A DNA stretch of 64,000 bases from Halalkalicoccus sp. CGA53 (GCF_036429475.1 NZ_CP144125.1:2869521-2933520), one strand, 5' to 3'; shown: positions 1 to 64,000, counted from the first letter of the stretch. Program-made: numbers and translations. The notes: a model not told the origin generated them from the letters alone.

Positions 1-396
1 CTCGACGACCGTCGTCCGGAACGCCTCGAACTGGTCGCGGGTGGCGAAGCGAAACGTGACCCGCCAGCCGTCGGCGGTCGCCGTCGCGTTCAGTATCGAG
101 CCCTCCTTGTCGATGTAGGCGTTCACACGCTCCTCGACGGGCTCGCTCCACTCGACGTGATAGTACTTCTCCGAGCCGAACTCGTCGTCGTCGACGATCG
201 AGTCGACCGACGGGTCCTCCGCGAGCGTTCGGTCGACCGCCGCGAAGTCGTCGGCGGTGATCCACAGACACGGCATCGTCCACTCGGTGCTGTGAGCGGC
301 GATACGCTCGGCGTCGACCTCCATCTTGGGGTGTTCTGCGAGCGTGTGTTCGAGGGCGAGCGCTTCCGGGGGGAGCCCGAACCTTGCGATCAGCAT
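1..396 (-). CDS. HTH-10 (bacterio-opsin activator type) transcriptional regulator, N-terminal part
   Basis: Only the first 132 codons are present; the gene runs off the left edge, so the C-terminal DNA-binding part is not visible. The visible part reads MLIARFGLPPEALALEHTLA at its start and continues with the pattern typical of the N-terminal sensory half of haloarchaeal bacterio-opsin-activator-like regulators: an acidic beta-strand domain, an RIAAHSTEWTMPCLWI stretch, a hypervariable loop and a FRFATRDQFEAFRTTV segment. Family members end in an HTH_10 DNA-binding domain and act as cytoplasmic transcription regulators. It lies downstream of rps2, where many haloarchaea carry mevalonate kinase. 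The family call rests on remembered family pattern, so it is moderately sure. Confidence 0.62.
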   Translation of the reverse strand, partial: MLIARFGLPPEALALEHTLAEHPKMEVDAERIAAHSTEWTMPCLWITADDFAAVDRTLAEDPSVDSIVDDDEFGSEKYYHVEWSEPVEERVNAYIDKEGSILNATATADGWRVTFRFATRDQFEAFRTTVVE

Positions 397-519
397 ACCC
401 GGGACACGGGCGGCCGACGGTTACTGTTGGCGAAGACACCGCGACGGGACCACGACCCCCGGGTTCGGCGACGGCTCTCTCGGGCGGGTCGTCCGGAAGG
501 TGCGGCGACCGCGACCGTC

Positions 520-1317
520 TCAGATCTCGGTCTCGAAGTCCGAGAGCGCGTAGACCGTGTCGGTCCCGCGGCGGTCGAGCGTCTCGTTCGCGAGCAGCCA
601 GTACACCACGGAAAGCGCCTTCCGCCCCTTGTTGTTCGTCGGGACGACGAGGTCGACGTTCGAGGTCTGGTTGTTCGAGTCACACATCGCGATCACGGGG
701 ATACCGACCGTGATCGCCTCGGTGACCGCCTGTGCGTCGCCGATCGGGTCGGTGACGACGACGACGTCCGGCTCGATGTAGCCCTCGTAGGCCGGGTTCG
801 TCAGCGTCCCCGGGATGAACCGCCCGGTGCGCGCCTGCGCGCCGATCACGTCGGCGAACGTCTCCGCCGGGAACCGGCCGTACTGGCGCGATGAGGTGAC
901 GAGGATCTGCTCGGGCGCGTAGTTCGCGAGGAAGTTCGCGGCCACCTGGATCCGGTCGTCGGTCTGGGAGACGTCGAGCACGTAGAGGCCGTCGGTTCGG
1001 ACGCGGTGGATGAACCGCTCCATGTCCTTCGTCTTCTGCTGGGTCCCGATGTGGACGCCCGCGCCGAGGTACTCCTCGACGGGGATCAGCAGGTCGGCCT
1101 CCTCGTCCGGCATGACGTCCTCGTCGAACGCCGGGCCGGCGGGCTCCGCCTCCTCGGCTTCTTCGGCCTCGGCCTCCTCGGCCTCGGCGGGCTGTTCCTC
1201 GTCGTCGTCTCGCACGTCCGTGTCGGGATCGACCTCTGGGTCCGCGCCCGCCTCGGGCTCGGGCTCCTCGTCGATCTCCTCTGCGGCCGCGTCGAGTCCT
1301 TCTTGATTGTCGCTCAT
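520..1317 (-). CDS. rps2: 30S ribosomal protein S2 (uS2)
   Basis: Small-subunit ribosomal protein S2, 265 residues. The conserved fold begins around residue 75 ([19 protein letters not shown]) and continues through [12 protein letters not shown], the [11 protein letters not shown] segment and [16 protein letters not shown]. The first 70 or so residues form a low-complexity Glu/Ala/Asp extension, an enlarged version of the acidic N-terminus seen in haloarchaeal S2. The ATG start overlaps the enolase stop by four bases, so the two are translationally coupled at the end of the S9 operon. A longer reading in this frame runs back through enolase as a shadow; the MSDNQEG start is chosen because of the overlap. 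Confidence 0.96.
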
Positions 1318-2519
1318 AGTGCGTCGTCCGCGATGCGGATCAGTTCGTTCAGTTTCGCGGTTCGCTCGCCGCCGACCGCGCCGGTTTTGATGTACCCGGC
1401 GCCGGTCGCCACGGCGAGGTGGGCTATCGTCGTGTCCTCGGTCTCGCCCGAGCGGTGTGAGATCACCGTCTCGTAGCCGTTCTCGACCGCGAGTTCGATC
1501 GCGTCGAACGTCTCCGAGAGCGTCCCGATCTGGTTCGGCTTGATCAGGACGCTGTTTCCGGCACCGATCTCGATCCCGCGGACGAGGCGCTCGGTGTTCG
1601 TGACGAACAGGTCGTCGCCGCAGACGAGGGTGCGGTCGCCGACCCGGTCGGTGAGGTCCGAAAAGCCATCGAAGTCGTTCTCCTCTAACGGGTCCTCGAC
1701 GTAGAGCAGGCCGTACTCGTCGGTCAGCTCCGCGAGGTAGGAAACCTGTTCCTCGGTGTCCCTCGTCGTATCGCTGTACTCGTAGACCTCTCGCTCCCCG
1801 TCGTAGAACTCCGAGGCGGCGACGTCGAGGCCGAAGCCGATCTCGAAACCGACCTCCTCGGCGATCTCCTGGGTCGCTTCCTCGACCAGCTCGAACGCCT
1901 CGCCGTCGGGGATCGCTGGCGCCCAGGCGCCCTCGTCGCCCTTGCCTGCGGGCGTGCCCCGCTCCTCTAAGAGGTCGCCGACGGTTCCGTGGACGAGCGC
2001 GTTCGCGAACACCGCGTCCGAGACGCCCGGCGCGCCGATCGGGACCGAGAGGAACTCCTGGATGTCGGTCGCGTCGGCGGCGTGTTCGCCCCCACCGATC
2101 ACGTTTCCGAGCGGTACGGGAAAGTTCCGACCGCGGAACGCACCACCGAGGTGCTGGTACAGCGGCGCGCCGAGCGCGTCGGCACCGGCTTTCGCCGCGG
2201 CCATGCTGATCGCGACGGCGCTGTTCGCGCCGACGCCCGAGTAGTTCTCGGTGCCGTCGGCGGCGGCGAGCGCGTCGTCGACCAAGCGCTGGTCGCCCGC
2301 GTAGACTTCGCCGACGAGTCTGGGCACGGCCACTTCTCTCGCCCTCGCGATCGCCTCGCGCGCGTCGAGTTCGATCGCCTCGAACTCCCCCGTGGAAGCG
2401 CCGGAGGGTGCGGCCGCGCGACCGAACCCGCCGCTCTCGGTGAGCACGTCCGCCTCCACGGTAGGATTGCCCCGCGAGTCGAGGATCTCCCTGAGCCGCA
2501 CGGACTCGATCAGCGTCAC
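1314..2519 (-). CDS. eno: Enolase (phosphopyruvate hydratase)
   Basis: Enolase, 401 residues, converts 2-phosphoglycerate to phosphoenolpyruvate in cytoplasmic glycolysis and gluconeogenesis. Family landmarks are the N-terminal [16 protein letters not shown] motif, the [10 protein letters not shown] loop, the metal-ligand region [26 protein letters not shown], the catalytic lysine in [15 protein letters not shown], and [18 protein letters not shown] near the C-terminus. The start codon is GTG and forms a GTGA overlap with the rpoK stop. Enolase inside the ribosomal S9 operon between rpoK and rps2 is the arrangement described for Haloarcula marismortui. Length and motifs are complete. Confidence 0.97.
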
Positions 2520-2701
2520 GCGGAGCCACCCCGTTTCACCGTGAACGGGAGCACACCGGCGTCGTACTCCTCGGCGGCGATTAGGATCGGCTCCCGTTCG
2601 TCGGTCTCGATCAGCACCGGTGCGCCGTAGGAGACCTGCAGCGCTCGTGCGCCGAGGATGCGTGCCTTCTCGTACCGGTTGAACCGCTGGCGCTGAGTCA
2701 T
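2516..2701 (-). CDS. rpoK: DNA-directed RNA polymerase subunit K
   Basis: RNA polymerase subunit K (RpoK, counterpart of bacterial omega and eukaryotic Rpb6), 61 residues. The family core is clear: [20 protein letters not shown] followed by [20 protein letters not shown] and a hydrophobic LPFTVKR end. It helps assemble and stabilise the polymerase clamp region. The ATG start overlaps the rpoN stop as ATGA. A longer upstream reading in the same frame is a shadow of rpoN and is not used. Confidence 0.95.
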
Positions 2702-2889
2702 TGGTAGGGGGAGACCACGTCGACGAGGTCGGTGTGCGAGACGAGCATCCGCCGACAGCAGTGTCGGTTCACGCCGAGGTCGTCGAGCACCTCGGCGGGG
2801 TCCTCGCCCTCCTTCCGCCTGGCGGAGAACGCCTCCCAGTGCTCGCCGACGACCTTCCCGCACGTGAAACACCGGACAGGTACCATCAT
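2698..2889 (-). CDS. rpoN: DNA-directed RNA polymerase subunit N
   Basis: RNA polymerase subunit N (Rpb10 homologue), 63 residues. It has the diagnostic zinc-binding motif CFTCG near residue 7 and the C-terminal HCCRRM pair near residue 44, which together form the CX2C...CC zinc bundle that helps assemble the RpoD-RpoL platform. The first two codons both encode methionine; starting at the second would give [10 protein letters not shown], the usual archaeal N-terminus. It lies 7 bases downstream of rps9 in the S9 operon. The name should not be confused with bacterial sigma-54. Confidence 0.96.
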
Positions 2890-2896
2890 GGCGAGA

Positions 2897-3292
2897 TCAC
2901 CGGTAGGACTTCTGGTAGCGTGCTCTCGCGCCGGGGCCGCCCCACTTCTTCGGCTCGGTCTGTCGGATGTCGTTGACCAGCAGCGACCGGTCGAACTCCA
3001 TGTACGCGTCGCGGAGCTCGGCGTCGTTCGTGTGCTGGACGAGTGCGCGTGCGATCGCCGTCCGGACCGCGTCGGCCTGTCCGGAGAAGCCGCCGCCCTC
3101 GACCTGGACGTCGAGGTCGACCGCGTCGCGGACGCCGTCGACGATGCGGAACGGTTCGAGCATCTTCAGCCGGGCGATCTCCGGTTCGACCAGTTCGATC
3201 GGCACGGAGTTCACCCGTACCCGACCGGAGCCGTCCCTGGCGGTCGCGCGCGCGACGGCTGTCTTCTTCTTGCCGCTCGTGTTGGTTACCAT
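2897..3292 (-). CDS. rps9: 30S ribosomal protein S9 (uS9)
   Basis: Small-subunit protein S9, 131 residues. It begins [18 protein letters not shown] and ends with the basic tail [14 protein letters not shown], which in the ribosome reaches the P-site tRNA. Internal landmarks are [20 protein letters not shown] and [14 protein letters not shown]. Length is normal for archaeal S9. The start overlaps the 3-prime end of rpl13 by 7 bases, indicating coupled translation. Confidence 0.97.
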
Positions 3293-3732
3293 GTGACGTT
3301 AGCACCCACCTGCTCGGAGACCTCGCCGAGCGAGACGAACTTGATGTTCGAGAGCCGATCCAGCGACGTGTCCTCCAGGAGCTCTCCGTCCTCGTCGTAC
3401 GGGTTGCCGACGTAGACGCGGACGTTCTCGAGCGCCTCGCGGCCGTGTTTCTTCTTGTACGGCAGCATCCCGCGGACCGCCCGCTTCAGGATGCCGTCGG
3501 GCCGCTTCGGGTAGGCCGGCCCCTGGTCGGAGCCGATCTCCGCGCGCTTCTGGTAGACCGAGAGGACGTCGTCGCGGGCGCCGGTGATCACCGCGTGCTC
3601 GGCGTTCACGACGGCGATCCGCTCGCCGTCGAGGGCGGCCTGTGCGACGTAGCTCGCCACGCGGCCGACGATGCAGTCGCGCGCGTCGATCACGCGGTCG
3701 ACCTCGAACTCGGTGCCGGAGACGCTGCTCAT
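3286..3732 (-). CDS. rpl13: 50S ribosomal protein L13 (uL13)
   Basis: Large-subunit protein L13, 148 residues. The N-terminal [20 protein letters not shown] region and the [20 protein letters not shown] motif are characteristic of uL13. The ATG lies just downstream of a 55-base spacer from rpl18e that holds a perfect inverted repeat, so expression here may be set separately from the upstream part of the operon. Confidence 0.97.
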
Positions 3733-3742
3733 GTGAACACCT

Positions 3743-3759
3743 CCGGAACGTCGTTCCGG
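3743..3759. repeat. 17-base inverted repeat in the L18e-L13 spacer
   Basis: CCGGAACG, one T, CGTTCCGG: perfect 8-base arms in the 55-base spacer between rpl18e and rpl13. In mRNA it would be a tight hairpin, though with a loop too short unless the inner pairs open. It could be a processing site, a pause site or a protein site; nothing in the sequence decides between these. Confidence 0.6.
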
Positions 3760-3787
3760 CGTACTCCCACTCGCTCGCTTCGCTCGC

Positions 3788-4141
3788 TCATGTGATCACC
3801 CTGATGTTCGATCCGTCGGGGTTCTCCTCGATGGCCTGTTCCAGCCGCTTCACCTGGCCGTTCGCCTGCTCGATCTTCGTCTCGGCGCTCCGAGAGAAGT
3901 CGACGGCGGCGACGGTGACGTCGGTCTGTAGTACACCGCTTCCGAGCACCTTCCCGGGAACGACGACGGTCTCGGCCCCGTTGGCGTACCGTTCGATACG
4001 CCCGAGGTTGACCTCGGCGTGGTTCCGGCGTGGTTTCTCTAAGCGGGCTGCGATGTCGCTCCAGACGTCGGCACCCGACTCGCGGGCGGCCGACTTCAGT
4101 TCGGCGATGAGACTCTGCAGCCTCGGGTTCGTCGTGCTCAT
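3788..4141 (-). CDS. rpl18e: 50S ribosomal protein L18e (eL18)
   Basis: Large-subunit protein L18e, 117 residues, of the archaeal/eukaryotic eL18 family. Recognised by [20 protein letters not shown], by [20 protein letters not shown], by [13 protein letters not shown], and by the final SNIRVIT. It is the first protein gene after tRNA-Leu in the halobacterial S9 operon; the tRNA 3-prime end is only about 28 bases upstream of the ATG. The TGA stop lies at the beginning of the spacer that leads to rpl13. Confidence 0.97.
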
Positions 4142-4168
4142 TGTTCCTCCGTGATTGTGAGAATGGAG

Positions 4169-4253
4169 TGCAGGGAGCAGGATTTGAACCTGCGGACTCC
4201 TACGAGACGGCGCCCTGAACGCCGCGCCGTTGGCCAGACTTGGCTATCCCTGC
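4169..4253 (-). tRNA. tRNA-Leu (CAG)
   Basis: An 85-nt class II tRNA. The 7-bp acceptor stem is GCAGGGA/TCCCTGC, the D arm begins TAGCC, the anticodon stem CGGCG/CGCCG holds the loop TTCAGGG with anticodon CAG, a long variable arm follows, and the T arm is GCAGG-TTCAAAT-CCTGC. The discriminator base is A, as expected for leucine. No intron is seen and CCA is not encoded. It lies between rpoD and rpl18e in the same direction, which matches the tRNA-Leu that is cotranscribed with the S9 operon in Haloarcula. Confidence 0.96.
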
Positions 4254-4374
4254 ACGGTGGGTGATCTGCGCGCTGTGCTACTGCTCGCCCCTTCAAACCA
4301 GTTTCGGTCCGCGCGGCGCTCCGCTGTCGGTGGCCCCTGCCGGCGGACGCGGTGTGATTCGAAGGTCTCATCTG

Positions 4375-5118
4375 TTACAGTTGGATCGCGTCGTGGAGTT
4401 CGGCCGCCCTGTCCCCGATCGACGACGCGGCGCTGTCGACGAGCGTCTCGACGTCGAACGAGCCGTCTGTCTCGACGTGGAAGACGAACGCGTCGGTCAC
4501 GTCCTCGACCGAGACCTCCTTGCCGGGGTATCGGTTGCGGAGGTCGTGGTCGAACTCGCTCGTCGGGATCAGCTCGCCGTCGTCCTCTACGACGCCGCGG
4601 ACGATCCGCGGCTCGTCCTCGGCGAACTCCTCCAGGTCGCCGACGACCTCCAATCGCTGGAGGTGTCGGTAGCCGACCGAGACCCCGCCCTGGTGTTTCG
4701 CGTGGGACTTCCCGCGACCGAGGACGGCGTCGGCCTCGAGTTCGAGGCGCTGGCCGTCTTTCAGCTGGATGATCGGGACGTTCTGCTCCGCGGGCTCGAC
4801 CATCCCGTCGGCGCTGACCAGGTCGCCCGAGTAGGCGGTACCCGGCCCCGACACGTCGAGCGCGAGGGTGACGGTGTCGCCCTCCTCGAACTCGCCGACC
4901 GGCGTCGTGAGCGGGATCAGCCCCAGTCGGAGCGAGATCTGCTCGTTGAACATCACCGACGAGTTCTCGATGACCCGGACGGTGTCGATCGCGAACGTCG
5001 GCACGTCAGCGACCATCGCCCGGCGGATCCCGTTGGCGTACGCGGGGGTGATCCCGCGCACGAGAAACCGCATCGAGCGGTCGCCGTCTTCTACCACCTC
5101 GACGTCGAGTTCGGTCAT
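4375..5118 (-). CDS. rpoD: DNA-directed RNA polymerase subunit D
   Basis: RNA polymerase subunit D (homologue of bacterial alpha N-terminal domain and Rpb3), 247 residues. The start [20 protein letters not shown] leads into [20 protein letters not shown], the signature of the alpha-like dimerisation domain. [20 protein letters not shown] and [15 protein letters not shown] follow. There is no cysteine in the protein, so the [4Fe-4S] insert found in some archaeal D subunits is absent, as is usual in halophiles. It follows rps11 by one base and precedes tRNA-Leu. Confidence 0.96.
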
Positions 5119-5119
5119 G

Positions 5120-5506
5120 CTAGAACCCGGCGCTCTTCGGTGCGCGGCAGCCGTCGTGCGGTACCGGCGTGACGTCCTCGATCCGGCCGATCTCGAGGCC
5201 GGCGCGGGCGAGCGCCCGGATCGCGGCCTGCGCGCCCGGTCCGGGGTTTCGCTGCTGGTTTCCCCCCGGCCCGCGAACGCGGACGTGGACCTTCTCGATC
5301 CCTGCCGCCTTCACCTCCTCGGCGACGCGCTCGGCCATCTGCATCGCCGCGTACGGCGACGCCTCGTCGCGGTTCTGTTTCACGACCGAGCCCCCGCTCG
5401 ACTTCGCGATCGTCTCCGCCCCGGTCTGGTCCGTGACGGTGATGATCGTGTTGTTGAACGAGGCGTGGATGTGCGCGACGCCCCAGACGTCGTCGTCGGC
5501 GCTCAC
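5120..5506 (-). CDS. rps11: 30S ribosomal protein S11 (uS11)
   Basis: Small-subunit protein S11, 128 residues. Motifs are [60 protein letters not shown] and the C-terminal [18 protein letters not shown], all typical. S11 sits at the platform near the Shine-Dalgarno helix. Its ATG overlaps the rps4 stop by four bases, and the stop is followed directly by rpoD. Confidence 0.98.
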
Positions 5507-6030
5507 GACTGACCCTCCGCCCGCTCGGGGTGTAGGTCGTCCGCGAGCGGACTCGTCTCGTCGAAGGAGACCAGGTCCTGCTCGGCAGTCGGCACGGTGT
5601 ACGACGGGACGCGGACGCGCCGTCCGTCGACCGTGACGTGGCCGTGGACGATGAACTGCCGCGCCTGTTTCGGCGTGCTCGCCAGCCCCTTCCGGTAGGC
5701 GACCGTCTGGAGCCGCCGTTCGAGGATATCGGTCACCTCAAGCGCGAGGACGTCGTCGAGGCCCTCGCTCTCGGCGAGGATCCCGAGCCGTCGGAGTCGG
5801 GCGAGAAACGGCTCACCCGCTTCGGTCGCCTCGTCGAGGTCGCCCTGGGCCTCGCCGATCAGCCGTCGGGCCTCGCGGCGCATCGAGCGCAGTTCGGACT
5901 GCGCACGCCAGAGCTCCTCCTTGTTCTTCAGGCCGTAGCGGCCGACCAGCGAGTGTTCGGCGGCGATCCGCTCGCCCTGGAACGGGTGGTTCGGCGTCTC
6001 GTAGAACTTCGTGTTCTGTCCCAGCGCCAT
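5503..6030 (-). CDS. rps4: 30S ribosomal protein S4 (uS4)
   Basis: Small-subunit protein S4, 175 residues, a primary 16S rRNA binder. It carries the archaeal N-terminus ([20 protein letters not shown]), the [20 protein letters not shown] helix, and an S4 RNA-binding domain with [20 protein letters not shown] near residues 125-145. The start overlaps the last base of the rps13 stop (TGATG type). A second reading frame over the same bases is only a shadow. Confidence 0.98.
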
Positions 6031-6551
6031 TACTCGTCACCTTCCGCCGCTTCCTCTTCGCGCTCCTCTCGGATCGCCTCGACGTTCACGCCGACGGTTC
6101 CCTCCGATCGACCCGTCGACCGGGTCCGCTGTCCGCGAACCTTCTGGCCGCGCTGGTGGCGGATCCCCCGGTAGGATCGGATCATCTGCAGGCGGTTGAC
6201 GTCCTGCTGGCGGGTGAGTTCGAGGTCGTTCCCGATCTCGTGGGTCGCTTCGCCGGTGTAAAAGCGGTTTCTGTGGTTCGTGAGCCACGCGGGGTTCTCG
6301 TCGGCGAACCCCTCGACGTGCTCGACCACACGGTCGATCTCCTCGTCGGGCAGCGCGCCGAACGTCGCCTTCGGGTCGACGTCCGCCTTGTCGGCGATGA
6401 TACGCGCCGCTCGACGGCCGATACCGTTCATCCCGGAGAGCGAACGCTCGACGGATTTGGTCCCGTCGAGGTCGATCCGTCCGATCCGGATGAAGTAGCG
6501 GAGGTCCTCTCCGTCCTCCGCGTCGTCTGGTGTGTGTTCTTCCTCGCTCAT
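6030..6551 (-). CDS. rps13: 30S ribosomal protein S13 (uS13)
   Basis: Small-subunit protein S13, 173 residues. The acidic start [18 protein letters not shown] is followed by [20 protein letters not shown], the helix-hairpin-helix region [19 protein letters not shown], and the basic C-terminal [20 protein letters not shown] that contacts tRNA and 16S rRNA. The MSEEEH start is chosen because the longer reading would run into the tRNA-Ser gene just upstream. It is the first protein gene of the S13-S4-S11-RpoD block. Confidence 0.97.
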
Positions 6552-6574
6552 TGTCTCTCTGAGCCGATTGCTGA

Positions 6575-6659
6575 CGTCGTGGCGGGGATTCGAACCCCGG
6601 AGGCTGTACGCCACAGAGTTAGCAACCCTGCGCCTTGGGCCAGGCTTGGCTACCACGAC
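6575..6659 (-). tRNA. tRNA-Ser (GCT)
   Basis: An 85-nt class II tRNA: acceptor stem GTCGTGG/CCACGAC, D arm TAGCCAAGCCTGG, anticodon stem CAGGG/CTCTG enclosing TTGCTAA (anticodon GCT), a long variable arm, and T arm CGGGG-TTCGAAT-CCCCG. The discriminator is G, as expected for serine. It immediately precedes rps13 on the same strand and is probably the first element of the operon transcript. The anticodon stem has one G-T pair. Confidence 0.95.
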
Positions 6660-6735
6660 ACGCGATCAGTACTCGCGCCCTTGCGGACTCGGGGACGGTC
6701 CCCTGCAGTATGCACCTCCACGTACCCGGGTCGCG

Positions 6736-6743
6736 TACTTAAG
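6736..6743. promoter_or_regulatory. Candidate TATA box shared by divergent promoters
   Basis: TACTTAAG stands out in a very GC-rich spacer and contains the palindrome CTTAAG, so it reads as an archaeal TATA element on both strands. It is about 80 bases before the tRNA-Ser 5-prime end and 50 before the flavoprotein ATG. Assignment to one or both directions is an inference. Confidence 0.4.
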
Positions 6744-6792
6744 CACACCGATCCCCCGTACGGTTTAGCCGCCCGCCCCCCCAGGTGCGTGT

Positions 6793-7833
6793 ATGGGAGA
6801 ACGAGTCGGTATCGTCGGGGCGGGCGTCGCCGGGCTCGCCTGCGCCCGCGAACTCGACGGCGAGGCCGAGGTCACGATTCTAGAGAAGTCACGCGGGGTG
6901 AGCGGCCGTGCCGCGACCCGCAGGAAGGACGACTGCCGGTACGACCACGGGGCGAACTACATCGACCTCGATCCGGACGACGAACTCCTCGACACGATCG
7001 AGGCACTCGGTACCGAGGGACTGATCGACATCGAGGGGTCGGTCTGGGTCTTCGACCGTGAGGGCGAGATCGAGCCGGGCCACGGAGACGCGGGAAAGAA
7101 ACTCAGCTACGAGCGGGGGATCACGGGGTTCGCGAAGCGACTGTTCGGGGACTGTGACGCCGACCTCCGGATCGAGACACGCGCGGAGTCGCTCGCGCAC
7201 GACCACGGGACGTGGACGGTGGCGGACACCCAGGGGGGCGAGTGGGGGCCGTTCGACGCGCTCGTCCTCACGCCGCCGGCCCCACAGACCGCGGCGTTGC
7301 TCGCGGACGCCGACTGGGACGACCCGCTCCGCGAGCGCCTCTACGACGCCGTTTCGGCCGTCCCCTTCCGGACGGTCGTCACCGCGGTGTTGCACTACCC
7401 GTTCACCCTCGACGTGCCCTACTACGCGCTCGTCAACACGGACAAAGCACACGAGGTCGGCTGGCTCTCGCGCGAGGAGTGCAAACCAGGTCACGTCCCC
7501 GAGGGCGAGAGCCTGCTCGTCTGTCAGATGGGCGGCGAGTGGTCCGAGGCGCACTACGACGACCCGCGAGAGGGGATCTGTACCGAGGCCGCGAGGCTCG
7601 TCTCGGCGTTGCTCGGCGACGAACGTCTCGCCTCGCCAGACTGGACCGACCACCAGGGCTGGCGGTACGCGATACCCGAGGGGGCAGTCGAGGACCGGGT
7701 GGTGGACGAGGCGGCGGGGGCGGGGCTCTTCCTCGCCGGCGACTGGCTGGTGGGGAGGGGTCGTGTCGACGAGGCGTTCGAGGCGGGGCGGAAAACGGGA
7801 CGGAGGGTCACAACGCAGTTAGGCGGCGCGTAG
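6793..7833 (+). CDS. FAD-dependent amine-oxidase-like oxidoreductase (renalase type)
   Basis: A 346-residue flavoprotein. The first 40 residues are a Rossmann FAD-binding site (VGIVGAGVAGLACARELDGE, then VTILEKSRGVSGRAATRR with the second nucleotide-binding GR motif), followed by RYDHGANYIDL, as in renalase-like and other short amine-oxidase-family proteins. The C-terminal LFLAGDWLVGRGRVDEAFEA is the usual second FAD contact. Such proteins oxidise amines or reduced nicotinamide isomers; the substrate here cannot be read. The last 15 bases overlap the 3-prime end of the convergent TraB-like gene. Confidence 0.8.
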   Translation: MGERVGIVGAGVAGLACARELDGEAEVTILEKSRGVSGRAATRRKDDCRYDHGANYIDLDPDDELLDTIEALGTEGLIDIEGSVWVFDREGEIEPGHGDAGKKLSYERGITGFAKRLFGDCDADLRIETRAESLAHDHGTWTVADTQGGEWGPFDALVLTPPAPQTAALLADADWDDPLRERLYDAVSAVPFRTVVTAVLHYPFTLDVPYYALVNTDKAHEVGWLSREECKPGHVPEGESLLVCQMGGEWSEAHYDDPREGICTEAARLVSALLGDERLASPDWTDHQGWRYAIPEGAVEDRVVDEAAGAGLFLAGDWLVGRGRVDEAFEAGRKTGRRVTTQLGGA

Positions 7834-8631
7834 GCGGGCCGAAAGCGGGTCGAGGTGGGAGACGCCGACGACGGCGACGACGCTCTCGTCGGGGTTCGTA
7901 TCGAGGATGGCGTCGGCCATACAGGCGTCGCGGGCGGCGTCCCTGGTGTCTCTGGCGGGGGCGTCGATCGAGGCGGCGAGCGCGGTGGCGGCGCGTACCT
8001 GCCGCTCTTCGTCGTGTGCCTGTCTGGAGGGGGTGTCAGCGGGGGAGCAGTCGTACCGGCGGGGGCTGCCGATACGGATCGCGAGCGGCGTGCGCTCGCA
8101 GAGGGGGCGGGCGGCCGCACAGGCGACGGCGTGCGCCGACGCCGAGAGCGTCTCCGAGACGACCGAGGAGAGCGTCTTCGAGTCGGGGCGCCGCCGGCCG
8201 AGCGCGGCCGCGAGGTGGCGGTAGAACCGTCGGCTGGGGCCGTCCATCCCGACCGGACGGGCGCGTGCGCCCGCCGCGAGGGCCGCGCTCATCTCGCCGC
8301 CAAAGTCGGGGCCGAACCGGGGGTCCGCGTAGAGCCGATAGAGCCCCAGGGCGAGCGGGGGGAGTTCGAGCGCGAGCACGTCGGGATCGAGACGGCCGAC
8401 GATCGAGCGTACCCGATGGACGCTCGCCGGGTGGTCGTGGACCACGCCGACGAGGGTGATCGGGGCCCGGTCGTCTGGGTCGATCCGCCGGACGTACCGT
8501 GACTGCAGACGGGGGTCGTCGTCCTGACCTGTCCCGGCGTCGCCATCGTGAGGCACCGCCGAGTGCACGTCCGAACCGCCACGGGATCCGGCTGTTCGTC
8601 CCACACGAGCGTCGAACCCGGTGAGACGCAT
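7819..8631 (-). CDS. TraB/PrgY-family-like protein
   Basis: About 270 residues from the chosen ATG at 8631; a longer frame extends to 8769. Near residue 57 it has ITLVGVVHDHPASVHRVRSI and then LDPDVLALELPPLALGLYRL, the pattern of TraB-type domains (a G-x-x-H motif followed by a D-x-hydrophobic-E-L motif), and SVVAVVGVSHLDPLSARLRA at the C-terminus, matching the closing G-x-x-H of the fold. Archaeal TraB-like proteins are mostly uncharacterised; some relatives resemble metal-dependent peptidases. The gene is convergent with the flavoprotein and no operon partner is visible. The start is uncertain. Confidence 0.62.
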   Translation of the reverse strand: MRLTGFDARVGRTAGSRGGSDVHSAVPHDGDAGTGQDDDPRLQSRYVRRIDPDDRAPITLVGVVHDHPASVHRVRSIVGRLDPDVLALELPPLALGLYRLYADPRFGPDFGGEMSAALAAGARARPVGMDGPSRRFYRHLAAALGRRRPDSKTLSSVVSETLSASAHAVACAAARPLCERTPLAIRIGSPRRYDCSPADTPSRQAHDEERQVRAATALAASIDAPARDTRDAARDACMADAILDTNPDESVVAVVGVSHLDPLSARLRAA

Positions 8632-8897
8632 AAGCGCACGCGAAGGGTGCGGTAACGAGCGGTGGTTACGAACGGGTGAGGGTGGGAGTGGGTGATCGGA
8701 CGGCGGAGTGCGTAGATAGCTCGATCCCCGGTGCGTTCGCTCCGAAACGGGAACGGCGGCCGGGCTCACTACGGGAACCGCCAGAACTCCAGCGTCGAGG
8801 TTCGGCGTCCGTCACTCCGCCGGGAACCCGACGAGCGGCCATTCGGAGGGCGACTCACGCGGCGAGCGGCGTCGTGACCTGCGGAGACCCTTCCCGA

Positions 8898-9872
8898 CTA
8901 CTGCGCCGTGGTCGCGTCGACGTACCTGTCGTTGATCTCCCAGCCGCCGTCGCCGTCGCGAACCATGTACTCGCCGTAGAAGGGGACGCGCTCGGAGACC
9001 GTGTCGCGAAACGCCTCGCGGATCTCCTCGCGGCTCATCTCGCCCATCGGTTTGAGGTCGTCGTTTCGGTTCAGACAGCCCTTGAACTGGCCGTCGTGAG
9101 TGACCCGCACCCGGTGACAGTTCGCACAGAAGTTCGGGTTCTCGACGGGGTCGACGATCTCGACCATCCCCTCGCCGATCCAGTACCGAGTTCGGTGGTG
9201 CATCTCCCTGTGCTCGATCTCGTCGGCCTGCTCGGCGAGCCAGCCGTGAACGCGGTCGATGTCGATCGACCACTCCTGTCTCCCCGTCAGCTCCGGCATG
9301 TACTGGATCAGCTGGAGCTGGAGTCCGTCCTCCTCTGCGACGTAGTCGACCATCTCCGGGATGTAGCCGGCGGTCGGCTCGAAGACGACCATGTTCAGTT
9401 TCACCGGGTCGAGACCCGCGTCGACCGCGGCGTGGACGCCCTCGATCACCCTGTCGTACGCCCCGCTCTTGGTGATTTCGGCGAATGCCTCCGGGTCGAG
9501 CGCGTCCGCGGAGACGTTCACCCGCTCTAATCCCGCCTCGACGAGGTTCGCGGCCCGACCGGGGAGGAACGTGCCGTTGGTCGTCATCGACACCTCCATC
9601 GAGTCCGGGGTTCGCTCGACGATCTCCTCTAAGTCCCCCCGGAGCATCGGCTCGCCCCCGGTGTACTTCACCTTCTTTACCCCGAACTCCGCTGCGGTCT
9701 CAACGACGCGGACGACCTGGTCGGTCGTCATCTCGTCGTCCTGCGGGTCCATCGGCCCGCGGGTGTCGCCAAGCCCCTCGTTGTGACAGTAGACACAGTC
9801 GAAGTTACACCGGTCGGTGAGCGAGACCCTGAGCCCGGTCACCTCCCGTCCGAACGAATCCGAGAGCACCAT
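8898..9872 (-). CDS. moaA: GTP 3',8-cyclase (molybdenum cofactor biosynthesis MoaA)
   Basis: A 324-residue radical SAM enzyme catalysing the first step of molybdopterin synthesis. The N-terminal cluster motif is CNFDCVYC at Cys22, Cys26 and Cys29, followed by [14 protein letters not shown]. The C-terminal [4Fe-4S] site is formed by Cys249, Cys252 and Cys266 (FCANCHRVR and FKGCLNR), with HRVRVTHDG between them. Arg/Gly-rich ends typical of bacterial MoaA are replaced by an acidic tail. The [15 protein letters not shown] start is chosen; the longer upstream reading is arginine-rich noise. No other moa gene is in the window. Confidence 0.94.
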
Positions 9873-9948
9873 TCTGCTACTCACTCTCGAACGGACGACC
9901 ATAAACGAGCGGTCGGAGGCGCGAAGGGCGAAACTGTTCGTGGTTACG

Positions 9949-10527
9949 TCACCGGACCCGGACGAGCAGCACCATCGCGACGCAGAGCAGGAGGACGGTG
10001 CCGATGGCGGCGGTGAGGCTCGCGTTCCCGAGCGCGACGACGAACAGGAGGACGAGATAGAGCAGCGTCGTCCCGAGGCCGACGATCGTGAGCGCGCTGG
10101 TCTCGCCCATCGCGTGGGCCACCTCGTGGGGGTCGGGTCGGTGTCTCGGCGGGATCTCGGCCCGCCAGCGGTCGTCGATCGTCCGTTCGAGGGTGACGCT
10201 CTCGCCCTCGAGGCAGTCGACGCTCGACGCGCTGTAGCCGAGGTCGGCGACGAGGCGCGCGAACGCGAACCGGTTGCTCCACGGGATCGGCTTCTCGAAG
10301 TCCTCCGAGACACGAACCCCGTGCGGGAGTTCGTACCAGATCCGTACCGTCGACTCGTCGTGGTCGACGATGGACTCGACCCGCGCGCGCAGCCGTCGGT
10401 CGTCGATCGTCTCCAGGTGTACGCGCCCGAGATCGTCGGCGAGCGCCGCGGCGTCCGACGCCGGGCGCTCCTCTCTCACCCCCTCCCACCGGCTGGCAGC
10501 CGTTTCGGATTCGTCTCTGTCCTCCAT
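9949..10527 (-). CDS. Hypothetical protein with two C-terminal membrane segments
   Basis: A 192-residue protein of unknown function. Residues 1-140 are acidic and soluble, with a beta-rich pattern ([40 protein letters not shown]). Two hydrophobic segments close the protein: [20 protein letters not shown] and [20 protein letters not shown]. It therefore looks like a membrane-anchored cytoplasmic domain. It is divergent from the mrp gene and upstream of moaA by 76 bases on the same strand, but nothing in it suggests a role in cofactor synthesis. I do not recognise the family. Confidence 0.7.
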
Positions 10528-10633
10528 CTGATACCACCTCTCGGCGGGGCGACCGGACCGGATCGACGCCGCCGTCTGCGTTAAGTGCTAGCGCCCAACG
10601 GACTTATTCGTTCGGGCGCGCGCTCTCCGAACC

Positions 10634-10640
10634 CTTATTC
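10634..10640 (+). promoter_or_regulatory. Candidate TATA box of the mrp gene
   Basis: CTTATTC centred about 26 bases before the ATG at 10663. This is the spacing expected for a leaderless archaeal transcript, and it supports the internal ATG over a longer open frame that begins at 10585. Confidence 0.5.
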
Positions 10641-10662
10641 GCCGCTCGCGAGTACCGCCCCC

Positions 10663-11706
10663 ATGGACGAAGAGGCCGTCCTCGACCGGCTCCGCGCCGT
10701 CGAGGACCCCGACTTCGGTGACGACATCGTCTCGCTCGGGCTGGTCAACGAGGTAACGATCGACGAAGGGACAGTGAGCGTCTCGCTCGCGCTTGGCGCG
10801 CCGTACTCCCCCCGTGAGACCGCCATCGCGGGCGAGGTGCGCGAGGCGTTGACCGATCTCGACTACGAGATCGACCTCTCCGCGCACGTCGACGCCCCCG
10901 AGAACCCGATCCTCCCGGACGTGAAGAACGTCATCGCGGTCTCGTCGGGGAAGGGTGGCGTCGGGAAGTCCACGGTCTCGGTCAACCTCGCGGCGGGGCT
11001 CTCGCGGCTCGGCGCGCGCGTCGGCCTCTTCGACGCCGACATCTACGGCCCGAACGTCCCCCGGATGCTCGACGCCGACGAGGGGCCGAGGGCGACCGAG
11101 GAGGAGAAACTCGTCCCGCCCGAGCGCTTCGGCGTGAAGCTGATGAGCATGGGCTTTCTCGTCGGCGAGGACGACCCCGTGATCTGGCGCGGGCCGATGG
11201 TCGATAAGATCATCACCCAGCTGTTCGACGACGTGGAGTGGGGTCACCTCGACTACCTGATCGTCGATCTTCCACCGGGAACCGGCGACGCACAGCTCAC
11301 GCTCCTCCAGAACGTGCCCGTGACGGGTGCGGTGATCGTCACGACGCCACAGGACGTCGCGCTCGACGACGCACGCAAGGGACTGCGGATGTTCGGCCGC
11401 CACGACACCGTGGTGCTGGGTATCGTCGAGAACATGAGCGGCTTTACCTGCCCCGACTGCGGGTCGACCCACGACGTCTTCGAGAGCGGCGGTGGCGAGG
11501 CGTTCGCCGAGGAGGTAGAGATGCCGTACCTGGGAGGGATTCCGCTCGACCCGGCGGTCAGAACCGGCGGGCCCGACCGCGAGCCGATCGTCCTCGACGA
11601 GGGGAGCGAGACCGGCGAGGCAGTCAGAGAGATCGTCGAGAACGTCGCGAACAACGTCGGCTACACCCGGCGGGCCGACCACCGCCAGCGGGCCCGAGAG
11701 GAATGA
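10663..11706 (+). CDS. apbC: Mrp/ApbC-type iron-sulfur cluster carrier ATPase
   Basis: A 347-residue P-loop NTPase that binds and transfers Fe-S clusters in the cytoplasm. Residues 1-85 are a MIP18/DUF59 domain (DEEAVLDRLRAVEDPDFGDD, VSLGLVNEVTIDEG), then the ParA/Mrp domain begins with VIAVSSGKGGVGKSTVSVNL (deviant Walker A), with FDADIYGPNVPRML, YLIVDLPPGTGDAQLTLL and the cluster-binding CPDC near residue 265. The fusion is the standard layout of haloarchaeal Mrp. Its last base pairs form an ATGA overlap with the next small gene, so the two are co-translated. Confidence 0.93.
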   Translation: MDEEAVLDRLRAVEDPDFGDDIVSLGLVNEVTIDEGTVSVSLALGAPYSPRETAIAGEVREALTDLDYEIDLSAHVDAPENPILPDVKNVIAVSSGKGGVGKSTVSVNLAAGLSRLGARVGLFDADIYGPNVPRMLDADEGPRATEEEKLVPPERFGVKLMSMGFLVGEDDPVIWRGPMVDKIITQLFDDVEWGHLDYLIVDLPPGTGDAQLTLLQNVPVTGAVIVTTPQDVALDDARKGLRMFGRHDTVVLGIVENMSGFTCPDCGSTHDVFESGGGEAFAEEVEMPYLGGIPLDPAVRTGGPDREPIVLDEGSETGEAVREIVENVANNVGYTRRADHRQRAREE

Positions 11707-11942
11707 GCGACGAGGAGCGTTCGAGGGAGTTCGAGCCCGACCCGGAGCGAGTGCGCCTCCTCCGAGAGACCGCCGACGAGATCCGAGGCGAGAGCGGAGA
11801 GTCGAAGCAGGTGGCCGCGATCCTCTACCGGGTGAGCGACCTCTACGACGGGACGGAGGAGACGACGCCCGAGGAGATCTACCTGAACGTCAGAAACATC
11901 CTCCGGATCAGAGAGCGCGGCACGCTCGAGCGCGAGCGGTAG
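11703..11942 (+). CDS. Small conserved-looking acidic protein
   Basis: A 79-residue acidic helical protein of unknown function, starting MSDEERSREFEPDPERVRLL. It contains ETADEIRGESGESKQVAAIL and EEIYLNVRNILRIRERG, with a predicted amphipathic helical content and no cysteines or membrane segment. The ATG overlaps the mrp stop and its own TAG is directly followed by the ATG of the MFS gene, so it sits inside a three-gene transcription unit. The tight junctions on both sides are the main evidence that it is real. A possible partner of Mrp, but that is only context. Confidence 0.75.
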   Translation: MSDEERSREFEPDPERVRLLRETADEIRGESGESKQVAAILYRVSDLYDGTEETTPEEIYLNVRNILRIRERGTLERER

Positions 11943-13187
11943 ATGGAGCCGCTGGCGAGTCTGCGGGGCTTCTCACGGACGGTGTACGTCGTCGCAGTCG
12001 CGCGGTTCGTCAACGTCCTCGGTTCGGGTATGGTCTACCCCTTTGCCGTACTCTACTTCTACGGCGAGGTGGGCATCCCGTTCACCCTCGTCGGGATCGG
12101 TCTCCTCGCGAACAACGTCGCGCTCGCGGTGGGCACCGTCCTCGGAGGGATGCTCTCGGATCGGTACGGCCGGAAGCCGGTGATGGTCGCGAGCATGGCG
12201 CTTTCTGCACCTGCGCTCGCCTCGTACGCGCTCGTCTCCTCTGCACCGGAGTTCGTCCTCGTCGCGAGCGTCGCGGGGCTGGTGATGGGGCTCCTAGCCC
12301 CGGCGAGCCAGGCGATGGTCGCCGACGTGACCGAGAGCGACGCCCGCGACCGGTCCTACGGCCTGCTGAAGGTCGCGAGCAACGCCGGCTTCGGCTCCGG
12401 CTTCGTCGTCGGCGGCTTCCTCTACGGGATCGCCGAGACGCTCGTCTTCGTCGCCAACGGCGCGACGAGCGCGGTCGTCGCGCTCTGGCTGCTCGTCGCG
12501 CTCGCGCCCTCGCCCGCGAGGGACGGGGACTCGGAGGCGACGGTCGGCCTCCGGGGGACACTGGTGGAGTGGCGCCGCGCGGTCTCGCACCCGACGATCG
12601 TCGGTCTCGCGCTGCTCAACGTCGGCTTCGCGATCGCCTACGCACAGATGCAGTCTACCGTCCCGGTCCACGCCGAGGCGACGTTCGGACTCTCGAGCGA
12701 GCAGCTCGGAACCCTGTATGTATTGAACCCGCTCGTCGTCGTCCTCTTCCAGATCCCGGTCGTCACCTACGCCACCCGGTGGCGACGCACCCGCGGGCTC
12801 GTGATCTCGGCGGGCTTCTGGGCGGCGAGCTTCCTGGCTATCGCGCTCTCCTATCTGACCAGTTGGCAGCTCGGCGTGGCACTGCTCGGCGCGTTTCTCG
12901 TGCTCCGAACGGTCGGCGAACTGCTCCACGCGCCGATCGTCACCGCGCTCGCGAGCGACGTCGGCACCGTGGAGACCAGGGGGTCACAGCTCTCGGTACT
13001 GGAGGTCGCGAAACGGATCGGCTTCGGGATCGGCCCCGTCCTCGGCGGGCTCTTCTTCGATTACGGGGTCGACACACTGCTCTGGCCCGCGCTGATCGTC
13101 CTCTGTGCGGGCCTCGTCGTCGGCCTGCTCGCGCTCGAACGCCGCGTGACACCCACACAGAACGGGCGAGCGATACCGGCCGACTGA
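11943..13187 (+). CDS. MFS transporter
   Basis: A 414-residue major facilitator superfamily protein with about 12 hydrophobic segments. The loop between segments 2 and 3 carries GGMLSDRYGRKPVMVASMAL, the MFS signature G-x-x-x-D-R-x-G-R-K. A long cytoplasmic loop near residues 180-200 separates two six-helix halves. Closest in style to drug or metabolite efflux MFS proteins of haloarchaea; the substrate cannot be deduced. It starts immediately after the stop of the small acidic protein gene. Confidence 0.88.
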   Translation: MEPLASLRGFSRTVYVVAVARFVNVLGSGMVYPFAVLYFYGEVGIPFTLVGIGLLANNVALAVGTVLGGMLSDRYGRKPVMVASMALSAPALASYALVSSAPEFVLVASVAGLVMGLLAPASQAMVADVTESDARDRSYGLLKVASNAGFGSGFVVGGFLYGIAETLVFVANGATSAVVALWLLVALAPSPARDGDSEATVGLRGTLVEWRRAVSHPTIVGLALLNVGFAIAYAQMQSTVPVHAEATFGLSSEQLGTLYVLNPLVVVLFQIPVVTYATRWRRTRGLVISAGFWAASFLAIALSYLTSWQLGVALLGAFLVLRTVGELLHAPIVTALASDVGTVETRGSQLSVLEVAKRIGFGIGPVLGGLFFDYGVDTLLWPALIVLCAGLVVGLLALERRVTPTQNGRAIPAD

Positions 13188-13244
13188 TGCGGACTGCTGG
13201 ACCTGTGTACCGCGCAGGCCGAGAGCCGGGAACCGGTCTGGCCG

Positions 13245-13268
13245 GTACGGACGGACGGCAGTCCGTAC
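13245..13268. repeat. Inverted repeat upstream of the uracil-DNA glycosylase gene
   Basis: GTACGGAC, 8 bases, GTCCGTAC: perfect 8-base arms ending 41 bases before the ATG. It precedes a weak TATA-like GTTTTGG around 13279. It may be an operator or the terminator hairpin of the MFS gene. Confidence 0.45.
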
Positions 13269-13309
13269 GAGACCCCCGAGGTTTTGGACGTGCGACCCCC
13301 ACTCGGCCC

Positions 13310-13939
13310 ATGGATCCCGCTCAGGAAGAGCAGCGAAACCCCTACGGAATGGACGAGTCCTGTACGAACTGTCCCGGTCTCGTCGAGCCTCGCACCCAGG
13401 TGGTCCACGGCTACGGCGACGCGAGCGCGGAGTTCCTCTTCGTCGGCGAGCGTCCCTCAAGCGGTGCGGACGAATCCGGTATCCCGTTCTATGGCGGGGA
13501 CGGTGACGAGGCGTTCCAGGAGGTGCTGCGCGCGCTCGGGTTCGCCCACCAAGAGCCCGGCGAGGAACCCGACCTGGAGAACGTCTACCTCACGAACCTC
13601 ACGCGCTGTCGCGATCCCGAGCGTCGACCCACCGACGAGGAGATCTACACCTGCGAGCCGTTTCTGAACGCCGAGATCCGGATGATCAACCCCGAGATCC
13701 TGGTGCCAGTCGGCGATCGGGCGCTCGTCGAACTCGCGGAGGAGTACACGACGACGCCGGCCAGCGAGATCGACCTCGCGACCGACCACGCCACCGAGAT
13801 TCGTGGACGGGGCTTCGAACTCGTCCCGATGATCCATCCCGCGGAGGCGAGCGAGGCGGAGACCGAGACGTTCCTCGAGGCGTTCTCTGTCCTCCTGGGT
13901 CGGGACTACAGACAGACGAAGGGGAGACGGGGACGGTAG
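13310..13939 (+). CDS. Uracil-DNA glycosylase superfamily protein (family 4-like, Fe-S)
   Basis: A 209-residue protein of the uracil-DNA glycosylase superfamily, removing uracil from DNA in base excision repair. Four cysteines at 18, 21, 100 and 115 (SCTNCPGL, LTRCRDP, YTCEPF) fit the [4Fe-4S] site of family 4 and 5 enzymes. The active-site region reads FLFVGERPSSGADESGIPFY, close to the GEAPG...G-x-PF motif, and MIHPAE near residue 178 replaces the closing HPS/HPA motif. The GERPS variation and unusual spacing mean its exact substrate could differ from plain uracil. The MDPAQEEQ start follows a TATA-like element. Confidence 0.82.
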   Translation: MDPAQEEQRNPYGMDESCTNCPGLVEPRTQVVHGYGDASAEFLFVGERPSSGADESGIPFYGGDGDEAFQEVLRALGFAHQEPGEEPDLENVYLTNLTRCRDPERRPTDEEIYTCEPFLNAEIRMINPEILVPVGDRALVELAEEYTTTPASEIDLATDHATEIRGRGFELVPMIHPAEASEAETETFLEAFSVLLGRDYRQTKGRRGR

Positions 13940-14299
13940 GGCGAGCGGGAGCACTCGCGGATCGGGACCGAGACGGCCCCGGTCGGTGGGCGCGCCCGCC
14001 GACCGGACGGGGGAGGGCAGGCCACCTCACGAACCGTCGGACCGACGGGTCGCGAGCCGGCGGGTCGGGAGCGGACTACCGCTCGGATCCGGTCGCGCAC
14101 AAGAACGAAGCAGGAATGCTACCGGTTCTCTCGGCGCCGGTGTCGGATCGGACGACCATTCGGCGTCGGGGACGAGGACGGCGCGAAGGGGACGCGACGT
14201 CGGCATCACCCGGCCGGAGTCCCGTCTCAAGGGATACACCGATCCGTATGGGGTATTACGAAAAGCGCGTTCCGGTCGACACGAGAGCGCCGAAACCGG
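13940..14299. other. Gene-free spacer
   Basis: A 360-base GC-rich interval between convergent genes (glycosylase gene on the plus strand, hesB on the minus strand). Open frames here are arginine/proline-rich and lack recognisable starts or motifs. No tRNA, clear hairpin or repeat was seen. Confidence 0.6.
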
Positions 14300-14662
14300 T
14301 CAGGTCCGGAACGACTCGCCGCAGCCGCACTCGCTGACGACGTTCGGGTTCTCGACGTGGAAGCCCGCGCCCTGGAGCCCGCCCTCGAAGTCGAGGACGC
14401 TCCCGCCGATGTAGCGCATGCTCGCGGGGTCGACGAACACACGGAGGTCGTGGTGTTCGAAGACCGTGTCGTCGTCTTCCGGTTCGACGTCGAAACGCAT
14501 CCCGTAGGAGAGCCCCGCACAGCCGCCCTGCTGGACGAACAGCCTGAGACCGGCCTCACCGGTATCGAGTCCCTCGTCCTCCAGCAGGCCCAGTGCCTGT
14601 TCCGCCGCGATCGGTGTCACCTCGATCCGTGTCTCGGTTCCCAAGACGCTCTCTGTGCTCAT
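14300..14662 (-). CDS. HesB/IscA-type iron-sulfur cluster assembly protein
   Basis: A 120-residue A-type Fe-S carrier. The family pattern is complete: EVTPIAAEQALGLLEDEGLD, GLRLFVQQGGCAGLSYGM with Cys48, and the C-terminal SECGCGESF with Cys112 and Cys114, the three cysteines that ligate the cluster. Such proteins (IscA, ErpA, HesB) deliver clusters to target enzymes. MSTESVLG is chosen as the start; a TATA-like GTTAACACT lies about 26 bases upstream of it (14684-14692). It does not form an operon with the Mrp gene, although both serve the same process. Confidence 0.92.
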   Translation of the reverse strand: MSTESVLGTETRIEVTPIAAEQALGLLEDEGLDTGEAGLRLFVQQGGCAGLSYGMRFDVEPEDDDTVFEHHDLRVFVDPASMRYIGGSVLDFEGGLQGAGFHVENPNVVSECGCGESFRT

Positions 14663-14798
14663 GGGAGACCGTTGCTCGCCCGACGGGTTAACACTAACGC
14701 CGATCCGTCGCGCGGACGGGGCCCGGCGCTCCACGGGTTCGGCACAACCGGGAAGCCCGTGAGAAAGTACTTGTAGCCGTTTGCGCAACGAGTGGCCC

Positions 14799-15257
14799 AT
14801 GGACCACCCACTCGTCGCCACCGATTCGAGCGACCGTTCGCCGGAGCTGATCCGCGAGGCCGGAGCGCTCGCGGAAGCCGCGGGCGTCCCGCTGTTGGTG
14901 CTCACGGTCGTCACCAGGGAGGAGTTCGAGGAGGACGCCGCGGTGCTGGAGACGATCGGGGACGTCGAGAAGGCGGCCTACGAGCCGAAGCCGGCCGAGT
15001 ACGCGAGGAACGTCGCCGAAAGCGCGGCCGCGGACCTGCTCTCGGGGTTCGACGTCGAGACCGGGACGGTCGGCCGGTACGTCGACGACGGCGACGACCG
15101 GGCGGACGCGATACTGCAGGTCGCGGAGGAATTGGGTTGTGACTACGTCTTCCTCACCGGTCGCCGTCGCAGTCCCGCCGGAAAGGCGATCTTCGGCGAC
15201 ACCGCCCAGGACGTCCTCCTCTCCTTCGACGGGTACGTCGTCACGCTGACCGACTAG
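14799..15257 (+). CDS. Universal stress protein (UspA family)
   Basis: A 152-residue USP-domain protein. It begins DHPLVATDSSDRSPELIREA, and the C-terminal nucleotide-binding pattern is CDYVFLTGRRRSPAGKAIFG, i.e. G-R-x-R-S-P followed by a glycine-rich helix start, with VLLSFDGYVVTL closing the last strand. The ATG at 14799 is preferred over one at 14781 because the fold starts right after it. Role unknown beyond stress-related ATP binding suggested by the family. Divergent from hesB. Confidence 0.88.
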   Translation: MDHPLVATDSSDRSPELIREAGALAEAAGVPLLVLTVVTREEFEEDAAVLETIGDVEKAAYEPKPAEYARNVAESAAADLLSGFDVETGTVGRYVDDGDDRADAILQVAEELGCDYVFLTGRRRSPAGKAIFGDTAQDVLLSFDGYVVTLTD

Positions 15258-15298
15258 CCCCTCGGGTGTCGCGAGGACGCCCCGCGGTCGCGCCGCGA

Positions 15299-16621
15299 TC
15301 ACTCGCGGAGGCTCTCCTTCGGGTCCGCTTCGGTGTCCACCAGGCTGTCCTCCCGGAGCCTGATCGAGACGCTCTCGGCGTGGGCCTCCAGTCCCTCCGC
15401 CCGAGCGAGCGTCTCCACCGTATCGGAGAGGTCGTCGAGCCCCTCGCGCGAGAGGCGCTGGACGGTCGTCGAACGGACGAACTGGTCGACCGAGAGCCCC
15501 CCAGTGACCCGCGCGAGCCCGTTCGTCGGCAGGACGTGGTTCGTCCCGCTGGCGTAGTCGCCCGCGGCGACCGGCGTGTGCGGCCCGAGGAAGACGCTTC
15601 CTGCGCTGTCGATCCGGTCGAGGATCTCCTCGTCCCTGTCGGCCTGGATCGAGAGGTGTTCGGCGGCGTACGCGTCGGCGAACGAGATCACCTCGCTCAT
15701 CGACCGCCCCACGAGGACGCCGCTCGCCTCGTGAGCAAGCGCCTTCCGGATCGTCCCCTCGCGCTCGCGACCCGTCGTCTGTGCCTCGATCGCCGCACAG
15801 ACCGCCTCGGCCGTCGACTCGTCGTCCGTCGCGACTACCACCGAGGCCCCCGGGTCGTGTTCGGCCTGGGCGAGGACGTCCGCCGCGACGAACCCGGCGT
15901 CGGCCGTCTCGTCACAGATCACGAGGACCTCGCTCGGGCCGGCGAGGAAGTCGATCTCGCAGTCCTCTCGAATCTCCGCTTTCGCGGCCGTCACCCACCT
16001 GTTCCCGGGCCCGACCACCTTCTCGACGGCCGTCACGGTCTCGGTACCGTAGGCGAGCGCAGCGATCGCCTGGGCGCCGCCGACGCTGTAGACCGCATCC
16101 GCACCAGCGGCCGAGATCGCGGCGAGCGTGACGGGGTTGATCCGTTCGGCGGGCGGGGTCGCTACGGCGACGTGGTCGACGCCCGCGACCGTCGCGGGGA
16201 CGACCGTCATGATCGCACTGGAGGGGTACGCTGCGGTCCCACCCGGGACGTACGCGCCGATCCGTTCGAGCGGTCGGAACCGTCGTCCGAGTTCGCGGCC
16301 CCGACCGAACGCCTCGCGCCAGTCCTCGCGGAGCTGTGCCTCGTGGAACTCGCGGACGTTCCCGATCGCCGCCTCGATCGCCGCTCGTACCTCGTCGTCG
16401 ATCGCCTCGTAGGCGCGTTCGGCCTCGACCGTGATATCGAGGCTGCCGACCTCGACGTCGTCGAACTCGCGGCTGAACTCGCGGACCGCGACGTCGCCCT
16501 CGTCCCGGACGCGCTCTGTGATCTCGCGGACGTCGCCGCGGACCGCCTCGACGCCCCCGTCGCGCTCGAAGAACGCGCGGCGTTCGTCGGGGCCGAGGTC
16601 CGCGATAGAACGGCTCTCCAT
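15299..16621 (-). CDS. hisD: Histidinol dehydrogenase
   Basis: Histidinol dehydrogenase, 440 residues, catalysing the last two oxidations of histidine biosynthesis with NAD and zinc. Landmarks: RLGRRFRPLERIGAYVPGGT in its family form (GRRFRPLERIGAYVPGGTAA), YPSSAIMTVVPATVAGVDHV, DAVYSVGGAQAIAALAYGTE, VVGPGNRWVTAAKAEI, and the zinc/base region AEHDPGASVVVATDDE, AAEHLSIQADRD and GDYASGTNHVLPTNGLAR. It stands alone here, as his genes are commonly scattered in haloarchaea. The ATG at 16621 begins MESRSIADLGPDERRAFFER. Confidence 0.96.
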   Translation of the reverse strand: MESRSIADLGPDERRAFFERDGGVEAVRGDVREITERVRDEGDVAVREFSREFDDVEVGSLDITVEAERAYEAIDDEVRAAIEAAIGNVREFHEAQLREDWREAFGRGRELGRRFRPLERIGAYVPGGTAAYPSSAIMTVVPATVAGVDHVAVATPPAERINPVTLAAISAAGADAVYSVGGAQAIAALAYGTETVTAVEKVVGPGNRWVTAAKAEIREDCEIDFLAGPSEVLVICDETADAGFVAADVLAQAEHDPGASVVVATDDESTAEAVCAAIEAQTTGREREGTIRKALAHEASGVLVGRSMSEVISFADAYAAEHLSIQADRDEEILDRIDSAGSVFLGPHTPVAAGDYASGTNHVLPTNGLARVTGGLSVDQFVRSTTVQRLSREGLDDLSDTVETLARAEGLEAHAESVSIRLREDSLVDTEADPKESLRE

Positions 16622-16929
16622 GGTTGGCGTAGGAACCGGAGCCGAAAACGGTTACCGATCCGGTGACGAGCGGTCGTCGACACGTCGCGGTATGCGAGGT
16701 CCGTCGCCGAAGCGAGGAAGGAATTGTCAGAGCTATCGATCGTCTCGCCCTCCCCACAGGTCGGCCGACGACTCCCGTCCTCCCGGTTTTCACACCCGTG
16801 GGCCTCCCACCCGACCTGAGCGATAGATAGGAGATGTGGCGTGAAAAAATAGTATCTTCTCTACATTAAATAAGTTAGCAGTTATTGAACATAAGAATTA
16901 AAATACCGTGAGTCATCCGGGGAACAAGG
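16622..16929. other. Gene-free spacer with AT-rich promoter patch
   Basis: A 308-base interval between divergent hisD and the kinase gene. The left 200 bases are ordinary GC-rich sequence. Positions 16822-16908 are unusually AT-rich for this genome, with an A6 run at 16842-16849 and several TATA-like words (CATTAAATAAG, GAATTAAAATA). Confidence 0.6.
16895..16905 (+). promoter_or_regulatory. Candidate TATA box of the histidine kinase gene
   Basis: GAATTAAAATA is centred 29 bases before the ATG at 16930, the spacing of a leaderless transcript. It is the last of several AT-rich words in this spacer, so alternative upstream starts are possible. Confidence 0.55.
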
Positions 16930-18069
16930 ATGGACGTGGGACGCTCCGGGTCCGCTGTTTTGGCGAGAGGTGTCATCGTACTCCTCGGGGGCGTGTACGT
17001 CGCTCTCGCGGCCGGAGTGCTCGTAGGACGGGTCGTCTGGAACGCGCCAGTCGAGACCACTCCGGTGGAGTTCGCGCTGCTGGCCGGTCTCGGTGTCGCC
17101 CTCCTCTACGGTGGCTACCGATTGACACACGTGGACGTCCAGCCCGCGTTCTACCCGACCATCGCGGCCTGGTGTCTCGGTGGGTTCGGGGGGATGCTCG
17201 CCATCCTCCTCCTCTACGACGCCCAGCCGAGTACCAGCGTCTCCTTTTCGGGCGCACCGATCCTCACGGGACTCGGAGCCCTCGCCGGCTACGGCGTGGG
17301 GATCAACGTCGCACGGACACGGGAGTTACGACGGACACGACGGCGGCTCGACGAGACGATAGAACGGCTCCAGACGTCGAACGAACGCCTCGAGCAGTTC
17401 GCCTACGCGGCCTCCCACGACCTCCAGGAGCCGCTACGGATGGTCTCGAGCTACCTGTCCCTCATCGAGCGACGGCACGGCGATAACCTCGATCGAGAGG
17501 GGCTGGAGTTCCTCGAGCTCGCGGTCGACGGTGCCGATCGGATGCTCGGGATGATAGACGGCCTGCTCGTCTACTCGCAGGTCGCCGCGAGCGACGATCG
17601 GTCCGAGCCGGTCGACCTGGACGCGGTGCTCGAGGTCGTACGGTCGGACCTCCGGAGGAAGATCGAAGCGGAGGACGCCGAGATCACGGCGGAGACGCTG
17701 CCCACCGTGGACGGGAAGGAAGAACAGCTCTACCACGTGTTCCAGAACCTGCTGTCCAACGCGATCAAGTACTGCGGTGAGGAGCCACCACGGGTTCACG
17801 TCACCGCCGAGCGCGATTCGACGGAGTGGACGCTCACCATACACGACGAAGGAATCGGTATCGACCAGGAGGACGCCGACTCGATCTTCGAGATGTTCCA
17901 ACGGATCCACAGTCGTGAGGACAGCACCGGGTCGGGAATCGGTCTCGCGATCTGCGAACAGATCGTCGAACGCCACGGCGGCGAGATATGGGTCGACTCC
18001 GAACCCGGAGTCGGCTCGTCGTTCTCGTTCACCTTACCGGCCGCCTCCGGGGGTGATCGCGATGCGTGA
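16930..18069 (+). CDS. Membrane-bound sensor histidine kinase
   Basis: A 379-residue sensor kinase. Residues 1-130 hold four hydrophobic segments (for example VIVLLGGVYVALAAGVLVGR and FALLAGLGVALLYGGYRL), with no PAS or GAF domain. A short coiled coil (RRTRRRLDETIERLQTSNER) leads into the HisKA box FAYAASHDLQEPLRMVSSYL, with the phosphorylated His near residue 165. The ATPase domain follows with the N box NLLSNAIKYC, G1 HDEGIGIDQ, the F box and G2 STGSGIGLAICEQIVERHGG. It probably senses a membrane-linked or redox signal. The stop overlaps the response-regulator start by 8 bases, so the two form a two-component pair. Confidence 0.93.
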   Translation: MDVGRSGSAVLARGVIVLLGGVYVALAAGVLVGRVVWNAPVETTPVEFALLAGLGVALLYGGYRLTHVDVQPAFYPTIAAWCLGGFGGMLAILLLYDAQPSTSVSFSGAPILTGLGALAGYGVGINVARTRELRRTRRRLDETIERLQTSNERLEQFAYAASHDLQEPLRMVSSYLSLIERRHGDNLDREGLEFLELAVDGADRMLGMIDGLLVYSQVAASDDRSEPVDLDAVLEVVRSDLRRKIEAEDAEITAETLPTVDGKEEQLYHVFQNLLSNAIKYCGEEPPRVHVTAERDSTEWTLTIHDEGIGIDQEDADSIFEMFQRIHSREDSTGSGIGLAICEQIVERHGGEIWVDSEPGVGSSFSFTLPAASGGDRDA

Positions 18070-18520
18070 GCGGCGCGAGCCCGATCCGGCGGAGATCCTG
18101 CTCGTCGAGGACAACCCGGGCGACGTCAGGCTCACACGGGAGGCGTTCAAGGAGGGACGGATCGCGAACACGCTCCACGTCGTCACCGACGGCGTCGAAG
18201 CGCTCGACTTCCTCTTCCAGCGAAACGAGTACACAGACGCACCTCGACCGGACTTCGTGCTGTTGGACCTCAACCTCCCACGGAAGAACGGCGACGAGGT
18301 GCTCGAAGCGCTCCGCGAGGATCCGGAGTGCAAGACCATCCCCGTCATCGTGCTCACGAGTTCGAGCGCCCAGCGGGACGTCATCAGGTCGTACGAACTC
18401 GCCGCGAACGCCTACCTCACGAAACCGGTGGACCCGATCGAGTTCATCGAGGTCGTCAGATCGACCGAGCAGTACTGGCTGTCGATCGTCCGGTTACCGA
18501 CCGACAGGGACCTCAAGTGA
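18062..18520 (+). CDS. Single-domain response regulator
   Basis: A 152-residue receiver-only protein of the type often paired with haloarchaeal HisKA kinases (Rcp1-like). It has the acidic pocket LLVEDNPGDVRLTREAF, the phospho-acceptor Asp in FVLLDLNLPRKNGDEVLEAL, the conserved Thr/Ser region VIVLTSSSAQRDVIRSYEL and the Lys in ANAYLTKPVDPIEFIEVV. No output domain follows, so it must act through protein contacts or as a phosphate relay. It overlaps the kinase gene by 8 bases. Confidence 0.94.
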   Translation: MRERREPDPAEILLVEDNPGDVRLTREAFKEGRIANTLHVVTDGVEALDFLFQRNEYTDAPRPDFVLLDLNLPRKNGDEVLEALREDPECKTIPVIVLTSSSAQRDVIRSYELAANAYLTKPVDPIEFIEVVRSTEQYWLSIVRLPTDRDLK

Positions 18521-18784
18521 GAGGTTGTGTGAGAGCGGGGCGACACGAGGTGTCGTCTCGGACGCTCGTCAGCGAATCGGTGTCGACGCGGATTGGTAGG
18601 CTACAACGCTCGTGACGACGTCACGATGGATAGCACACCGACCGGCCAGTGGGACGGAGAGTCGCGCCTCTCCGATCTATCGGTAGTGGTGACTCGTCGG
18701 TAATCGAGTGTCGCCCGGAACACTAACGTCCGACCTCATCCCTGGCGGCGTGCCGAGTCGGCCGGGAAACCCTCGTGCCGGGCG

Positions 18785-18868
18785 GGTCGCGCGTAGCGCG
18801 ACCGAACGCCGAGACGGCGAAGCCGTCGAGGCGTGCGCGGTTCCTTGGAACCGCCTGGTTGCAACCGC
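18785..18868. repeat. Tandem hairpin block
   Basis: Four consecutive fold-back elements. 18785-18803 has 8-base arms around GTA. 18806-18834 has ACGCC/GGCGT, a symmetric GA/GA internal loop, then GACGGC-GAA-GCCGTC. 18837-18854 is GCGGTTCC-TT-GGAACCGC. 18855-18868 contains the 10-base palindrome GGTTGCAACC. The GA/GA internal loop is the kind seen in structured RNA. Strand of any transcript is unknown. Confidence 0.6.
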
Positions 18869-18965
18869 ACGCGTGTCGCACACCTGGGTTCGCCACCCGG
18901 TCATCGCTCCCGAAACGGGAAAGCTCCCGGTGGGGACTTGTGGTGTGCATCACTCCTACTCGGTC

Positions 18966-18983
18966 GAGCGGTTTCAACCGCTC
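18966..18983. repeat. GAGCGGTT-TC-AACCGCTC palindrome
   Basis: Perfect 8-base arms with a 2-base centre. Its core GCGGTT-NN-AACCGC recurs at 18837-18854 (with a longer centre), 18855-18868 (one arm degenerate) and 19006-19019 (one mismatch), giving four copies in under 200 bases. Confidence 0.6.
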
Positions 18984-18999
18984 GGTCGTTTCGGGATTC

Positions 19000-19079
19000 A
19001 TACGGGCGGTTGTAACCGATTACCGGTGATCGCCGACCCGTACTGGCTATCGCCGGTACGAGACTGAGACCGCCCGTAT
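19000..19079. repeat. 80-base nested inverted repeat at the 3-prime end of the beta-propeller gene
   Basis: The outer arms ATACGGGCGGT (19000-19010) and ACCGCCCGTAT (19069-19079) are perfect. They enclose a second, imperfect pair: TACCGGTGATCGCC near 19021 and GGCTATCGCCGGTA near 19045. The right outer arm reaches the first base of the TGA of the minus-strand gene. It may form the 3-prime end of that mRNA (terminator or stabiliser) or be the end of the hairpin-rich element. Confidence 0.6.
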
Positions 19080-20413
19080 CAGCCCTCTATCACGCGGACG
19101 CCGATGCCGTGGAAGTCGCTGTCGGGGTTCCCATCGTCCGGCTGGACGACCTCGCTGATCGCCCTTGACTCCACGTCGATCACGGAGAAACCGGGCGTCT
19201 CGCCGGTCGCGGCGTGCGGGTCGCCCGAGAGCGGGTTCGGCCCGCGGAGCGTGACGAACTTGTATCGCCCGTCCGGCGAGCCCCACATGATGTCCGGCGC
19301 GGGGCCGTAGTCGGGGACCTCCTCGATCACCTCGTCGGTCCCGGGGTCGATCACGAGGCCGTCGTCGGTCTCGCGGTTCAGTATCCAGAACTCGCTCTCG
19401 TCGGCGGTGAACCAGAAGCCGTGGGCGTCGTAGCCCCCGCTGTCGCGAGAGACGTCCTCGTGGGAGTACTCGCCCTCGACGACCTCGTCCGTCTCGGGGT
19501 CGATCGGGCGGTGTTCCTCGGTGTCGATGACGTACCACTCCCCGACGCCGCCGGTCGGCTCGTGGTTCGACGGCGCGCCAGCGGTGAGATAGAGCTTGTT
19601 CTCGCTCGGGTGTGCCATCGTCCCGCAGTTCGCGCGGACCTCGCCCGGCGCGAACGCCTCGACGACCTCGAAGGAGTCGTAGTCGACGATCACGACGCCG
19701 GCGTTGTCGATGCCGGGGCCGAGGGTGTGATAGGAGGTGCCGTTCGAGTAGTCGTGACAGATCGGCCGGAGTTCGCCCTCGTCGTCGAGGTCGAACTCGT
19801 CGATGCGGTCGGCGACCGGGCCGGCCTCGACGACGTGGATCTCGTCGACGATCGAGAACTCCTCGTTCTCGAGGTCGGCGTCGATCCGCTTGATCGACCC
19901 CTCGCCGATGACGTCGACCTGGATGTACTCGTCGTCGGGGGTGAAGCCCGCGAAGTGCGTCCCCGGTCCGGTCGGGCAGGCGCCGACGAGTTCGCGGTCC
20001 TCGGTCCGGAAGACGAGGGTCGCGGCCCCCGCGGTGCAGGCGACCGCCGCGTACTCGTAGTCCGAGGAGAAGTCGACCATGTGCGGGACGTTGCCGCCGG
20101 ATTCGGTTTCGGCCAGCCCGGCGACGTCGATCTCGTCGAGGAGTTCGAACGAGTCCTCGCCGTCGGGTCCGTAGATGTAGCCCGTGTCCGTGCCCTGGTC
20201 GAACGCCCAGACCTCGTACTCAGCGTCCGAGCCCTCGTCGTCGGCCTCCCGCTCGTCGTCTTCGTGGTCACCGTCGTCCTCGTCGTCGGCCTCCTCGCCG
20301 GCGCTCGCGACGGCGTCGGGTCCGGGCTCGCCGCCGACACAGCCCGCGAGGGCGATGCCGCCGACAGCTACCCCACCGTGCAGGAACCGGCGTCGAGTCG
20401 TGTGTCTCGACAT
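19079..20413 (-). CDS. Tat-exported beta-propeller lipoprotein
   Basis: A 444-residue secreted lipoprotein. The start MSRHTTRRRFLHGGVAVG carries a twin-arginine motif and the lipobox LAGC with Cys25, followed by an acidic linker of about 40 residues. The body repeats beta-propeller style blades with YVTN/cytochrome-d1-like phrases (VPHMVDFSSDYEYAAVACTA, THFAGFTPDDEYIQVDVIGE, DYGPAPDIMWGSPDGRYKFV). Such proteins bind ligands or partners at the cell surface; no heme or catalytic motif is visible. The ATG at 20413 lies 28 bases from a TATA-like CTTATACG, which supports this start over MRGNY at 20428. It is divergent from the peroxidase-like gene and probably belongs to the same functional cluster. 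Confidence 0.82.
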   Translation of the reverse strand: MSRHTTRRRFLHGGVAVGGIALAGCVGGEPGPDAVASAGEEADDEDDGDHEDDEREADDEGSDAEYEVWAFDQGTDTGYIYGPDGEDSFELLDEIDVAGLAETESGGNVPHMVDFSSDYEYAAVACTAGAATLVFRTEDRELVGACPTGPGTHFAGFTPDDEYIQVDVIGEGSIKRIDADLENEEFSIVDEIHVVEAGPVADRIDEFDLDDEGELRPICHDYSNGTSYHTLGPGIDNAGVVIVDYDSFEVVEAFAPGEVRANCGTMAHPSENKLYLTAGAPSNHEPTGGVGEWYVIDTEEHRPIDPETDEVVEGEYSHEDVSRDSGGYDAHGFWFTADESEFWILNRETDDGLVIDPGTDEVIEEVPDYGPAPDIMWGSPDGRYKFVTLRGPNPLSGDPHAATGETPGFSVIDVESRAISEVVQPDDGNPDSDFHGIGVRVIEG

Positions 20414-20436
20414 GTAGTTCCCTCGCATCTTCGACA

Positions 20437-20444
20437 CGTATAAG
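20437..20444 (-). promoter_or_regulatory. Candidate TATA box of the beta-propeller gene
   Basis: On the minus strand this reads CTTATACG, 24-31 bases before the ATG at 20413, the spacing of a leaderless transcript. Confidence 0.55.
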
Positions 20445-20457
20445 ACTGCCGTTCCGG

Positions 20458-20487
20458 GGCGTTTCGAGCGCCGGAAACGCCGGTTTC
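20458..20487. promoter_or_regulatory. Candidate operator between divergent metal-cluster promoters
   Basis: GGCGTTTC, 8 bases, GAAACGCC gives perfect 8-base arms at 20458-20481, and GAAAC-GCCG-GTTTC overlaps it at 20474-20487. Further GGAAACG and CCGTTTCG words follow at about 20500 and 20550. The array lies between the two outward TATA boxes, where a shared repressor or activator would bind. The regulator is unknown. Confidence 0.45.
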
Positions 20488-20571
20488 GCACGAGATAGCG
20501 GAAACGACTGTCATGTGTCGCGGGTGTCGGCAATCCTTGCCGTTTCGTGTGTGAAGACCTCCGCGGTGAAC

Positions 20572-20580
20572 AGGTATAAT
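20572..20580 (+). promoter_or_regulatory. Candidate TATA box of the DyP-like operon
   Basis: AGGTATAAT is centred about 30 bases before the ATG at 20606 and is the most TATA-like word in the spacer. Confidence 0.55.
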
Positions 20581-20605
20581 TCCGTTCGACGTGTAGGGTG
20601 AGACG

Positions 20606-21889
20606 ATGACAGAGCGGGCGGGACTGACGCGACGCGGGTACGCGAGGGCGCTCGTCGCAGCCGGTGGAAGCGGCGCGCTCTCTGCGTGTCTCGACGAGTT
20701 CGGCGAGCGCGAGATCCCGGGCGGTGTCGAGCAACGAGCGGATCTCCCGGAACGCCAGCACGCCTGGAACGCGGTCTGCGAGGTCGACGACGACGGCAAC
20801 GTCCGCACGCCGCGTCACCACGTCCTGCTCTCGCTCGCGCTCGACCGCGAGGGCGAGCCGACGGCAGAGGACCGAAGGCTCCTCGAAGAGGCGCTCGAGA
20901 CGCTCGAACGCGCCTACGAGTGGAGCACCGAAGGACTGCTGTTCACCGTCGGCTACGTCCCCGGCTACTTCGAGCGTTTCGGCGAGGGACCCTCGGGTGT
21001 CGACCTCCCCCAGCCGACGGCGCTCACCGACTTCGAGGAGCCGGAGTTCGACGCGGGGGACCTCCTGCTCCACCTCACGAGCGACCACGAGCAGGCGGTC
21101 CTCGAGGCCGAGTCCGCGCTGATCGAGGGGCACGACGAGGCCAACGGCGTCGAGATGGAACGGGGGCTGGAGGAGGCGTTCTCGGTCGACCTCCGACGGT
21201 CGGGGTTCGTCGGCGAGGGCCTGCCGGCAGGGAAACAGGGGGACGACGAGGTGCGTGGGATCCCCACCTCCGAGCCGATCCCGGAGGAGGCGCCCTTCTT
21301 CATGGGGTTTCGCTCCGGCTTCAGGGAGAGCCAGGCGAGCGAGGACCGGGTGACGATCGAGGAGGGGCCGTTCGCGGGCGGGACGACCGAACACCTCTCG
21401 TCGATGACGCTCCAGCTCGACGTCTGGTACGAGCAGGACACCCACGCCCAGCGTGTCGCGAAGCTGTTCAGCGCGGAACACGCCCGCGAAGACACGGTCG
21501 GCGAGTACGGCGAGTCGCTCTCGGACTCGAGCGGTCTCACCGACGAGCGGATCGCGGCGACCGCGGAGGACGCGCGCACCGAGGGAATCGTCGGCCACGC
21601 ACAGAAGGCCGCACGTGCCCGCGAGGACGGCGAGCCGCTGTTGCTCAGACGCGATTTCAACACCGTCGACGACGGTCGACCCGGGCTCCACTTCCTCGCG
21701 CTCCAGCGCGAGATCGAGGAGTTCGTTCGGGTCAGGGACGCGATGACCGGAGCCGACCTGGCAGGAGGAGGCGTCGGCCAGACGCTCAACAACGGCATCC
21801 TCCAGTACCTGTTCGTGAACCGCCGGGGGAACTTCCTCGTCCCGCCCAGATCGAGGAGAGCGCTGCCGACGCCCGAGGGGGAGGGGTGA
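20606..21889 (+). CDS. Tat-exported DyP-type heme peroxidase-like lipoprotein
   Basis: A 427-residue protein with twin arginines (LTRRGYARAL) and a lipobox-like LSAC ending at Cys28. The body fits the dye-decolorising peroxidase (DyP/EfeB) fold: DLLLHLTSDHEQAVLEAESA, a GFRSGFRESQ region where the usual G-x-x-D-G motif lies, MTLQLDVWYEQDTHAQRVAK, the proximal-histidine region GIVGHAQKAARARED, RRDFN and GLHFLALQREIEEFVRVRDA. The distal GxxDG motif is altered, so peroxidase activity may be lost or changed. Bacterial EfeB acts in ferrous or heme iron uptake, which fits the P19-like gene downstream. First gene of a three-gene operon. Confidence 0.75.
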   Translation: MTERAGLTRRGYARALVAAGGSGALSACLDEFGEREIPGGVEQRADLPERQHAWNAVCEVDDDGNVRTPRHHVLLSLALDREGEPTAEDRRLLEEALETLERAYEWSTEGLLFTVGYVPGYFERFGEGPSGVDLPQPTALTDFEEPEFDAGDLLLHLTSDHEQAVLEAESALIEGHDEANGVEMERGLEEAFSVDLRRSGFVGEGLPAGKQGDDEVRGIPTSEPIPEEAPFFMGFRSGFRESQASEDRVTIEEGPFAGGTTEHLSSMTLQLDVWYEQDTHAQRVAKLFSAEHAREDTVGEYGESLSDSSGLTDERIAATAEDARTEGIVGHAQKAARAREDGEPLLLRRDFNTVDDGRPGLHFLALQREIEEFVRVRDAMTGADLAGGGVGQTLNNGILQYLFVNRRGNFLVPPRSRRALPTPEGEG

Positions 21890-21971
21890 ATATTGCCGCA
21901 TTCGAGTTCGGAGATCGGCCGATCGGAAAAAGGTGAACGCAGAGTGTGTACGAAATGAACGGAGCGAGCCG

Positions 21972-23366
21972 ATGAACCGTCGCCAGTTGCTCTCGCGCGC
22001 GGGCACCCTCGGCGCGGTCGCGTTCGCAGGCTGTTCGGATCCGACCGAGGAGGAGACGCCCACCCCCGAGGAGGACGACGTGATCCCCGAGTTCCCCGAG
22101 ATCGAGGAGCCGCCCGATCGGGTCTACCTCCCGACGCACAGGGAGGGGATGGAGGCGTACGAGACGCTCGTAGGGGAGGAGGTGGCGGTGACGCCGATGC
22201 TGACCTACCCACACCCGTTCTGGATCGTCGACGGGACGAACGTCGAACGGGTCGAGCCTACGGAGGACGACGAGGTCCACCTCATGGCGACGGTGTGGGA
22301 CGTTGAGTCGGGGCTCGTCCTCCCGATGGACGCTGGCCTGCACGTCGAGATCGAGCGAGAGGGTGACCTGATCGACGAGCGGGTCCCCTGGCCGATGCTC
22401 TCCCAGGAGATGGGCTTTCACTTCGGCGACAACGTCCCGCTCGATGGCGACGGTCGCTACGAGGTGCGGGTGACGACGAGCCGGATCAACATCGAGAAGA
22501 CGCGCGGCTTCGAGGAGCGATTCGAGGAGGGCGAACGCTTCAGCTTCGAGTTCGAGTTCGACGACGCGTTCAGACAGCGGGTCGTCGACCGGATCGAGTG
22601 GCTCGACGAGGACCGGTGGGGAGAACCGGGCGCGCTCTCGCCGATGACCGATAACGACGGCCACGATCGGGGAGACGACCACGGTTCCGGGAACGACGAT
22701 CAGGGGGATCGGGACGATAACGACCGGAGCGACGTCCCCTACGCGCGAGCCCCCAGGGTCGAGGAGGTCCCCGGGACGCACCTGCTCGACCCGGAGACTG
22801 GGGAGCCGTCGACGAGCGGCGACGGGGTGATCGTGGTCTCGCTCGTCGGGAGGCCCGACGCGGAGGCGTTCTTCGGACTCGACGTCGGCGACGACCTCCC
22901 CACGACGGACGAAGACGAGGGGGAACCGCTCGGAGAGGAGGCGTACCTGATCGTCTCCCCACGCTCGCCGTACAACCGGGTGCCGCTCACCGAGATGGCG
23001 CTCTCGGTCGAACACTCGCGTGAGGGCGACGACCTCGCGGAGGAGAGGCTCTCGCAGACGATCGACTCCGAACTGGGCTTTCACTACGGCCTCGCGCTCT
23101 CGGACGTCGCCGCGGGGGACGACCTCTCGATCGAGATCGACACGCCGCCACAGACCGCGCGGCACCAGGGCTACGAGACGGCGTTCGTCGAGATGTCTCC
23201 AGTCGATCTGGTCGTTCCCGACGAGTGGGGCGACGGTGAGGAGGCCGAGGACGGCGACGACGCGGAACCGGACGCGGACGAGGAGGGAGAGGAGGTTGGC
23301 GAGACGGAGGACGACGCCGACGAGACTGACGACGGAGACGACGAGGACGAGGGGAGCGAGGAGTGA
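21972..23366 (+). CDS. Duplicated P19-like metal-binding lipoprotein
   Basis: A 464-residue protein. MNRRQLLSRAGTLGAVAFAG with Cys21 is a Tat lipoprotein signal, which is why this ATG is chosen over one 13 codons upstream. The body appears to hold two copies of a beta-sandwich domain of the type seen in P19/Tp34 iron transport proteins: the first contains MLSQEMGFHFGDNVPLDGDG near residue 160, the second QTIDSELGFHYGLALSDVAA near residue 360. An Asp/Gly/His-rich linker (near residues 235-260) separates them and a long Asp/Glu tail ends the protein. P19-type proteins bind iron or copper outside the membrane and feed an uptake permease; no permease is present here. Confidence 0.75.
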   Translation: MNRRQLLSRAGTLGAVAFAGCSDPTEEETPTPEEDDVIPEFPEIEEPPDRVYLPTHREGMEAYETLVGEEVAVTPMLTYPHPFWIVDGTNVERVEPTEDDEVHLMATVWDVESGLVLPMDAGLHVEIEREGDLIDERVPWPMLSQEMGFHFGDNVPLDGDGRYEVRVTTSRINIEKTRGFEERFEEGERFSFEFEFDDAFRQRVVDRIEWLDEDRWGEPGALSPMTDNDGHDRGDDHGSGNDDQGDRDDNDRSDVPYARAPRVEEVPGTHLLDPETGEPSTSGDGVIVVSLVGRPDAEAFFGLDVGDDLPTTDEDEGEPLGEEAYLIVSPRSPYNRVPLTEMALSVEHSREGDDLAEERLSQTIDSELGFHYGLALSDVAAGDDLSIEIDTPPQTARHQGYETAFVEMSPVDLVVPDEWGDGEEAEDGDDAEPDADEEGEEVGETEDDADETDDGDDEDEGSEE

Positions 23367-24193
23367 AGAACCGACGGGGGCTGCTGGCGCTCGCGGGCGG
23401 AGCGATCGTCGGCTCGGCGGGCGTCGCGAGCGCGGGTGACAACCTCACCGTCCTCCAGTTCGCCGAGAGCGAGATCGAAGCCGAGAGCGGCGAGGTCCTC
23501 GCGCTCGACGTGCTCGCGCGGAGCCACGGCGGCTACGGCGACTCGGCCGTCGCCTCGATCGAGTTCGAGATCCACACCGACCCGGCGGCGATAGCGATCA
23601 CCGAGGTCAAGGCGGGACCCTGGATGGAGGGCGGGGACGCCGAGGTGGTGACCGAGACGGCGTTCGACGACGGTGTCGTCTCCGTCTCGCAGACGCGGGA
23701 GCCGGTCGGCGACGGTATCGCCGGGGCCGGCAGGGTCGCGACGGTCACCGTCGTGGTGAGCGAGGGCCTCGGCCCGGCCGAGGCCCTCCTCGAGTTCGAC
23801 GGGAGCGAGGTGATGCTCACCGACCGGTACCCGCAGCCGGTCGTCGAGCGCCCGGCGCGGATCGTCGTCGACGGCGGCGGGAAGGAGTTCGCGCACGTCG
23901 ACTCGGAACCGGGCGTGACGACGCCGGACGACGAGGGAGAGGGGACGACGGAGGGGGCCGACGCGAGGACAGGGAGCGACGGTGATGACGGGTCAAAGGA
24001 CGACGCGGAGGGAGTCGACGACGGTGACGCCGGATCGGATGATGGCGCGGAAGGAGCGAACGACGATGACGACGGCGGAGAGGGCGAGGCGGGTACGTCG
24101 GACGATCAGACGGGGTTCGGCACCCTCGCCGCTGGCGGGGCGCTCGGGCTGGTGCTCTGGCGGTTCGTGCTCCGTGAGGACGATCGGAGCTGA
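23363..24193 (+). CDS. Membrane-anchored exported protein with a cohesin-like domain
   Basis: A 276-residue protein, starting with GTG that overlaps the previous stop (GTGA). MKNRRGLLALAGGAIVGSAG is a Tat-like signal without a lipobox. Residues 25-170 look like a cohesin/dockerin-partner style beta sandwich: GEVLALDVLARSHGGYGDSA, VASIEFEIHTDPAAIAITEV, VATVTVVVSEG. An Asp/Gly/Glu-rich stalk of about 60 residues leads to one C-terminal membrane helix (TLAAGGALGLVLWRFVLRED). It is therefore predicted to be held on the outer face of the membrane. Function within the cluster is unknown; it may act as a scaffold for the two lipoproteins. Confidence 0.72.
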   Translation: MKNRRGLLALAGGAIVGSAGVASAGDNLTVLQFAESEIEAESGEVLALDVLARSHGGYGDSAVASIEFEIHTDPAAIAITEVKAGPWMEGGDAEVVTETAFDDGVVSVSQTREPVGDGIAGAGRVATVTVVVSEGLGPAEALLEFDGSEVMLTDRYPQPVVERPARIVVDGGGKEFAHVDSEPGVTTPDDEGEGTTEGADARTGSDGDDGSKDDAEGVDDGDAGSDDGAEGANDDDDGGEGEAGTSDDQTGFGTLAAGGALGLVLWRFVLREDDRS

Positions 24194-24241
24194 ACACCGG
24201 CGGTCAACCCGGGGGTCGTCGCGTCGACGGCTCGAACGGTA

Positions 24242-25606
24242 TCAGTATCGGTAATCGGACTCCGAGAGCTGGACGTACCGGCCCTTTCGGTACCTGAACT
24301 TCGCCTTCCGGTACGACGTGTAGAACTTCGCCGCGCCGAGGCCGGAGCTGAGCGCCCCCCAGTCGATCGGGCCACCGCCGCGTTTCTCCAGCATCGTGCC
24401 GATCGTTCGGAACGTCCGGTCCCAGTCCGCGGGCTCGTAGTCGGCGACGACGTCGGCCATGGAGACGTTCCGGAGGATCTCGTCGCCGATCGCCGCCTTC
24501 CAGGCCTCGTTGTACTCGTCGAGACGGCCGCGTGCGGCGAGGTCACCGGCGATCGCACCCGACCGAACCGCGACGTGGTAGCCGCCCTCGTGGAACGCCG
24601 AGGTGGTTCCCATCGCCCCGCCGGCGACCGCGATCCCCGCGTCCGTGGGCGAGTCGATCGGCCGCGTGGAGCTGATCGGGTAGGACTCGACGCCGCCGCG
24701 CTTTCCACGCTCTTCGACCAGCGGGAAGTCGGTCTCGACGTCGTACTCGTCGCCGAACTCGCGTTCGAGCAGCCGCCGGATGTAGGCGCCGCCCGTCGGG
24801 ATGCGCTCGTCCTCCGGTCGGAGGAGGTCGTACGCCTCCCTGTTCTCCACCGCCTCGATGTCCATCCCGATCGGCATCGTCAGTCCGATTCTAGCGATAC
24901 CGTCGTCGTTCGGGAAGATCCAGGGGTAGGCGGTCTTACCGGGGATCAGCCCCCACCAGAACGTGATGACGTCCTCCTCGAACAGTTCGGGGGGCATCCG
25001 GCGGTGTTCCTGGTAGGCGATGTGGTTCGCCCGTCGCGGGCCGAGCACCTCGGAGGCCTTCTTCCCCTCCGGGAGGAGCCGGTCGAGCACGCCCATCGTC
25101 ACCGTCCGTTGTGGGCCGTCTGCGAGGATCATCCTCCCCGCCTCTATCTCCGACCCGTCGGCGAGGTGGAGGACGTGGCTCTCGGTGTCCGATTCGACCC
25201 GGCGAACCCCCGTTCCGACGCGGTACGCCGCGCTGGACGCCTCCGCGCGCTCTCGCATCCAGTCGTCCATCCGCGCGCGCTGGAAGGTGAACCCGAAGTT
25301 CGGGTACGACGAGTCCATACCGGTGTCCCGCAACGTACAGCGCTCGGTCGGACCGACGAACCGTGCACCCGAGAGCTCCTGGAGGATCACGTCCTCGGGG
25401 AGCTCTCCCGGATCGATTCCCATGATGTCGACCCAGTAGTCGAGCATCCCGGCGGCGTCGGTCGAGTCCGGGCCGAGTCCCTCACGGTCGGCCCGCGGGA
25501 CCCCCTTCTCCACGACGACGGCGTCGGCGCCCGCCTCCGCTGCGGCGTGGGCCGCAGCCATTCCCGCGGGGCCGCCGCCGACGATCGCGACGTCGGCGCG
25601 TTCCAT
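24242..25606 (-). CDS. Geranylgeranyl-reductase-family flavoprotein
   Basis: A 454-residue FAD enzyme of the geranylgeranyl reductase family. The N-terminal Rossmann motif is VAIVGGGPAGMAAAHAAAEA and the second FAD contact is GIAVAGGAMGTTSAFHEGGY near residue 320. RMILADGPQRTVTMG and WWGLIPGKTAYPWIFPNDDG match the family. Archaeal members saturate the isoprenoid chains of lipids or quinones; haloarchaea carry several paralogues and this one has an unusual C-terminal KFYTSYRKAKFRYRKGRYVQ tail, so lipid reduction is not certain. A TATA-like element sits 27 bases upstream of the ATG. Divergent from the amidohydrolase gene. Confidence 0.8.
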   Translation of the reverse strand: MERADVAIVGGGPAGMAAAHAAAEAGADAVVVEKGVPRADREGLGPDSTDAAGMLDYWVDIMGIDPGELPEDVILQELSGARFVGPTERCTLRDTGMDSSYPNFGFTFQRARMDDWMRERAEASSAAYRVGTGVRRVESDTESHVLHLADGSEIEAGRMILADGPQRTVTMGVLDRLLPEGKKASEVLGPRRANHIAYQEHRRMPPELFEEDVITFWWGLIPGKTAYPWIFPNDDGIARIGLTMPIGMDIEAVENREAYDLLRPEDERIPTGGAYIRRLLEREFGDEYDVETDFPLVEERGKRGGVESYPISSTRPIDSPTDAGIAVAGGAMGTTSAFHEGGYHVAVRSGAIAGDLAARGRLDEYNEAWKAAIGDEILRNVSMADVVADYEPADWDRTFRTIGTMLEKRGGGPIDWGALSSGLGAAKFYTSYRKAKFRYRKGRYVQLSESDYRY

Positions 25607-25628
25607 ACGCGAAGGGAACCCCCGGATA

Positions 25629-25637
25629 GCTTAAATT
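25629..25637 (-). promoter_or_regulatory. Candidate TATA box of the flavoprotein gene
   Basis: On the minus strand AATTTAAGC, about 27 bases before the ATG at 25606; leaderless spacing. Confidence 0.55.
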
Positions 25638-25675
25638 CCCCTGAACCCGATCTGTTTCGACGCCCGTTACGAACC

Positions 25676-25683
25676 GAAATACT
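25676..25683 (+). promoter_or_regulatory. Candidate TATA box of the amidohydrolase gene
   Basis: GAAATACT about 31 bases before the ATG at 25711, in an otherwise GC-rich spacer shared with the divergent flavoprotein gene. Confidence 0.4.
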
Positions 25684-25710
25684 CACGCCCGACCCCCGAA
25701 GCGTCTCCGC

Positions 25711-26883
25711 ATGTACGCGATCGTGGGCGGGACGGTCCACACGCAGACGAAGCGAGGCGTGATCGAGGGCGGGACCGTCCTCGTCGAGGACGGCGAGATC
25801 AGTGCAGTCGGTGAGGGGATCGAGATTCCGGACGGGACGACGACGATCGACGCGGCCGGGAGGGTCGTCACGCCGGGGCTGATCGACGCCCACAGCCACG
25901 CGGGCGTGAGCGAGTGGGGCGAACCGGAGGACGCCGACTTCAACGAACTCTCCGATCCGGTGACCCCACACGTGAACGCCTTAGACGGCTTTCACCCGGG
26001 CGACGAGGAACTCGCTCACGCCCTCTCCGGCGGGGTCACCAGCGTGAGCGCGCGGATGGGCAGCGGGAACGTGATCGGGGGGATCATCTGCTCGATGAAG
26101 ACCTCTGGAACCCTGGCCGACGAGATGCTGATCCGCGAGGACGGAATGAAGGCCGCGTTCGGCGAGAACCCGAAGCGCGTCCACGGCGAGGAACGCGACC
26201 GCGAGCCCTGTACCCGTCCCGGAGTGGCCGCGACGCTCCGGCAAGCGCTGATGGACGCCGAGGACTACCTCGCGAGGCGCGAGCACGCGAGCGAGGGCGG
26301 CGAGCCGTTCGAGCGCGATCTCGGAATGGAGAACCTCTCGCGGGTGATCGAGGGCGACCTTCCTCTGAGAGTTCACGCCCACCGGGCCGACGACATCATG
26401 ACTGTCTTTCGGATCGCGGAGGAGTTCGGGGTCGATGGGCTCTCGATCGAACACGCGACCGAGGGCCACCTGATCGCAGAGGAGTTCGCGAAACGCGACG
26501 TACCCGCCGTGGTCGGGCCGAGCCTCTACAGCGGCGCGAAGTACGAACTCTCGAACATCACGTTCGAGACCGCGGGTATCCTTCACCAGGCAGGGGTGAC
26601 GGTGGCGATCCAGACCGACGCCCCGATCCTGCCACAGGAGTACCTGAACGTCTGCGTCGGCCTCGCGGTGCGGGAGGGCCTGCCCGAGGAGGCGGCGCTC
26701 GCGACCGTAACTCGAAACCCGGCAGAGATCCTCGGGATCGCGGACCGGGTGGGCACTCTCGAATCGGGAACGGACGCGGACCTCGTCGTCTGGAACGAGG
26801 ATCCGTTCTCGCTCGCGGCCAAGCCCGAGCACGTCCTCGTCGACGGCGATCGGGTCGCGGGAACCGGCGAGATCGAGGGTTGA
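25711..26883 (+). CDS. Amidohydrolase (imidazolonepropionase-like)
   Basis: A 390-residue metal-dependent amidohydrolase. Motifs: VTPGLIDAHSHAGVSEWGEP with the H-x-H metal pair near residue 61, PLRVHAHRADDIM, LSIEHATEGHLIAEEF and VAIQTDAPILPQEYLN with the metal Asp. GTDADLVVWNEDPF closes the family fold. The subfamily contains imidazolonepropionase-like and dipeptidase-like members; the closeness to histidine degradation cannot be judged as no hut gene is near. It is followed 36 bases later by a hydroxyacid dehydrogenase that has its own TATA-like element. Confidence 0.82.
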   Translation: MYAIVGGTVHTQTKRGVIEGGTVLVEDGEISAVGEGIEIPDGTTTIDAAGRVVTPGLIDAHSHAGVSEWGEPEDADFNELSDPVTPHVNALDGFHPGDEELAHALSGGVTSVSARMGSGNVIGGIICSMKTSGTLADEMLIREDGMKAAFGENPKRVHGEERDREPCTRPGVAATLRQALMDAEDYLARREHASEGGEPFERDLGMENLSRVIEGDLPLRVHAHRADDIMTVFRIAEEFGVDGLSIEHATEGHLIAEEFAKRDVPAVVGPSLYSGAKYELSNITFETAGILHQAGVTVAIQTDAPILPQEYLNVCVGLAVREGLPEEAALATVTRNPAEILGIADRVGTLESGTDADLVVWNEDPFSLAAKPEHVLVDGDRVAGTGEIEG

Positions 26884-26889
26884 CGCGGG

Positions 26890-26896
26890 TATTAAG
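26890..26896 (+). promoter_or_regulatory. Candidate TATA box of the hydroxyacid dehydrogenase gene
   Basis: TATTAAG centred 27 bases before the ATG at 26920, pointing to a separate leaderless transcript. Confidence 0.5.
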
Positions 26897-26919
26897 GCCG
26901 GTGCGCGTGAGGGTCGGCC

Positions 26920-27867
26920 ATGTCCGAATCCGACGTGCTGGTGCTCAGACGCGGAACCCACGGGATGCCCGTCGACGACCTGGTCGCCGAGATCGAAGCG
27001 CGCCTCCCCGACCGCGAGATCGCGCTCGCACGGACGCCCGAAGAGGAGCGAGAGCTGATCGAAGGCGTCCGGATCGTCGCCGGGATGACGATCGGGGAGG
27101 ACCTGGTCGGGGAGGCGGGGGAGATGGAGCTGTTCGCCTGTGCGTACGCCGGAACCGGGCATCTGCCGCTCTCGGCGCTCGAATCCGCAGGAACGAAGGT
27201 TACCAGCGCGTCGGGTGTCCACGGGCCGAACATCGCAGAGCACGTGATCGGCGCGATGCTGGCGTTCACCCGGGGCTTCTTCCGGGCGCGAAACCAGCAG
27301 GATCGGCGGGAGTGGCGTCACTTCCAGGCCGGCGAGCTACAGGGCGAGACGGTGACGATCGTCGGCCTCGGGGCGATCGGGGTGGCGATCGCCGAACGAC
27401 TGGAAGGGTTCGGCGTGGAGACGATCGGCGTGCGTTACACGCCCGAGAAGGGGGGGCCGACCGACGAGGTGCTCGGCTTCGACGGCCTCCACGACGCACT
27501 TTCGACCACCGACCACCTCGTGCTCGCCTGTCCGCTCACCGAGGAGACCCGCGGCCTGGTCGGCGAGGCCGAGTTCCACACCCTCCCCCCGAACGCCCTG
27601 CTCGTGAACGTCGCGCGGGGTCCGGTGGTCGACACCGACGCGCTCGTCGGCGCGATCCGCTCGAACCAGCTCCGGGGGGCGTCGCTCGACGTCACCGACC
27701 CCGAACCGCTCCCCGAAGAGCACCCGCTGTGGGGCTTCGAGAACGTCCAGATCACGCCGCACAACTCGGGACATACCCCCGAGTACTACGCGAGGTTCGC
27801 CGATATCGTCGCGGAGAACGTCGAGCGGCTGGATCGGGGCGAGGAACTCCGCAATCAGGTGATCTAG
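26920..27867 (+). CDS. D-2-hydroxyacid dehydrogenase
   Basis: A 315-residue NAD-dependent dehydrogenase of the D-2-hydroxyacid family. The nucleotide site is TIVGLGAIGVAIAERLEGFG near residue 147. Catalytic residues are the Arg in NVARGPVVDTDALV, the Glu in SLDVTDPEPLPEEHPLWGF and the His in ITPHNSGHTPEYY. The family includes glyoxylate, phosphoglycerate and hydroxypyruvate reductases; the substrate here is open. The catalytic His is followed by NSG rather than the more common xxG, a minor variation. Confidence 0.85.
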   Translation: MSESDVLVLRRGTHGMPVDDLVAEIEARLPDREIALARTPEEERELIEGVRIVAGMTIGEDLVGEAGEMELFACAYAGTGHLPLSALESAGTKVTSASGVHGPNIAEHVIGAMLAFTRGFFRARNQQDRREWRHFQAGELQGETVTIVGLGAIGVAIAERLEGFGVETIGVRYTPEKGGPTDEVLGFDGLHDALSTTDHLVLACPLTEETRGLVGEAEFHTLPPNALLVNVARGPVVDTDALVGAIRSNQLRGASLDVTDPEPLPEEHPLWGFENVQITPHNSGHTPEYYARFADIVAENVERLDRGEELRNQVI

Positions 27868-27878
27868 CGGTTACACTT

Positions 27879-27896
27879 TTGTGTCTGTGTACACAA
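27879..27896 (+). promoter_or_regulatory. Candidate operator of the vapBC pair
   Basis: TTGTGT, 6 bases, ACACAA, with the inner perfect palindrome TGTGTACACA at 27886-27895. It ends 8 bases before the antitoxin ATG and follows a TATA-like TTACACTTT. VapB proteins usually repress their own operon by binding such palindromes. Confidence 0.5.
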
Positions 27897-27904
27897 GCAC
27901 ATTC

Positions 27905-28165
27905 ATGGGGACGAAGACGATCGGCCTCGACGAGGAGGCGTACGAGCGCCTGAGAGCGCAGAAGCGGGAGGGAGAGAGCTTCAGCGACACGGTGAAGCGG
28001 ATCACGGACGAAGTCTCCTCGGACTGGCGGCGGGGGTTCGGCTCGCTCTCGGAGGAAGAGGGTGAACGGCTCGAAGTGGTCATCTCGGCTCAGCGTAAGC
28101 GTGCGAGTGCTGCACTCGCTGTCAGACAGGAGCGAGCGCTCGACGCGGCGACCGACGAGGAATGA
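27905..28165 (+). CDS. VapB-type antitoxin
   Basis: An 86-residue protein of the haloarchaeal DUF217/VapB-like family. GTKTIGLDEEAYERLRAQKR is a short ribbon-helix-helix-like strand and helix, and ESFSDTVKRITDEVSSDWRR matches the antitoxin pattern. The C-terminal helix SAQRKRASAALAVRQERALD would wrap the toxin. The ATG at 27905 is used; the longer GTG reading would run through the operator palindrome. The stop overlaps the toxin start (ATGA), typical of toxin-antitoxin pairs. Confidence 0.86.
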   Translation: MGTKTIGLDEEAYERLRAQKREGESFSDTVKRITDEVSSDWRRGFGSLSEEEGERLEVVISAQRKRASAALAVRQERALDAATDEE

Positions 28166-28563
28166 AGCTGCTTGACACCACCTTCCTGATCGGCTACGAG
28201 CGCGGGCAGGAGGTGATTGGAGCGTACCTCAAGCGGAACGAGGACCGGGAGTTCGTCACTTCGACGATCTGTCTGAAGGAACTAGCGGTCGGAAAGCACC
28301 TCGTCGGATCGCCTACCCGGGCGGACCTGACGGCGAACTACGGCTGGCTCCGAATCGTCCCCTTCACGCTCGACTATGCATACGAGGCGGGAGCACTCGA
28401 AGCGGCGCTCCATGACGATCCCGGCGTGAACCGGGACGGGATCGACTCGCTTTCGGCCGACGCGTTGATCGCCGGCACTGCCCGATCACTCGGCGCGACC
28501 GTCGTGACGAGAAACGTCTCCGATTTCGAGCGGTTCGAGGGCATAGCCGTCGAGTCGTACTGA
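28162..28563 (+). CDS. vapC: PIN-domain ribonuclease toxin (VapC family)
   Basis: A 133-residue PIN-domain protein. The first acidic residue is in MKLLDTTFLIGYERG, the second in STICLKELAVGKHL, and the third and fourth in DGIDSLSADALIAGTARSLG and TVVTRNVSDFERFEGI; together these form the four-acid metal site of PIN nucleases. VapC toxins cleave tRNA or rRNA and stop translation when free of antitoxin. It overlaps the antitoxin stop by four bases. Length is typical. Stand-alone chromosomal location near vital genes suggests stabilisation or stress control rather than plasmid maintenance. Confidence 0.9.
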   Translation: MKLLDTTFLIGYERGQEVIGAYLKRNEDREFVTSTICLKELAVGKHLVGSPTRADLTANYGWLRIVPFTLDYAYEAGALEAALHDDPGVNRDGIDSLSADALIAGTARSLGATVVTRNVSDFERFEGIAVESY

Positions 28564-28613
28564 TCGATCGAGTAGCGCACAGGAGCTATCCGTCCCGCAC
28601 CCCTCGTACCTCT

Positions 28614-28736
28614 ATGACGCGCGAAACCGCGGCCTGCGTCGGCTGTGGCGAGGAGACGCCGATCGAGGAGGAGGAGGTCGCGAGTCCGGTCTGTTATCGG
28701 CCGCTCTGTTCGACGTGTCGTGAAGAGACCGTCTAG
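28614..28736 (+). CDS. Small two-CXXC zinc-finger protein (40 residues)
   Basis: A 40-codon gene, MTRETAACVGCGEETPIEEE at its start, with CVGC (Cys8, Cys11) and CSTC (Cys32, Cys35), plus Cys27. This is a rubredoxin-like or treble-clef zinc knuckle of the kind called small zinc-finger proteins in haloarchaea, some of which affect swarming, biofilm or metabolism. Codon use is GC-rich and the protein is acidic, as for real genes. A weak TATA-like GCTATCC lies 27 bases upstream. It is convergent with asd, and the two TAG stop codons share the palindrome CTAG. Confidence 0.72.
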   Translation: MTRETAACVGCGEETPIEEEEVASPVCYRPLCSTCREETV

Positions 28737-29767
28737 AGGTAGCTTTCGGAGACGAGCAGTTCGCCGTTCAGGACGCTCGCGCCCGCAGCACCGCGGAGCG
28801 TGTTGTGCGCGAGGCAGTTGTACTGGATCCCCGAGACGGTCTCCCTGATCCCGCCGACGGTGACCTGCATCCCCTCTTCGCGCTCGCGGTCGAGACGCGG
28901 CTGTGGGCGGTCCGGGTCGTCGAAGACGTGGATCAGCGGGTCGGGCGAGGAGTGAAGCGAGAGCGAGGGGGCCTCGCGCATCGCTGCCTTCGCCTCTTCG
29001 ACACTCAGTTCCTCCTCGGTCTCGGCCCAGACGTTCTCCAGGTGGCCGTCGAGCGTCGGGACGCGGTTACAGGAGGCCGAGACCTCGACCTCGTGGTGGC
29101 TGAGCTCCGCGCCGTCGAAGCTACCGAGGAGTTTCCGCGTCTCGGTCTCCATCTTCGGCTCCTCGCCGCCGATGTGCGGGATAACGTTGTCGATGATCTC
29201 CATCGAGGTCACGCCGGAGTACCCCGCCCCGGAAACAGCTTGAAGCGTCGCGACGTGCACCCTGGAGAGCCCATAGGCGTCGAGCGCTTTCAGGGTGGGA
29301 ACCATCGTGATCGTCGAACAGTTCGGGTTCTTCACGAGCGCGCCGTCCCAGCCTCTCGACTCCCGCTGGACCTCGAGGAGATCGAGGTGGTCGTGGTTTA
29401 CTTCAGGAATCACGAGGGGGACGTCGTCGGCCATCCGGGCGTTCGACGAGTTCGACGAGACGACGTAGCCCGCCTCGCAGAACGCGCGCTCGACCCGCTC
29501 ACCGACGCCCGAGGGGAGCGAGGAGAAGAGCAGGTCCACCTCGTCGGGGACAGCCTCGGGATCGGTCTCGCTCACCGTGATCTCGCCGACGTCCTCGGGG
29601 ATCGGGGTGCCGATGCGCCACTTCGCCGCGTCACGGTAGGCCCGTCCGGCGCTCTCGGCGCTCGCGGTGAGCGCTCCGATCTCGAAGTCGGGGTGCGGGT
29701 CGAGAAGCTGGACGAGTCGCTGGCCGACGGCGCCGGTGGCGCCGAGGATGCCGACAGTGGTAGACAT
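28733..29767 (-). CDS. asd: Aspartate-semialdehyde dehydrogenase
   Basis: Aspartate-semialdehyde dehydrogenase, 344 residues, making aspartate semialdehyde for Thr, Met and Lys or archaeal aromatic precursor pathways. NADP site: VGILGATGAVGQRLVQLLDP. The catalytic cysteine is in GALVKNPNCSTITMVPTLKA near residue 150, and the substrate-binding region includes SASCNRVPTLDGHLENVWAE. The ATG at 29767 is preferred over the GTG two codons before; a TATA-like sequence (GGTTTTGA on the coding strand) lies 27 bases upstream. It is downstream of rps17e on the same strand. Confidence 0.94.
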   Translation of the reverse strand: MSTTVGILGATGAVGQRLVQLLDPHPDFEIGALTASAESAGRAYRDAAKWRIGTPIPEDVGEITVSETDPEAVPDEVDLLFSSLPSGVGERVERAFCEAGYVVSSNSSNARMADDVPLVIPEVNHDHLDLLEVQRESRGWDGALVKNPNCSTITMVPTLKALDAYGLSRVHVATLQAVSGAGYSGVTSMEIIDNVIPHIGGEEPKMETETRKLLGSFDGAELSHHEVEVSASCNRVPTLDGHLENVWAETEEELSVEEAKAAMREAPSLSLHSSPDPLIHVFDDPDRPQPRLDREREEGMQVTVGGIRETVSGIQYNCLAHNTLRGAAGASVLNGELLVSESYL

Positions 29768-29890
29768 TGACACCGGTAGGCTCCCGACCCATCAAAACCG
29801 TTTGGATCGACTCCACGCGTGCAAGATTGGCCGACAACGTTTCGAGAGCGCTGTCGCTCGCGGGGGCGGTGACCTGCTCGTGAAGTGGAC

Positions 29891-30079
29891 CTACGCGCTC
29901 GCCGCCTGCGCCTTGCGGGTGACGTAGCCGGCGATGCGGTTTCTGACGCCCTTCGACTCGATGTTCGTGAGCTCCCGGACGCTCTCTTTGTTGTGCTCGA
30001 AATCGTCGTTGAACGCTTCGGGGTACTGTTCGAGCAGTCGCGCGCCCGTCTTCTTGACGTAGGCCGGTTTGATCGCCAT
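29891..30079 (-). CDS. rps17e: 30S ribosomal protein S17e (eS17)
   Basis: Small-subunit protein S17e, 62 residues, an archaeal/eukaryotic-specific ribosomal protein. It starts MAIKPAYVKKTGARLLEQYP and continues NDDFEHNKESVRELTNIESK and RNRIAGYVTRKAQ, matching the family throughout. A much longer open frame extends upstream but is the shadow of the DUF447 gene. It follows that gene by 23 bases and is probably co-transcribed with the CofD operon, and leads on to asd. Confidence 0.95.
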   Translation of the reverse strand: MAIKPAYVKKTGARLLEQYPEAFNDDFEHNKESVRELTNIESKGVRNRIAGYVTRKAQAASA

Positions 30080-30102
30080 AGACCTCCTACCTCGCTCGCG
30101 CT

Positions 30103-30714
30103 CTAAAAGGATTCGTTCTCCCGCGCCTCGTTCCATCCGGTGAGGTCGGCGATCCGGGCGAACGCCTCGCGTTCGCGCTCGCCACCGCAGCGTCCGACGA
30201 CCGATTCGTAGTACACGAGCCGCTCGACGAGCCTCCGTCGATCGTACGACGGGACGTCGAGTCGAGAGGCCGCGACGGTCGCGTCGATCACCGCGAAGTA
30301 GCCCCGGTTGGTCGTCGGAACCGTCTCCCTCCGGATCTCCGAGTCGGTCGGGGTGAGCGCCCACGTCTCGCGCGTCGTCCCACCCCGCTCGTCGGAGCCG
30401 ATCCGCTCGACCGTGACACGGACCCAGGCGTCGGCCGAGTCGTCGACCGGGTCGTCCAGTTCGTAGATACCGAGGGCGGCCTCCACGAAGGTCCGGGGAT
30501 CGCGCGTGAACTGGACGACACCCTCGCCCTCCCGCTCGAAGTTCCGTCGGGTCCGGGTGTCCCCCCACGTCGTCGCGGCCACGGGATCTCCGGAGAACAG
30601 CCCGAGCGCCGCGAGGTTCCACCGACCGTTCGGGCCGAAGGTCGCGACGACGGACTCGGTGACGCCATCGAGTTCGGCCGGCCATTCCCCCGCATCGTCG
30701 TCGTGCTCGGTCAC
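30103..30714 (-). CDS. DUF447 family protein (flavin-reductase-like fold)
   Basis: A 203-residue archaeal protein of the DUF447 family, with a predicted FMN-binding split-barrel-like fold: TESVVATFGPNGRWNLAALG, ATTWGDTRTRRNFEREGEGV, VVQFTRDPRTFVEAALG, and the C-terminal RGYFAVIDATVAASRLDVPS and ERLVYYESVVGRCGGERER. The start is GTG, overlapping the upstream stop as GTGA. DUF447 genes sit near F420 or methanopterin-type cofactor genes in many archaea; the reaction is not established. Fourth gene of the CofD operon. Confidence 0.85.
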   Translation of the reverse strand: MTEHDDDAGEWPAELDGVTESVVATFGPNGRWNLAALGLFSGDPVAATTWGDTRTRRNFEREGEGVVQFTRDPRTFVEAALGIYELDDPVDDSADAWVRVTVERIGSDERGGTTRETWALTPTDSEIRRETVPTTNRGYFAVIDATVAASRLDVPSYDRRRLVERLVYYESVVGRCGGEREREAFARIADLTGWNEARENESF

Positions 30715-31580
30715 ACCGAGAGCCCCCGGGAGAGGGCGACGAACAGCGCCGCGCAGGTGAGGTCGGCGGTCGTCCCCGGATTGATCCCACGGACGACGAA
30801 CTCCTCCGCGAGCGATTCGGCCGCTTCGAGGTCGCCGGCGACCGTATCCGCACGTTCCATCACCTCGTGGGCCACGTCGAGACCACGGTCGACCGCGACG
30901 AGCGTGTCCGGTGCCTCCGCGAGCAGCGAGAGGAAGGTCCGGGCGGCTCGATCCGTGACCGGCCCCTCGTCCGCGAGGAGCCCCTCGGCGGCCGCGAACG
31001 TCCGAGGGAAGTCCTCCACCCACTCGCGGGCGTTCGCGTCTCCGGGGTGGCCCTCGCGCGGCTCCGCCGAGAGCGACATCACGTCGAGAAGGGTGAGCTC
31101 TCGCTCGCGGAGCGTCGAGGCGGCCGCCGAGCCGTGGCGTGCGTCGAGCGCGTCGGCCCCGTCCGGGGGATCGCCGACGGAGACGTCGACGTGTTCGAAC
31201 GCCCGGTAGAACTCTACGGAGTCTTCGACCGTGGTCGCCTCGGTCACTTCGCGAACCCCCTCGGGGGAGAGTCGGCCCACGCTCGCCGCCCGGACGAGCG
31301 GGACGAGCAGGAGCAGGCAGCCGAACTGCGTGTTCCCGCCATCCTGCTCGGCCATCCCGGCGATCGCGCGCTCGAACGCCGTTCCGACGGGTTCGCCCCC
31401 CTCGGCCAGTCGCAGACCTCCACCCGCGCCGACCGCACCCGCGAGGAAGTGCTCGAACCGGAGGGCGGGGAGGTCCCGTCGACGGTCGACGTTCCCCGGT
31501 TTGGGCGTCCCGGCGACCTCCAGCAAGAGGGCCAACTGGGCGTTCTCCGCGGGCCCTCTCGACATCGGCTCCGCGCTCAC
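30711..31580 (-). CDS. CitG-like triphosphoribosyl-dephospho-CoA synthase family protein
   Basis: A 289-residue helical protein of the CitG family. AENAQLALLLEVAGTPKPGN is the family N-terminus, with the KPGNVD motif near residue 32, then MAEQDGGNTQFGCLLLLVPL and EFVVRGINPGTTADLTCAAL at the end. Bacterial CitG makes the citrate-lyase prosthetic group; archaea without citrate lyase keep this gene next to cofactor genes, so the archaeal substrate is likely different. The start is taken as GTG at 31580 (GTGA overlap with the upstream stop); ATG at 31565 (MSRGPAENAQ) is an alternative. Confidence 0.82.
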   Translation of the reverse strand: MSAEPMSRGPAENAQLALLLEVAGTPKPGNVDRRRDLPALRFEHFLAGAVGAGGGLRLAEGGEPVGTAFERAIAGMAEQDGGNTQFGCLLLLVPLVRAASVGRLSPEGVREVTEATTVEDSVEFYRAFEHVDVSVGDPPDGADALDARHGSAAASTLRERELTLLDVMSLSAEPREGHPGDANAREWVEDFPRTFAAAEGLLADEGPVTDRAARTFLSLLAEAPDTLVAVDRGLDVAHEVMERADTVAGDLEAAESLAEEFVVRGINPGTTADLTCAALFVALSRGLSV

Positions 31581-32323
31581 GCGGTCACCTCCCGCTCGAA
31601 CCATCGGTCGGTCGTCTCTCTGACCGCAGTCAGCACCCGAGGGTCGTCACTCGCCCGGCCGACACTCACCGCGTCCGCTCCGAACGCGAGGTACTCCTCG
31701 GTGGTCTCTCGGTCCCGAACCCCGTTGTTCGCGATCACGAAGAGGTCACACGCCCTCGAGACGTCCCGGATCACGTACTCCGAGTCCATCGCGTCCACGT
31801 GGATCGCGTCCGCGCCCGCCCGCTCGATCCGACGGGCGAGGTCCGCGAGGTCGACGGCGGACACTTCGGCCCGGACCTTCACCGAGACCGCCGCACCCGT
31901 CTCGCTGGCCGTCTCGACCTGCTCCGTCAGCCGGTTCCCGTCGCGCAGGAGCGACTCGCCAGCACCGGCGTCGCACATCTCGGCCTGTCGGCAGTGGGCG
32001 TTGATCTCGCAGATCGCGCCGTGGTCGGCACAGACCGTAGCGACCTCGCGGATCGGCTCCGGATCGCTCGCGCGGACGTTGAAGCCGGGACGGATCTCGG
32101 TACCGGAGAGCGCCGCGAACTGTTCCTCGACGAACGCGATCGGGTCCCGGGGAAGGAACTCCTCGCGGTCGCGCTCGGTCAGCTCCCGCGCGGCGGCGCG
32201 CGTCCCCCGATCCAGTGCGATCCCGCCGAGAAAGGCACAGCCGACGTACTCCCCTACCGCCAGCGCCCACCCGGCGTCCGATCGCCCGCTGAGGCTCGCG
32301 AGCGCCACACGGGGCGAGAACAT
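31577..32323 (-). CDS. TIM-barrel protein of the nifR3/tRNA-dihydrouridine synthase-related family
   Basis: A 248-residue protein related to dihydrouridine synthases (archaeal nifR3-like branch). FSPRVALASLSGRSDAGWAL is the flavin-binding start, ICEINAHCRQAEMCDAGAGE contains the region of the catalytic Cys in true Dus enzymes, VSVKVRAEVSAVDLADLARR is the FMN lysine strand and LFVIANNGVRDRETTEEYLA the phosphate strand. It is shorter than bona fide Dus proteins and lacks their C-terminal tRNA-binding domain, so tRNA modification is unlikely. It overlaps cofD by one base and the CitG-like gene by four. Confidence 0.8.
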   Translation of the reverse strand: MFSPRVALASLSGRSDAGWALAVGEYVGCAFLGGIALDRGTRAAARELTERDREEFLPRDPIAFVEEQFAALSGTEIRPGFNVRASDPEPIREVATVCADHGAICEINAHCRQAEMCDAGAGESLLRDGNRLTEQVETASETGAAVSVKVRAEVSAVDLADLARRIERAGADAIHVDAMDSEYVIRDVSRACDLFVIANNGVRDRETTEEYLAFGADAVSVGRASDDPRVLTAVRETTDRWFEREVTA

Positions 32324-33315
32324 CAGACCACCTCCGAGAGCAGTCTCTCGACGGCTCGGGCGACCCGGGCGGCGTCCGCACTCGATCCCACGCTCGTGTC
32401 GGTCCTCGCGACCGGCCGTTCAAGTTCGGTTCCGTCGGCCTCGTCGAGGACGAACCCGTCGGCGAACGGGTAGGCGTCGGCCACCCCTCTCGTGCTCGGT
32501 TCGTGACCCGTCGCCCCCATCAGATCGGCTGCCGGCCCGGAGAACACCCGGTCGTCGACGAACGGCGAGACGGCGATCACCGGGGTCTCGGAGAGCAACC
32601 GTTCGAGTCCGGGGAGCGCGAGCATCGGTCCGATGCTGGTCACCGGGTTCGACGGGCCGATCACCACCGGATCGGCGAGGGCGGAGCGGACCTCCGGAGT
32701 CGGCTCCGCGCGCTCTGCGCCGCGGAACTCCACCTCCTCCACCGGTGGCTCGCCCCGGTGTGCGACCCACCACTCCTGGAAGTGCATTTTTCCACTCTCG
32801 GTGTGGATCAGCGTCGCGACCGGGTCGTCGCTCATCGGCACTAGGGTGAGGTCGATGCCGAACGCCCGGGCGAGGACGTCCGTCGCTTCGGTGAGCGTGT
32901 GGCCTTCGTCGAGCAGGCCCGTCCGGGTGAGGTGGACCGCACGGTCCCGGTCACCGATCGTCATGAACTCCGCGATGCCCGAAAAGCGCCGCCACGCAGC
33001 CAGTTCTCTCCCGTCGGTCTGCCGGTCGTCGGGCAGGTATCGTGGTCCAGTTCCGAGGTCCGCCGCCTCCGCGAGTTCGTGGAGCCGCTCGTGCGTCTCG
33101 TGGCTATCACCGTCGATCCCCCACCAGGTCCCGGTGTCGAGGACGCCCCCCCGCTCGAAGAGCACGGTGTCGATATCCGGCGAGACGAAGAGCCCGCCGA
33201 GTTCGACGTCGTCGCCGGTGTTGCCGACCGCGGTGACCTGCTCGTAATCGAAGACAGCGTCGGCTCCCGAGAGGAGTTTCGGCGTCCCCGTCCCGCCCGA
33301 GAGGAACGTCGTCAT
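32323..33315 (-). CDS. cofD: 2-phospho-L-lactate transferase (coenzyme F420 biosynthesis)
   Basis: CofD, 330 residues, transfers the phospholactate moiety to the deazaflavin FO in coenzyme F420 biosynthesis. Recognised by the start [40 protein letters not shown], the W-rich [20 protein letters not shown] region, [33 protein letters not shown] and [20 protein letters not shown]. The MTTFLSGG start is chosen; a TATA-like GCTTATGG lies near 33342 on the coding strand. First gene of a run of four genes with overlapping ends, so the products probably share a cofactor pathway. Confidence 0.95.
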
Positions 33316-33493
33316 TGTCCCGGTTCGGACCCCGCGGGCCATAAGCCCACCCGTCCCTCGGAGGTCGGTGGAGAGTGCCTGCTCGTCGTGAGCGCCTCGG
33401 CAGGGAGAGCGGAGAGCGGTCGAAAGGGGAAGGGACGGGGGGAGAAGCCAGTCGCTATGGGGGTGGAGCGACCATCCCCGTCACGACCTCTCG

Positions 33494-34696
33494 ATGGAGA
33501 TCCTGCAGGGTATCGGACGGGAAGCACGAGCGCTGTGGGGGGAAGGCAGGGGAACGGCGCTGGTCGCGATCGCCGGCACGTGGGGGCTGCTGGTCGGGAC
33601 ACGGATGATCTACCCGGTCGTCCTCCCGTACCTCCAGAGCGCCTACGGCCTGAGTCTCACGGTCGCCGGCCTGCTCGTGACGGTCCTCTGGCTGTTCGGT
33701 TCGATCGGCCAGCTTCCCGGCGGCGTGCTCGCGGACAGGTACGACGAGCGGACGCTGATGGCGGCGAGCACGGTCGTCGTCGCGGTGGCACTCGGGTTCG
33801 TCGTCACCGCCTCCACGCCGGTCGTCCTGTTCGTCGCGACCGCCCTCTGGGGGCTGGGCCACTCGCTGTACCCCATCGCCCGGATCACGTTCCTCTCGAC
33901 GCTCTACCCCGATCGGCTCGGGAGCGCCCTCGGGGTGACGATGGCGACGGGAGACGTCGGACAGACGCTGCTCCCGCCCATCGCGGCCGTCCTCGCCGTC
34001 GCGTTCGTCTGGGAGGTCGGTCTCGGCTTCGTCGCACCGCTCCTGTTCGCCGCCGGCGTCGTGATCCTCCTCACCGTCCCCACGGATCGGTCGAGCCGTG
34101 GGTCGGCCGACGGGCAGTCCCTGCGGGACGTCCTGGGCGTGTTCGAGGAGATCCGGAACCCGGCGATGGGCTTCATGACGGTGATACTCTTCCTCTACAT
34201 CTTCATCTGGCAGTCGTTCACGGCGTTCTACCCGACCTACCTGAGCACCGTCAAGGGGCTGTCGCCGTCGGTGGCGAGCGTCCTGTTCGGCCTCTTCTTC
34301 GCCGTGGGCGTGGTGGTCAAACCGGTCGCGGGGGCTGCGTACGACCGCATCGGGATGCGGGGGTCGCTCCTCGGGGTCCTCCTCCCGCCGGTCGCCGGGT
34401 TCGTCTTCCTCCCGCTCGTGGACGAGCTCTGGCTGCTGGTCGTCGTCACCGCGCTCATCAGTACGATGCTCGGCTCCGGCGCGATCACGCAGTCGTACAT
34501 CGCCGACGCGCTCTCCGACGAGGTTCAGGGGACGGGACTGGGTGTCGTCCGGACGACGACGGCGACGCTCGGCGCCGGGGGTCCGGTCGTCTTCGGCGTG
34601 GTGGCCGATCTGGGCTACTTCGACGAGGGCTATCTCGTCCTGGCGGCGATCATGGCGGCGGTCATCCTCCTCACGCTCCGGATGCCACGGACGTGA
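33494..34696 (+). CDS. MFS transporter
   Basis: A 400-residue major facilitator with 12 predicted membrane segments. The inter-helix 2-3 signature is GQLPGGVLADRYDERTLMAA and segment 5 carries GVTMATGDVGQTLLPPIAAV, as in oxalate/formate-type or metabolite MFS antiporters. SRGSADGQSLRDVLGVFEEI forms the central loop. No neighbouring gene indicates a substrate. It is divergent from cofD with a 178-base spacer in which I see no other gene. Confidence 0.87.
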   Translation: MEILQGIGREARALWGEGRGTALVAIAGTWGLLVGTRMIYPVVLPYLQSAYGLSLTVAGLLVTVLWLFGSIGQLPGGVLADRYDERTLMAASTVVVAVALGFVVTASTPVVLFVATALWGLGHSLYPIARITFLSTLYPDRLGSALGVTMATGDVGQTLLPPIAAVLAVAFVWEVGLGFVAPLLFAAGVVILLTVPTDRSSRGSADGQSLRDVLGVFEEIRNPAMGFMTVILFLYIFIWQSFTAFYPTYLSTVKGLSPSVASVLFGLFFAVGVVVKPVAGAAYDRIGMRGSLLGVLLPPVAGFVFLPLVDELWLLVVVTALISTMLGSGAITQSYIADALSDEVQGTGLGVVRTTTATLGAGGPVVFGVVADLGYFDEGYLVLAAIMAAVILLTLRMPRT

Positions 34697-34768
34697 CGGC
34701 CCCGGACCGACGTGTCGCGGGCCGGGTTCGGCTGGAACGAGGATCGGCCGGTCGCGAGACCCGCCGGG

Positions 34769-35200
34769 TCACTCGCGCTCTCGTAGCCGTTCGGCCGACG
34801 GCTCTCGGGCCCGCATCCGGTCCTCGACGTCCTCGATCGACTCCGTCTCGAGCAACAGCGCGAGCTTCCGCTCGAACTGCTCGTCGGTGAGTTCGCCGCG
34901 AGCGTAGCGATCTCGGAGCGTCTGAAGCGAGTCCGTGGGCTGCTCGTCGGGGTCGGTCTCCGTTTCCCCCTCCTCACCGAAGAGGTCCTCCCAGAACTCG
35001 TCGGACAGCGGGTCCCACTTCCGCCAGTCCTCGGCGCCGAAGAGCAGGCCGACGAGCGGGACGACGACGAACAGCCCGACGACGAAGACCAGCCAGAAGT
35101 AGGGGACGCTCAGCGCGAACGCCAGGATGCCGAGGCCGACGACGATCAGGGCGGTCGCCGATGTCACGTTCTCGACGAGCCGTTCTCTCGGACCGGTCAT
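34769..35200 (-). CDS. SHOCT-domain membrane protein
   Basis: A 143-residue protein with two adjacent membrane segments (TALIVVGLGILAFALSVPYF and WLVFVVGLFVVVPLVGLLFG), an acidic linker, and a C-terminal SHOCT (short C-terminal) domain: DSLQTLRDRYARGELTDEQF followed by ERKLALLLETESIED. SHOCT domains are short helical oligomerisation modules. The MTGPRERLVENV start is chosen over an upstream frame of 23 more residues. A TATA-like TTTATTAC lies near 35238 on the coding strand. Function unknown. Confidence 0.82.
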   Translation of the reverse strand: MTGPRERLVENVTSATALIVVGLGILAFALSVPYFWLVFVVGLFVVVPLVGLLFGAEDWRKWDPLSDEFWEDLFGEEGETETDPDEQPTDSLQTLRDRYARGELTDEQFERKLALLLETESIEDVEDRMRAREPSAERLRERE

Positions 35201-35291
35201 GTTCCCGTGTGTGAACGACGATACGTCCGCGGTGTAATAAACGGTACAGGTCGTGTCGGCATCGACCACTCGACGACGAGAGCCCCACGAC

Positions 35292-35317
35292 CCACGGTCA
35301 GCGTTTAACAGCCGTGG
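35292..35317 (+). promoter_or_regulatory. Inverted repeat flanking the TATA box of the HD-domain gene
   Basis: CCACGG (35292-35297) and CCGTGG (35312-35317) enclose GTTTAAC (35302-35308), which is the TATA-like element 28 bases before the ATG at 35333. A protein bound to the repeat would block TBP access. Confidence 0.4.
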
Positions 35318-35332
35318 CGACTAACTCGATCC

Positions 35333-36559
35333 ATGAAGACGATCAAAGACAGCGTCCACGACCACATCGAGGTCGACGGCGTCGCGCGGGCGCTGCTCGA
35401 CACGCCGGAGGTCCAGCGCCTGCGTCACGTCCGCCAGCTCGGCACCGTCTCGTTCGTCTACCCCTCCGCGAACCACACCCGTTTCGAGCACTCGCTCGGG
35501 GTGTATCACCTCGCCTCGCGCGCGCTCGACCAGCTCGGCATCGAGGGGCGAAACGCCCGACGGATCGAGGCCGCGGCGATCCTCCACGACGTCGGCCACG
35601 GTCCGTTCAGCCACAACGTCGAGGACGTCATCGAACGCTACACCGGGCGACGTCACGATCAGGTCGACGACCTGCTCGCCGAGGGCGAGGTGAGGGCGAT
35701 CCTAGAGGAGCACGACCTCGACCCCGAACGCGTCGCTGGCGTCGTCGCAGGCGAGGGCGAGTTCGCGGGACTCGTCTCGGGCGAACTCGACGTCGACCGG
35801 ATGGACTACCTCGTGCGCGACGCCCACCACACCGGGGTCCCCTACGGGACGATCGACCACGGTCGGCTCGTCCGTGAACTGCGGATCAGCGGCGGGAGAG
35901 TCGTCCTCGACGAGGGCAACGTCCAGACCGCCGAGAGCCTGCTGATCGCCAGGGCGCTGATGAACCCGACGGTGTACAGCCACCACGTCGCCCGGATCAG
36001 CAAGGCGATGCTGCGTCGGGGAGCCGAACGGCTGATCGCGACCGGGGAGACCACCCCCGAGGAGCTCCGGCGGATGGACGACCATGACCTGCTCTGTACG
36101 CTCCGGAGCTGTGAGGCCACGACGAGGCTGGCAGAGCGTTTCTCCCGCCGGAACCTGCTCAAGCGTGCGGTCTGGGCGGAGCTCCCGGACGTCCCGGACG
36201 AGGTGCTCGACCTGCCGTTCGACCTGCTCCGGCGACGCGAACGCGAGATCGCCGAGGAGGGCGGCGTCGATGCCGAGCGCGTGATCCTCGACGTCCCCGG
36301 CCGGCCGCGGATGCGCGAGTCGACCTCCCGGGTGATCGTCAACGGCGAGGTCCGCTCGTTGGAAGACCAGTCCCCGCTCGTGCGGACGCTCCAGCAGACA
36401 CAGGTCAACGAGTGGCGTCTCGGCGTCTACGCGGCGAGCGAGGACCTCGACGCGGTCGGACGGGCCGCCGAGGACGTCCTCGGCCTGGAGACCGACGGAT
36501 CGCTCGTCAGCGACGTCGCCCCCGGCCTCCGGACGACGCTCGACCGGTTCGGGTCGTGA
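35333..36559 (+). CDS. HD-domain phosphohydrolase (SAMHD1/dGTPase-like)
   Basis: A 408-residue HD-superfamily metal hydrolase. The metal ligands are His in THTRFEHSLGVYHLASRALD-like sequence (NHTRFEHSLGVYHLA), the HD pair in AAILHDVGHGPFSHNVED and Asp in GELDVDRMDYLVRDAHHTGV, the last being diagnostic for the SAMHD1-like branch. YGTIDHGRLVRELRI follows. Relatives hydrolyse dNTPs; archaeal members are mostly untested. A C-terminal part (residues 290-408) is less conserved and may regulate the enzyme. The gene has its own TATA-like box flanked by an inverted repeat. Confidence 0.88.
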   Translation: MKTIKDSVHDHIEVDGVARALLDTPEVQRLRHVRQLGTVSFVYPSANHTRFEHSLGVYHLASRALDQLGIEGRNARRIEAAAILHDVGHGPFSHNVEDVIERYTGRRHDQVDDLLAEGEVRAILEEHDLDPERVAGVVAGEGEFAGLVSGELDVDRMDYLVRDAHHTGVPYGTIDHGRLVRELRISGGRVVLDEGNVQTAESLLIARALMNPTVYSHHVARISKAMLRRGAERLIATGETTPEELRRMDDHDLLCTLRSCEATTRLAERFSRRNLLKRAVWAELPDVPDEVLDLPFDLLRRREREIAEEGGVDAERVILDVPGRPRMRESTSRVIVNGEVRSLEDQSPLVRTLQQTQVNEWRLGVYAASEDLDAVGRAAEDVLGLETDGSLVSDVAPGLRTTLDRFGS

Positions 36560-36611
36560 CACGCTCGGCCCCGACCGAGGGGTACTTGGCCGCCAGCGAG
36601 AGAAGGGGCGT

Positions 36612-37622
36612 ATGATCGTCGAGGGAACCCTCCTGACCGGCCGATCGTTCGAGCCGCGGGAGGGGCGGCTGGTGATCGAAGACGGCCGGATCGCCGCGAT
36701 CGAGGAGGAACGCGTCGAGAGTACTCGAGTACTCCTCCCGGCGTTCGTGAACGCCCACACCCACGTGGGGGACTCGATCGCGAAGGAAGCCGGCGCGGGG
36801 CTCTCGCTCGCAGAACTCGTCGCGCCCCCCGACGGGCTGAAACACCGCCTGCTCCGCGCCGCGGATCGAGAGGAGCTGATCGCGGGGATGCGCCGGAGCG
36901 TCCGGCTGATGGCGAGGACGGGCACCGCCGCGTTCGTCGACTTCCGCGAGGGAGGGATCGACGGCGTCCGTGCGCTACGCGAGGCGACCGAGGGGATCGG
37001 GATCGAGGGGGTCGCGCTCGGGCGCGACGAACGGGGAGTGTTCGACGTCGCGGACGGCTACGGCGCGAGCGGCGCCGCAGACGCCGACTTCACGACCGAG
37101 CGACGCGAGGCACGCGAGGCCGACAAGCCGTTCGGGATCCACGCGGGCGAGAACCGAACGGACGACATCGAACCCGCGCTCGATCTCGATCCGGAGTTCC
37201 TCGTCCACATGGTCCAGGCCGACGACGACCACCTGAAACGGGTCGCGAGACAGGAAGCGCCGGTCGTCGTCTGTCCCCGATCGAACCTCGTCTCCGGGGT
37301 TGGTCTCCCGCCGATCGAGGCGCTCTGTGAGCACACGTCGGTCGCCCTCGGCACGGACAACGTGATGCTGAACGCACCATCGATGTTCCGCGAGATGGAG
37401 TTCGCCGCGAAGCTCACGGGGCTTTCGGCCACAACGGTCCTGGGGATGGCGACGCACGCCGGTGCCGACCTCTTCGACCTCGAGTTCGGGGTGATCGAGG
37501 AGGGGAGAGAGGCACGTCTCGTGGTTCTCGACGGGGATTCCGACAACCTCGCGGGAGCGCGCGATCCGGTCAGAGCGGTCGTGCGGCGGGCGGGCGCCGA
37601 CGACGTGGTCGACGTGATCTAG
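36612..37622 (+). CDS. Amidohydrolase (cytosine-deaminase/chlorohydrolase-like)
   Basis: A 336-residue metal-dependent hydrolase. VLLPAFVNAHTHVGDSIAKE holds the H-x-H motif near residue 48; PFGIHAGENRTDDIEPALDL, FLVHMVQADDDHLKRVA, APVVVCPRSNLVSGVGLPPI and VALGTDNVMLNAPSMFREME provide the other metal ligands and match the chlorohydrolase/deaminase branch. It probably deaminates or dechlorinates a heterocycle such as a purine- or pyrimidine-type compound, but the substrate is not readable. It follows the HD gene by 52 bases on the same strand, so a nucleotide-related role for both is possible. Confidence 0.82.
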   Translation: MIVEGTLLTGRSFEPREGRLVIEDGRIAAIEEERVESTRVLLPAFVNAHTHVGDSIAKEAGAGLSLAELVAPPDGLKHRLLRAADREELIAGMRRSVRLMARTGTAAFVDFREGGIDGVRALREATEGIGIEGVALGRDERGVFDVADGYGASGAADADFTTERREAREADKPFGIHAGENRTDDIEPALDLDPEFLVHMVQADDDHLKRVARQEAPVVVCPRSNLVSGVGLPPIEALCEHTSVALGTDNVMLNAPSMFREMEFAAKLTGLSATTVLGMATHAGADLFDLEFGVIEEGREARLVVLDGDSDNLAGARDPVRAVVRRAGADDVVDVI

Positions 37623-37697
37623 CGACGTGATCCGTGTGTCCAGTGTCGACGTGTGGCAAACAGTTATGTCTCCCGGGAGGAAACGAACGGGAGAGCG

Positions 37698-38180
37698 ATG
37701 TACGAGCGCATCCTCGTCCCGACGGACGGCTCCGCGGGTGTCGAGCGTGCCGTCGAACACGCCGCACGGCTCGCGGTCGAACACGACGCGACGATCCACG
37801 CCGTCTACGTCGTCAACACCGCGAGCTTCGCGAGCCTCCCGATGGAGACCTCCTGGGAGGGGGTGAGCGACATGCTCCGGGAGGACGGCGAGGACGCGCT
37901 CGAGCGCGTGGAGCGGATCGCGGGGAAACACGGCGTCGAGATCGAGACGTCGATCATCGACGGCTCGCCGAGTCGCGAGATCGTCCGGTACGCGACCGAG
38001 AAGGGGATCGACCTGATTGTGATGGGGACACAGGGCAGAGGCGGGATCGACAGGCTCCTGCTCGGCAGCGTCGCCGAACGCGTCGTTCGATCCGCCCCGA
38101 TGCCCGTGCTCACGGTCAGGTTCGGCGGCACGGAGACCGACGACGAGCGGCCGCCGCCCGCCGAGACGGCGCGGCGGTAG
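37698..38180 (+). CDS. Universal stress protein (UspA family)
   Basis: A 160-residue USP protein. YERILVPTDGSAGVERAVEH is the first nucleotide-binding strand and DLIVMGTQGRGGIDRLLLGS the G-x-x-G-x-G-G-x-x-x-x-x-x-G-S ATP motif, complete here. VVRSAPMPVLTVR ends the domain. A purine-rich GGGAGAGC lies directly before the ATG and could be a ribosome-binding site. A short Pro/Glu tail extends the fold. Confidence 0.92.
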   Translation: MYERILVPTDGSAGVERAVEHAARLAVEHDATIHAVYVVNTASFASLPMETSWEGVSDMLREDGEDALERVERIAGKHGVEIETSIIDGSPSREIVRYATEKGIDLIVMGTQGRGGIDRLLLGSVAERVVRSAPMPVLTVRFGGTETDDERPPPAETARR

Positions 38181-38236
38181 CTCCGTTCGACCCGGTCGAT
38201 GACAACGTCTATCGTAGTGCTCCCGGAGTGAACGGT

Positions 38237-39517
38237 ATGCACCGAGGCGAGGCCCGCTCGCGACGAACGGTTCTCTCACTGATCGGCCTCTCCACGCTCG
38301 GTTCGCTGACCGGCTGTACCGGGGAGGAGACCGGGACCCGTGAGGGAGACGACGCCGCGAGCGAAGACGCCGCCGATCGAGGTGATGTAAATGGAGACGA
38401 TACGAGCGGGGGCGCGAAGGCGACGGACACCGGGAGCGAGTCGGGAGACGGGGACCACGAGGGTGAGGGGGAGGTCGGAGGGGACGACGATCCGACCCGC
38501 TACGCGAACGAGCGCATGGGCTACGAGATCGCGGTACCCGGTGGCTGGACGGTCGACGACACCTACCCCGAGGACCTCGTACTCGACGACGGCGAGGACC
38601 GGATCGTCGTGAGCGTGTTCGCCGTCGAGGAGCGGCCCACCCGTTCCGAGATCGGGGAGGGGGCGATCGCGAACACGGAGTTCGGGATGGAGGCGGTCGA
38701 GGTTCTCTCCGAGTCCGAGACCTCGGTCGGCAGCGGCGAGGTGGCGAGGGTGGTCGACCTCCGGTACCGCGACCCGTTCGACGGCGTCGAGCGGACGCTT
38801 CGCTCCCGGCTCGTGCTCGTTCCCGCAGAGGGGGTCGTCTACCAGATCGAGGTGGTGAGCGAGCGGGAGGCCGACGAGGAGGCGTTCGACGCGCTGGCCG
38901 GGGAAGCGGTCGACTCCTTCTCGATCACCGGCGAACCGGAGGAGGTCACGCCCAGCGTCGAGAGCCTGACGACGTACACGAACGACGCGTACGGCTACCG
39001 GATCGCGTACCCCGAGAACTGGGACGTCTGGGAGCTCGGCCCGACAGAGGTCTACATCAACGACTGGACGAGAGAGCGGGAGATCGCCGTCTTCGTCGTC
39101 GACGGTAGGCCGGTCGGCACCCTCGACGAACTCCGGGACGAGATACTCACGATGCTCGAACTGGAGTACGACGAGGTCGGCCTCGAAGACGAGCGCGAGG
39201 AGCGCGTCGAGGGTGGCGGAGACGCCCGGATACTCGACGTCGTCTACGAGGATCCCGCAGACGCTCGTGGACCCCGTCGGTCGTCGCTCCTGGTGACCGC
39301 CGAGGAGGACGTCGTCTACCTCGTCGAGGTCCGCTCGGTCGCGGCGACGTTCGAGAACGGCTTCGGAGAGGTCGCGAGCGCCGTGATCGACTCGTTCGCG
39401 CTCGGCGACAGGACGCGAGCGACGGTACGACCGTTCTCGGACGGAGCCGAACTCACCGAGATCCCCGTGGGCGGGCGTCGCCGCAACGGGATCGGACGAC
39501 GGTCCCCGGGCTCGTGA
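38237..39517 (+). CDS. Tat lipoprotein with two PsbP/DUF1795-like domains
   Basis: A 426-residue lipoprotein: twin arginines in EARSRRTVLSLIGL and lipobox LTGC with Cys27, followed by an Asp/Gly/Glu-rich linker to about residue 90. Two homologous domains follow: the first begins YANERMGYEIAVPGGWTVDD, the second YTNDAYGYRIAYPENWDVWE, and both end in a DSF-containing strand (AGEAVDSFSITG and ASAVIDSFALGD). This is an internal duplication of a PsbP/Mog1-like fold. Such domains occur in exported proteins of unknown function. The MHRGEARS start is chosen for the signal peptide. Confidence 0.8.
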   Translation: MHRGEARSRRTVLSLIGLSTLGSLTGCTGEETGTREGDDAASEDAADRGDVNGDDTSGGAKATDTGSESGDGDHEGEGEVGGDDDPTRYANERMGYEIAVPGGWTVDDTYPEDLVLDDGEDRIVVSVFAVEERPTRSEIGEGAIANTEFGMEAVEVLSESETSVGSGEVARVVDLRYRDPFDGVERTLRSRLVLVPAEGVVYQIEVVSEREADEEAFDALAGEAVDSFSITGEPEEVTPSVESLTTYTNDAYGYRIAYPENWDVWELGPTEVYINDWTREREIAVFVVDGRPVGTLDELRDEILTMLELEYDEVGLEDEREERVEGGGDARILDVVYEDPADARGPRRSSLLVTAEEDVVYLVEVRSVAATFENGFGEVASAVIDSFALGDRTRATVRPFSDGAELTEIPVGGRRRNGIGRRSPGS

Positions 39518-39569
39518 CCGCCACGCGAAGACCCTCACCGATTTTTGGGACCGGTCCGTACGGTCGGCC

Positions 39570-40136
39570 ATGCGGACCGTGACCGTCGAGGAGGTCGAAC
39601 CGCGCGAACTCGGGAAGGGGAGTAGCTGTCGTCGGCTGAGCGACCCGCTCGGGACGACCGATCTCGCGATCAACCGGTATCGGGTCGGCCCCGGCGACCG
39701 GCTGTGGGGGCTCCACGCCCACGCCGATCAGGAGGAGGTCTACCTCGTCCTCGAGGGCGAAGCGACGCTCGAGACCGAACGGGGCACCGTCCCCCTCGAA
39801 GCCGGGGAGACGGCCCGCTTCGCTCCCGGCGAGTTTCACGGCGTGAAAAACGGCGGCGAATCCGGCGTTACGCTGCTCGCGCTCGGGGCGCCGCGCGAGA
39901 CGGGCGACCTCCGTGTTCCGATCCCGTGTCAGGGGTGTGGACACCAGTGTACGGGACCGACGGTCACCGAGGACGGCGACGCCGCGCTCCGGTGTCCGGA
40001 CTGCGGGACCGACTCCGCGGTCGAGTGTCCCGAGTGTGGCTCCGACGAGAAGCGTGCGGTCCTCGCGGAGGACGGGGAGACGGTCCTCGACACCTGCCTC
40101 GACTGTGGGCACGGCGCGGCCGTCTCGCGGTTCTGA
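39570..40136 (+). CDS. Cupin-zinc ribbon protein
   Basis: A 188-residue protein joining two modules. Residues 30-110 are a cupin barrel: GLHAHADQEEVYLVLEGEAT (motif 1, with H-x-H and Glu metal ligands) and ARFAPGEFHGVKNGGESGVT (motif 2 with His). Residues 118-188 hold zinc ribbons with five CXXC pairs or near-pairs (CQGCGHQC, CPDC, CPEC, CLDC). The combination suggests a metal-binding enzyme or sensor with a nucleic-acid or protein-binding tail. A TATA-like GATTTTTGG lies 27 bases upstream of the ATG. Cytoplasmic; function unknown. Confidence 0.8.
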   Translation: MRTVTVEEVEPRELGKGSSCRRLSDPLGTTDLAINRYRVGPGDRLWGLHAHADQEEVYLVLEGEATLETERGTVPLEAGETARFAPGEFHGVKNGGESGVTLLALGAPRETGDLRVPIPCQGCGHQCTGPTVTEDGDAALRCPDCGTDSAVECPECGSDEKRAVLAEDGETVLDTCLDCGHGAAVSRF

Positions 40137-40155
40137 GTCGTCCCGCCGCGCGCAC

Positions 40156-41082
40156 TCAGTCGGTCGGCCGGAGGTGCTCGCAGTCGCCGGCGTGGACCCG
40201 CCGCGGCCCACCCTCGATCTCGACGACGAGCGTTCCTGGCCCCTCGACGTCGACCGCCCGTCCGACGATCACCTCCGTCCGCGTCTCGACCCGGACCTCG
40301 CGACCGAGCGTGAGCGCGCGCTCGCGCCAGGCGTCGAGGATCGCATCCGGGTCGCGCCGGAGCTCGTCGAACCGGTCGATCACGGCCGCGAGCACCGTTC
40401 GGCGCACGACTGGGCCGACCTCCTCCCGGAGGCTCGTCGCGCCCTCGGGGAGCGCCTCTGACCCCACGTTCGCGTTGAGGCCGATACCGACGACGACCCA
40501 GGTCACCCGATCCGCCTCGCCTTCCATCTCCGTGCGGATCCCCGAGAGCTTCCGTTCGGAGGAGCCGACTAACACGTCGTTCGGCCACTTGATCCCGGCG
40601 TCGACGCCGAGGGTACGGGCTGTCTCGGCGACCGCGACCGCCCCGGCGAGCGTCAGCAGCGGCACCCGTGCGGGCGGGAGTTCCGGTCGGAGGAGGACGC
40701 TCGCGTAGATCCCGCCGCTCGGAGAGGACCACGCCCGGTCGAGTCGGCCACGCCCGCCGGTCTGTTCGTCGGCGACAACCAGCACCTCGCTCGCCCCCTC
40801 CCGGGCCAGCTCGCGCGCACGGGCGTTCGTGCTCGGGATCGAGTCGTGGAACTCGACGTCGGACGCGGTCTCGAGTTCGAGAACGATCGCACCAGCGCCG
40901 AACTCCGGGGTCGACCGGAGGCGATAGCCCTCTTCGCTGTCGATCTCGAAGCCCTCCTCCCTGAGTGCCTCGACGTGGTTCCAGACGGCGGCGCGCGAGA
41001 CACCACGCTCACCCGCGAACTCCGGTCCGGAGACCGGTCCCTCGCGGAGGGCATCGAGGAGCGCCCGTCGGGTCTCTTCCAT
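40156..41082 (-). CDS. birA: Biotin--[carboxyl-carrier] protein ligase / repressor BirA
   Basis: A 308-residue bifunctional BirA. Residues 1-65 are a winged helix (REGPVSGPEFAGERGVSRAA), so it may also repress genes. The ligase domain shows DSIPSTNARARELAREGASE, the biotinyl-AMP loop GGRGRLDRAWSSPSGGIYAS, and GIKWPNDVLVGSSERKLSGI, with the C-terminal SH3-like domain at the end. It biotinylates the carrier lysine of the adjacent carboxylase alpha subunit, and its ATG follows the pccA stop directly, so the two are coupled. Confidence 0.94.
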   Translation of the reverse strand: MEETRRALLDALREGPVSGPEFAGERGVSRAAVWNHVEALREEGFEIDSEEGYRLRSTPEFGAGAIVLELETASDVEFHDSIPSTNARARELAREGASEVLVVADEQTGGRGRLDRAWSSPSGGIYASVLLRPELPPARVPLLTLAGAVAVAETARTLGVDAGIKWPNDVLVGSSERKLSGIRTEMEGEADRVTWVVVGIGLNANVGSEALPEGATSLREEVGPVVRRTVLAAVIDRFDELRRDPDAILDAWRERALTLGREVRVETRTEVIVGRAVDVEGPGTLVVEIEGGPRRVHAGDCEHLRPTD

Positions 41083-42873
41083 CTACTCGAGGACGACGAT
41101 CGTATCGCCCATGTTCACGCTCTCGCCCTCGGAGACGAGCACCTGCGCGACGGTGCCAGCCTGCGAGGCGACGACGTCGTTCTCCATCTTCATCGCCTCA
41201 AGCACGCAGATGACGTCGCCGCCGGCGACCTCCTCGCCCTCCTCGACGTCGACCGAGAGGATCGTCCCCTGCATCTCCGCGGTGACCTGTGCGCCCTCGG
41301 CCGTGACGGCCTCTCCGCCGTCTTCGTCCTCCCGTGTCGGTCGGGGTCGCGAGCCGCCGCCTCCCGAGCTACCGGAGGCCGTCCCCCTCCCGGCGAGCGC
41401 GCCGCGTTCTTCGAGGCTCACCTCGAACCGTTTCCCGTTGACCTCGACGGTGAACTCGCGCTCGATCACCTCCTCGTCCTCGGTCGAGCCGGGCGACTCC
41501 GGTCCCCAGCGCTCGACGGCCTGTTCGACGCGGGTCGTGTCGAGTTCCTCGTCCAGGTACTTCGTCGTGTGCTCGCCCGCGAGGAACCGCTCGTCGGTGA
41601 CCATCAGCCGGTGAAACGGCAGCGTCGTGTGGACGCCCTCGACCTCGAATTCGCGCAGCGCGCGGTCCGAGCGCGCGAGACACTCATCGCGATCGGAGCC
41701 GACGACGATCAGCTTCCCGATCATCGAGTCGTAGTCGCCGCCGATCTCGTCGCCCTGTCTGATCGCGTCGTCGAGGCGTACCCCGATCCCCCCCGCGGGG
41801 TCGTAGGTGCTGAGCGTCCCGGGCGTCGGCGAGAAGCCGTTCGCGGGGTTCTCCGCGTTCACTCGGAACTCGATCGCGTGACCCTCGATCTCGACGTCGT
41901 CCTGTGAGAACGCCAGCTCCTCGCCCGCGGCGACCCGGAGCTGCCACTTCACGATGTCGATTCCGGTCACCTCCTCCGAGACGCAGTGTTCGACCTGGAT
42001 ACGGGTGTTGACCTCCATGAAGTAGAACTCGCCGTCCTCGACGAGGAACTCCACCGTCCCGGCGTTCGTGTAACCCGCCTCCGAGACCCCCCGGCGGGCT
42101 GCCTCGCCGATCCGCTCGCGCAACTCCTCGGAGAGCGACGGCGACGGCGCCTCCTCGATCACCTTCTGGTGGCGCCGCTGGAGCGAGCAGTCGCGCTCGC
42201 CCAGGTGGCGGACGTTCCCGTGTTCGTCACAGAGCACCTGCACCTCGATGTGTTTCGGCGACTCGAGGTACTTCTCGACGTAGACGCTCGGGTTGTCGAA
42301 GTACGCCTCGCCCTCGCGTTTGGCGCTCTCGAAGGAGTCGGCGACAGCCTCCTCCTCGTGGACGACCTTCATCCCGCGGCCGCCGCCGCCGCCGGCGGCC
42401 TTGATCGCCACGGGGTAGCCGAACTCCTCGGCGACCTCGCGGACCTCCTCGGCCGACTCCGCCGGATCGGTCGTTCCCGGCACGACGGGCACGTCCGCCG
42501 CCTGCATCACCCGGCGCGCGCTCGTCTTCTCGCCCAGTCGCTCCATCACGTCGCTCTCGGGGCCGACCCAGGTGAACGGGCTCTCCTCGACGCGTGCGGC
42601 GAACTCGGCGTTCTCCGCGAGGAAGCCGTACCCCGGGTGGATCGCGTCCGCGTCGGCCTTCTCCGCGGCCTCGATGATCGCCTCCTGGTCGAGGTAGGAC
42701 TGGCTCGCGGTCGCCGGCCCGACGTTGTACGCCTCGTCGGCGTAGCGGACGTGGCCCGCTTCCCTGTCGGCGTCGCTGTAGACCGCGACGGTGCCGATGC
42801 CGAGTTCCTCACACGCCCGGAAGACTCGGACCGCAATCTCGCCCCGGTTCGCGACGAGAACCTTCGTGAACAT
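41083..42873 (-). CDS. pccA: Propionyl/acetyl-CoA carboxylase alpha subunit (biotin carboxylase + BCCP)
   Basis: A 596-residue biotin-dependent carboxylase subunit. Residues 1-450 are the biotin carboxylase: [20 protein letters not shown], the ATP-grasp loop [59 protein letters not shown]. The C-terminal biotin carrier has [17 protein letters not shown] with biotinyl-Lys562. In haloarchaea this subunit works with PccB and PccX as propionyl-CoA carboxylase, making methylmalonyl-CoA. The expected partners are 16 kb away at the other end of the catabolic region, while birA follows directly. Confidence 0.92.
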
Positions 42874-42983
42874 TTCTATCGGAAGAACAGGAAGCGATCA
42901 CCTCATTCTATCGGTTCTCCGAGCGGGCGCGGTTCGCCGCTTGGGGAAGCTACATCCCGTACCCAACACGAGGAGTGGGGGAG

Positions 42984-44189
42984 ATGGGATCGCTCGGAGG
43001 ACAGCGGAGGTACGTCGTCGGAACCGTTTCGGGAGCACACTTCGTCTCCCACGTCTACCTGCTCGCGTACCCGCCGCTGTTCCCGCTGCTCGCCGCCGAG
43101 TTCGACCTGACGACGACGCGGCTCGGGCTGCTCGTGACCGCGATCTACGTCCCGACGCTGCTGTTCCAGCTCCCGGTGGGCGACCTCGTGGACCGGATCG
43201 GCGCGAAACGGATCCTCGTGGGCGGGATCGCGGTCACCTCGCTCGGGATCGCCCTCTCGGGGCTCTCGGGCGCGTACTGGCTGCTTCTCGCGTGTGCGTT
43301 CGTCTCCGGGATCGGCCAGTCGGCGTTTCACCCCGCCGACTACGCCCTGCTCGACGCGGTGACCGAACGGGACACCGAAGGGGTCGCGTTCAGCCTCCAC
43401 ACGTTCGGGGGGTTCGCCGGCTTCGCCGCGGCGCCCGTGGCGGTCGGCGGCCTCGGGCTCTCCGTCGGCTGGGACGTCGCGCTCGTCGCCGTCGGCTCGC
43501 TCGGCTTCGCCTACGCCGCGTTCGTCCACCTGACGATGGACCCGGTCCACGGGCGAACTCTCCGCGACCGGAACAGATCGGACTCACACTCCGCGGGGCG
43601 GTCCGTCCGCGAGATGGTCTCGTTCGTCCGCCGGGGCGACCTGCTCTCGGTCTTCGTCTTCTACGCGCTCAGCATGATGGCGATCGTCGGCCTCCAGTCG
43701 TTCACTACGCTGCTCGCCGTGGAGACGTACGGTCTCGACGGCTCGACCGCCAACACGCTCCTGACCGCCCACCTCGTGAGCATGGCCGTCGGTATCCTCG
43801 TCGGGGGACCGGTCGCCGATCGCCTCCCGCCCGGGACCGTCATCCTCCTCGCGTTCCTCCCGGCGGCGTTCTGTGTCTGGGTCGCCGTCGTCGGCCCCGT
43901 CGGGGGTCTGTCCGGACCGCTCGTCGCGCTCTCGCTGGCCGGGCTCCTGATCGGGGTCGCGCTCCCCTCGCGGGACCGGTTCGCGAACGCCGTCGCCGAC
44001 CCGGGCGCCACCGGGACGAGTTTCGGCTTCTTCTTCACCGGCCTCTCGCTGGGTGCGGTCCTCGCTCCGGTGCTGCTCGGGGCGGTGATCGACGCCCGGT
44101 CGGCCGCCGCCGCGTTCGCCGTCGTCGGCGTCTTCCTGCTTCTCGCCGTCGCGGTCGTCGTGCTCACGACCGGCGGTCCTGAGGAGTGA
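42984..44189 (+). CDS. MFS transporter
   Basis: A 401-residue major facilitator. The inter-helix 2-3 loop is QLPVGDLVDRIGAKRILVGG and a second family motif appears at GIGQSAFHPADYALLDAVTE, typical of nitrate/cyanate-type or sugar-phosphate MFS groups where an H-P-A-D element lines the pore. The loop between halves (near residues 185-210) contains TMDPVHGRTLRDRNRSDSHS. ATG at 42984 is chosen; a GTG three codons earlier is possible. The gene is convergent with the TRAP permease and divergent from pccA. Confidence 0.87.
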   Translation: MGSLGGQRRYVVGTVSGAHFVSHVYLLAYPPLFPLLAAEFDLTTTRLGLLVTAIYVPTLLFQLPVGDLVDRIGAKRILVGGIAVTSLGIALSGLSGAYWLLLACAFVSGIGQSAFHPADYALLDAVTERDTEGVAFSLHTFGGFAGFAAAPVAVGGLGLSVGWDVALVAVGSLGFAYAAFVHLTMDPVHGRTLRDRNRSDSHSAGRSVREMVSFVRRGDLLSVFVFYALSMMAIVGLQSFTTLLAVETYGLDGSTANTLLTAHLVSMAVGILVGGPVADRLPPGTVILLAFLPAAFCVWVAVVGPVGGLSGPLVALSLAGLLIGVALPSRDRFANAVADPGATGTSFGFFFTGLSLGAVLAPVLLGAVIDARSAAAAFAVVGVFLLLAVAVVVLTTGGPEE

Positions 44190-44225
44190 ACGACCGAGCG
44201 CGAACCGGATCGAGCGAGCGCGAGA

Positions 44226-46337
44226 CTACTTCCGTCGGCCGTTGATCCCGGCGGCGAGCCCGCGGAGCTTCTCAATCGGCGCGGGCTTGCCGACGCTCGC
44301 CTGCGTCAGGTAGAGGACGACGACGATACCGAGCGCCCCCATGCGGATCGTCAGCGACTCGTGGACCATGATCACCGTCCCGAGCGCGAAGAAGCCGAGG
44401 CGCATCCCGTACGTCCCGGGCCGACCGAACGAGAACCGGTAGTTGAGCCCGTGGATGATCGCGATCGCGCCGACGAGCGTGATCAGGCCGGTCAGGAGTC
44501 CCGCCGACGTGATCTCCCCCGAGACGATCTCGGGGTGGTAGATGAACGTGAAGGGCAGGACGAACAGCGGCGCGGAGATCTTGATCGCCTCGAGACACGA
44601 GCGCCAGAAGTTCGAGCCGGCGATCCCGCAGGCGACCGCCACACAGGTGGCGATCGGGGGGGTCAGCCCCGCGAGGATCGCCGCGTAGAAGACGAAGAAG
44701 TGTGCGGAGAACTCCGGGAGGAAGAACTGGTTGATCAGCGTCGGCGCGATCAGCAGCGCGACGACCGTGTAGGCGGCGGTCGTCGGCATCCCGAGTCCGA
44801 GCAGGATACAGATGATCATCGCCATGATCGCGGCGAAGATCAACACCCCGCCGGAGAGGTCCATCAGCGTGAGCGAGATCGCCGTCGGCACCCCCGTCGC
44901 CATCAGCAGGTCGACGACGCCGTTGATCGCCGCGAGGATGATCGCCACGGGCGCGAGCACGACGACGCCCTCGCGCCAGCCGTCCCAGGTCTCGCGGATC
45001 GTCCCGGCGAACCGCCAGAAGACCGCGCGGGCGTTCCCCGTGTCGAAGGCGACCTTCGCGACCGGGATACCGATCCCGAGCGCCATCATCGACACCGCGG
45101 TCCACAGCGCCGCGGTCATCACCGTCCACTGGACGATGCCGAGGATGTAGATGAGGACGGCGAGCGGGACGCCGTACTTGATCCCCTCCAGAACTAGTTC
45201 GCCCCGGGTGAGCGCGTCGTCGAAGAACTCCGAGAGGTCCTGGTTCTCGATCTGTGGCCCGGCGGCGTAGTGGACCGCGACGACGATCGCGATCACGAGG
45301 ATCGCCGCGGGGATCAGCCCCGCGACGAGCACGTCCGCGTAGGTGATCCCCGTGATGAGCGAGGCCATGATGAACGCCCCGGCGCCCATCACCGGCGGGA
45401 GCACCTGTCCCGAGGTGGAGGCGACCGACTCGATCCCCGCGGCCGTCTCGGGCTTGATGCCGTTCTCCTTCATCATCGGGATGGTGAACGAGCCGGTCAT
45501 CCCGGCGTTGGCGGTCTGCGAGCCGTTGACCGAGCCGATCACCGCGCTCGCGACGACCGCGGTCTGGGCGACCCCCGAGTCGATGTACTTCGCCGAGCGT
45601 ACGGCCATCCGCAGGATGAGGTCGAACGCGCCGTAGGCCTTCAACAGCCCGGCGTAGAGCAGGAACAGCGCGATCCACGCCGCGACGAGCTGCGTGAGGA
45701 AGCCGTAGAACCCGCGGACCCCGATGACGAGGATCCTGAGCACCCGCTCGTAGGAGAGGCCGGTGTGGCCGAGCGTGCCGGGGACCCAGCTCCCGAACAG
45801 CGCGTAGCCGATCCCGGCGAGCACGACGACGAGGAACGTCATCCCGAACGCGCGCCAGGTGAGGTAGATTATCACGAGCGTGAACGCGACCGCCAGCACG
45901 TACTCGTGATCGAGGGCGAAGCCCCGCCGGTCGGTGTACAGCGCCTCGAAGTTCGACCAGATGTAGACCGTCGTGACCGTGACGATCACCGCACAGACCA
46001 CGAGGACGAGCGTGTCGAGACGGTTTCCGGGCGCGACCAACGCGCGGAGGTCCTCACCGATGTACCGGTTTCCCCCGCCGACGGACTGGGCCATCTCGTG
46101 GAGGATGTAGAGCAGCAAGATCCCCCCGAGAAACACCGCGCCGAACTGCGCCCGCGCGATGAGCTGGTATCTGGCGTAGGCGATCACGTAGAGCCAGAGC
46201 GGGACCGTGAGCAGCGCCAGCACCGACCAGAGCGTCACGTGGCGTTTCACGTTCTCCGCCGCGAGCTTCTCCCTGAGAACCGTCACGATCGGGCGTTCGA
46301 GGAGCTCCGAATCGATCTTCTCCGTTTCTGCTGTCAT
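44226..46337 (-). CDS. TRAP transporter fused permease (TAXI-type, DctQM)
   Basis: A 703-residue membrane protein fusing the small (DctQ, 4 segments) and large (DctM, 12 segments) permease subunits of a tripartite TRAP carrier. Family patterns: VIGSVNGSQTANAGMTGSFT near residue 270, GVIPPVMGAGAFIMA-like GQVLPPVMGAGAFIMASLIT, and LLGLGMPTTAAYTVVALLIA with GLTPPIATCVAVACGIAGSN near the C-terminus. TRAP systems import organic acids with the sodium gradient, which suits a halophile. Partner of the binding protein gene 85 bases upstream on the same strand. Confidence 0.93.
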   Translation of the reverse strand: MTAETEKIDSELLERPIVTVLREKLAAENVKRHVTLWSVLALLTVPLWLYVIAYARYQLIARAQFGAVFLGGILLLYILHEMAQSVGGGNRYIGEDLRALVAPGNRLDTLVLVVCAVIVTVTTVYIWSNFEALYTDRRGFALDHEYVLAVAFTLVIIYLTWRAFGMTFLVVVLAGIGYALFGSWVPGTLGHTGLSYERVLRILVIGVRGFYGFLTQLVAAWIALFLLYAGLLKAYGAFDLILRMAVRSAKYIDSGVAQTAVVASAVIGSVNGSQTANAGMTGSFTIPMMKENGIKPETAAGIESVASTSGQVLPPVMGAGAFIMASLITGITYADVLVAGLIPAAILVIAIVVAVHYAAGPQIENQDLSEFFDDALTRGELVLEGIKYGVPLAVLIYILGIVQWTVMTAALWTAVSMMALGIGIPVAKVAFDTGNARAVFWRFAGTIRETWDGWREGVVVLAPVAIILAAINGVVDLLMATGVPTAISLTLMDLSGGVLIFAAIMAMIICILLGLGMPTTAAYTVVALLIAPTLINQFFLPEFSAHFFVFYAAILAGLTPPIATCVAVACGIAGSNFWRSCLEAIKISAPLFVLPFTFIYHPEIVSGEITSAGLLTGLITLVGAIAIIHGLNYRFSFGRPGTYGMRLGFFALGTVIMVHESLTIRMGALGIVVVLYLTQASVGKPAPIEKLRGLAAGINGRRK

Positions 46338-46422
46338 GGTACGTCGTGTGTCCGTGTGAGCGTGTCACAGGGTTCGGATACGGTCACTCGACCGTAGAAC
46401 GGCAATAAGCTACTGGTTCGGG

Positions 46423-47562
46423 CTACTCGGCCTCGCCCCGCGTCCAGCCGTCGTCCCAGACGTCGTTCTCCTCGTAGAAGTCGGCGACGCCGGGATGGAC
46501 CTCCAGATCCTCGAGCACCGCCGCGGTCATCGTCTCGGGGTCGGAGTGGTCGAGCGTCGTCGGGTCGGACTCCTGGAGCGTCTCCCAGTGTTCGCTCGCG
46601 ATCCGGGCGAGTTCGTGGGTCGCGTGGGCCGGGACGTCCGGTCCGAACGCCCACTGGCCGCCGAGCGCCCAGCTCACGACCTGGTCGGTCACCTGATCGA
46701 CGTCCTGCTGGAAGCCGTAGGGCTCGAACTCCGAGAGCAGCGCCCCGGGGGTGTCCTCGATCGTCTGTCGGAACTCGTCGTCGACCTCGATGACGTAGAG
46801 CCGTTCGTTGCTCCTGACGTCGACCTCCTGGCACCAGCCGGCGAGTTCGATCCCGTTCGCGCCGTAGATACAGAGCGCGTCGACTCTGTCCTCCTCGACC
46901 GCGCCGGGGATGTCGTCGGTGTTCGCGTTGTTGATCTCGTTCTGGTCCCACATGTCCGCCTCGCGGATGATCTCCTCGGTCAGCAGCCGGGTCCCGAAGC
47001 CCGGCTGGATCGGGTAGATCGTGTAGCCGCCCTCGCGGAGGTCCTCGGTCGACTCGATCCCGCTGCCCTCGAGCGCGACCCAGAAGATCTCGAGGCTCGT
47101 GAAGATCCAGCCCTGCATCGGGAGGCTCTCGACGGGGTCCTCGTCGAACGGGTCCTCGTCTTCCATCGCCTTCGACAGCGAGTTGTTGTCGACGCCGATG
47201 CTCGAGAACTCCCCCGAGTCGAACTCGTAGAGGTTCGCCGTCCAGCCGTCGGTCTCCTGGACCGTGACGTCGACGAAGTCGCTGTGCTCGCTCGCACCCC
47301 GTGCGAGCGCCTGCCCGGCGAGCTGTGTCGCGCTCCCGCTCGAGGTGCCCGCGATCGTCACCGTCACGTCCTCCTGATCGCCGTTCCCGTTCGCGTCGTC
47401 GTCGGCGTCTGCCGCGTCGTCGGCGTCTGCCGCGTCGTCCGCGGCGGCCGCGTCGTCGTCCCCGTCGTCGTCCCCGTCGAGGCAGCCGGCCATCGTGATG
47501 ACGCCGAGCGTCGCCGCCCCCTTGAGCACGTCCCGCCTGTTGCGACTGTTACCAGTGTACAT
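46423..47562 (-). CDS. TAXI-family TRAP transporter solute-binding lipoprotein
   Basis: A 379-residue exported binding protein. MYTGNSRNRRDVLKGAATLG is a Tat signal with lipobox MAGC (Cys27), then an Asp/Ala linker. The TAXI fold is shown by VTVTIAGTSSGSATQLAGQA, DVTVQETDGWTANLYEFDSG, NNSLSKAMEDEDPFDED, YTIYPIQPGFGTRLLTEEII and VDALCIYGANGIELAGWCQE. TAXI proteins bind dicarboxylates, amino acids or related organic anions. A TATA-like GTTTATAC lies 26-34 bases upstream of the ATG, so the transporter genes have their own leaderless promoter. The linker DNA has an 18-base tandem duplication. Confidence 0.93.
   Translation of the reverse strand: MYTGNSRNRRDVLKGAATLGVITMAGCLDGDDDGDDDAAAADDAADADDAADADDDANGNGDQEDVTVTIAGTSSGSATQLAGQALARGASEHSDFVDVTVQETDGWTANLYEFDSGEFSSIGVDNNSLSKAMEDEDPFDEDPVESLPMQGWIFTSLEIFWVALEGSGIESTEDLREGGYTIYPIQPGFGTRLLTEEIIREADMWDQNEINNANTDDIPGAVEEDRVDALCIYGANGIELAGWCQEVDVRSNERLYVIEVDDEFRQTIEDTPGALLSEFEPYGFQQDVDQVTDQVVSWALGGQWAFGPDVPAHATHELARIASEHWETLQESDPTTLDHSDPETMTAAVLEDLEVHPGVADFYEENDVWDDGWTRGEAE
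47401..47436 (-). repeat. 18-base tandem repeat in the binding-protein linker
   Basis: Two perfect copies of an 18-base unit (47401-47418 and 47419-47436) plus a partial third encode the repeated Asp/Ala linker behind the lipidated cysteine. Slippage at this point would change linker length without breaking the frame. Confidence 0.65.
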
Positions 47563-47587
47563 GCATATCTACCATAGACAACGATTA

Positions 47588-47596
47588 GTATAAACG
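47588..47596 (-). promoter_or_regulatory. Candidate TATA box of the TRAP binding protein gene
   Basis: On the minus strand CGTTTATAC, about 30 bases before the ATG at 47562; AT-rich relative to its surroundings. Confidence 0.55.
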
Positions 47597-47698
47597 TATT
47601 GTATTCGGTTGTGGTATCCGGAGCGAGAAGAACCCGTAGACAGAACCGACTCACCCCGTATCGCCGCCCGGACTACTCGGAGATCGATCAGAAATCCC

Positions 47699-48871
47699 CT
47701 ACCCGCGGCGAGCGAGCATCGCGAGCAGACAGAACGCGACCGCGGCCGCGACCGCGAGCATCGCCCAGCCCGCAGCGTAGCCCGAGCGGTCGACGAGCAG
47801 GCCGAACGCCGGCGGTGCACAGAGCGCCCCGGCGTTGAGCGCGATCTGACCGCCGGCGGTCGCGCTCCCCATCTCCTCGCTGGGGACCAGCGAGCCCATA
47901 CAGGAGTAGTAAACCCCGGTGAACCCGAGGACGAACAGGCCGAGGGCAGTGAACGCGAGGAGCGCGAGCGTCGGCGAGTCGACGAGGATCACCGCGACGA
48001 AGAGCACCGCAGAGGCGGCCGACTGGACGAGCAGGATCCGGAGCGTCGCGGCGGTGAGCGACGCCGAGAGCCGGTCCGCGAGCCAGCCGAAGACGACGCG
48101 ACCGGCGCTCCCGCTCACCTGTGCGGCGGCGAGCACGACGCCGGCGAAGACGACGCTCGCGCCGACGGACTCGTGGACGTAGAGGATCGTGTAGCCCGTC
48201 GTGGTGAACAGCCCCGCCCCGAGGAAGAAGCCGGCGGCCGTGAGCAGCACGTACGCCGGCGAGGTGAGGTGCGCCCGGATCCCGCCGCGGTCGGTCTCCC
48301 CTCCGCTGCCCTCACCGCCGGCGTCGTAGGACACCCAGAAGACGACGCTCACGACACCCGCCACGGCCGCAGCGAGCAGGAACGCGACCTCCCAGCCGAA
48401 GCGGGTCGCGCCGAACCACGGCACCGCGAGGGCGGCGATCCCGCTGCCGGCGGTGACGCCCACCTGCTTGATCCCCATCGAGGTGTTGAGCCGCTCGTGT
48501 GGGATGGCGTTGAACACCGCCGCGTTCGTCCCCGGCATCGCCGTCGCGTAGAACGCGCCGAGGACGAGGACGGAGACGAGCAAGAGGGTGTAGGACCCCG
48601 CCAGGGTGACGACGGCGACCGCGACGGCGAGGCCGAGGAGGCCGACGACGAGCGCGCGCTTCTCGCCGTAGGCGTCGATGACCGAGCCGACGGGGAGCAG
48701 ACAGAGCGTGTAGCCGAGCATGAGCGCGGTGAGCATGACGCCGACGAGCGTCGCGGAGACGTCGAACCCCTCGCGGACGAACGGCGTCACGGCGTAGACG
48801 GCGTAGAAGCAGACGCTCGCGGCGACCTGCCAGAGCAGGATCAGTCCGGTGTACCGCTTCCAGCCCGCCAT
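47699..48871 (-). CDS. MFS transporter
   Basis: A 390-residue major facilitator with 12 predicted segments. Motifs: LLPVGSVIDAYGEKRALVVG (inter-helix 2-3), GTNAAVFNAIPHERLNTSMG and GIKQVGVTAGSGIAALAVPW near segment 5, and FGWLADRLSASLTAATLRIL in the second half. It belongs to the monocarboxylate or organic-acid style MFS groups by pattern. It starts 10 bases after the CoA-transferase stop on the same strand, so it is probably the last gene of the catabolic array and may move a substrate or a product of the pathway. Confidence 0.88.
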   Translation of the reverse strand: MAGWKRYTGLILLWQVAASVCFYAVYAVTPFVREGFDVSATLVGVMLTALMLGYTLCLLPVGSVIDAYGEKRALVVGLLGLAVAVAVVTLAGSYTLLLVSVLVLGAFYATAMPGTNAAVFNAIPHERLNTSMGIKQVGVTAGSGIAALAVPWFGATRFGWEVAFLLAAAVAGVVSVVFWVSYDAGGEGSGGETDRGGIRAHLTSPAYVLLTAAGFFLGAGLFTTTGYTILYVHESVGASVVFAGVVLAAAQVSGSAGRVVFGWLADRLSASLTAATLRILLVQSAASAVLFVAVILVDSPTLALLAFTALGLFVLGFTGVYYSCMGSLVPSEEMGSATAGGQIALNAGALCAPPAFGLLVDRSGYAAGWAMLAVAAAVAFCLLAMLARRG

Positions 48872-48880
48872 CCCCTCCGA

Positions 48881-50365
48881 TCACTCGCCCCACTCGACGT
48901 GCCAGGAGAGCGCCGTCTCGAGGTCGTGCGGGACGTTCCCCCCGCCGCGTTCGGCCCGTTCGCGGTACTCGTCCAGCGCCTCCCGGAACGCGGGGTCGGC
49001 CACCCCGACCAGCGCCTCGGCCCGTTCGCGCGGGGAGAGCCCCCTGAGATCGGCGACGCCGTGTTCGGTGACCACGACCGAGTGGTCGTGTTCGGTGTGA
49101 TCGACGTGCGGGACCATCGGGACGACCCGCGATATCTCGCCGGCGGCGGTCGAGGGGAGCGCGACGATCCCGAGCGGGCAGCTGCGGCTGAAGTCGCCGC
49201 CGCCGCCGATCCCGTTGACGACGTGCGTCCCGCCGACGTGGGTGGCGTTCGCGTTCCCGTAGAGGTCGACCTCGACCGCGCTGTTCACCCCCACGACGCC
49301 GAATCGGTCGATCAGCGCCGGGGCGTTCGAGACGTCCGCCGGCCGGAGGACGACGTCCTCGGCGTACCGCTCGATCGACGCGAAAAAGCGCTCCTGTCCG
49401 TCGGCCGAGAGCGCGAGCGACGTCGCGCTCGCGCCGGCGAGCGCACCCGCGTCGAGCATGTCCAGCAGGCCGTCCTGGATCACCTCGCCGAAGTAGACCA
49501 CCTCGCGCCCGCCGAACTCGACCTCGGAGAGCGCCTCTAACAGCGCGTTGCCCGTGCTCCCGACGCCGAACTGGAGCGCGACGCGCTCCTCGAGAAGCGG
49601 GTTTCTCTCGATCTCCGCCGAGAGGAACGAGGCGAGGTGGGCGGCGATCTCGCGATCGACCGACGTCGGCTCCCGGAACGTGTAGGGGTCGTCCGGTCGG
49701 TCGGTCTCGACGACCGCGACGAGTTTCGAGGGATCGAACCCGATCTCCGGCGCGCCAATCCGGCCGACGGGATCGACGAGCGGGATCGGCCCCCGTTCGG
49801 GTGGCTTCGTTCGGGTGTAGACGTCGTGAACGGCCGAAAGCGACCGGGGCTGTGCCGCGTTCACCTCGACGATCAGTCGATCGGCGGCCTCGACGAACGC
49901 CGGCGTGTTCCCGATCGACGTCGAGGGGACGAGCCAGTTCTCGCCCACGGACACCGCCTCCACGATCGCGGTGTCGGCGTCGACCAGCCCGCCGTAACGG
50001 AGTTCGTCGGCGACCCGCGAGATGTGGCGGTCGTGGAACGCGACGGTCCCCGAGTTGATCGCCTCCCGAGACGTGGGCTTCGTCTGGAAGGGATACCGCC
50101 GAGCCATCGAGCCGGACTCGACGAGGTGGGTGTCGATCTCGTCGCCGACGCCGCCGCCGCTCACCACCGTGAGCGCCTTCTCGCGACCGTCGGCCGCGAG
50201 CGCCTCCGGCACCGCCTTCGGGTAGCCGACGCCGCCGAACCCGCTCACGAGCAGTGTCTCCTCGGGGCCGACCTCGGCGGCCGCCTCCGCCGGATCGACG
50301 ACCGGGAGCCCGTCCGCGATCCGCTCGCCCTCGGCTGCCTCCCCCGACCCGTCGCCTACTTCCAT
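48881..50365 (-). CDS. Acetyl-CoA hydrolase/CoA-transferase family protein (class I)
   Basis: A 494-residue class I CoA-transferase of the Ach1/Cat1/AarC group. LLVSGFGGVGYPKAVPEALA is the N-terminal G-rich loop; LIVEVNAAQPRSLSAVHDVY and ALQFGVGSTGNALLEAL the oxyanion and CoA sites; VVYFGEVIQDGLLDMLDAGA contains the catalytic Glu; VPHVDHTEHDHSVVVTEHGV and ADLRGLSPRERAEALVG are diagnostic. Such enzymes swap CoA between succinyl-CoA or acetyl-CoA and a carboxylate. The ATG directly follows the MaoC stop (adjacent bases), which implies that it activates the acid metabolised by its neighbours. Confidence 0.9.
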   Translation of the reverse strand: MEVGDGSGEAAEGERIADGLPVVDPAEAAAEVGPEETLLVSGFGGVGYPKAVPEALAADGREKALTVVSGGGVGDEIDTHLVESGSMARRYPFQTKPTSREAINSGTVAFHDRHISRVADELRYGGLVDADTAIVEAVSVGENWLVPSTSIGNTPAFVEAADRLIVEVNAAQPRSLSAVHDVYTRTKPPERGPIPLVDPVGRIGAPEIGFDPSKLVAVVETDRPDDPYTFREPTSVDREIAAHLASFLSAEIERNPLLEERVALQFGVGSTGNALLEALSEVEFGGREVVYFGEVIQDGLLDMLDAGALAGASATSLALSADGQERFFASIERYAEDVVLRPADVSNAPALIDRFGVVGVNSAVEVDLYGNANATHVGGTHVVNGIGGGGDFSRSCPLGIVALPSTAAGEISRVVPMVPHVDHTEHDHSVVVTEHGVADLRGLSPRERAEALVGVADPAFREALDEYRERAERGGGNVPHDLETALSWHVEWGE

Positions 50366-50998
50366 CTACTCCTCACCCGGCTGGGTGCCGATACCCTCCG
50401 GCCAGCCCGGCGGCGTCGACGCGGAGGGCTTCGCGTGCTCGCGCTTGAGCACCATCGGGGTGCGTTCGAGCGAGAGCACCTTCGTCCCGTCCTGGTTGTA
50501 CGCCCGCAGCTCGGTCGTGACGATCCCGACGTGCTCTCGCGAGGAACTCTCACGCTTCTCCAGTACCTCGCTCTCCGCGAAGATCGTGTCGCCGTGGTAG
50601 ACCGGCGCGTGGTGGCGGATCCTGTCGTAGCCGAGGTTCGCCGTCGCGTTCACCGAGACGTCGATCACGCTCATCCCGACCGCGAGCGCGATGACGAACG
50701 TCCCGTCGACGAGGCGCTCGCCGAACTCGGTTTCCCGTGCATAGGCCTCGTTGAAGTGCATCGGGTTCAGGTTCATCGTGACGTTCGTCAGCCAGACGTT
50801 GTCCGTCTCGGTCACCGTACGCCCGAACGGGTGTTTGTAGACGTCACCGACCCGGAAGTCCTCGTAGTAGCGGCCCTGCCAGCCCGCGACCAGCCGCGTC
50901 TCCCCGTCGCTCGCTCCGTCCGTCTCGTCCCCTCCGTCGGTTCTCATTGCCGTCGATTCTCCGTCGGTCGTGTCGGTCTCGTGGGTGTCGTCGGTCAT
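50366..50998 (-). CDS. MaoC-family acyl-CoA hydratase/dehydratase
   Basis: A 210-residue single-hotdog MaoC protein. After an acidic N-terminal extension of about 40 residues comes GRYYEDFRVGDVYKHPFGRT, the active-site segment LTNVTMNLNPMHFNEAYARE and GYDRIRHHAPVYHGDTIFAE, ESSSREHVGIVTTELRAYNQ. The catalytic Asp of common MaoC hydratases (D-x-N-P-x-H) is Asn here (N-L-N-P-M-H); this MN-x-x-P-x-H form is what I recall from MaoC proteins paired with CitE-like lyases, such as mesaconyl-CoA or itaconyl-CoA hydratases. It lies between the acyl-CoA dehydrogenase and the CoA-transferase. Confidence 0.86.
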   Translation of the reverse strand: MTDDTHETDTTDGESTAMRTDGGDETDGASDGETRLVAGWQGRYYEDFRVGDVYKHPFGRTVTETDNVWLTNVTMNLNPMHFNEAYARETEFGERLVDGTFVIALAVGMSVIDVSVNATANLGYDRIRHHAPVYHGDTIFAESEVLEKRESSSREHVGIVTTELRAYNQDGTKVLSLERTPMVLKREHAKPSASTPPGWPEGIGTQPGEE

Positions 50999-51048
50999 GG
51001 TGTGGGTCGTCGGTGTCTCGTGTGGATCACGGTCGTCGGTCGTTCCGC

Positions 51049-52269
51049 TCAGTACGACCGGGGCAACCCCAGCACGCTCTCGCCGAGGTAGTTGAGCGCG
51101 AGCTGCTGGCTGATCGGGACGATCCTCGTCAACCTCGCCTCCCGGAAGTACCGCTCGACGTCGTACTCGCGGGCGACGCCGAAGCCGCCGTGGGTCTGGA
51201 CCGCCGCGTCGGCGGCGGCGAAACACGCCTCCGCCGCGAGGTACTTCGCGACGTTCGCGATCGCACCCGCCTCGGTGCGTTCAGCGTCGTCGAGCTCCTC
51301 CGCGCCGCTGTAGACGAGCTGTTTCGCCGCGAGCACCTGCGCGTACGCCTCCGCGATCGGGTGCTGGATCGCCTGGTTCGCGCCGATGGGCCCGCCGAAC
51401 ACCTCGCGCTCGTTGGCGTACTCGATCGCGCTCTCGAGGGCGGTCTCGCCGAGGCCGATACACTCGGCGGCGATCACGAGTCGCTCCTCGTTCAGCCCGT
51501 CGAGCACCTGGTAGAAGCCGCGTCCCTCCTCGCCGATCAGGTTCGCTTCCGGGACTCTGAGCCCCGAGAACCACATCTCGTAGGAGTGGACGAACCCGCT
51601 CACCGTCTTCGGGATCGCCTTGATCTCGAGGGCGTCCTGTTCGTACGCCTCCTCGAGGTCGACGAGGAACATGGAGATCCCGCGGGTCCGTTTCTCGACC
51701 TCTTCCCTCGGGGTGGTCCGCGCCATCAGGACGAGGTAGTCGCTCTGGTCGACCCGCGAGATCCAGATCTTCTGTCCGTCGATCACGAACTCTGCCTGCC
51801 CGCCGGCACGTTCCTCGCGTTCCGCCGAGGTCTCCATCGCCGTCGAGTTCGACCCGGCGTTCGGCTCGGTGAGCCCGAACGACTGGATCGACGCCTCGCC
51901 GCGAGCGACTCGCGGAAGCAGGTCGGCTTTCAGCTCCTCGCTCGCGTACTTCACCAGGGGAACGCTGTTGTAGATCCCGCCGTGGATCGCCTGGGCCGCG
52001 CTGAACCCACCCCCGCTGGCGGCGATCTCCTCCATCATCACGACGACCTCGGCGGTGCTCATCCCGGCACCCTCGTACTCCTCGGGGATCAGGATTCCCA
52101 GCCAGCCGTGGTCGGCGAGCGCGTCGACGAACTCGGTAGGATACTCCTCGGCCTCGTCGTGTTCGCGCCAGTACTCCGCGTCGAAGTCCGCACACAGCTC
52201 CCGAATGCTGCTTCGCACCAGCCGCTGTTCCCCCGAGAGCGTCATCGTATCCCGCCAGGAGTGCGCCAT
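51049..52269 (-). CDS. Acyl-CoA dehydrogenase-like flavoprotein
   Basis: A 406-residue member of the acyl-CoA dehydrogenase family. IRELCADFDAEYWREHDEAE and WLGILIPEEYEGAGMSTAEV open the helical domain; SFGLTEPNAGSNSTAMETSA is the flavin/substrate motif, and EFVIDGQKIWISRVDQSDYL the middle beta domain. QTHGGFGVAREYDVERYFRE ends the fold. The usual catalytic I-Y-E-G-T segment is replaced by LTRIVPISQQLALNYLGE, so the canonical Glu is missing and activity may rely on another base or be atypical. It follows MmgE/PrpD by 99 bases and precedes MaoC by 50. Confidence 0.88.
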   Translation of the reverse strand: MAHSWRDTMTLSGEQRLVRSSIRELCADFDAEYWREHDEAEEYPTEFVDALADHGWLGILIPEEYEGAGMSTAEVVVMMEEIAASGGGFSAAQAIHGGIYNSVPLVKYASEELKADLLPRVARGEASIQSFGLTEPNAGSNSTAMETSAEREERAGGQAEFVIDGQKIWISRVDQSDYLVLMARTTPREEVEKRTRGISMFLVDLEEAYEQDALEIKAIPKTVSGFVHSYEMWFSGLRVPEANLIGEEGRGFYQVLDGLNEERLVIAAECIGLGETALESAIEYANEREVFGGPIGANQAIQHPIAEAYAQVLAAKQLVYSGAEELDDAERTEAGAIANVAKYLAAEACFAAADAAVQTHGGFGVAREYDVERYFREARLTRIVPISQQLALNYLGESVLGLPRSY

Positions 52270-52368
52270 TGTGAGGAGATCGGTAACACGGGTAATGAAC
52301 GTGTTGGAGCCGGTAGGACGGCGATCGGCCGCCGCCCGGCCCTCGGACGACGACGGCCTCGGAACGAC

Positions 52369-53727
52369 CTACTCCAGGGCGTCGAGGGTGGCGAACAGTT
52401 CGTCCGAGTGTCCGTCGCGGAGGTCGCCGACTGCCTCGACGACCGACGCCGAACCGTCCCGATCGATCCCCGCCGCACGGGTCAGTTCGTGGAACTTCCC
52501 CTCGACGTCCGCCCAGTCCATCGGCTTCTCCGGCTCGCCGAGGGCGTACTCGACGAACCGCTCGTGCGTGCCGTCGGCCTCGACGGTCACCCCCGCCGTC
52601 CAGCGTGCCGGAAACGGATCGTTCGTCCGGTCGGTCGAGGCGACCTCGACCCGGTCCATCAGCCGCCGGAGCGCGGGGTCGTCGAGGCGTTCCTGGGCGT
52701 CGAGGAACGCGCGAAGGCCGGCCTCGCCCGCCGAGAGCGAGAGCGCGGCGGCGAACGGCGTGGAGAACTGGCAGTCGACGAAGTTCTCGGGCCGTCGTTT
52801 CGAGGTGATCGGCTCGCCCGTCAGCCGGACGCCCGGTCCGGGGAGGTCGACCCTGACCGACTCGATCGCGTCGGGATCGACCCCCTCACCGATCTCGAGC
52901 AGCGCGTCGATCGCCGCGTGCATGTACCGACAGCAGGGGTACGGCTTGAGCGCGGTCTCGAGCGCTGCCCTCCCGGGTTCGATCCCCCGGAGCGCCTCGG
53001 GGATCGGCTCGTCGGTGTAGCCGTGGAGGAAGCCGAACGTCCCCTCGATCGGTTCCGCCGAGCCCCGGAAGCCGGCGTCAGCGAGTTCGGTAGCCAGCAC
53101 CGCCCGGTGTGCACAGAGTCCGGGGTGCAGCCGTTTGTTCCACGCGCCGTTCTCGAGGAACTGCAGCGAACCCGCGGCCTGACTGCCGTTGACCCCGAAC
53201 GCGGCCTCGAACGTCGCCTCGTCGAATCCCCTGAGGAGACCCGCAGCGGCGGTCGCCCCGAACGTCCCGCAGGTGGCCGTGAGGTGGAACCCGCGGGCGT
53301 AGTGGGCGTCCGGGTTCACCGCGCGGCCGAGCGCGCAGGTGACGTCGTAGCCGAGCGAGATCGCGGCGAGTAGCGCCTCGCCCGTCGCCTCCGTCTCGCG
53401 GGCGACCGGGAGGGCCGCGGCGATGGTCGGCGCACCGGGGTGGAGCGACGACTCGCGGTGGGTGTCGTCGAAGTCGAGGCTGTGGGCGAACGTGCCACTC
53501 AGAAGGGCGGCCCGGTCGGGCGCGAGGGTCGACCCGGTCGGTAGCCGTGGAGCACGCCCGCCCGCGAGCCCCTCGACCGTCCTCAGAACGCTCTCGGAGG
53601 AGGTGGCCACGCTCCGACCCCCGAGAACGAGCCCGACCCAGTCGAGCAGGTGTCGTTCGAGGTGGTCGACGCTCTCGGCGGGCGGTGCGTCGGCCTCCGC
53701 GCAGAACGCGGCGAGGCTGTCGGTCAC
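52369..53727 (-). CDS. MmgE/PrpD family protein
   Basis: A 452-residue protein of the MmgE/PrpD fold (2-methylcitrate dehydratase, cis-aconitate decarboxylase, iminodisuccinate epimerase relatives). Family phrases: LLDWVGLVLGGRSVATSSES, GTFAHSLDFDDTHRESSLHP, GAPTIAAALPVARETEATGE, LISLGYDVTCALGRAVNPDA-like AISLGYDVTCALGRAVNPDA, ARGFHLTATCGTFGATAAAG and ALKPYPCCRYMHAAIDALLE. The start codon is GTG. In Pseudomonas a homologue sits in the itaconate gene cluster, but its reaction there is not known to me. It may isomerise or dehydrate the substrate before CoA activation. Confidence 0.9.
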   Translation of the reverse strand: MTDSLAAFCAEADAPPAESVDHLERHLLDWVGLVLGGRSVATSSESVLRTVEGLAGGRAPRLPTGSTLAPDRAALLSGTFAHSLDFDDTHRESSLHPGAPTIAAALPVARETEATGEALLAAISLGYDVTCALGRAVNPDAHYARGFHLTATCGTFGATAAAGLLRGFDEATFEAAFGVNGSQAAGSLQFLENGAWNKRLHPGLCAHRAVLATELADAGFRGSAEPIEGTFGFLHGYTDEPIPEALRGIEPGRAALETALKPYPCCRYMHAAIDALLEIGEGVDPDAIESVRVDLPGPGVRLTGEPITSKRRPENFVDCQFSTPFAAALSLSAGEAGLRAFLDAQERLDDPALRRLMDRVEVASTDRTNDPFPARWTAGVTVEADGTHERFVEYALGEPEKPMDWADVEGKFHELTRAAGIDRDGSASVVEAVGDLRDGHSDELFATLDALE

Positions 53728-53803
53728 CGGGTACCCCCCACGGGACCGGTTTCGGTCGCCTGCGCGCGTACCCCCTCTGGGTCGAGGACGGGGCGATCGG
53801 CGC

Positions 53804-54241
53804 TCATGTCGGCGAGACCATCACCGTTCGGTCGGCGTCGAGGATGACCGCCTGCGTGACGCTCCCGAAGATCGCCTTCCCGACGGGGGAGCGCCGCCGC
53901 CCACCGAGGACGATCGCGTCGGCGTCGACCTCGGCCGCGACCGCGAGGATCGCCTCCTCCGGCTCCCCGGTGACGCCGTGGACGGCGGTCTCGACGTTCG
54001 CCTCGCGGAGCAGCTCCACGAGTAGGTCGGCGGTCTCCGGCAGCCCCTGGATCTCCTCTAAGTTCCGGTTGATCTCCTCGATGTACGAGGACCCCGCCTC
54101 GTCGGCCGGCGTCTCTATCTCCTCGTGGACGTAGAGGACGTCTGCACGGACCGCGGCCGCGCCCGCGAGTCCGAGGATCGTCTCCGCCTGCGAGCGGACC
54201 CGCCGTTCGTCGTCGTCGATCGGAACCAGTACGTGGTACAT
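53804..54241 (-). CDS. Universal stress protein (UspA family)
   Basis: A 145-residue USP protein with MYHVLVPIDDDERRVRSQAE, the helix VELLREANVETAVHGVTGEP and the nucleotide loop AIVLGGRRRSPVGKAIFGSV followed by TQAVILDADRTVMVSPT. The loop closely resembles that of the protein at 14799-15257 (GRRRSPAGKAIFG), so the two are paralogues of one subgroup that differs from the GxxGxGG protein at 37698. It lies between the dehydrogenase and the MmgE/PrpD gene on the same strand, suggesting co-expression with the catabolic genes. Confidence 0.9.
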   Translation of the reverse strand: MYHVLVPIDDDERRVRSQAETILGLAGAAAVRADVLYVHEEIETPADEAGSSYIEEINRNLEEIQGLPETADLLVELLREANVETAVHGVTGEPEEAILAVAAEVDADAIVLGGRRRSPVGKAIFGSVTQAVILDADRTVMVSPT

Positions 54242-54267
54242 GACTCCGACCACAGGGTGAGAGGTTA

Positions 54268-55176
54268 TCAATCCACCCGCGGATCGGCCCCTGAATTCGG
54301 ACGATCCGCACCCGTCATCGCCGCCCGGAGGTAGCCGTAGACGTCGGTCATGTCACCCGTCTCGCCGTACCTCGCTCTCGTGTACTCGATCTGGCTCGCG
54401 ACGACGCCAGCCAGCAGCAGCGGGAGACCCTTCTCGTCGCCGAACCGTTCGAGCAGCGCGATGTCTTTCTCCATCAGCGCGAGCGAAAAGCCCACCTCCT
54501 CGCCCTCGGCGATGTAGTCGGGGAACTTGTCCTCCGTGGCGGAGTTCCGGCCGGTGCTGACGGTGAACACCTCGCACATCGTCTCGATGTCGAGACCGAC
54601 CGCCTCGCCGAGAACGACCGCCTCGGAGGTCGCGACCATCGCGGCGAACGAGAGGTAGTTGTTGAGCAGTTTCACCGCGTGACCGTGACCGGGGTCCTCG
54701 CCGACGTGGAAGACGTTCTTCGCGAACGCGTCGACGTAGGGCCGACAGCGGTCGAGTTCGCTTGGGTCGCCGCCGACCATGACCGTGAGTGTCCCCGCCT
54801 CCGCGCCGTAGGTGCCGCCGCTGACGGGTGCGCCGAGGGTCGACACCCCCACCTCGGAGAGCGAGTCGGCGACCGTCCGGGTCGTCTCCGGCGTCGAGGT
54901 CGTCGTGTCCACGACGACCGATCCCGGACCGAGGCTCCCCGCGAGCTCGGCGGCGACCGACTCGACCGCCTCGGGTCCGGGGAGCGAGAGGAAGACCACG
55001 TCCGAGCGCTCGCCGACGGCCGCCACCGACTCGACACCGGTCGCACCCATCGACTCCATCGCATCGATCGGGGCGTCCCTGCGGTCGAAGACGGCCACGT
55101 CGTGGCCGGCTCGAACGAGGTGTGTCGCCATCGAACCGCCCATCCTCCCGAGACCGACGAACCCGAGTCGCGTCAT
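54268..55176 (-). CDS. 3-hydroxyisobutyrate-dehydrogenase family NAD(P) oxidoreductase
   Basis: A 302-residue beta-hydroxyacid dehydrogenase. LGFVGLGRMGGSMATHLVRA is the signature; VVDTTTSTPETTRTVADSLS, APVSGGTYGAEAGTLTVMVG and the catalytic lysine in GHAVKLLNNYLSFAAMVATS near residue 170 are all present. Family substrates include 3-hydroxyisobutyrate, tartronate semialdehyde and 2-(hydroxymethyl)glutarate. It is the first gene of the minus-strand catabolic array and probably reduces or oxidises a branched hydroxy acid linked to that pathway. Confidence 0.9.
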   Translation of the reverse strand: MTRLGFVGLGRMGGSMATHLVRAGHDVAVFDRRDAPIDAMESMGATGVESVAAVGERSDVVFLSLPGPEAVESVAAELAGSLGPGSVVVDTTTSTPETTRTVADSLSEVGVSTLGAPVSGGTYGAEAGTLTVMVGGDPSELDRCRPYVDAFAKNVFHVGEDPGHGHAVKLLNNYLSFAAMVATSEAVVLGEAVGLDIETMCEVFTVSTGRNSATEDKFPDYIAEGEEVGFSLALMEKDIALLERFGDEKGLPLLLAGVVASQIEYTRARYGETGDMTDVYGYLRAAMTGADRPNSGADPRVD

Positions 55177-55342
55177 GCTCGGGGTTCACGCCGGGGGGTA
55201 ACGAATCTAGCGTCGCGCTGGGGACGGCGACGCCCGCTCGGAGCTCCTGTGAGCGAGGGGAATCGACGCTGATAAGCGAGCCGCGCGAGGAGTGACGCGA
55301 AGACACGGCCGACGGCCCCGGAGTGTCGGCCACACACCACTC

Positions 55343-56614
55343 ATGAAGGGGAACGACCGCCGGATCGTGCTGTTCACCGCCGGGTCGCACGGGCTCGTCC
55401 ACACCTACGAGCTGTCGATCCCGATCCTGATGACCGTCTGGCTCGCCGAGTTCTCGGTGACCGCGGCGGCGCTCGGCCTCGCGGTGACGGTCGGCTACGG
55501 CCTCTTCGGGGTCGGGGCGCTCCCCGGCGGCGTGCTCGTCGACCGGTTCGGCTCGAAGCCACTGATCATCGGCTGTCTGCTCGGGATGGGCGTCGCCTTC
55601 CTGCTCGCGGCCGCCGCGCCGAGCTTCCCGACGCTCGTCCTCGCCCTCGCGCTCTGGGGGATCGCCGCGTCGGTCTACCACCCCGCGGGTCTCGCGCTCA
55701 TCTCGAAGGGCGTCACCCGGTCGGGGACCGCCTTCGGCTACCACGGCATCGGCGGCAACCTCGGCATCGCGCTCGGCCCGCTCGTCACCGTCCTCCTGCT
55801 GCTCCAGTTCGACTGGCGGGTCGTCACCGCCGCGCTCGTGCTCCCGACGGTCGTCGTCGTCGCCTACGGGCTGGCCGTCGAGTTCGACGAGACCGCCGCC
55901 GTCGAGACGGCGAGTCGGGCCGACGGTGGGTCGGGGGACGACAGCGGGTCCGCGAGCGACACGAAGGGACAGCTCACGGTGGGAGCGATCCTCTCGGACA
56001 GCCGGGCGCTGTTCACGCTCGGGTTCTCGCTCGTCTTCCTCATCGTGATGCTCTCCGGGCTCTACTACCGCGCCTTTCTCACGTTCCTGCCCGACCTGCT
56101 GAGCGACCTGCTCGACGGCGTGTTGCACCTGGAGCTGGTCGATCCCGAGAGCCCCTACGCCGACGAGTTCGACGTCTCCCGGTACCTCTACGTCGGCATC
56201 CTGGTCTTCGGGGTGGCGGGCCAGTACCTCGGGGGACGCCTCGCGGATCGGATCGCGCCCGAACGCGCGCTCGCGTACGTCCTCGCGACGCTCGCGACGC
56301 TCGCGGGGCTGGTCGTCCCCGCGGTCGCCCTCGGCCTGCTCCCCTTCCTCGCGGTCGCGCTGCTGCTCGGCGTCGCGCTGTTCACCATCCAGCCGCTCCA
56401 GCAGGCGACGGTCGCGGCATACTCCCCCTCGTCGGTTCGCGGGCTCTCGTTCGGCTACACCTTCCTCGCGATCTTCGGTATCGGCGCGCTCGGCGCGGGA
56501 CTTGCCGGCGCCGTGCTCACCTACGCGGACGTCGCCGCCCTGTTCGTCGTGCTCGCGGGCATCGCCGCGACCGGAGCGACGCTCACGGTCGTCCTCAGAC
56601 GGCTCACCCGCTGA
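55343..56614 (+). CDS. MFS transporter
   Basis: A 423-residue major facilitator. FTAGSHGLVHTYELSIPILM is the first segment, GGVLVDRFGSKPLIIGCLLG the family loop, and VYHPAGLALISKGVTRSGTA with FGYHGIGGNLGIALGPLVTV the segment 4-5 region, as in fosmidomycin-resistance or CynX-like MFS groups. The two halves are separated by an Asp/Ser-rich loop around residue 195. It is divergent from the dehydrogenase gene, so it borders the catabolic array and may carry a related compound. Confidence 0.88.
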   Translation: MKGNDRRIVLFTAGSHGLVHTYELSIPILMTVWLAEFSVTAAALGLAVTVGYGLFGVGALPGGVLVDRFGSKPLIIGCLLGMGVAFLLAAAAPSFPTLVLALALWGIAASVYHPAGLALISKGVTRSGTAFGYHGIGGNLGIALGPLVTVLLLLQFDWRVVTAALVLPTVVVVAYGLAVEFDETAAVETASRADGGSGDDSGSASDTKGQLTVGAILSDSRALFTLGFSLVFLIVMLSGLYYRAFLTFLPDLLSDLLDGVLHLELVDPESPYADEFDVSRYLYVGILVFGVAGQYLGGRLADRIAPERALAYVLATLATLAGLVVPAVALGLLPFLAVALLLGVALFTIQPLQQATVAAYSPSSVRGLSFGYTFLAIFGIGALGAGLAGAVLTYADVAALFVVLAGIAATGATLTVVLRRLTR

Positions 56615-56737
56615 GGCGGCGTACTCAGAGGAGCCGGAGGCGCTCGCGGTCGAGTGGCACTCGCTCGCCGTCGCTACGCGACCGTCGAGTCGGTAGACGG
56701 GGTCGTCTCGCTGCTCTCGAACGGGTGATCGCGGTGC

Positions 56738-57397
56738 TCACTCGACGATCCGCGACATGACGGCGGACTCGGCCTTGCGCAGGTGATCGGAGGCCGTGCT
56801 CTCGGCGCAGTCGAGCGCCGCGGCCACCGCCGCGAGCGACGCGCTCCGGGGGACGTCGTAGTAGCCGAGGTCGACCGCCGTCCGGACGGCCTCTGCCTGC
56901 CTGTCGGTCAGCGCGCCCGCGACCCGAGCGTGTCGGCGGTCGTACTCGCCGACCCCCTCGATCGTCACCTCGATCTCGCCCGGTATCCTCCCGACGAGCG
57001 TCCCGAGGTCCGCCTCCTGGCCGACGACGGTCATCCGCATCGCGGCCTCCGAGTCGTAGACGATCGGCGGGACGACGACGAGCTCCAGCTCACCGAACGC
57101 ACGCCGGAGCGAGACGTCCTCCTCTCGGGTCTCCTGGCACGCGAAGACGTAGAGCGACCGGTCGTCGACCCGCGCGGTCCGATGCCACCGGATCGAGTCG
57201 ATGGCCTCGATCGCCCCCCGGTACCGCTCCGGGTCGGTCACCTCCGCGTAGAACAGTTCGTACTCGACTCCCTCCTCCCGCCCCAGGTTCCACGTCAGCA
57301 GCTCCTCGTGGGTGACGACGTCCCCGTGGCGGATGAACCGCTGCATCGGATGGAGCATCGAATCGGGCTGGCGCAGACGGAGGTCACAGTACTTCAC
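56738..57397 (-). CDS. HTH-10 (bacterio-opsin activator type) transcriptional regulator
   Basis: A 219-residue regulator. Residues 150-219 form the HTH_10 DNA-binding domain: ALTDRQAEAVRTAVDLGYYD, VPRSASLAAVAAALDCAEST and ASDHLRKAESAVMSRIVE, the pattern shared by haloarchaeal Bat-like proteins. The N-terminal half (FIRHGDVVTHEELLTWNLGR, YELFYAEVTDPERYRGAIEA) is a small ligand-sensing-like domain without PAS or GAF features. It is divergent from the P450 gene, with two perfect palindromes in the spacer, and is the likely local regulator of the P450 or of the catabolic array. Confidence 0.87.
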   Translation of the reverse strand: MKYCDLRLRQPDSMLHPMQRFIRHGDVVTHEELLTWNLGREEGVEYELFYAEVTDPERYRGAIEAIDSIRWHRTARVDDRSLYVFACQETREEDVSLRRAFGELELVVVPPIVYDSEAAMRMTVVGQEADLGTLVGRIPGEIEVTIEGVGEYDRRHARVAGALTDRQAEAVRTAVDLGYYDVPRSASLAAVAAALDCAESTASDHLRKAESAVMSRIVE

Positions 57398-57415
57398 GGG
57401 TCGTCCCTTGGAGCC

Positions 57416-57446
57416 GGTTCGAACCCGGACTCGACCGACGCGTCGG
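57416..57446. promoter_or_regulatory. Two palindromes between the HTH-10 and P450 genes
   Basis: GGTTCGAACC (57416-57425) and CCGACGCGTCGG (57435-57446) are perfect palindromes 9 bases apart in a 122-base divergent spacer. A TATA-like CATAAAG follows at 57457-57463. They are candidate sites for the HTH-10 protein. Confidence 0.45.
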
Positions 57447-57519
57447 ACCGACGGAACATAAAGACACTAGCCACTCCGGCCGAACCCGTTTCTCCCGAGG
57501 GGATCTATCGGGAACCGCG

Positions 57520-58974
57520 ATGACGACCACACCCGACGACGGATCCGGGAACGGGGGGACGAGAGGGACGGGGAGGCTGCCACCCGGACCCGACGGCCTG
57601 CCGGTCCTGGGGAACACGCTCTCGCTCGCCCGGGACCCGATCGGCTTCTTCGACCGGATGGCCGCCTACGGCGACGTCGTCCGGTACGAGCTCGCCGGGC
57701 AGCCGTTCACGATGGTGCTCCACCCCACGTACGTCGAGCGGCTGCTGGTGACCGACTCGGACTCCCTCCGGAAGTTCCGGTTCGAGGAGTTCGGCTTCGG
57801 CTCCGGCAACGACGCGTTCGCGCCCGAGGGCGTGCTCTTCAGCGAGGGCGAGCAGTGGCGTGCCCAGCGGACGGCCCTCCAGGCGGCGTTCACGCCCGAC
57901 CGGATCGAGCGCTACGGCGAGACGATGGTCGCGACGGCCGCCGAACACGCCGCCGGCTGGCCGAGGGACGAGGGGGTCGCGATCGACCGGCGGTTCTCGG
58001 AGCTGACGCTCGATATCCTCGCCCGGACGCTGTTCGACCTCGACCTCGACGGTCGGGGGGAGGCGATCACCGACGTCGCCCGGGCGCTGAACGAGCGGGC
58101 GGACACGCGGAACCTCTCGGCGTTCCTCCCGTCGTGGGTGCCGACGCCGAGCCAGCGTCGGTACGACCGGGCGATGGGCGCCTTCGACGAGCTCGTCGAC
58201 GAACTGATCGCGGGACGCCGTGGGGACGAGGACCTCGACCGACGGGACGACCTGCTCTCGTTGCTGCTCGCCCGGGCGGGGCCGGAGGGCTACCGCCACT
58301 CGCAAACCGAACTCCGCGACCAGCTCCTGACGTTCCTGTTCGCCGGCCACGAGACGACCTCGCTTGCGCTCACCTACACGACGCTCCTGCTCTCGCGACA
58401 CCCCACCGTCCACGACCGACTCCACGCCGAGTGGGACGAGCTCCTCGGCGGCGACGATCCGACGCCCGCGGACCTGTCGGCGCTCGCGTACACCGACCGC
58501 GTCGTCCGGGAGTCACTGCGGCTCTACCCGCCGGCGTTCGCCGTCTTCCGCACCGCCCTCGAGGACCTGACGCTCGACGGCTACCTGCTCCCCGCGGGGA
58601 CGAACGTCACGATCCCGCAGTTCCGGATCCACCGCGATCCCCGGTTCTACGACGACCCCGAGCGGTTCCGGCCCGACCGCTGGACCGACGGCTTCGAGGA
58701 GGGTGAGGTGCGGAGCACCGCCGGCGGGGCGAGCGGGGAGGGGACCGACTCGCGAGCCGGGCGTCCCGAGTACGCGTACTTCCCGTTCGGCGGCGGTCCC
58801 CGCCACTGCATCGGGATGCGTTTCGCGATGACGGAGTTGACCCTCGTGTTACCGACGATTCTCCGACGGGTCGAGGTCGATCCGCTCTCCGATCCGGAGC
58901 CCGACCTCGCGCCGGGTGCGACGCTCCAGCCGGCCGACGACGTGCGGGTTCGGATACAGGAACGCGGGGGGTGA
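57520..58974 (+). CDS. Cytochrome P450
   Basis: A 484-residue cytochrome P450, soluble (no N-terminal anchor). RLPPGPDGLPVLGNTLSLAR is the proline-rich start, FLFAGHETTSLALTYTTLLL the oxygen-binding I helix, RESLRLYPPAFAVFRTALED the E-x-x-R region, FRPDRW the PERF-like motif and FPFGGGPRHCIGMRFAMTEL the heme loop with Cys430. An acidic insert of about 25 residues (near 395-415) precedes the heme loop. P450s in haloarchaea are uncommon and few have known substrates (carotenoid or terpenoid oxidation is often proposed). No redox partner is adjacent. Confidence 0.93.
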   Translation: MTTTPDDGSGNGGTRGTGRLPPGPDGLPVLGNTLSLARDPIGFFDRMAAYGDVVRYELAGQPFTMVLHPTYVERLLVTDSDSLRKFRFEEFGFGSGNDAFAPEGVLFSEGEQWRAQRTALQAAFTPDRIERYGETMVATAAEHAAGWPRDEGVAIDRRFSELTLDILARTLFDLDLDGRGEAITDVARALNERADTRNLSAFLPSWVPTPSQRRYDRAMGAFDELVDELIAGRRGDEDLDRRDDLLSLLLARAGPEGYRHSQTELRDQLLTFLFAGHETTSLALTYTTLLLSRHPTVHDRLHAEWDELLGGDDPTPADLSALAYTDRVVRESLRLYPPAFAVFRTALEDLTLDGYLLPAGTNVTIPQFRIHRDPRFYDDPERFRPDRWTDGFEEGEVRSTAGGASGEGTDSRAGRPEYAYFPFGGGPRHCIGMRFAMTELTLVLPTILRRVEVDPLSDPEPDLAPGATLQPADDVRVRIQERGG

Positions 58975-59106
58975 TCGGAACTCGAAGGGACCGCGACGCC
59001 GGGAGCGGAACCTCCGTCGCAGCCTCACACGGACTACTGTCCGTCGTTACCGGCGCAACCGCGCCCGTCCTGTGGGTGCATCGGTAAATCGTTCCAGCGG
59101 ACCGTA

Positions 59107-59382
59107 TCAGAACCGATCGGTTCTGGCGGCGGCGCTCCACGCGTCGGTCGGCGCGCCCGTCGGCACCCGGACCTGCCGGTTCTGCATCGCGTCGATCCGG
59201 CCGGCGAACGTCCATCGCTCGCCCTGCCAGGTCGGTTCCTCGCCCTCCGTACCGGCCTCCAGCGCTCGGAGGTGACTGCCGATCGCCGCGGCGATGGCCG
59301 CTGCCTCCTCGGGATCGGCGTCCGGCGGGATCGAGAGACCCTCGGCGAGGGTAGTGAGCTCCTCAGAGCGGGATGTTGCCAT
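59107..59382 (-). CDS. pccX: Propionyl-CoA carboxylase small subunit PccX
   Basis: A 91-residue acidic helical protein that matches the haloarchaeal PCC third subunit described in Haloferax mediterranei, where it is essential for PCC activity. It starts [20 protein letters not shown] and contains [20 protein letters not shown], then a C-terminal [20 protein letters not shown]-type segment also seen in acyl-CoA-carboxylase epsilon-like proteins. It overlaps the 3-prime end of pccB by 20 bases, so the pair is co-translated. The identification rests on size, pattern and position. Confidence 0.83.
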
Positions 59383-60913
59383 GTTTCTTCTCCGGGGCGT
59401 GTTCGCGCTTCGATCGGAGCATCGTCAGGTCCGCGATCAGCCGTTTTCTGGTCTCTCGCGGCTCGATCACGTCGTCGACGAACCCCCGGTCGGCGGCGGT
59501 GTAGGGGTTCGCGAACTCGTCTCGGTACTCCTCGATCAGTTCGTCGCGGCGGGCCTCGGTGTCGTCCGCCGCTTCGAGCTGTTTGCGGTAGAGGATGTTC
59601 ACCGCGCCCTGTGGGCCCATCACCGCGATCTCGGCGGTCGGCCAGGTGTAGTTGACGTCCGCGCCGATGTGTTTCGACGCCATCACGCAGTAGGCCCCGC
59701 CGTAGGCTTTGCGGGTGATCACCGTCAGGAGTGGGACGGTCGCCTCGGAGTAGGCGTAGAGCAGCTTCGCCCCGTGTTTGATGATCCCCCGGTGTTCCTG
59801 GTCGGTGCCGGGCATGTAGCCCGGCACGTCGACGAACGTGAGGATCGGGATGTTGAACGAGTCACAGAACCGGATGAACCGCGAGCCCTTCATGCTCGCC
59901 TCGACGTCGAGCGTGCCCGCGTTCACCCGGGGCTGGTTCGCGACCACACCCACCGAGTGGCCGTCCAGCCGGGCGAAGCCGGTGACGATGTTCGCCGCGT
60001 AGTTCTCCGCGACCTCGAAGAAGGAGTCCTCGTCGGCCACGCCGTCGATCACGTCGACGATGTCGTACGGTTTTCGTGGCTCGGCGGGGACCACGTTCTC
60101 CAGCTCCTCGCACTCGCGGTCGGGGTCGTCCCACGGCTCGACCCTCGGCGGGTCCTCGACGTTGTTCTGCGGGAGATAGGACAGGAGATACCTGATGTCG
60201 TCGAGCACCGACTCCTCGTCGGGATCGGCGAAGTGTGCGACCCCCGTCTCGGTGCTGTGCGTCGTCGCGCCGCCGAGTTCGGCGAAGGTGACCTCCTCGC
60301 CTGTGACGGTCTTGATCACCTCTGGGCCGGTGATGAACATGTGGCTCGTCTCGTTCACCATGAAGACGAAGTCGGTGATCGAGGGGGAGTAGACCGCGCC
60401 GCCGGCACACGGACCCATGATCGCCGATATCTGGGGGACGACGCCGCTGGCGCGCTGGTTTCTGTGGAAGATCTCGGCGAAGCCCGCCAGGCTCTCGACG
60501 CCCTCCTGGATGCGTGCGCCTGCGGAGTCGTTGAGCCCGACGATCGGCGCGCCGACCTCCATCGCCTGGTCCATCGCCTTACAGATCTTCTCTGCGAACA
60601 CCTCGCCCAGGCTGCCGCCGAAGACGGTGAAGTCGTGGGCGAAGACGAAGACCGTTCTTCCATCGACCTCGCCGTAGCCGGTGACGACGCCGTCGCCGGG
60701 GATCTGTCGCTCCTCCATCCCGAAGTTGTGCGAGCGGTGGGTCCGGAGCTTGTCGAACTCCTCGAAGGTGCCGTCGTCGAGGAAGTAGTCGATGCGCTCT
60801 CTGGCGGTCAACTTCCCCTTCTCGTGCTGGGAGGCGATCCGCTCCTCGCCCCCGCCGAGCTCCGCCTCGCGCTTTCTCGCCCGTAGCTCCTCGATCCGTT
60901 TCTCGACGGTCAC
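59363..60913 (-). CDS. pccB: Propionyl-CoA carboxylase carboxyltransferase subunit
   Basis: A 516-residue carboxyltransferase (PccB/AccB-like) that moves the carboxyl group from biotin to propionyl-CoA or acetyl-CoA. [100 protein letters not shown] and [20 protein letters not shown] are the family landmarks; it ends [11 protein letters not shown] at 60913 ([10 protein letters not shown]) is taken as the start; GTG at 60922 is also possible. It is divergent from the binding-protein gene. The alpha subunit is 16 kb downstream. Confidence 0.93.
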
Positions 60914-61018
60914 GGAGTCCACCTCGCTTCCGGTCGCACCTGGCCTGTCATGGTTGGCACGAACGAGAACCACCGACGGCAAAAGGTTTCCCCACTACGT
61001 ATCCTCGTTTCGGTAGAG

Positions 61019-61025
61019 TTTATAT
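61019..61025 (+). promoter_or_regulatory. Candidate TATA box of the branched-chain amino acid binding protein gene
   Basis: TTTATAT, centred about 32 bases before the ATG at 61054; strong TATA-like word, leaderless spacing. Confidence 0.6.
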
Positions 61026-61053
61026 GAGAGACACGTGTACGGTAACGTGACGT

Positions 61054-62391
61054 ATGAGACGAACACTCAACCGACGAAGGGTACTGACCGGGATCGGCGG
61101 CGCGACGTTGCTCGGTATGGCGGGTTGTCTCGACGACGATGACGACGACCCGGCCGACGACACCGACGACGACGCGGACGATACGGACGACCCGGCCGAC
61201 GACACCGACGACGACGTCGACGACGACACGGACGATACGGACGACGCGGACACCGACCGCGACCTGATGGTCGGCGTGCTCCAGCCGACGACCGGCGACC
61301 TCGGCGACCTCGGTGGGCCGATCCGTGACGCGGCGGTGCTCCCGGGGATCCAGCTCGAGGACGCGGGCATCGGCTTCGGGATCGACATCCAGGACGAGGA
61401 CACACAGACCGACCCGGAGGCGGGGATCAGCGCGGCCGAGGCGCTCGTCGACGGCGGTTACCCGGCGATCACGGGGGCTGCCTCATCCGGCGTGACGATC
61501 CCGGTAGCGGAGAACGTCGCGGTGCCGAACGAGGTGGTGATGTGCTCGCCTGCCTCGACCGCGCCGGCGATCACCGACCTCGACGACGACGGCTTCGTCT
61601 TCCGGACCGCCCCGAGCGACGCGCTCCAGGGCGAGGTGATGGCCGAACTCGCCTCCGAAGACCGCGGTTACGAGAGCGCCTCGACGTTCTTCCTCAACAA
61701 CGACTACGGCCAGCAGCTCTCGGACTCGTTCGTCGAGGCGTTCGAAGAACTCGGCGGCGAGGTGACCACGACCGTCGCGTTCGAGCCCGAACAGCCGTCG
61801 TACTCCTCGCTGTTGCAGGAGGCGCTCGACGACGAGCCCGACGTGATGATCGTCATCGGCTACCCCGACAGCGGCGAGCAGATCTTCCGGGACTACTACG
61901 CCGACTTCGACGGAGAGGAGACGATCATGGTCACCGACGGCCTGCGCGACGGCAACCTCCCGGCGAACGTCGACAACCCGATGGAGAACGTCATCGGGAC
62001 GGCGCCGCTCGCGGCCGGCCCCGAGGAGGATTTCTTCGCCGACCTCTACGAAGAGGAGTACGGAAGCGCTCCGGGCGTGTTCAACGCACAGGCGTACGAC
62101 GCGACGGCGGTGTTGCTGCTGGCGAACGTCGCCGCCGGCGACAACGACGGCGCGGCGATCCGCGACGCGATCCCCGACGTGGCCAACCCCAACGGCGAGG
62201 AGGTCGGTCCCTCGAACCTCGACGAGGCGATCGAGATGGTCGCCAACGGTGAGGAGGTCAACTACCAGGGCGCGTCCAGTTCGGTCGACTTCGACGAGAA
62301 CGGTGACATGGTCGCGGTGACCTACGAGATCTTCGAGTTCAGCGAGGAGGGCGTCGAGACGCTCGAGGAGATCGACTTCGAGGCGGAGTAG
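61054..62391 (+). CDS. ABC transporter branched-chain amino acid type substrate-binding lipoprotein
   Basis: A 445-residue exported lipoprotein. MRRTLNRRRVLTGIGGATLL is a Tat signal with the lipobox MAGC (Cys25), followed by a 40-residue Asp/Thr linker of two DNA-level repeats. The periplasmic-binding fold type I (LivJ-like) is shown by LMVGVLQPTTGDLGDLGGPI, AVLPGIQLEDAGIGFGIDIQ, YPAITGAASSGVTIPVAENV, SASTFFLNNDYGQQLSDSFV and YDATAVLLLANVAAGDNDGA. It delivers amino acids or amides to the LivGF-type transporter encoded convergently to the right. Confidence 0.93.
   Translation: MRRTLNRRRVLTGIGGATLLGMAGCLDDDDDDPADDTDDDADDTDDPADDTDDDVDDDTDDTDDADTDRDLMVGVLQPTTGDLGDLGGPIRDAAVLPGIQLEDAGIGFGIDIQDEDTQTDPEAGISAAEALVDGGYPAITGAASSGVTIPVAENVAVPNEVVMCSPASTAPAITDLDDDGFVFRTAPSDALQGEVMAELASEDRGYESASTFFLNNDYGQQLSDSFVEAFEELGGEVTTTVAFEPEQPSYSSLLQEALDDEPDVMIVIGYPDSGEQIFRDYYADFDGEETIMVTDGLRDGNLPANVDNPMENVIGTAPLAAGPEEDFFADLYEEEYGSAPGVFNAQAYDATAVLLLANVAAGDNDGAAIRDAIPDVANPNGEEVGPSNLDEAIEMVANGEEVNYQGASSSVDFDENGDMVAVTYEIFEFSEEGVETLEEIDFEAE
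61144..61216 (+). repeat. 31-base direct repeat in the lipoprotein linker
   Basis: Two perfect 31-base copies (61144-61174 and 61186-61216), 42 bases apart, encode Asp-rich DDPADDTDDD segments behind the lipidated cysteine. A remnant of tandem duplication; slippage would alter linker length in frame. Confidence 0.7.
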
Positions 62392-62407
62392 TCCGGTCGA
62401 GTCTTCG

Positions 62408-62413
62408 TTTTTT
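62408..62413 (+). terminator. Poly-T terminator after the binding-protein gene
   Basis: TTTTTT 17 bases after the binding-protein stop, between convergent genes. Archaeal RNA polymerase stops at such T runs. The complementary strand gives A6, so it acts in the plus direction only. Confidence 0.55.
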
Positions 62414-62427
62414 CGACGGCGGGGCGC

Positions 62428-63132
62428 TCAGCCGCCGAGGAAGTCGCGTCTGACCTGTTCGTCCGCGAGCAGCGCCTCGCCGGTGTCCTCGTAGCGGTTG
62501 CCGCCCTGTACGAGCACGTACGCCCGGTCACAGCGTCTGAGCGCCTCCTTCGCGTTCTGTTCGACGATCAGGATCGCGGTGCCGTCCTCGTTGATCTCGT
62601 CGACGCGGTTGAACGTGGCGGCGACGAGGTCCGGCGCGAGCCCCGCCGAGGGCTCGTCGAGCATCAGCAGGTCGGGATCGAGCATCAGCGCCCGCCCCAT
62701 CGCGAGCATCTGCTGCTGGCCGCCGCTCATCGTCCCCGCCTTCTGCTTCGAGCGCTCCTCGAGGATCGGGAAGCGGTCGTAGATCGCCTCCAAGTTCTCT
62801 TTTGGTACCTCGTCCCTGATGTACGCACCCATCTCGAGGTTCTCCCGAACCGACAGCGAGGGGAAGACGTTGTCGTTCTGGGGGACGTAGCCGATCCCCT
62901 TCGTGATGATCTCCTCCGGGCGCAGCCCGTGGATCTCCTCCTCGTCGAACCGGATCGACCCGCCCATGTACGTCGTCAGTCCGAAGACCGACTTCATCAC
63001 CGTCGACTTCCCCGCGCCGTTCGGCCCGACGATGGCGACGTACTCGCCGTCGCCGACGTCGAGGTCGACGCCGTCCAGGATCTGGAGGTCGCCGTAACCG
63101 GCGTCGAGATCGGAGACCGACAGCAGCGCCAT
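62428..63132 (-). CDS. livF: ABC transporter ATP-binding protein LivF
   Basis: A 234-residue ABC ATPase of the LivF branch. Walker A is YVAIVGPNGAGKSTVMKSVF near residue 35, GIGYVPQNDNVFPSLSVREN the Q loop, TMSGGQQQMLAMGRALMLDP the signature and DLLMLDEPSAGLAPDLVAAT Walker B. It works with LivG to energise branched-chain amino acid or related uptake. Its ATG shares one base with the livG stop (TGATG), so the two are translated together. Confidence 0.95.
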   Translation of the reverse strand: MALLSVSDLDAGYGDLQILDGVDLDVGDGEYVAIVGPNGAGKSTVMKSVFGLTTYMGGSIRFDEEEIHGLRPEEIITKGIGYVPQNDNVFPSLSVRENLEMGAYIRDEVPKENLEAIYDRFPILEERSKQKAGTMSGGQQQMLAMGRALMLDPDLLMLDEPSAGLAPDLVAATFNRVDEINEDGTAILIVEQNAKEALRRCDRAYVLVQGGNRYEDTGEALLADEQVRRDFLGG

Positions 63133-63971
63133 CAGACCGTCCCCCCCAGGTAGGCCTCGATGACCTCCTCGTTCTCCCTGATCTCGGTCGCATCACCCTC
63201 CGCGAGTACGCGCCCCTGGTGCATCACGATCACGTGCTCGCAGTGGTTCATGATCACGTCCATGTCGTGTTCGACTAGGAGGAACGTGTAGCCCTCCGAC
63301 TCGAGGGTGTGAACGTGTTCGAGCAGACGGCGTTCGAGCGAGGGGTTCACCCCCGCCATCGGCTCGTCGAGCAGGACGACGTCCGGATCGGTCAGGAGCG
63401 CCCGTGCGAGCTCGAGGAGTTTACGCTGCCCGCCCGAGAGCCCGCCGGCGTACTCCTCGCCCAGGTGGTCGAGGTCGAAGAACTCGAGGGTCTCCCAGGC
63501 GCGCTCTCTCAGTTCTTCCTCCTGCTTGACAACGTGTCCGCGCGCGCCCGGGAGCACTGAGCGCCAGAGCGACTCGCCGAGCTGGCCCTTCGGCGCGAGC
63601 ATCATGTTCTCGATGACCGTCATCTCGGGGAGTTCGCGGGCGATCTGGAACGTGCGGACGAGCCCCCGGTCGACGATCCGTTCCGGTGGGAGGCCCGTTA
63701 TCTCCTCGCCGTTCAACAGCACGCGGCCCTCGTCGGGTCGGTTGACGCCGGTGATGAGGTTGAACGTCGTCGACTTGCCCGCGCCGTTCGGGCCGATCAG
63801 GCCGGTGATCGACCCGGCGTCGACCGCGAAGCTCGCGCCGTCGACCGCGACGATGCCACCGAAGCGCTTTCGGAGGTTCTCGACGCGGAGTGCGGGTTCG
63901 GCCACCGTTCGGTCGGTCGCAGTCTCGTCGGAATCGGCCCCCCTCTCCGGGACGCTCTCGGTGTCACTCAT
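63132..63971 (-). CDS. livG: ABC transporter ATP-binding protein LivG
   Basis: A 279-residue ABC ATPase of the LivG branch, with an acidic N-terminal extension of about 22 residues. Walker A is GLIGPNGAGKSTTFNLITGV near residue 58, YAGGLSGGQRKLLELARALL the signature, DVVLLDEPMAGVNPSLERRL Walker B, and EGYTFLLVEHDMDVIMNHCE the switch His. The final segment LAEGDATEIRENEEVIEAYL is the LivG-type tail. Pairs with LivF. Its ATG overlaps the end of another gene to the right. Confidence 0.95.
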   Translation of the reverse strand: MSDTESVPERGADSDETATDRTVAEPALRVENLRKRFGGIVAVDGASFAVDAGSITGLIGPNGAGKSTTFNLITGVNRPDEGRVLLNGEEITGLPPERIVDRGLVRTFQIARELPEMTVIENMMLAPKGQLGESLWRSVLPGARGHVVKQEEELRERAWETLEFFDLDHLGEEYAGGLSGGQRKLLELARALLTDPDVVLLDEPMAGVNPSLERRLLEHVHTLESEGYTFLLVEHDMDVIMNHCEHVIVMHQGRVLAEGDATEIRENEEVIEAYLGGTV

Positions 63972-64000
63972 CGGATTCCTCCCGGCCGCCGTCTGCGGCC
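63965..64000 (-). CDS. C-terminal end of an upstream gene, probably the LivM-type permease
   Basis: Only about 12 codons remain at the right edge. One frame reads AADGGREESDE and stops 6 bases inside livG (63965-63967), an acidic halophile-like tail; another frame ends GRRRPGGIR with a stop at 63968-63970. Gene order in such ABC operons makes livM the expected neighbour. The frame choice is uncertain. Confidence 0.35.

Follow-up and report, generated by a model that had tools for sequence, protein, structure and literature searches.

Four exported proteins around a divergent promoter region

The stretch of DNA analyzed here (the window) comprises 64,000 nucleotides from Halalkalicoccus sp. 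CGA53. Gene limits re-derived from its sequence place four exported proteins at positions 19079-24193, arranged around a single divergent promoter region of 192 bp (20414..20605); the coordinates agree with the original prediction, which had described a four-gene cluster around one such promoter. One side of this region, on the minus strand, is occupied by a gene (20413..19079) for a Tat lipoprotein of 444 aa with a His-rich, lactonase/YVTN-type β-propeller. On the other side, three genes follow one another on the plus strand, namely those for a Tat lipoprotein of 427 aa with a predicted DyP fold (DUF7405, PF24152; 20606..21889), a Tat lipoprotein of 464 aa in which a P19-like domain is joined to a DUF7350 domain by a linker rich in His and Asp (21972..23366), and a cohesin-domain surface protein of 276 aa with a C-terminal anchor, which is of the PGF-CTERM type in some relatives (23363..24193). 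The gap between the DyP and P19 genes is 82 bp, and the start of the cohesin gene overlaps the stop of the P19 gene by 4 bp; this spacing suggests that the three genes share one transcript. Inspection of the intergenic region revealed a TATA-like box near each start, on both sides, and sequence comparison revealed no clear conserved operator in it outside the closest relatives. Outside the exported set, on the minus strand, lies a gene for a geranylgeranyl-reductase-family flavoprotein (24242..25606), orthologues of which (59-90% identical) are found near the set in other genomes.

The N-termini of the propeller, DyP-like and P19-like proteins (TRRRFLHGGVAVGGIALAGC, TRRGYARALVAAGGSGALSAC and NRRQLLSRAGTLGAVAFAGC, respectively) each contain a twin-arginine motif and a lipobox cysteine, and in alignments these residues are 97-100% conserved among relatives. 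The cohesin protein carries a signal peptide and a C-terminal transmembrane segment, as well as an acidic stretch of considerable length. The locus thus encodes the three Tat lipoproteins and the membrane-anchored protein that had been proposed. The cohesin-like identity of the latter was likewise upheld: the window copy matches the Pfam Cohesin profile (PF00963) with an E-value of 0.0026, i.e., under the cut-off, and nine of nine relatives score above it. The PGF-CTERM profile (TIGR04126) scored in two of these nine (from loci L180 and L223); the window copy has a TGFG motif along with its transmembrane segment, and no match to this profile. In its cohesin domain and putative sorting-type C-terminal anchor it resembles PGF-CTERM haloarchaeal surface proteins, from which it differs in being encoded together with a DyP and a P19 protein.

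The library matches of the propeller protein are weak and of propeller type. In an alignment of 36 family members, His111, His153, His220, His229 and His331 are present in every sequence and His400 and His435 in 35; Cys126, Cys219 and Cys263, all within the mature chain, are invariant. Propeller-type repeats and conserved histidines are also features of the lactonase/YVTN propellers, including clade III L-NosZ, and weak matches to L-NosZ were obtained for 32 of the 33 relatives in a second alignment set (best E-value 1.9e-8). An assignment to NosZ or L-NosZ was nevertheless rejected, as these matches are consistent yet far too low: the window copy scores 19.1 bits against a curated cut-off of 700 bits. 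The alignment of a haloarchaeal NosZ with the propeller protein is confined to the Tat signal peptide, with nothing across the propeller.

The DyP-like and P19-like proteins

The DyP-like protein matches Pfam DUF7405 with an E-value of 6.4e-152 and Dyp_perox_N with 13.4 bits, under the cut-off of 20.4; no Dyp_perox_N match was obtained in the six genomes searched, the source genome included. An AF2 model based on 86 aligned sequences reached a pLDDT of 92.1 and a pTM of 0.90, and an earlier model from 12 sequences (pLDDT 48) was set aside. The best 50 Foldseek matches to the later model are all DyP-family structures. VIA-align superposed it on the EfeB chains 6jbn, 2y4d and 3o72 over about 310 residues at 3.2-3.3 Å, with Z-scores of 26.8-27.4, and a Z-score of about 27 was obtained for DtpA as well as for EfeB; hhalign aligned the protein with E. 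coli EfeB over most of the chain (E-value 2.7e-4). We are confident in the dimeric α/β-barrel DyP fold that this model predicts, in line with the DyP-like identity proposed at the outset.

Among 131 aligned sequences, the proximal heme-ligand position is always His331, which pairs with a DyP histidine, and the distal arginine position is always filled (R348/R349), with LRRxF facing LRRGY of EfeB; Glu246 is also invariant. The catalytic Asp of the GxxDG motif is absent from all 131. This motif is replaced by GFRSG (234-238) in the window copy, so that residue 237, which is Ser in 103 sequences, Ala in 27 and Thr in one, faces the Asp of GFKDG in EfeB. The loss of this residue is an addition to what had been noted before. 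According to a review (PMC8197335), the Asp is critical in several DyPs, which are crippled by its loss, and DypB and DtpB are cited as depending more on the Arg; the title of a reference therein states that in DypB the Arg, and not the Asp, is essential for peroxidase activity. Given that the His and Arg are kept, that the Asp is gone, and that the DyP literature is divided between the two distal residues, the modeled protein is likely to bind heme and may or may not act as an ordinary peroxidase.

The P19-like protein matches Pfam DUF7350 with an E-value of 2.6e-43, Iron_transport (PF10634) with 20.6 bits, slightly under the cut-off of 21, and FtrA in the PDB with an E-value of 5.9e-6. Its domain 1 was aligned by hhalign with bacterial P19 proteins from annotated P19-cupredoxin-FTR1 gene rows (E-value 2.5e-10), which together with the FtrA match substantiates the P19-like identity. 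Domain 1 was also aligned with domain 2, i.e., the DUF7350 domain (E-value 2.2e-9), and because the two domains resemble each other we regard the protein as a tandem P19. The bacterial motifs VHLEAD and NDGPHYGDN are paired with VHLMAT and EMGFHFGDN, respectively. His103, Met142 and His150 of domain 1 fall at presumed copper-ligand positions; the fourth P19 copper ligand, which we take to be His132, pairs with domain 2 alone, and not with domain 1. Also in domain 2, His398 is part of an RH...ET motif that resembles the GRHVDKET motif of P19.

The acidic Mn/Fe patch of P19 consists of Glu3, Glu44, Asp46 and Asp92 (PMC9174327). At the positions of Glu44, Asp46 and Asp92, the acids are replaced by Met105 (71 of 71 sequences), by Thr, Ser, Val, Ala or Ile at 107 (Thr107 in the window), and by Met147 (70 of 71). 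With residue numbers mapped onto C. jejuni P19, the assignment of these sites is a lead of good strength rather than proof. Retention of the copper ligands does not by itself prove that copper is the cargo, because bacterial P19/FetP requires its own copper site for iron transport, as stated in the title of Chan et al. (2020), cited in PMC10783030.

Conservation and gene order in haloarchaea

DUF7405 was detected in 261 of 292 haloarchaeal genomes and DUF7350 in 254, and no DUF7405 was found in the non-haloarchaeal genomes of a 148-genome sample of the phylum. When the two lists were matched by hand, 253 genomes had both families, 30 had neither, eight had DUF7405 alone and one had DUF7350 alone (Fisher p 2e-32, a value that is indicative only, as the genomes are related). 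The P19 gene is at most two genes from the DyP gene in 66 of 78 named loci, and on the same strand in 64; preservation of the pair at this level is beyond chance. The complete order, with the propeller gene divergent from the DyP-P19-cohesin row, recurs in L032 (one contig with L187), L033, L034, L180 and L223, and by tool labels it spans four haloarchaeal families (f1 for the window, f3 for G099/L180, f4 for G104/L187 and f8 for G141/L223). In L180 and L223, a reductase 59-60% identical to that of the window adjoins the cohesin gene. The idea of a distinct haloarchaeal surface system is thus sustained, with a near-universal DyP-P19 pair and a four-gene order conserved across several families.

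It is quite improbable that the four genes are independent neighbors with no joint function. The propeller and cohesin genes do occur apart from DyP; however, DyP and P19 are jointly present or jointly absent in 283 of the 292 genomes, and even where DyP is missing the propeller gene recurs with P19 and cohesin (L177, L222) or with cohesin alone (L186).

In many Natrialbaceae, the DyP-P19-cohesin row lies between menB and menA. menA/menB lie within five genes of DyP in 24 of the 78 loci, almost all of them from Natrialbaceae, and this lineage-bound linkage may reflect ancestry. A menB-like gene also stands beside the set in L223 and L061; at merely 28-29% identity to the men-operon gene, it is probably a generic enoyl-CoA hydratase, and we therefore make no claim of men linkage outside Natrialbaceae.

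An FTR1-type permease (EfeU) was found in none of 59 haloarchaea, the source genome included, and the same was true of Peptidase_M75 (EfeO/EfeM) in 59 haloarchaea; control genomes were positive in both searches. The absence of the permease and of EfeO, originally noted for this locus, thus extends to all haloarchaea searched, and on this ground the DyP-P19 set does not belong among the Efe or Ftr systems. Nor did any transporter, heme importers included, recur beside the DyP-P19 pair in the fetched DyP loci.

Two further P19 copies are encoded in the source genome. One is accompanied by SCO1, thioredoxin, the membrane protein c30, an HVO_0163-type regulator and DUF7471; a propeller lipoprotein precedes the second copy, and DUF2243 comes after it. 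In the fetched P19 loci, i.e., the named DyP loci together with chosen propeller and P19 regions, five loci have a SCO1-like gene, five a thioredoxin gene and three a DsbD_2-type gene no more than five genes away from P19, and c30 occurs in 13. These counts are not frequencies, since the loci were picked by hand and a few genomes were entered twice. The neighbors of the P19 paralogues (SCO-like, thioredoxin, c30) shift the reading from iron towards copper or oxidase assembly. The linkage to SCO and thioredoxin is mostly a property of these paralogues, and not of the DyP-linked P19 copy. A literature search found no mention of DUF7405, DUF7350 or DUF7471.

Copper, iron and redox interpretations

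EfeB and P19/FtrA are iron-uptake proteins of bacteria, EfeB-type DyPs are linked to iron, and DyP and P19 are treated as markers of ferrous-iron uptake. Like EfeB of EfeUOB, the DUF7405 protein is a Tat-exported protein of predicted DyP fold with an aligned proximal His and distal Arg and a metal-binding partner; it differs in scoring below the Dyp_perox cut-off, in having Ser, Ala or Thr for the GxxDG Asp, in being a lipoprotein, and in the lack of EfeU and EfeO in the haloarchaeal genomes tested. Like FtrA, P19 and FetP of the FtrABCD and FetMP systems, the DUF7350 protein has a P19-type domain with three presumed copper-ligand positions; unlike them, it has two such domains in tandem, Met105, Thr107 and Met147 for the iron-site acids, and a His-rich linker, and the set it belongs to has a DyP partner and no FTR1 permease. 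The DUF7405-DUF7350 set is a conserved, uncharacterized haloarchaeal variant of the EfeB and P19 parts. The pair retains the folds and the partnership, but the permease is missing, as are the iron site of P19 and the distal Asp of DyP, and it would therefore be misleading to annotate these proteins as an iron transporter or a peroxidase.

The reading that we favor over ferrous-iron uptake, with a probability of roughly 0.45, is that of a copper/heme redox module, specific to haloarchaea and tethered to the membrane on the outside of the cell, a function we infer from homology, residue patterns and gene context. Its core would consist of a DyP-fold lipoprotein that binds heme and lacks the distal Asp, together with a two-domain P19 lipoprotein in which the copper-ligand positions are kept, and would be extended at this locus by the His-rich propeller lipoprotein and the anchored cohesin-type protein. 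The P19 protein would bind extracellular copper through His103, Met142 and His150, probably with Met105 and Met147, and through its His-rich linker. Heme would be carried on His331 of the DyP-like protein, which might use Arg348 for one-electron or peroxidatic redox chemistry acting on this metal or on electrons drawn from the quinone pool. Respiratory-chain cuproproteins outside the cytoplasm would then receive the metal, and the propeller and cohesin proteins may serve as partner and scaffold. The retained His and Arg of the predicted DyP fold, the exchange of acids for Met in a P19 homologue, the absence of FTR1 and Peptidase_M75, the co-occurrence of DyP and P19, the SCO1, thioredoxin and DUF2243 genes beside P19 paralogues, and the proximity of menB/menA all point in this direction. 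Against it stand the iron role of the P19/FetP copper site, the iron-linked EfeB-type DyPs, the alignment of the fourth copper ligand in domain 2 alone, the SCO/thioredoxin linkage being mostly to paralogues, and the restriction of the men linkage to Natrialbaceae.

In the main rival explanation, which we consider unlikely, DyP and P19 would serve iron acquisition by oxidizing Fe(II) at the cell surface and retaining it there, with an unidentified permease in place of FTR1/EfeU. The bacterial roles of EfeB and P19/FtrA, the Iron_transport and FtrA matches, and the co-occurrence and adjacency of the two genes are consistent with it. However, the analogy with ferrous-iron uptake drawn in the original prediction is not supported as stated, in view of the FTR1 and M75 families missing from the 59 haloarchaea, the replacement of the P19 iron-site acids by Met and Thr, the SCO1 and thioredoxin neighbors of the paralogues, and the lack of a recurring transporter; in addition, a published study of iron starvation in H. 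volcanii (PMC11349517) names other transporters. Less probable still is peroxide- or quinol-linked redox protection, in which a surface DyP-type peroxidase would be fed by menaquinol and P19 would supply its metal. The DyP fold with its His and Arg, the men genes in 24 of 78 loci, the reductase-family neighbor kept in several genera, and the DypB precedent, as worded in a reference title in PMC8197335, argue for this possibility, against the universal loss of an Asp whose removal cripples other DyPs (PMC8197335) and the lineage-bound men linkage. Capture of heme, or a deferrochelatase module that strips iron from external heme, seems the least probable: EfeB has been reported as a deferrochelatase, but this is disputed (PMC8197335), no heme importer recurs nearby, and P19 would be an odd partner. 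Among iron, copper and heme, all of which had been put forward for this locus, the choice thus stays threefold, with copper favored.

A wider form of the copper/heme reading is possible, if rather doubtful, namely that this is a previously undescribed extracytoplasmic copper system of haloarchaea in which a Met-converted tandem P19 and an Asp-less DyP would work jointly in acquiring copper and in its redox-loading for the respiratory chain, with some lineages adding a His-cage propeller as a new protein for copper or another metal. H. volcanii matches both DUF7405 and DUF7350, and offers a genetically tractable case for the supply of copper or heme redox partners outside the archaeal membrane. 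As a naturally occurring DyP family in which the distal Asp is missing, DUF7405 is itself useful for deciding which residue is essential.

Further P19-like lipoproteins in the same genome

The genome from which the window comes encodes two P19-like lipoproteins with DUF7350 in addition to the window copy, in the regions C2:1180500-1193500 (L205) and C2:2192500-2205500 (L206). One of these two copies neighbours SCO1, thioredoxin, a membrane protein of group c30, a wHTH protein and DUF7471; the other is preceded by a propeller lipoprotein, with DUF2243 adjoining.

Surroundings and copies of the DyP and P19 genes

In three loci (L059, L061 and L069), a PQQ/FG-GAP-type propeller, unlike the His-rich type of the window, lies close to the DyP-P19 genes; two of the three, L059 and L069, also have the c30 membrane protein close by. 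Many Natrialbaceae loci, L037, L039 and L041 among them, have DyP, P19 and the cohesin-domain protein embedded in the menaquinone operon, with menB on one side and menA on the other. Fragments of DUF7405, the family of the DyP-fold lipoprotein, stand in rows in genomes G114 (C1:1559155-1563507) and G285 (C53:55298-66268), some of them with stop codons; these rows apparently reflect local amplification and decay.

Other genes in the window

A membrane histidine kinase (HisKA and HATPase_c; 16930-18069) is encoded close to the end of the propeller gene. By eye, the small gene pair at 27881-28563 resembles a VapBC-type antitoxin with its PIN-domain toxin, and a large membrane protein adjoining a Tat lipoprotein (44226-47562) looks like a fused TRAP-type transporter and its binding protein.
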